Shown here piece by piece: positions 1 through 16,245 of a DNA stretch of 16,245 nt. The position numbers were made by a program, and so were the translations under genes. Where the stretch lies: positions 1-16,245 of the forward strand of contig JAEORY010000033.1 in the NCBI GenBank assembly GCA_016840645.1. Direction: 5' to 3'. Below the pieces are notes generated by a model that saw only the letters and a list, made by a program, of their open reading frames with translations, searched no databases and was not told the DNA's origin. Origin of the DNA: Candidatus Borrarchaeota archaeon (lineage in GTDB: Archaea; Asgardarchaeota; Sifarchaeia; Borrarchaeales; Borrarchaeaceae). The first letter of the stretch is position 1; every line of letters begins with the position of its first letter.

Positions 1-21
1 CCTCACGCTAAAGCAGTGAGG
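1..21. repeat. IS end hairpin (right end of first tnpB element)
   Basis: A perfect six-base-pair stem CCTCAC/GTGAGG has inner GC/GC pairs, a TAAA loop and one bulged A. It overlaps the tnpB stop codon, the expected place for the right-end hairpin that also closes the omega-RNA scaffold. The sequence that would act as guide lies to the left, outside the window. Confidence 0.7.
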
Positions 22-1235
22 CTTCCTGTTTCTGCGACCATACTTGCCTCAACGTAGGCTATCTGATTCAGATACTCCAACGTTAAGGTAGAGGTATTAG
101 TCTCCGCAGGCGTGACTTCGGTAGGTCCCCTACCTAGGATTCTAAGACCTTCGTGTTCTAGCACACAACTGCTGTTAACATCACGGTCTATCACCAAACC
201 GCAATGATAACACTCATAGGTACGTTCGGCTAAACTCATAGCGCGCTGATGACCGCAACGCGAACAGGTCTTGGTGGAGGGGAAGAAACGGTCAATTTCC
301 ACCGGTGTATGCACCTTTATTTCAAGCATGCGAATTATTCCACCGAGGCTAGTTGACAGCATTCTGCTACCCCACAAGCGTTGCCAGGCGCCTAAATTCT
401 CATTTTGATAACATACCATTTGAAAATTGGTGGCGAGGAAATGAACCAGTTTATTGCGGATATCTCGTTTAATATTGGTGGTTTTAGCGTAGGCTTTGAG
501 CAACTTATAGAGCGTTTTCCACCAATTCTTACTGCGATACTGTTTACAACTTAATTTTTTACACAACTGCTTTATACGGCGCGTAATTGGCACCTTGTAT
601 CGTATACGTATCCCGTTCGAAAGCGATGGTGGCGCTATCATCGCCGTCGTGTGGTCTCGCGGGGTATAGGTAGTTATTGCCACGTAATACTCGCCATGCT
701 GGTGAAGGAGTGTAGCATTGGCACATTCACAATTAGATGGCAGTTGTTCCAAGCCGTTGACCCGCAATTTTTGTGGTATCCTTTGAAGCTGCACGTATTT
801 GCTGTTGATGATCCTGTAGGTATTACCGTATTGCTTGAGCGGGATGGATTTCACATACGACTTGAACTTCAACCGTCCAATCTTGTGACCCTTGGCTTTC
901 ACACGCGATAAGCCACGGATATTCTGCTGGGTGCGTGTTATGATGCTCTGACGCATGTGTGACGATAACTGCCTTAATTGGCGAAGCTCAAACCGGTCTT
1001 TAACCTTTACTGACACGGCTGTTATGGTATCATCGATGGCAAACACGTTAGGATGCCCAACACAATGATTGTACAGCCATTTAGCTTCCAAAAATAAGAG
1101 CCTTAAGCGAGTTAACGAGTCGTGGTTTACATGCGAGCGGTCTAGCTTCACCGTATACACCCGGCACAGCATGTGTTTACGACGCTCCTTAGTGTCCTTC
1201 AAAGTAGCTTTGATCCGTTCGTTCTTTGTTAACAT
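3..1235 (-). CDS. tnpB: TnpB family protein, RuvC-I motif apparently deleted
   Basis: This is an OrfB_IS605/TnpB-type RNA-guided endonuclease homologue of about 410 residues. The upstream in-frame ATG at 1265 would add ten hydrophobic residues; ATG at 1235 gives the usual MLTKNERIKATLKDTKERRKH-like start and is preferred. Visible parts are the N-terminal helical recognition region, a C-terminal four-cysteine zinc ribbon (CSRCG then CYHCG), a probable RuvC-II glutamate in the run CYQNENLGAW, and RuvC-III in IDRDVNSS. The strand that should carry RuvC-I (a G-I-D-x-G type motif just before LSNGIRI) is missing: the protein runs from TTAMIAPP directly into SLSNGIRI, as if six to nine codons were lost in frame. 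Cleavage activity is therefore unlikely. The stop codon lies inside the end hairpin, as is normal for these elements. It is either a decaying copy or a nuclease-dead derivative. Confidence 0.85.
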   Translation of the reverse strand: MLTKNERIKATLKDTKERRKHMLCRVYTVKLDRSHVNHDSLTRLRLLFLEAKWLYNHCVGHPNVFAIDDTITAVSVKVKDRFELRQLRQLSSHMRQSIITRTQQNIRGLSRVKAKGHKIGRLKFKSYVKSIPLKQYGNTYRIINSKYVQLQRIPQKLRVNGLEQLPSNCECANATLLHQHGEYYVAITTYTPRDHTTAMIAPPSLSNGIRIRYKVPITRRIKQLCKKLSCKQYRSKNWWKTLYKLLKAYAKTTNIKRDIRNKLVHFLATNFQMVCYQNENLGAWQRLWGSRMLSTSLGGIIRMLEIKVHTPVEIDRFFPSTKTCSRCGHQRAMSLAERTYECYHCGLVIDRDVNSSCVLEHEGLRILGRGPTEVTPAETNTSTLTLEYLNQIAYVEASMVAETGSLTALA

Positions 1236-1376
1236 GGTACAAGTTCTCCACACAAATAAAAACAACTAGTTAATAATTTACAACCTAATTGCTCACTCTT
1301 TGTACTCCATCCTTGTTTATATACTCAGCAAAAAGTAGCATCAAGTTAAAAAATGTAATACATTAACACCATTCAT

Positions 1377-1397
1377 CCCCAAGCTCAAGCAATGGGG
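1377..1397. repeat. IS end hairpin (left end of first tnpB element, or solo end)
   Basis: CCCCA/TGGGG stem with an inner GC/GC pair and TCAA loop, followed by GCTTTCTTGTTTC. It has the same architecture, orientation and flanking motif as the hairpin at 1-21. It most simply marks the other end of the tnpB element; it could instead be the leftover right end of an older copy, since no tnpB remnant is visible to its right. The rest of 1266-1583 contains no gene I can support. Confidence 0.6.
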
Positions 1398-1540
1398 CTT
1401 TCTTGTTTCGTCTTATTTAAAAGACTGAGTTAATCCCAAATTGGAACTATCCTATAAGATACCAATTTAAGGGAATTAATCTGTATACTGCGGCATACTT
1501 ATGGATACAACATTGAAAAGCATTAAAAGCATCAACCATA

Positions 1541-1581
1541 AGAAAAAATAGAAGCCTGAAAAAGGGCGGAAAATTTTTCAG
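1541..1581 (-). terminator. Hairpin plus U-tract terminator of PEP carboxykinase gene
   Basis: On the minus strand, just after the PEP carboxykinase stop codon, a perfect eight-base-pair stem (CTGAAAAA/TTTTTCAG, positions 1556-1563 and 1574-1581, ten-base loop) is followed within about ten bases by a run of six T. This looks like an intrinsic terminator; archaeal termination depends mainly on the T-run. Confidence 0.65.
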
Positions 1582-1583
1582 TG

Positions 1584-3311
1584 CTATGTAAATGAGTTCT
1601 TAATTTGTTCGTAAAGCTCTGGGAATTTCTCTAAATATTCCTTCCTTTCTCGTTTTAAATTTTGAACTAAAGCAAGAATCTGCTCTTTAGTATAAAATCG
1701 TTCTAAATCAAATTTCCGAATATCAATGCTTGGCACATTTTTAGGTACTTGAACTCCGAAATATGGTTCATCTTCCCATTCAATGGAATCTCTTGCAATT
1801 CCTCGAATTATTGCTGCCATTTCTGAAATTTCGACGCGCAATACTTTTTGTTTTATTATCTTTCTTCCGTTTTCATCATCTTCCATTATTTCACCTGCGC
1901 CACCTGTATTGACTAAGTAGTAACGAATTTTACTTGGGTATTTTTTGAGGATATCATAGAATCGATTGCCTTCTTCGGCCTTGTTGCCGATTATGAAAGG
2001 GTTTGTCCCTACTTCTCTAATAGATTCACCAGCTTTTTCTGGATTACTTCCAGAAGTTTCTATTGATTCACCAAGCATAAAAGCAGCAGTAATCTGTTCT
2101 AAATTTAATTTAGAGACGATTGGAACTATTGTATTTCGTCTAGTGATCATTAGTATGATTACGCCATCAACATTCGAAAGCGGCGGTAAGTTGATTTCTG
2201 AACTAATAAACTCCTTATCTAAATCTTCCCTTAAGATTACAGCGCGTCCATTCCCAGTGATAGTATTGTCTAAGAAATCAACAACATCTAAATTATCAAC
2301 TAACACGTTCTCAAGTATTGTGTGAGGTTTCATAAGCGCATTATAAAGCAAAGGTTGATCCTGTAAGGTAAGTCCTTCCGTTTTAAGGAAGAAGCCGCAC
2401 TCAGTTCCCAAAACTGATCCATCTTTCTTTAAAGCGACAAAATCATCCTGCGCGATCTCAATTCCCTCTCCAAGCTCGTTCAAGTCATGTGTATGGCAGG
2501 AATGCGTTGTTTTACCTGTAGCGGTTAAACCAAAAATAAGCATATTAAATCTATTAATTTTGCCTGTTCTGTGATCTTTTGCTTGTATTGATTTCGCACC
2601 TGCATGGAGTCCTAGCATTCCCTTTTGTTTGGCATACCACATAGCCATTCGTAAAAACCCTTTCTTAACCTCACCAAAGTAATCTGATCCTAAAACGAAG
2701 GTTACACCAATCTCAGGTAGACAAATTACCTGTCTATCTTTCTCATGCCATTCTGGCAGGTCTATTATATACAAACTTGGAAGTTTCATTTCTCTATTTT
2801 CAAACAAGGATCCGTTCATCATGTGAGCTAAACGCACGGAATCTGGTCGGGCCAAAGAAACATAAAGAGTACAAGTAGGAGTGAATTCTGGATTAGCTCC
2901 CATAGTTCTGACGTTACATAACAATGGCGCCTTCTGCAGATATTTTAACACGGTATCAATTGTTTCAGGGGCACGAGCTAATATCTTCCTCTGTTTTGGG
3001 GTTAATTCGGATTGAATCACATCCGAACTACCAATATAAACCGTAAGACCAGCTGACCGATTTTTTACAGCTGAGATAAAATTATAGTTACAGTATTTCG
3101 TTTTTCTACCACATATTTCTGCTTTTACTTTGATTTGTGCGGGCGAGGGATGTGCAACATTTGGCTGATGAAATAATTCTTCAACTGTTTCTCTAACTCG
3201 ATTTAGATCGATTCTTTTACATATATACTCCATATTTTGGATGATACTCTCTTTCGATTCTGGTGAATCTGTTTGTGTATCCTGAATGGCTTCTAATTGA
3301 ATCGTTTTCAC
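1584..3311 (-). CDS. pckA: Phosphoenolpyruvate carboxykinase, ATP type (divergent)
   Basis: Catalyses oxaloacetate + ATP to phosphoenolpyruvate + CO2 + ADP, the entry step of gluconeogenesis, or the anaplerotic reverse. The 575-residue protein has the P-loop GLTATGKTTH at 261-270 (compare GLSGTGKTTL in the bacterial enzyme) and the acidic metal site IAQDD at 287-290. A lysine pair at 216-217 and His236 stand where the Mn ligands of the E. coli enzyme occur. The usual substrate motif TGRSPKDK is not seen; a CGRKTK segment near residue 67 may replace it, so this is a divergent branch of the ATP-type family. It is slightly longer than the about 540 residues of the classic enzyme, with an N-terminal extension of about 40 residues. 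The start is GTG with AAGGAAAAGG just upstream. It is transcribed away from the neighbouring synthase gene. Confidence 0.9.
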   Translation of the reverse strand: MKTIQLEAIQDTQTDSPESKESIIQNMEYICKRIDLNRVRETVEELFHQPNVAHPSPAQIKVKAEICGRKTKYCNYNFISAVKNRSAGLTVYIGSSDVIQSELTPKQRKILARAPETIDTVLKYLQKAPLLCNVRTMGANPEFTPTCTLYVSLARPDSVRLAHMMNGSLFENREMKLPSLYIIDLPEWHEKDRQVICLPEIGVTFVLGSDYFGEVKKGFLRMAMWYAKQKGMLGLHAGAKSIQAKDHRTGKINRFNMLIFGLTATGKTTHSCHTHDLNELGEGIEIAQDDFVALKKDGSVLGTECGFFLKTEGLTLQDQPLLYNALMKPHTILENVLVDNLDVVDFLDNTITGNGRAVILREDLDKEFISSEINLPPLSNVDGVIILMITRRNTIVPIVSKLNLEQITAAFMLGESIETSGSNPEKAGESIREVGTNPFIIGNKAEEGNRFYDILKKYPSKIRYYLVNTGGAGEIMEDDENGRKIIKQKVLRVEISEMAAIIRGIARDSIEWEDEPYFGVQVPKNVPSIDIRKFDLERFYTKEQILALVQNLKRERKEYLEKFPELYEQIKNSFT

Positions 3312-3376
3312 CTTTTCCTTAATTTGTAGCTTTTTGACTTTTGGAAATAATCAGATCACATTTTACGAACGATTGA

Positions 3377-3386
3377 CATATACTTT
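3377..3386 (-). promoter_or_regulatory. Probable TATA box for pckA, flanked by TTGACAT direct repeats
   Basis: On the minus strand AAAGTATATG lies about 65 bases upstream of the GTG start, suitable for a transcript start near 3353. TTGACAT occurs at 3373-3379 and again at 3394-3400 on the plus strand, exactly 21 bases apart (two helical turns) and overlapping or abutting the box; this could be a regulator site. Confidence 0.4.
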
Positions 3387-3540
3387 AAGTAATTTGACAT
3401 TTGTAAAAATGCACTCTTCTTTTCTGTATTTTTTGATGATATTTTTTAATCATGGATAATATGTCTCTTTAAAAATCTTGCCATTTAAGTAAACAAAGCT
3501 AGTCAAAGGTAAACATGGTCAACAATTTTTAGCCAAAGCT

Positions 3541-3549
3541 TTTTATAAA
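3541..3549 (+). promoter_or_regulatory. TATA box of the synthase gene
   Basis: TTTTATAAA matches the archaeal box A consensus and predicts a transcript start near 3570, giving a leader of about 30-48 bases depending on the start codon used. Confidence 0.5.
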
Positions 3550-3617
3550 CTCAGTCCAGTTTCTCGAAAGAGGTCTAAAGATGAGGGATCACTTTATTTT
3601 TGAGTCCATTAAATGAA

Positions 3618-5165
3618 ATGGCATCTAAAGAATTAGTTGCAGCTGTTACCCTTCCTAAACACGTCAATTTTTTTGATACAACCTTAAGAGATGGTGAACA
3701 AACACCGGGAATTGCGCTCGATGTTGAACGGAAGGTAGCAATAGCTCAAGAATTAGATCGGCTTGGTGTAGATATAATCGAAGCAGGATTTCCTATTGTA
3801 TCACAAGGCGAGAGAGAAGCTGTCAAAGCAATTGCTAACTGTGGTCTTCAAGCAGAAATTTGTGGTTTTGCTCGAGCAATAAAAAATGATATTGATGCAG
3901 TGCTTAGTTGTGATGTTGATTCAGTTCTGACGTTCATTGCAACTAGTGAGTGGCATCTCAACTATAAACTTAAAATGACTCAAGAAATCGTTCTGGAAAA
4001 AATAGTCACATGCATCGAATATGCTAAGGATTATGGTTTATTGGTTGAACTATGTGCAGAAGATGCGACCGGTACTTCTCTTGATTTCTTAAAGACGTTT
4101 TACATGACTGGTGTTGACGCTGGCGCAGATCGAATTATGCTACCTGACACTACGGGTAGGTGTAATCCACGTGTAATCAATGCGTACGTCCGTGCTCTGA
4201 AAAAGGTTATTCCTGTACCCCTTAGCATCCATGCTCATAATGACTTTGGACTTGCAACTGCCAATTCTCTAGCAGCTGTGGAAGCAGGAGCAGAAACTGT
4301 ACAAGTGTGTATCAATGGAATGGGTGAACGTGCTGGAAACGCTAGTTTGGAGCAAGTCGCAGCATGTTTACTTGGATTTCACAATATATCATGTAATATC
4401 AAACCACACCTTATTGCAGAAGTCTCTCGGAAGATTGAACGATTAATGAAATTCCATCTACCACCGAATGCGCCGATTGTTGGTAAAAATGCATTTCTTC
4501 ACGAATCTGGCATTCATGTTCATGGTGTACTAGCCCATAAAGCATGTTACGAGCCAATGGATCCTGGATTTTTCGGCAGGAACAGACAATTTGTCTTGGG
4601 TAAACACGCCGGAAGGCATGCTGTCCAATCGATTTTAACAGAGTTAGGGTTGCATGTGACTGCTGAGCAGGAAGAACACATCTTTCGACGCATCAAAGAA
4701 TATGGTGATCAAGGAAAAAAAGTCACGGATTCAAATGTCTGGGACATTGTAAAAGATGTGCTTCATTTACCAAGCGAGGACTTCCTTGCGCTAAAGACTT
4801 TGACTGTAGTCACTGGAAACAAAATCACTCCGACATCCTCTGTGGTTCTTAGTGTACGCGGCGACGAAAGAATCCATACTGCAGCAGGAGTTGGACCTGT
4901 TGATGCAGCAATGAAAGCAATTGAAAAAGGCGGTCTTCTTGAAGGAATTAAACTTGAAGAATATCATGTTGATGCAATTACTGGTGGGACATCATCCGCT
5001 GTGGATGTTCAGGTGAAACTAAGAGATGAAATTCACGACACAGAAGCATCCACCACTAGTGTAGATGATGACATTGTCATGGCGAGTATAAACGCATTAA
5101 TTACAGGAATCAATAAACTAATTGCACTTCAACGATTTCAAGGGAAAAACAAAAAGATGGTCTAG
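3618..5165 (+). CDS. 2-isopropylmalate / homocitrate / citramalate synthase family enzyme
   Basis: HMGL-like TIM-barrel synthase that condenses acetyl-CoA with a 2-oxoacid. Numbering below is from the in-frame TTG at 3600 (521 residues). The signature FFDTTLRDGEQTPG is at 24-37, the metal-binding HAHND at 211-215, NGMGERAGN in the barrel, and HESGIHVHG in the linker. A C-terminal LeuA dimer/regulatory domain covers about residues 390-490, so feedback control is likely. ATG at 3618 is preferred because the seven-residue alternative uses TTG with only a weak GAGGGA upstream. The family contains LeuA (leucine), CimA (isoleucine) and AksA (coenzyme B or related chain elongation). Sequence alone does not separate them for me, and no leuC, leuD or leuB is adjacent. 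T-runs at 5195-5202 probably terminate it. Confidence 0.85.
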   Translation: MASKELVAAVTLPKHVNFFDTTLRDGEQTPGIALDVERKVAIAQELDRLGVDIIEAGFPIVSQGEREAVKAIANCGLQAEICGFARAIKNDIDAVLSCDVDSVLTFIATSEWHLNYKLKMTQEIVLEKIVTCIEYAKDYGLLVELCAEDATGTSLDFLKTFYMTGVDAGADRIMLPDTTGRCNPRVINAYVRALKKVIPVPLSIHAHNDFGLATANSLAAVEAGAETVQVCINGMGERAGNASLEQVAACLLGFHNISCNIKPHLIAEVSRKIERLMKFHLPPNAPIVGKNAFLHESGIHVHGVLAHKACYEPMDPGFFGRNRQFVLGKHAGRHAVQSILTELGLHVTAEQEEHIFRRIKEYGDQGKKVTDSNVWDIVKDVLHLPSEDFLALKTLTVVTGNKITPTSSVVLSVRGDERIHTAAGVGPVDAAMKAIEKGGLLEGIKLEEYHVDAITGGTSSAVDVQVKLRDEIHDTEASTTSVDDDIVMASINALITGINKLIALQRFQGKNKKMV

Positions 5166-5194
5166 ATATAGCGCCGTTGTATTGTGAGCGTCTA

Positions 5195-5202
5195 ATTTTT
5201 TT
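5195..5202 (+). terminator. T-run terminator after the synthase gene
   Basis: Eight consecutive T about 30 bases after the stop codon, the typical archaeal termination signal. Confidence 0.45.
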
Positions 5203-5249
5203 ATAAAGAATCACACATTCATACCCTTTTTCGCGCGCGTAATAAAAAA

Positions 5250-5260
5250 GTATATATATT
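5250..5260 (+). promoter_or_regulatory. TATA box of the winged-helix gene
   Basis: GTATATATATT, about 95 bases before the ATG, predicts a transcript start near 5277 and a leader of about 75 bases. Its right edge overlaps an inverted repeat, so promoter access could be blocked by a bound regulator. Confidence 0.55.
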
Positions 5261-5275
5261 CGGTCGTCACCGAAT
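5258..5275. promoter_or_regulatory. Inverted repeat over TATA/transcript start (candidate operator)
   Basis: ATTCGGT-CGTC-ACCGAAT is a perfect seven-base-pair inverted repeat lying between the TATA box and the expected transcript start of the downstream winged-helix gene. The position fits an autoregulatory repressor site. Confidence 0.5.
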
Positions 5276-5283
5276 AAATTAAT

Positions 5284-5303
5284 TGTTCGGTTCAAATCGA
5301 ACA
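5284..5303. promoter_or_regulatory. Second inverted repeat (candidate operator)
   Basis: TGTTCG and CGAACA, separated by eight bases, form a six-base-pair inverted repeat just after the expected transcript start. The centres of this and the preceding repeat are about 27 bases apart, and both share a TTCGGT/TTCGGTT core. Confidence 0.45.
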
Positions 5304-5350
5304 TTCGTTGAAAACCTAATAAAAATATTGTTATATGGGGTTGAAAGATA

Positions 5351-5596
5351 ATGATTGCAGAAGTTATTGTGAAACAGGAATTAGATGCACACAAGAGTAT
5401 CCCACCAAGTGCCAAAACTGTCTATGATTTAATAAAGAACCAGGGCCCAATTACCGCAAAAGATATTCAAAATGGATGTAAACTTGCTCCCAGAACAGTT
5501 CGTTACGCTTTAAAGATCCTTTTAGATGCACATCTAATCCAGCGTTTACCAAATCTTAAAGATATGCGACAGAATATATACAGAACGACAAACTAA
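5351..5596 (+). CDS. Small winged-helix DNA-binding protein
   Basis: An 81-residue single-domain regulator. The segment from about residue 19 to 70 reads as a MarR/ArsR-like winged helix: a first helix with VYDLIKNQGPI, a helix-turn-helix with ITAKDIQNGCKLAPRTVRYALKILLDAHL (recognition helix about 47-60, containing RTVRYAL), then a short wing with RLPNLKDMRQ. There is no effector or dimer domain beyond short flanks, so it probably binds DNA as a simple dimer. Its own promoter contains two inverted repeats, suggesting autoregulation. The neighbouring genes on the right are convergent, so its other targets are not indicated. SD is weak (TGGGG at 5336-5340). Confidence 0.8.
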   Translation: MIAEVIVKQELDAHKSIPPSAKTVYDLIKNQGPITAKDIQNGCKLAPRTVRYALKILLDAHLIQRLPNLKDMRQNIYRTTN

Positions 5597-5619
5597 TTTT
5601 ACTCTTTTTTCTAATTTTT
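5597..5619 (+). terminator. T-rich terminator after the winged-helix gene
   Basis: Runs of four, six and five T directly after the stop codon. The rest of 5620-5760 is AT-rich spacer with no gene seen. Confidence 0.45.
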
Positions 5620-5760
5620 AGATTCTGTTTAAACACGATATTATCAAACTAATTGTAGACTTATTTAAAATTATTTTTTCGAATCTACTGAACGAAAACT
5701 GCAGGACCTTCCAGCTCCTCAGGTTGATAGAAGGAAACTCTCACGAGTATTTCTTTTTTT

Positions 5761-7008
5761 TTATTTTCTGAGTAATTCAAGAGCAAGAGCTGCATATCCT
5801 TTTGCGGATTTTATTAGTTGATCTATAGCCAAATGTTCATTTGGTGTATGTGCCTGCTCTTCTTCTCCTGGACCAAATCCAATTGTTGGAATATTTGCTA
5901 TGCCAGCTGTATAGACTCCATCAGTTGAAAAAAGCCATTTTATGATTTCAACTTGTTGACCAACTGATTTTTCAAGAACCTTTTTTGCTGTTTGAATTAA
6001 AGGCACGGAAGGCTCATAATACCAGGTGGGGAAGAATTTATGATTGATGAGAGTTTTGTTCGTAAATTTTACGGGTTCATCAATAATACTAACAGAAACT
6101 TCCAAATCAGATATTTGTTCTCTTACAGTATTTATTACATCATGCATCTCGTTGATTACTACTTCTTCTGTTTCACCAGGGATAATACGGCGGTCGACGA
6201 CAACACGACATGTATCTGGCACTACATTTCCGCCTGGCGAACTAGAAATATCAATTATGGTTACAGATCCTTTTCCTAAGAATCCATGTGACGGAAGTCT
6301 TTCATTTAGCTTTTTTATTTCGTTAATAATCAAAGTCATAGGATAAATCGCATTTTTTCCAAGTTCAGGCATGCTACCATGACTCGTTTTACCTTTTGTA
6401 ATTATTTCAATTTCTGCTCTACCACGTTGTCCTATCGATAGATTCAGATTTGAGGGCTCACCAAGAATAACACAATTTGGTGAAATTCCTATATTTTCTA
6501 TAATATGTTTCACTGCTAGTCCTTCATTTAATTCTTCAAAAACCACAGCAGCCATACATAAATCAGTTGGTGGGGTGATTCCGTATCTGCGGATCATTCC
6601 AAGAGCGAAGATTTGGCTAGCAAGCGCCCCTTTCATATCAACTACACCTCGCCCGTAAATCGCATTATCTTTTATTATCGCTCCAAAAGGCTCACAATCC
6701 CAAGCATCACGCCTTCCAACATCAACATGATCCATATGGGCATCAAATAAAAGTAGATGTTCATTTCCTACATTGCCTTCAATGCATCCAACGATACTTC
6801 CAAGCTCATCTGTCATCACATTATCAAATTCGAACTCATGCATCCATTTGGCGATTACTTTAGCAACCGTTTCTTCTTTGCCACTATAACTTGGGATTTT
6901 AACAATTTCGCGACAGAATTCAATTAATTCTTCTTTATTATCTTCAATTGCTTCAAGAATTGAATTTAAACTGTTGTCCAAATGATCACAGCCCAAGTAT
7001 TTTTTCAA
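5761..7008 (-). CDS. M20 family metallohydrolase, YgeY-like
   Basis: Cytosolic zinc-dependent amidohydrolase of the ArgE/DapE/ACY1 (M20) superfamily, 415 residues. The metal and catalytic positions are all visible: His91 and Asp93 in DAHMDHVDVG, Asp124 in GRGVVDMKG, Glu158-Glu159, Glu184 and His387 in EEQAHTPNE. The lid (dimerisation) domain is at about 195-310. The segments HGSMPELGKNAIYPM, FFPTWYYEP, KWLFSTDGV and GFGPGEEEQAHTPNE match what I know of the YgeY subgroup (named for an E. coli gene in a purine/selenium-linked cluster) better than ArgE or DapE. The true substrate is unknown. The start is TTG with no clear ribosome binding site, so the first ten residues are uncertain. It stands alone, with a tnpB insertion directly upstream. 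Confidence 0.85.
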   Translation of the reverse strand: MKKYLGCDHLDNSLNSILEAIEDNKEELIEFCREIVKIPSYSGKEETVAKVIAKWMHEFEFDNVMTDELGSIVGCIEGNVGNEHLLLFDAHMDHVDVGRRDAWDCEPFGAIIKDNAIYGRGVVDMKGALASQIFALGMIRRYGITPPTDLCMAAVVFEELNEGLAVKHIIENIGISPNCVILGEPSNLNLSIGQRGRAEIEIITKGKTSHGSMPELGKNAIYPMTLIINEIKKLNERLPSHGFLGKGSVTIIDISSSPGGNVVPDTCRVVVDRRIIPGETEEVVINEMHDVINTVREQISDLEVSVSIIDEPVKFTNKTLINHKFFPTWYYEPSVPLIQTAKKVLEKSVGQQVEIIKWLFSTDGVYTAGIANIPTIGFGPGEEEQAHTPNEHLAIDQLIKSAKGYAALALELLRK

Positions 7009-7143
7009 AATAGACTGATAATTTTCTTGGAAAAATGACTATATCAAACTGATTGATATAGAATCAAAGTTGCCAAATTCTAAATAACAAGAAAGGCTAT
7101 ATTCTATCTTATTTTAATATATTTTAGAATTTTCGTACCGAGG

Positions 7144-8349
7144 TTATGCAATTTGAACCATATGGTTCAAATGACTTCGTGCGATCTCATCATCATCAGT
7201 TAGATTCCATCGCACTGGGTGTAACCCAATGACACCCCCTCCTACCCCGTCAGCCCTCACTTGCATAAAGGCGTTCGGTTCGCTTTTTCTTACGATATTA
7301 CCTGCTCCATTGACATCGGCATTGATGAGAACCCCCTGAGCACTTCTGAATAAGCCTCTTCTTATTCTCTTTCCTAGATACTGTTCGTGATGTTCTATAG
7401 CTTCGTTATCCAGAAAACTACACTTGCTGGTATGATTTTCTTCTACCAACTCTACCGCTATCCCCTGCTCTTCCGCTTTATACGTTAGCAGGGAGCTGAT
7501 TTTCTGGTAGGGGATCAACACAAAGGTTTGATTGTTTCGCGTACCTAAGTTCACCTGTTGTTTCCATTCGGGATTATAGCCGATCACCAGTTTGCCAATG
7601 CCATGCTGCACACACCAATCTACGACAACCCTGCTGAGTTTGTGGAGGTAATCCTTCGACTTTCTTTCGTACTTGATTCGCAGTTGCTTCATTTTACTAC
7701 CATCTTGTATCCCTCTGCCATCATCCTTAACAACAATCGGTTTTTTGCCGATGTTATTCACCAGAGTAATGATGTTCGAGACCCCAAAATCGATGCCTGC
7801 TATCCGCCTTTTGTCAGGTGCCTTCGGTGTAATTACTTTCTGGTAGACGATTTCACAGACATACCCTACTCCTTTGGGAAGTACTCTCACTTCTCTCAGC
7901 TCGGTAGTATCCGCCAGTCGTGTAGTAATGTCATAATCAAAGGTGAGTTTCTTTGGAAATAGGAGCACGTTGTTTTTGATGCGACACTGTTGGTTTGTAA
8001 ACACTAACAGATGCTCACCATTCTTCTTTTTATATTTGGGTGGTCGTGGTTTCTTCTTGAATTTCTCAGGATGGCGTTTCCACTCTTTAATAGCCCGAAA
8101 AAAGGATTTCCATGCTTTGTCAAGTAATCGAAGGATTTGTTGTGCCGTCTGTGCTGGTAATTTTCGGTAATTGGTACTGAGTTTTAACCGATGGTAGAGT
8201 TGGTTATACCGTATCCACTGGTTGTGGTGCTTCAATGACTGCTTAATAGCGTAGTTAGCTTCATTATACAAGTTTTTTGAGAGATGACATAAGTGACTAA
8301 GGGTCGTATTTGGTTTCAACCAGATGAGCTCAGTTCTTTTAACTCTCAC
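7144..8349 (-). CDS. tnpB: TnpB (IS1341-type RNA-guided nuclease), apparently intact
   Basis: A 401-residue OrfB/TnpB protein of a different subgroup from the copy at the left edge. It has a basic N-terminal recognition half (about 1-175), RuvC-I Asp187 in AGIDFGVSN, the run IGYNPEWKQQVNLGTRNNQTF, Glu303-Glu304 in LVEENHTSKCSFLDNE and RuvC-III Asp345 in INADVNGAGNI. The classic CxxC...CxxC zinc ribbon is absent, as usual for the SFLD subgroup. The RuvC-II glutamate seems not to be in the standard ExL context and may be supplied by E303/E304, like the rearranged active sites known in some TnpBs. The GTG start at 8349 is immediately followed by RVKRTELIW. The stop lies just beyond a perfect palindrome that overlaps the last codons. 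Confidence 0.9.
   Translation of the reverse strand: MRVKRTELIWLKPNTTLSHLCHLSKNLYNEANYAIKQSLKHHNQWIRYNQLYHRLKLSTNYRKLPAQTAQQILRLLDKAWKSFFRAIKEWKRHPEKFKKKPRPPKYKKKNGEHLLVFTNQQCRIKNNVLLFPKKLTFDYDITTRLADTTELREVRVLPKGVGYVCEIVYQKVITPKAPDKRRIAGIDFGVSNIITLVNNIGKKPIVVKDDGRGIQDGSKMKQLRIKYERKSKDYLHKLSRVVVDWCVQHGIGKLVIGYNPEWKQQVNLGTRNNQTFVLIPYQKISSLLTYKAEEQGIAVELVEENHTSKCSFLDNEAIEHHEQYLGKRIRRGLFRSAQGVLINADVNGAGNIVRKSEPNAFMQVRADGVGGGVIGLHPVRWNLTDDDEIARSHLNHMVQIA
7151..7172. repeat. Perfect palindrome at the right end of the second tnpB element
   Basis: ATTTGAACCAT followed by its exact reverse complement. It can fold into a nine-base-pair hairpin with an ATAT loop and overlaps tnpB codons for SHLNHMVQI. 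This is the expected position of the right-end hairpin and omega-RNA 3' stem. Confidence 0.7.
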
Positions 8350-8430
8350 TTAAGCCACTCTCTACTTTGTGCATTCTCTTTTGGGATACCGTTTCATTGA
8401 ATAGCAGGCGTTTTCAGTATTTAATAATAC

Positions 8431-8487
8431 CATTTGAGTATAAAAACCCCTTTAGTCTAACTCTATAACAACCGATATACTCAAATG
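8431..8487. repeat. 12-bp perfect inverted repeat (IS left end or operator)
   Basis: CATTTGAGTATA at 8431-8442 and its exact reverse complement at 8476-8487, 33 bases apart. It may be the left-end structure of the tnpB element. Alternatively it may be an operator for the small genes to the right, because a TATAAAAA box lies on its left arm. Confidence 0.55.
8439..8446 (+). promoter_or_regulatory. TATA box for the two small genes
   Basis: TATAAAAA predicts a transcript start near 8470. It overlaps the left arm of the 12-base-pair inverted repeat, so the downstream genes may be read from a promoter located at the insertion end. Confidence 0.45.
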
Positions 8488-8549
8488 TGCTCGATACATA
8501 TTATATTAGAAGAGCCGCTTCAATTCCACATGAAATAAGGTCGATTAGG

Positions 8550-8708
8550 ATGGTACTTTTGGAGTCTTTACTTTATGGCGCTCTTACAGGATTTGTACTT
8601 TCGATTTTTATTGTCTATATGTGGAAACAAAGAGTCAAACGTGTCATGCGAAACATTTTAGGGTCTCATGAAAAGATAGTAACAGTTTATGGAGAATGGG
8701 AAGAATAG
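8550..8708 (+). CDS. Small single-pass membrane protein, unrecognised
   Basis: I do not recognise a family. From ATG at 8550 it is 52 residues: a hydrophobic segment LLYGALTGFVLSIFIVYMW (about residues 6-24) followed by a basic patch KQRVKRVMR and an acidic tail ending GEWEE. The basic cluster after the membrane segment suggests the C terminus stays in the cytoplasm. An upstream in-frame GTG at 8487 would add 21 residues (MLDTYYIRR...), but starts exactly on the arm of the inverted repeat; the ATG is preferred although neither start has a good SD. It is followed after 21 bases by another small gene on the same strand, probably one transcript. Confidence 0.5.
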   Translation: MVLLESLLYGALTGFVLSIFIVYMWKQRVKRVMRNILGSHEKIVTVYGEWEE

Positions 8709-8729
8709 TGCATAAAGTTAAAAATCCAA

Positions 8730-8933
8730 ATGACTGAATGGACCTGGGAATTATTAAATAAGGAAGAATGGTGTAATTTCATGTATCAGTCATGGTTATC
8801 TGATCGTTTATATGAAGCAGCTCAGGATCCATTAGCAAAAATGAACACCTACTGGTATGGAGAAGCTGCAGGTCCAAAATTAGATTCCAAAACAATTGAT
8901 ATGCTCTTGAACTCAAACTTAAGCGAAAGTTAG
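8730..8933 (+). CDS. Small tryptophan-rich protein, unrecognised
   Basis: A 67-residue soluble, acidic protein with four tryptophans in its first 23 residues and one more near residue 42 (MTEWTWELLNKEEWCNF, QSWLSD, NTYWYGEAAG), no membrane segment and no motif I can assign. It begins 21 bases after the stop of the small membrane protein, so the two are likely co-transcribed and may work together. There is no clear SD. Coding status rests on the ATG start, the coherent composition and the operon-like spacing, so it remains uncertain. Confidence 0.5.
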   Translation: MTEWTWELLNKEEWCNFMYQSWLSDRLYEAAQDPLAKMNTYWYGEAAGPKLDSKTIDMLLNSNLSES

Positions 8934-8958
8934 AGATCAATCTGCTTAAAAGCTATGT

Positions 8959-8973
8959 ATTTTTACGCTTTTT
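8959..8973 (+). terminator. T-runs after the small-gene pair
   Basis: Two runs of five T about 25-40 bases after the stop codon; likely a weak archaeal terminator. Confidence 0.3.
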
Positions 8974-9031
8974 CGTAGAACAATTGTACTAATTCTGATG
9001 TATTTCTTTTGAAATTATATAGTCTGAATAT

Positions 9032-9070
9032 AGTTAACACGAAGTTTATATAGCCACAAAAGTGTTACCT
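9032..9070. promoter_or_regulatory. TATA box bracketed by inverted repeat, upstream of the transhydrogenase gene
   Basis: TTTATATA at 9045-9052 is a clear box A. It is enclosed by AGTTAACAC (9032-9040) and GTGTTACCT (9062-9070), an inverted repeat matching at eight of nine positions, with both arms on opposite sides of the box. That geometry suits a repressor or activator acting at this promoter. Confidence 0.5.
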
Positions 9071-9090
9071 AGCATCCAAATTTTGTTATT

Positions 9091-9096
9091 GGAGGT
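9091..9096 (+). promoter_or_regulatory. Strong ribosome binding site
   Basis: GGAGGT six bases before the ATG at 9103 fixes the start of the transhydrogenase gene and shows this organism uses canonical SD pairing. Confidence 0.75.
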
Positions 9097-9102
9097 TATG
9101 AA

Positions 9103-10404
9103 ATGGCGATTGATACCGGATTAGATACTATTTTTACAACCTCTGCTTCGTCAATCAAATTTGGCGTTGGCGCAACGAATGAGTTGGGTTATGAATTAAA
9201 GAGACTTGGCATAAAGAATACACTAATTATTACTGATAAAAACATTGTTGAAATTGGTCTTGCAGAGAAAGTGAAGGCAATAATCGAGAATGAGGACATT
9301 AAGGCTGATATTTATAGCGGTGTTCATATCGAACCAACAGATATATCTGTTAAGGATGCCATAAATTTCACCAAGAATGCTTTGAATCCATATGATGGTT
9401 TTGTGGGTCTAGGTGGTGGTTCCTGTATAGACACAGCAAAGGCCGTAAACTTATATACCTCTTTTCCGGCTGATCTGCTGGATTACATCAGTCCACCAGT
9501 TGGTAAAGGTATAAAAGTTCCTGGACCACTTAAACCGTTGATTGGCGTGCCAACAACTGCAGGAACTGGTTCTGAAGGAACAACAGTAATAATCATTGAT
9601 TTGGAAGAACAGAATATAAAAATCGGCATATCAATGCCTTGCGTAAGACCCACTATGGGAATTATCGATCCTCTTAACACATTGACTATGCCACCTTTAG
9701 TTACAGCTTCTACAGGTATGGACGTATTCACACATTCTATGGAAGCTTACACAGCCATCCCTTACACATCTCGACCAAGACCGAAAACACCTGCTGACAG
9801 ACCAGTATATGTTGGATCCAATCCTATCAGCGACGCTGTTGCAGTTATGGCAATAGAAATCGTAGGTAAATATTTAAGAAGAGCAGTAACAAACGGGAAT
9901 GATCTAGAAGCAAGAACACAGATGCTTATTGGAGCAACTTTAGCTGGCTTGGGATTTGGGAATGCAGGTGTCCATATACCACACTCGATGGCCTATCCAG
10001 TAGCCGGCATGATTCACCATAAGACGTGGATTCCTCCTGACTACAATTTAGACTATCCTATGGCCCCTCACGGTCTTGCATGTACGATGGGTGCCCCTGC
10101 AGTGACTAAGTTTACTGCAAGTACAGATTTTGAGAAACATGCCAAGATGGCGGAGATGTTAGGTGAGAACATTGAATACCTCACTATGAGAGACGCAGCT
10201 ATGAAGTTACCAGAGGCAATCATCAAACTAATGAAAGATATTAATTTCCCAAATGGACTCACTGAAATGGGATTTAACGAATCAGAAATCCCTCAATTAG
10301 TACAAGGAACCCTCAAACAGCAAAGAACTCTATCTTGTTCTCCAAGACCTGTAACTGCAAAAGATTTAGAAAAGATGTTTAAAGAATCAATGCGCTTCTA
10401 TTAG
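9103..10404 (+). CDS. Iron-containing alcohol dehydrogenase, hydroxyacid-oxoacid transhydrogenase-like
   Basis: A 433-residue type III (Fe-dependent) alcohol dehydrogenase fold. It has the nucleotide-binding GLGGGSCIDTAKA at 102-114 and PTTAGTGSE at 150-158. The four metal ligands are Asp207 and His211 (GMDVFTHSMEAY), His294 (HIPHSMAYP) and His323 (APHGL). The C-terminal half closely follows the mitochondrial ADHFE1/HOT pattern (AGVHIPHSMAYPVAG, then DYNLDYPMAPHGL, then a tail ending ESMRFY). That enzyme transfers hydride from 4-hydroxybutyrate to 2-oxoglutarate, giving succinate semialdehyde and 2-hydroxyglutarate with tightly bound NAD. A similar reaction is inferred here; the substrate could differ. 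The start is firm (GGAGGT). It is monocistronic, with its own TATA box and a T-run terminator. Confidence 0.9.
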   Translation: MAIDTGLDTIFTTSASSIKFGVGATNELGYELKRLGIKNTLIITDKNIVEIGLAEKVKAIIENEDIKADIYSGVHIEPTDISVKDAINFTKNALNPYDGFVGLGGGSCIDTAKAVNLYTSFPADLLDYISPPVGKGIKVPGPLKPLIGVPTTAGTGSEGTTVIIIDLEEQNIKIGISMPCVRPTMGIIDPLNTLTMPPLVTASTGMDVFTHSMEAYTAIPYTSRPRPKTPADRPVYVGSNPISDAVAVMAIEIVGKYLRRAVTNGNDLEARTQMLIGATLAGLGFGNAGVHIPHSMAYPVAGMIHHKTWIPPDYNLDYPMAPHGLACTMGAPAVTKFTASTDFEKHAKMAEMLGENIEYLTMRDAAMKLPEAIIKLMKDINFPNGLTEMGFNESEIPQLVQGTLKQQRTLSCSPRPVTAKDLEKMFKESMRFY

Positions 10405-10410
10405 TCTAGT

Positions 10411-10446
10411 CTCCTTTTTCATTTTTACTTCTCTTTTTTTTAATTT
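10411..10446 (+). terminator. T-rich terminator after the transhydrogenase gene
   Basis: Repeated T-runs (five, five, then eight T at 10434-10441) begin soon after the stop codon. Confidence 0.5.
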
Positions 10447-10502
10447 CAGATTCACTTGCGCCTATAGAATATATAGAAACAGAATTATAGAGTTTTAAAG
10501 AC

Positions 10503-10516
10503 GTATATATATATAC
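10503..10516 (+). promoter_or_regulatory. TATA-like box ahead of the structured element
   Basis: GTATATATATATAC, self-complementary, predicts a transcript start near 10540, about 25 bases before the first hairpin of the structured element. Because it is a palindrome it could work in either direction; no gene lies close on the left for the minus strand. Confidence 0.45.
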
Positions 10517-10564
10517 CAAAAGAGCATATCGTCATTTACACTTAACGATTTCAAAGGTCAATCA

Positions 10565-10584
10565 CCCCCTACCAAGTTAGGGGG
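10565..10584. repeat. Opening end hairpin of the structured element
   Basis: Perfect seven-base-pair stem CCCCCTA/TAGGGGG with six-base loop, followed by GCTTGTTCCGTGA. It has the same strand orientation and downstream motif type as the hairpins at 1-21 and 1377-1397. Confidence 0.6.
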
Positions 10585-10920
10585 CTTGTTCCGTGAGGAG
10601 CGAGAGTAATTGGTTGATTAGCCTAAGAGAGGTCGTGGTGAAACACACATGACGGTATCTACGTTATCAGCAGAGTTAAAGAACACACCACGGGATGCTT
10701 CTCTAGTCCCGTGCTCTGTAAATGGTGGTTTAAACAGAGAGGAAACTCTCAGTGATCATCGTATAGTACTGACTGATAACCTTGGCGAAGAGAACCTACT
10801 CCCTTGGTGTTGGGAGCGACGGGACTTGAGAGTACCCGTCATTAAAACACCACCCGAGGTTGGGTACACCAACCCCTGTCCTTGCAGAAAGGGTTGTGTG
10901 AGCAACGCTCGCCCTCAATT

Positions 10921-10943
10921 CCTCACCCCAACACGTTGAGGGG
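10921..10943. repeat. Closing end hairpin of the structured element
   Basis: It can pair as CCTCA/TGAGG or as CCCC/GGGG, and is followed by TCTTCTTGCGGTGA. It is a direct, same-orientation relative of the opening hairpin. The CCTCAC start also resembles the hairpin at 1-21. Confidence 0.5.
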
Positions 10944-11005
10944 TCTTCTTGCGGTGAAATGATAAAATCTTGCCTTTAATTGAGTTATAGTATTTAGTGA
11001 GATAC

Positions 11006-11749
11006 ATGTCATCTTCAAAGGATATTCTAAATGATGTTCTAACAGATTTAGGACCATTAGGCTCTTTCGGTGTGATGTTTTTAGCATCAAATGGTGAGAT
11101 ACTTCATGGATCCTTTACCAATGAAGAACATGAAAGTCTCGCTGTTGATATAGTAAAGAGAAGTTTTTCCAACATGGATGTCTCTGACTTTATTCAAAGA
11201 GGGCTATCTGATCTTAACTCTCAACTTTATGTCTTCAAGCTAGCTGAAGATATTGTAGTGAGCTTGATAACAAATGAATCTATTGGAACTGTCTTAGTTA
11301 ATCTAAATGCAATCGTTAAGAAGTATCATAAACAACTTGAGGACGCATTTCCAAATTCTAAGACACCTAGAAAAGATTCTGATCGACCAATTGATTTTAC
11401 TGTATATGAAATACAAGATGAAGTTTTATGCAAAACAGTGAAGAGAATTTTTGAAAGGATTAAACACCTAGGAATAATTGAGATTCTATTTTTTGAAGGA
11501 GATAAATTTGTCTTTGGAAACTTTGCTGACGTTGATAAAGAATACGAAAAACTGGCAATAGACCTTGTGCAGCAACACGTCTCTAGTTTCAATGTTTCTG
11601 ATTTCATTAGAAAGACTTTAGAGAGTGATATAAAATTGTATGTGTGTAAACTTTCTGACACACTTACAACTGCGTTTCTAGCTAAGAATCCGCTTGGTCA
11701 AATTCTGTTGCGGTTAAAAGAAATAATCGAAGAACTAAGCCATAATTAA
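11006..11749 (+). CDS. Tandem roadblock/longin-like two-unit protein
   Basis: A 247-residue soluble protein made of two related units of about 90 residues (numbered from ATG at 11006: about 15-105 and 155-243), joined by a charged linker (NSKTPRKDSDRP). The units align: LASNGEILHGSF with FEGDKFVFGNF; NMDVSDFIQRGL with SFNVSDFIRKTL; LYVFKLAEDIVVSLITNESIGTVLVNL with LYVCKLSDTLTTAFLAKNPLGQILLRL. The pattern (strand pair, helix, strand pair ending in a glycine-containing turn, long C-terminal helix) resembles the roadblock/LC7 and longin-like folds that act as scaffolds or regulators of small Ras-like GTPases, notably expanded in Asgard archaea. This is fold-level inference. An in-frame GTG at 10997 would add three residues. 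It converges with the proteasome gene. Confidence 0.7.
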   Translation: MSSSKDILNDVLTDLGPLGSFGVMFLASNGEILHGSFTNEEHESLAVDIVKRSFSNMDVSDFIQRGLSDLNSQLYVFKLAEDIVVSLITNESIGTVLVNLNAIVKKYHKQLEDAFPNSKTPRKDSDRPIDFTVYEIQDEVLCKTVKRIFERIKHLGIIEILFFEGDKFVFGNFADVDKEYEKLAIDLVQQHVSSFNVSDFIRKTLESDIKLYVCKLSDTLTTAFLAKNPLGQILLRLKEIIEELSHN

Positions 11750-11768
11750 ACAAAAATAATATAAATTG

Positions 11769-11783
11769 TTTTTGAGCAAAAAA
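11769..11783. terminator. Bidirectional terminator between convergent genes
   Basis: TTTTT-GAGC-AAAAAA can form a small hairpin and offers a T-run to both strands, midway between the tandem-domain gene and the proteasome gene (71-base gap). Confidence 0.4.
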
Positions 11784-11820
11784 TGAAATAATAAAACTCT
11801 TGCAAAAGAAGAAAAGTATT

Positions 11821-12582
11821 TTAGGTTGAAGTAGTAGTAGTATCTGGACGCTCATTTTGAGCTGCATCAACGAATTTTTGTATTTCTTCATCAGAAAGTT
11901 TGGTGAATGTTCTTGTTTCTGTGTCTATAATCGCTGCTTCGACTTTTTGAGCCGCGTCTCCTTCTAGTCCATTTTCAACAACTAGAGCCAATGCATTTAA
12001 AGCAAGTTTGATATTATCGTTAATATCAACATTCTCCTTAAATTCCTTCTCCAAAAATTCTGTAACTGTTTGTTCGCCCGAACCTATTGCGACAGCCTGA
12101 TAACCTATGTAGGTCCCACTTGGGTCAGTCACATACAATTTTGGTCCGGTTGCATCAACTCCTGCGATCAATAATTTCACACCGAAGGGTCTTACTCCAG
12201 CAGTCTGTGTATATCTTTGTTTCAAATCTCCTATATATCGTGTCAAAGTCTCAATTGGAATATCATCATCATAGGTAAGTCTATTAATCTGAGCTTGAAC
12301 CCGAGCTTGGTTAATAAGAATTCGAGCATCGGCCGTTAATCCAGCTATCGCACAGCCCGAATGTTCATCTATTTTAAAGATTTTTTCAATTGTAAATTCT
12401 TCTACAAGTTTGCTAAGAATACGTTTTTCAACTGCTAAAACCACACCATTAGCAGCTCTAAGTCCAATAGCTGTGGTTCCACGCCTCACGGCTTCTATAG
12501 CATATTCTACTTGGAATAGTCTCCCATCAGGAGAAAAGATTGTAATTGCCCGGTCGTAGCCGGTTTCTGGCGGAGCAAACAT
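11821..12582 (-). CDS. psmA: 20S proteasome alpha subunit
   Basis: Forms the outer heptameric rings and gate of the archaeal 20S proteasome. The 253-residue protein has the N-terminal alpha-type signature YDRAITIFSPDGRLFQVEYA (residues 9-28), which contains the gate helix, and the core elements RGTTAIGL, GCAIAGLTADARIL and GVRPFGVKLLIAGVD. It lacks the catalytic N-terminal threonine of beta subunits, as expected. The tail is threonine/serine-rich (PDTTTTST) and ends without the HbYX motif, which belongs to activator ATPases. The ATG is supported by GGAGGA nine bases upstream (plus-strand 12592-12597) and a TATA-like TTTTTAAATA near 12662-12672. No beta subunit or PAN gene is in the window. 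Confidence 0.95.
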   Translation of the reverse strand: MFAPPETGYDRAITIFSPDGRLFQVEYAIEAVRRGTTAIGLRAANGVVLAVEKRILSKLVEEFTIEKIFKIDEHSGCAIAGLTADARILINQARVQAQINRLTYDDDIPIETLTRYIGDLKQRYTQTAGVRPFGVKLLIAGVDATGPKLYVTDPSGTYIGYQAVAIGSGEQTVTEFLEKEFKENVDINDNIKLALNALALVVENGLEGDAAQKVEAAIIDTETRTFTKLSDEEIQKFVDAAQNERPDTTTTST

Positions 12583-12591
12583 TATTTATTA

Positions 12592-12597
12592 TCCTCC
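12592..12597 (-). promoter_or_regulatory. Ribosome binding site of psmA
   Basis: GGAGGA on the minus strand, nine bases before the ATG; confirms the start. Confidence 0.65.
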
Positions 12598-12661
12598 ATA
12601 AGCGTAAAGATGCGGTTTAACCCGTGAAACAATTTTCTTATCTGAATGTAGAGTGAAGTTG

Positions 12662-12672
12662 TATTTAAAAAT
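12662..12672 (-). promoter_or_regulatory. TATA box of psmA
   Basis: On the minus strand ATTTTTAAATA sits about 80-90 bases before the ATG, compatible with a transcript start near 12640. Confidence 0.4.
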
Positions 12673-12751
12673 TCACCTGTCGTAGCATTAATTCAATAAC
12701 TGTAACAACGGCAAATAATTTTCTTAACATAATTGAAGACTGGTGTTTGAG

Positions 12752-14587
12752 ATGCCTGGCGGGATGTTTGGGAGACTTTTAGATGTTGATTTAAGCAATG
12801 ATAAAATCAAAGACTATTTTGTCTCAGATGAAAGCCTAAGAAAGTATCTAGGAGGCCGAGGGATAGCAGCTAAGATCATGTTAGAGGAATTTAATGAGGG
12901 GGATGCACTCTCACCTGATAATCTTCTGATCTTTATGACTGGGCCCTTGAACGGTTTACCTGTAGCTGGCAGTGGGCGTCACTTGGTTATGTCAAAATCA
13001 CCACTTACAGGATTCCTAGCAGAAAGTTATGCAGGTGGTTATTTCGGCACGGAAATCAAGAGAACCGGTTACGATGGAATACTTATACATGGACGAGCTG
13101 ACCATCCTAAGTATCTTTCAGTGATCGACGGTAACGCTGAATTAGAAGATGGAAGTTTTTTATGGGGCAAAATGGTGGGAGAAACCCATGATATACTTCG
13201 TGAGAAATATCGAAATGCAAAAGTCGCCTGTATTGGACCTGCTGGAGAGAAACTCGTCAGAATCGCATGTATTATCAATGATCGCAATCGTGCAGCTGGC
13301 CGCTGTGGACAAGGCGCTGTAATGGGCTCAAAAAATCTCAAAGCCATTGTATTGTGTGAAATACCTGGACTGAAGATTCCCGTGGCGGATGAGAGCCGCT
13401 ACATGGAGGCCCGTCGCCGTTTCACAAAAACGCTTAGTAAATCCATAGAATGGGGTAAGTATGGCACGTCAGGAGCAACGACTGCTTTTAGTTTCATGGG
13501 TATTTTACCGACAAAAAACTTTCAGCATGGAAGTTTCGATGGGGCTGAGAAGATTACTGGAAGCACCTTGCACGAGACAATCCTTGAGGGAAGAGGGACG
13601 TGTACAGCGTGTCCGATCCGCTGCAAAAGAGAAGTCCGAACTTCATCCTTGGGTGAAGAAGTAGTTCCGGAATATGGGGGACCAGAATATGAAACCATTG
13701 CGGCCTTTGGCTCCTTACATCTTAACGAGGACCTATCGCTCATAGCGTTGGCCAATCAAAAATGTAATGCCTATGGTCTTGACACCATTAGTACGGGTAA
13801 TGTGATTGCATATCTCATGGAAGCTACCGAGCGATACTTGGTCAAGGGTTCAGACGGCGTAACTTGGGGTTCAAGAGAAGGAGTTTCCAAATTACTCGAT
13901 AAAATATCGACCCGCGAAGGAATTGGGGACAAAATTGCGGAAGGTGTGAAACGTTTTGCAGAATCGATAGGAGGCGTAGCCTTTGCTGTTCAGACAAAGG
14001 GTATGGAAGCGCCAATGCATGAGCCACGCGGCAAAAAAGGCTTAGGTGTGGACTATGCTACGTCCTATCGAGGTTGTACACATTTGGAAGGAATACATGA
14101 CACTACACTAGAAAAAGATAATGCTGCCGTAGAATTAGGCATTGTGAAGGCCATCAGTCGGTTTGCTACTGAAGGTAAAGCGGAAATTATCAAAAATTAT
14201 AATGACGCCCGCTCGTTTACCAATTCATTGGTGTTATGCATCTTTGTCGTGAATACGTTTCGTGGATTTGTCGACGAGAATTTTGCTGAGATCCGAGATA
14301 TACTGAATGCAGTAACTGGGTATGAAATCGACAGAGACGAAATGTTGAAAATCGGCGAGCGCAATTATAATTTAGGTCGTCTTTTCAGTATTCGACAAGG
14401 ATTGACACGCGCTGATGACGACCTCCCACATCGCTTTAAGGAAGAAACACTGCCATTCGAAGATCGCAAAGAAAAAATACCGCAAGAAACGCTTGATCAC
14501 ATGATAGCCGAGTACTATGCAGCTCGAGGCTGGGACGAAAATGGAGTACCTACTCACAAGCTGCTGAAAGAGTTAGGGATAGAGTAG
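12752..14587 (+). CDS. aor: Tungsten-type aldehyde:ferredoxin oxidoreductase
   Basis: Oxidises aldehydes to acids with ferredoxin as acceptor, using a tungstopterin and one [4Fe-4S] cluster. Numbering is from the in-frame GTG at 12743 (614 residues). The N-terminal AFOR domain has YLGGRGIAAKIM and TGPLNGLPVAGSGR (66-79), with RAAGRCGQGAVMGSKNLKA at 183-201. The cluster ligands are Cys287, Cys290 and Cys294 (CTACPIRC) and a distal Cys499 in NSLVLCIFV. A pterin-binding stretch with EPRGKKGLGVDYATSYRGC is at 427-445. ATG at 12752 (MPGGMFGRLLDVDLS) looks the most family-like start; neither it nor GTG 12743 has a clear SD. The length is normal. Members differ in substrate (AOR, FOR, GAPOR, WOR) and I cannot assign one. 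G+C seems higher than in adjacent genes, possibly a sign of transfer. Confidence 0.92.
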   Translation: MPGGMFGRLLDVDLSNDKIKDYFVSDESLRKYLGGRGIAAKIMLEEFNEGDALSPDNLLIFMTGPLNGLPVAGSGRHLVMSKSPLTGFLAESYAGGYFGTEIKRTGYDGILIHGRADHPKYLSVIDGNAELEDGSFLWGKMVGETHDILREKYRNAKVACIGPAGEKLVRIACIINDRNRAAGRCGQGAVMGSKNLKAIVLCEIPGLKIPVADESRYMEARRRFTKTLSKSIEWGKYGTSGATTAFSFMGILPTKNFQHGSFDGAEKITGSTLHETILEGRGTCTACPIRCKREVRTSSLGEEVVPEYGGPEYETIAAFGSLHLNEDLSLIALANQKCNAYGLDTISTGNVIAYLMEATERYLVKGSDGVTWGSREGVSKLLDKISTREGIGDKIAEGVKRFAESIGGVAFAVQTKGMEAPMHEPRGKKGLGVDYATSYRGCTHLEGIHDTTLEKDNAAVELGIVKAISRFATEGKAEIIKNYNDARSFTNSLVLCIFVVNTFRGFVDENFAEIRDILNAVTGYEIDRDEMLKIGERNYNLGRLFSIRQGLTRADDDLPHRFKEETLPFEDRKEKIPQETLDHMIAEYYAARGWDENGVPTHKLLKELGIE

Positions 14588-14636
14588 GTCAGATAGGCGA
14601 AAGTATAATATCTTAAAGTATATCCTTAGAGCCCTT

Positions 14637-14933
14637 TTAGTATACAACTCGTCTAGAATATGGACTGAATCCATCAGATGTCATAACCCCCTTGACGTAT
14701 GGAGGAAACGGGGGACGGCTTGTTTCATCTCCATGAAAAGTACCATTAAAAAGTTCTATCCATCCAGGATGGCCAGCGCCTCCAAGAGATCCTTCGCCTT
14801 CAATATCGCCTTCGGGGAAGAATTTTTCATCGTGGATATAGCCACTAACAAAGAGCCCCTTTGGGGGTCCTTCCGAATCGGAGTGGATGCTTCCATCTGC
14901 AAGTAACATATATCCCTTCTGTTTTTCCTTCAA
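14637..14933 (-). CDS. Conserved-looking small hypothetical protein
   Basis: I do not recognise the family. It has 98 residues, soluble, glycine- and aromatic-rich and probably all-beta: a motif like VSGYIHDEKFFPEG recurs loosely as FNGTFHGDETSRPPFPPY, suggesting an internal two-fold repeat, with an acidic glycine segment (GDIEGEGSLGGAGH) between. There is no signal or membrane segment. TTG at 14933 is chosen because GGAGA lies seven bases upstream (plus-strand 14941-14945). ATG eight codons later (14909) is the alternative. It converges with the aldehyde oxidoreductase (49-base gap) and is divergent from the GH114-like gene, sharing a 98-base intergenic region with it. Confidence 0.7.
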   Translation of the reverse strand: MKEKQKGYMLLADGSIHSDSEGPPKGLFVSGYIHDEKFFPEGDIEGEGSLGGAGHPGWIELFNGTFHGDETSRPPFPPYVKGVMTSDGFSPYSRRVVY

Positions 14934-14940
14934 TTTTTAT

Positions 14941-14945
14941 TCTCC
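14941..14945 (-). promoter_or_regulatory. Ribosome binding site fixing a TTG start
   Basis: GGAGA on the minus strand, seven bases before TTG at 14933; supports the longer form of the small hypothetical protein. Confidence 0.55.
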
Positions 14946-15024
14946 TTTTCAAATTAACTGTACTAATGTTATTATAACCAATTAAAACATAAATTAATTT
15001 TGACTGACTTCCCTTGAGATGAAC

Positions 15025-15030
15025 GGAGGA
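15025..15030 (+). promoter_or_regulatory. Ribosome binding site deciding a TTG start
   Basis: GGAGGA is only one base from TTG 15032 but seven bases from the in-frame TTG at 15038. The second TTG is therefore the likely start of the GH114-like gene, giving an N terminus MKRTRLF. Confidence 0.6.
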
Positions 15031-15037
15031 TTTGATA

Positions 15038-15967
15038 TTGAAGCGAACCCGTTTATTCATCATCGTTTTAGTAATTATTACACTCATGTTGACATCTTAT
15101 CTTCTGGTACAAGAAATACAAGTTTCAAATAAATGGAAGAGTATAAATGACTGGGGGTATCAACTACAGAATATCGATATTGAAGAAATTCGCGCTACAA
15201 AATTTGACTTGCTCGTCATAGATTATTCTTCTAATGGCGAGGCTTCTGGTGAATTTACCCGAAACGATTTAACCTCTTTAAAAGGAGGTTCTGGAGGTTC
15301 TAAGTTAATTATAGCATATCTAAGCATCGGTGAAGCTGAGGATTATCGATATTATTGGCAAGGTGGTTGGAATCCTGGCTCACCTGAATGGTTAGATACA
15401 GAAAATCCCAACTGGGAAGGAAATTACAAGGTGAAGTATTGGAACGAGGAATGGCAAAGCATTATTTTTGGATCGCCAAATAGCTATTTAGATAAGATCA
15501 TAGATGCAGGCTTTGATGGTGTGTACTTAGACATCATTGACGCGTACCAGTACTACGAAGAAAAAGGTTATTTAAATGCACGAGAGGATATGATCAATTT
15601 TGTTATTGCTATTGCAGATTATGCTCATAGGACAAAAGATGCTAAAGATTTTGGAATTTTTGCCCAAAATGCAGAAGAACTCGTTGAAAATATGAATTAT
15701 CTCAATGCATTGACTGGAATAGGTCGAGAAGAAGTATATTTGGAGGCCACAAATATACGAACTTCCATACATCAAAGGGAAGCAATCGAGACGTATCTGG
15801 ATCTGGTTGTAGTTGAAAATAAACTTGTCTTGACAGTTGACTATTGTAATAAGCAGGAATATATTGATGAAGCGTATACACTAGCAAAGGAGAAAGGATA
15901 TGTTCCTTACTGCACCACGGTAGAGTTAGATAGTCTTACAATCAATGCAAGACACGATCCAGACTGA
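15038..15967 (+). CDS. Membrane-anchored GH114-like (TM1410/PelA-hydrolase type) protein
   Basis: Probable extracytoplasmic TIM-barrel glycosidase of the GH114 / COG2342 group, whose studied members cleave alpha-1,4-galactosamine polymers. With numbering from the in-frame TTG at 15032 (311 residues), a basic start MKRTR precedes a hydrophobic helix at about 7-27 (signal anchor). The barrel follows with KFDLLVIDYS (58-66), AYLSIGEAEDYRYYW (95-109), a W/N/P-rich loop (WNPGSPEWLDTENPNWEGNY), FDGVYLDIIDAY (161-172) and FAQNAEEL (210-217). The acidic residues Asp64, Glu101, Asp167 and Glu215 are at the positions I would expect to line the active site. The substrate is unknown; a role in cell-surface polysaccharide turnover is inferred. 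No neighbouring glycan genes are visible. Confidence 0.8.
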   Translation: MKRTRLFIIVLVIITLMLTSYLLVQEIQVSNKWKSINDWGYQLQNIDIEEIRATKFDLLVIDYSSNGEASGEFTRNDLTSLKGGSGGSKLIIAYLSIGEAEDYRYYWQGGWNPGSPEWLDTENPNWEGNYKVKYWNEEWQSIIFGSPNSYLDKIIDAGFDGVYLDIIDAYQYYEEKGYLNAREDMINFVIAIADYAHRTKDAKDFGIFAQNAEELVENMNYLNALTGIGREEVYLEATNIRTSIHQREAIETYLDLVVVENKLVLTVDYCNKQEYIDEAYTLAKEKGYVPYCTTVELDSLTINARHDPD

Positions 15968-16088
15968 ACTAACTTTTCTTAAAGGATAGGGCACCCTAAG
16001 AACGCATTGTCAAAACCATATGAGCGGTCAATAGAGATAATATGGCCCGATCGCAAAATACCCGATGGATGAATCATCCTGGGGGCAA

Positions 16089-16245
16089 CTAGATGCTATT
16101 CGGACTAATATTGCTGAGTTCATAGGTATATTTAACTTCCAAAAAGTCCTGTTTAAACTCAATTATCTCTTTTTTGATTTTTTCTTTATCTTTTTCTTTA
16201 ATAATTGTATCTGTAATGAATTCAGCTATTCACTCCATTTCTTTT
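16089..16245 (-). pseudogene. C-terminal tail of a gene cut by the window edge, with in-frame TGA
   Basis: On the minus strand, one frame reads KEME, then TGA (16230-16232), then IAEFITDTIIKEKD and a charged helix through to YTYELSNISPNSI and a TAG stop at 16089-16091. The amphipathic EMExIAEFI...EVKYTYEL pattern resembles the C terminus of several pyridoxal-phosphate enzymes, serine hydroxymethyltransferase in particular; that is a tentative memory-based match. If the frame is truly coding, the TGA means either a broken gene or a sequence error. The region 15968-16088 holds no gene I can support, only small palindromes (AGGGCACCCT near 15988, GGATGAATCATCC near 16068). Confidence 0.3.

Follow-up and report, generated by a model that had tools for sequence, protein, structure and literature searches.

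A probable non-autonomous ISC element of an Asgard archaeon, consisting essentially of one IscB-type omegaRNA

Layout of the locus

The window, the whole 16,245-nt stretch analysed here, comes from a Candidatus Borrarchaeota archaeon (assembly GCA_016840645.1, contig JAEORY010000033.1). It contains a short element without a recognisable protein gene, flanked by a TATA-like box on its left and by the gene at 10997–11749 on its right. The features of this region are listed below.

10504–10515, plus strand: TATA-like run upstream of the element, in the leader of the host gene (sequence; aligned with TATAAATA in L001 and L002); putative promoter of the RNA
10541–10556, plus strand: predicted guide, about 16 nt of the left flank, directly 5′ of HEARO model position 1
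10557–10961, plus strand: the complete solo element of 405 bp (L001 and L002 have the empty site; ten full-length copies with differing flanks)
10557–10799, plus strand: HEARO (IscB omegaRNA) scaffold (RF02033, full model; pair counts)
10565–10584, plus strand: left end hairpin, within the first domain of the scaffold (sequence; HEARO match)
10699–10704, plus strand: pseudoknot 5′ side, UUCUCU (complement at 10789–10794; both sides exchanged together in other scaffold classes)
10789–10794, plus strand: pseudoknot 3′ side, AGAGAA (complementary to 10699–10704)
10799–10816, plus strand: hairpin in the position of terminal hairpin 1 of the omegaRNA (fold, pair counts, comparison with PMC9640706)
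10818–10840, plus strand: hairpin at the place of terminal hairpin 2, containing TTGAGAGTACCC (fold, pair counts, alignment with iscB-bearing copies)
10843–10915, plus strand: segment of the 3′ module, 73 bases, missing from iscB-bearing elements and unlike iscB (alignments, tail model)
10926–10943, plus strand: right end hairpin (sequence; copy alignment; common to the iscB-bearing L012, L032 and L074)
10962–10965, plus strand: target-adjacent motif ATAA in host DNA, of the ATRA family
10997–11749, plus strand: host gene, with the element in its upstream region

The host gene encodes a protein of 250 residues, which by eye resembles two similar halves and has no Pfam or NCBIfam match. A genome scan returned homologues at just two loci, in B. 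weybense (L001, 91% identity) and B. yapensis (L002, 83% identity). Judged by its sequence, the window's host is close to Candidatus Borrarchaeum, which is assigned to the class Sifarchaeia in PMC9723677.

A tnpB gene at 7144–8349 on the minus strand (identified as TnpB by an NCBIfam match of 156.3 bits, cut-off 100) lies in a separate insertion, 7142–8470, which is missing from both relatives at that site. A second, weaker tnpB relative, below the NCBIfam cut-off, occupies 3–1265 on the minus strand. As the alignments to the two relatives start only at 1415 and 1419, window positions 1–1414 are probably also an insertion. The initial annotation had drawn attention to a guide-bearing solo scaffold beside two tnpB genes; the scaffold is indeed a solo, but the nearby tnpB genes are not part of the element.

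Boundaries and coding content of the element

Both relatives have an empty site, which reads TTTCAAAG-ATGAAATCTTGCC, and the two sites define an insertion of 405 bp at 10557–10961. In the window, TTTCAAAG is followed by the 405 bp and then by ATAAAATCTTGCC; the 40 bases 3′ of the element align ungapped with the two relatives, with 34/40 and 35/40 identities. These empty sites show that no target base was duplicated or lost, and they move the right end to 10961 from about 10943, where it had originally been placed. Because both relatives lack the element at this site, the window copy is young. With subterminal hairpins, insertion next to a short motif and no target duplication, the element has the properties of a non-autonomous IS200/IS605-type element. 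An autonomous ISC element would have iscB directly behind the scaffold; here, 10557–10961 contains no open reading frame (ORF) with a family match.

A frame of 96 codons was rejected as a gene. It has no match in Pfam or NCBIfam, its collinear frame is interrupted by stops in five of the ten full-length copies, and substitutions at the three codon positions number 106/59/87, which does not favour third positions. The original judgement that the region holds no convincing protein is thereby upheld.

A complete IscB-type scaffold

An Rfam scan of the whole window returned a single match over its curated score, HEARO (RF02033), on the plus strand at 10557–10799 (128.6 bits, cut-off 83, model positions 1–211 of 211). 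Model position 1 coincides with the exact left end of the element, and the flanks beyond it differ among copies. Sixty-five of the 67 consensus pairs fall on window bases, and 63 of these 65 are canonical. RNA 10557–10840 has a folding energy of −104.3 kcal/mol, compared with −82.3 ± 4.9 kcal/mol for shuffled sequences (z = −4.5; 0/200 shuffles as good). The dense folding noted in the initial annotation is real, and the stems that it named were recovered: the two end hairpins, the GNRA-type hairpin GAGAG-GAAA-CUCUC (10737–10750, within the HEARO match) and the nine-pair hairpin with a single bulge, which corresponds to 10818–10840. HEARO is now recognised as the omegaRNA of IscB: according to PMC9755519, the 5′ untranslated regions in this nuclease group match RF02033 in 65% of cases, and the region encodes the single guide RNA needed for cutting.

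A pseudoknot and two terminal hairpins are described for the IscB omegaRNA in PMC9640706. In the window, the hairpin loop UUCUCU pairs with AGAGAA, a stretch 3′ of the nexus stem, as in HEARO RNAs. Among 66 scaffolds examined, the window included, 56 have a complement of at least four bases at the expected places. In nine of the other ten, among them all seven scaffolds of the 252-nt class, the script did not locate a loop; the tenth has a loop that is unmatched. The letters vary by class while complementarity is kept (UUCUCU/AGAGAA, UCCACU/AGUGGA, UCCCU/AGGGA, UACCCU/AGGGUA).

Covariation, which had been put forward as a check on the RNA, was evaluated on 33 of 35 homologous scaffolds of the window's class, omitting two that are clipped by contig ends. 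Across 80 pairs, taken from a structure partly derived from the window itself and hence favouring it, 96.6% of cells are paired, compared with 31–45% when the partners are slid by 1–3 columns. Twelve of the 80 pairs are changed on both sides, a number reached by 1/500 shuffles; the number of further pair types is not above that of shuffles (356/500 as high). Pairing is weaker in the first hairpin (81% of cells) and in terminal hairpin 1 (86%).

Solo and iscB-bearing copies in related genomes

HEARO matches occur in five Sifarchaeia genomes (36 in G001, the genome of L001; 9 in G002, 12 in G003, 36 in G004 and 10 in G005), and we examined 66 of these 103 (36/36, 9/9, 8/12, 13/36 and none, respectively). 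In G001, iscB lies behind 17 of the 36 RNAs, once as a 31-residue remnant, and 19 are without it. Of the nine in G002, five have iscB (two broken), three are solo and one is a fragment. The examined matches divide into two with and six without iscB in G003, and into eight with iscB, three without and two reaching a contig end in G004. The iscB family PF14239 has 16 matches in G001 and six in G002, where a single broken gene accounts for two of them. One iscB product matches the NCBIfam model guided_IscB (NF040563) at 365.7 bits against a cut-off of 175, as well as solved IscB structures. Across the Asgard phylum, with up to nine candidates scored per genome, HEARO was found in at least 14 of 227 genomes and above the cut-off in at least 11.

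Ten copies align with the window along the whole element, nine in G001 and one in G004, all with differing flanks; three of the ten have internal deletions. The solo form shares its scaffold and right end with the iscB-bearing L012, L032 and L074, and in a tree of scaffolds the window and all ten same-class solo copies fall into one clade with these three (support 0.82; many inner branches are weakly supported). The solo copies, at differing sites, carry a common tail that is missing from the iscB-bearing copies; the solo form itself was thus copied. Since near relatives carry many solo copies beside enzyme-bearing ones, the window element probably borrows its IscB from another locus. Judged by eye, the intact Y1 transposases encoded in G001 and G002 have a tnpB-like frame next to them, and the ends of their elements look unlike those of the solo form.

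Three further observations concern individual copies. One solo is orthologous in two species (L080, G003:C286:7608, and L069, G004:C136:32402); the two differ at 0/16 guide positions, 4/64 positions of the further flank and 41/372 of the element, which thus changes faster than its flank. At L060 (G001:C4:705319–705994), a solo scaffold has an iscB-bearing element as a close neighbour with the same orientation, and it seems that one of the two was inserted immediately behind the other. In the interval from HEARO to iscB in the iscB-bearing L003, L005, L006 and others, inspection by eye places GGAGG within the arm of a hairpin and the TTG start within the following hairpin's loop, an arrangement which suggests that the folded omegaRNA could hold back translation of iscB.

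The 3′ module

Downstream of the scaffold, the solo element carries a 3′ module in place of iscB. Within hairpin 10818–10840, TTGAGAGTACCC corresponds to the start of IscB (LRVP) in enzyme-bearing copies, and the stem of this hairpin shows paired changes. We considered whether the solo-specific segment that follows could be leftover iscB coding sequence and rejected this: aligned with what follows the scaffold in each of eight iscB-bearing elements, it scores no better than chance, 13/300 shuffles being as high even for the best alignment (whole-ORF scores were obtained without a shuffle control).

A covariance model of the tail, R1, contains 29 pairs, of which five are changed on both sides; its covariation term is small (−0.31). 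With up to 150 candidates scored per genome, R1 has at least 41 matches in G001–G004, and none among the candidates scored in G005. Thirty matches in G001–G004 reach at least 64 bits; 28 of them adjoin a listed HEARO match and two lie in elements clipped by a contig end. The remaining 11 comprise ten that adjoin HEARO and one that begins at a contig end. Nine other HEARO-bearing genomes of the phylum gave one weak match, of 32 bits, beside HEARO.

A near-identical 3′ module thus occurs in place of iscB on scaffolds of three classes, of 243, 216 and 252 nt. L007 (243-nt class) and L019 (216-nt class) share 58% of their scaffold and 95% of their tail, and L007 and L059 (252-nt class) share 52.5% and 87.5%, respectively; the other four of the five solos of the 252-nt class in G001 have a different or diverged tail. 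Tails this similar on such dissimilar scaffolds indicate that the tail, or the scaffold before it, was exchanged between lineages. One may speculate that the module is a functional RNA domain which enables the omegaRNA to act in trans, perhaps through a role in the stability or processing of transcripts without an attached iscB message, and that recombination, by joining it to scaffolds from three IscB lineages, gave Sifarchaeia genome-wide trans-acting guide RNAs that parasitise resident IscBs. We regard this as a tentative and rather doubtful extension of the data.

Guide, target motif and host leader

The guide of IscB lies 5′ of the scaffold, and the bases 3′ of the element are the target-adjacent motif. 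For this reason, the predicted guide of the window element consists of the bases before 10557, and not of those after 10943, where the initial annotation had sought it. Compared with the empty sites of L001 and L002, 10 of the 16 guide bases match, nine of them contiguous at the junction. With only 10/16 matching, these sites do not show targeting. Mismatches in the 14 motif-proximal positions are reported to abolish cutting (PMC9640706), so the expected target would be the empty allele of the same species rather than that of the relatives. In the five relatives' genomes, sites resembling the window guide with up to three mismatches are hardly commoner than a reversed-pattern control (335 vs 297).

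Among 28 short elements, ATRA follows the right-end TTG at 10 nt in 20 and at 10 or 11 nt in 26, while two have no such motif; four further solo copies, whose right end was missed by the script, are outside this count. A search confined to RTRA, and therefore no test of the motif, located one in 15 of 25 iscB-bearing elements. HEARO was, in its first description, reportedly found inserted before ATGA or GTGA, which fits the motif here.

The TATA-like run at 10504–10515 aligns with TATAAATA in the element-free relatives and hence belongs to the older leader of the downstream gene. The element is thus preceded by a promoter-like sequence, as originally proposed, but does not carry it. Given the position of the insertion, a transcript from this box would begin with about 16–22 nt of sequence ahead of the scaffold, which is the length expected of a guide. 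A scan for bacterial-type promoters, which does not cover archaeal ones, found none, and terminator-like sites were predicted on the minus strand only.

A co-oriented ORF of at least 100 codons starts within 150 nt downstream in 16 of 26 solos, six of them exactly at the motif (ATGA), and a divergent ORF lies upstream in three of the 26. These 26 are the window and 25 of 31 copies, five without a located right end and one with a short flank being omitted. In a rougher count, in which no motif was located for 10 of 25 elements and a few flanks may begin inside a broken iscB, iscB-bearing elements show 13/25 co-oriented downstream and 1/25 divergent upstream ORFs. An orientation bias peculiar to solos is therefore unsupported. 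Because iscB-bearing elements show it too, the bias can be explained by the choice of target together with selection against insertion into genes.

Origin and possible mode of action

Taken together, these results lead us to interpret 10557–10961 as a non-autonomous ISC (IS200/IS605-like) element made up essentially of a single IscB omegaRNA, without an iscB gene, a reading to which we assign a probability of roughly 0.85. This retains the core of the initial annotation, namely a non-autonomous IS200/IS605 derivative with a solo omegaRNA-like scaffold that would need its nuclease in trans. As part of the same explanation, the ancestor would be an iscB-bearing element of the same sub-lineage, in which the 3′ module replaced iscB before the solo form multiplied.

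Such an element could act as follows. It was inserted, presumably by a transposase acting in trans, between the TATA-like box and the host coding region, directly before ATAA. The transcript from the TATA-like promoter would comprise some 16–22 nt of flank as guide, followed by the scaffold; the omegaRNA would fold and be loaded in trans by an IscB encoded elsewhere in the genome. The loaded IscB may then cut the element-free site, whether left by excision, with ATAA directly next to the flank, or present as a sister allele without the element, and repair after the cut would restore the element and so retain it. Cut-and-restore of this kind is described for TnpB in PMC11870625. The solo element would then parasitise resident IscBs, with the omegaRNA multiplying as a separate mobile unit that guards its site.

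Other readings of the locus fit less well. The element could be a dead relic, left when internal deletion destroyed an iscB element, and would then neither yield a functional RNA nor move by itself; it encodes no protein, and some solo copies do have internal deletions in the tail. However, nearly all consensus pairs that fall on window bases are canonical (63/65), the pseudoknot is intact, and solos at different sites share a tail that iscB-bearing copies lack, which argues that they spread as solos. Decay is therefore unlikely, though it is the most serious competitor. The initial annotation had suggested a TnpB-type omegaRNA (reRNA), with its guide after 10943 and used by a neighbouring TnpB, in line with the two tnpB genes in the window and with hairpin ends as in IS200/IS605. 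A TnpB omegaRNA would have its scaffold behind or overlapping the 3′ end of tnpB and its guide 3′ of the scaffold. Here, the scaffold matches HEARO, the element contains no tnpB, its 3′ side opens with a short motif common to the copies instead of a free guide right after the hairpin, and in relatives it is iscB, not tnpB, that follows the same scaffold. We give this identification hardly any credence.

A domesticated regulator, in which the solo RNA in a host leader guides IscB for gene control or acts as a leader structure, would account for the co-oriented ORFs behind solos (16/26, six at the motif, against 3/26 divergent upstream) and for the unchanged guide of the orthologous solo in G003 and G004. 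Yet the orientation bias is shared by iscB-bearing elements, in the orthologous pair the flank is better preserved than the element, guide-like sites hardly exceed their control, and the window copy is young, being absent from both relatives. Regulation by a domesticated RNA thus appears improbable, and less plausible than decay. The non-autonomous ISC element remains our preferred reading.

Cas9 is thought to descend from IscB. A key transition on such a path is the separation of the two, in which guide RNAs once encoded together with their nuclease gene come to be encoded away from it. The genomes examined here show this separation in multi-copy form in Asgard archaea, with guide RNAs copied separately beside full elements that have matching scaffolds. 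The coexistence of multi-copy solos and matching full elements makes both use in trans and the role of the 3′ module directly testable.

Comparison with known systems

The window RNA agrees with HEARO, the IscB omegaRNA, in matching the whole RF02033 model above its cut-off and in its pseudoknot, two terminal hairpins and RTRA-like 3′ motif; it differs in having the 3′ module in place of iscB. With the iscB-bearing ISC elements L012, L032 and L074 it shares scaffold, right end and type of motif, whereas those have iscB between scaffold and right end. The omegaRNA of TnpB (reRNA) in IS605/IS607 is likewise the RNA guide of a transposon nuclease, with a different scaffold, guide side and partner. 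MITE-like or palindrome-associated (PATE) derivatives of IS200/IS605 are short, have no protein gene, carry subterminal hairpins and insert without target duplication. All of this holds for the window element, which in contrast contains a complete guide RNA and not the ends alone.

In titles and abstract openings among the papers listed on IscB with Asgard archaea, and in passages of PMC12558985, nothing refers to these elements, and the main text of the Borrarchaeum paper (PMC9723677) has no word starting with ‘transpos’. Titles and abstract openings on stand-alone or non-autonomous IscB elements mention no shared 3′ module; as they come mostly from outside subscription journals, this is weak evidence of novelty.

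Stand-alone omegaRNAs are a close parallel, sharing with the window element an omegaRNA without an adjacent nuclease gene. Their ability to function with IscB is mentioned in PMC9581776, which cites an earlier report, presumably Altae-Tran et al. 2021. The elements described here differ in forming a multi-copy mobile family, in occurring in an Asgard archaeon and in having a 3′ module common to three scaffold classes. Stand-alone omegaRNAs as such are therefore already known; what is less expected is a near-identical 3′ module on three different scaffolds in place of iscB.
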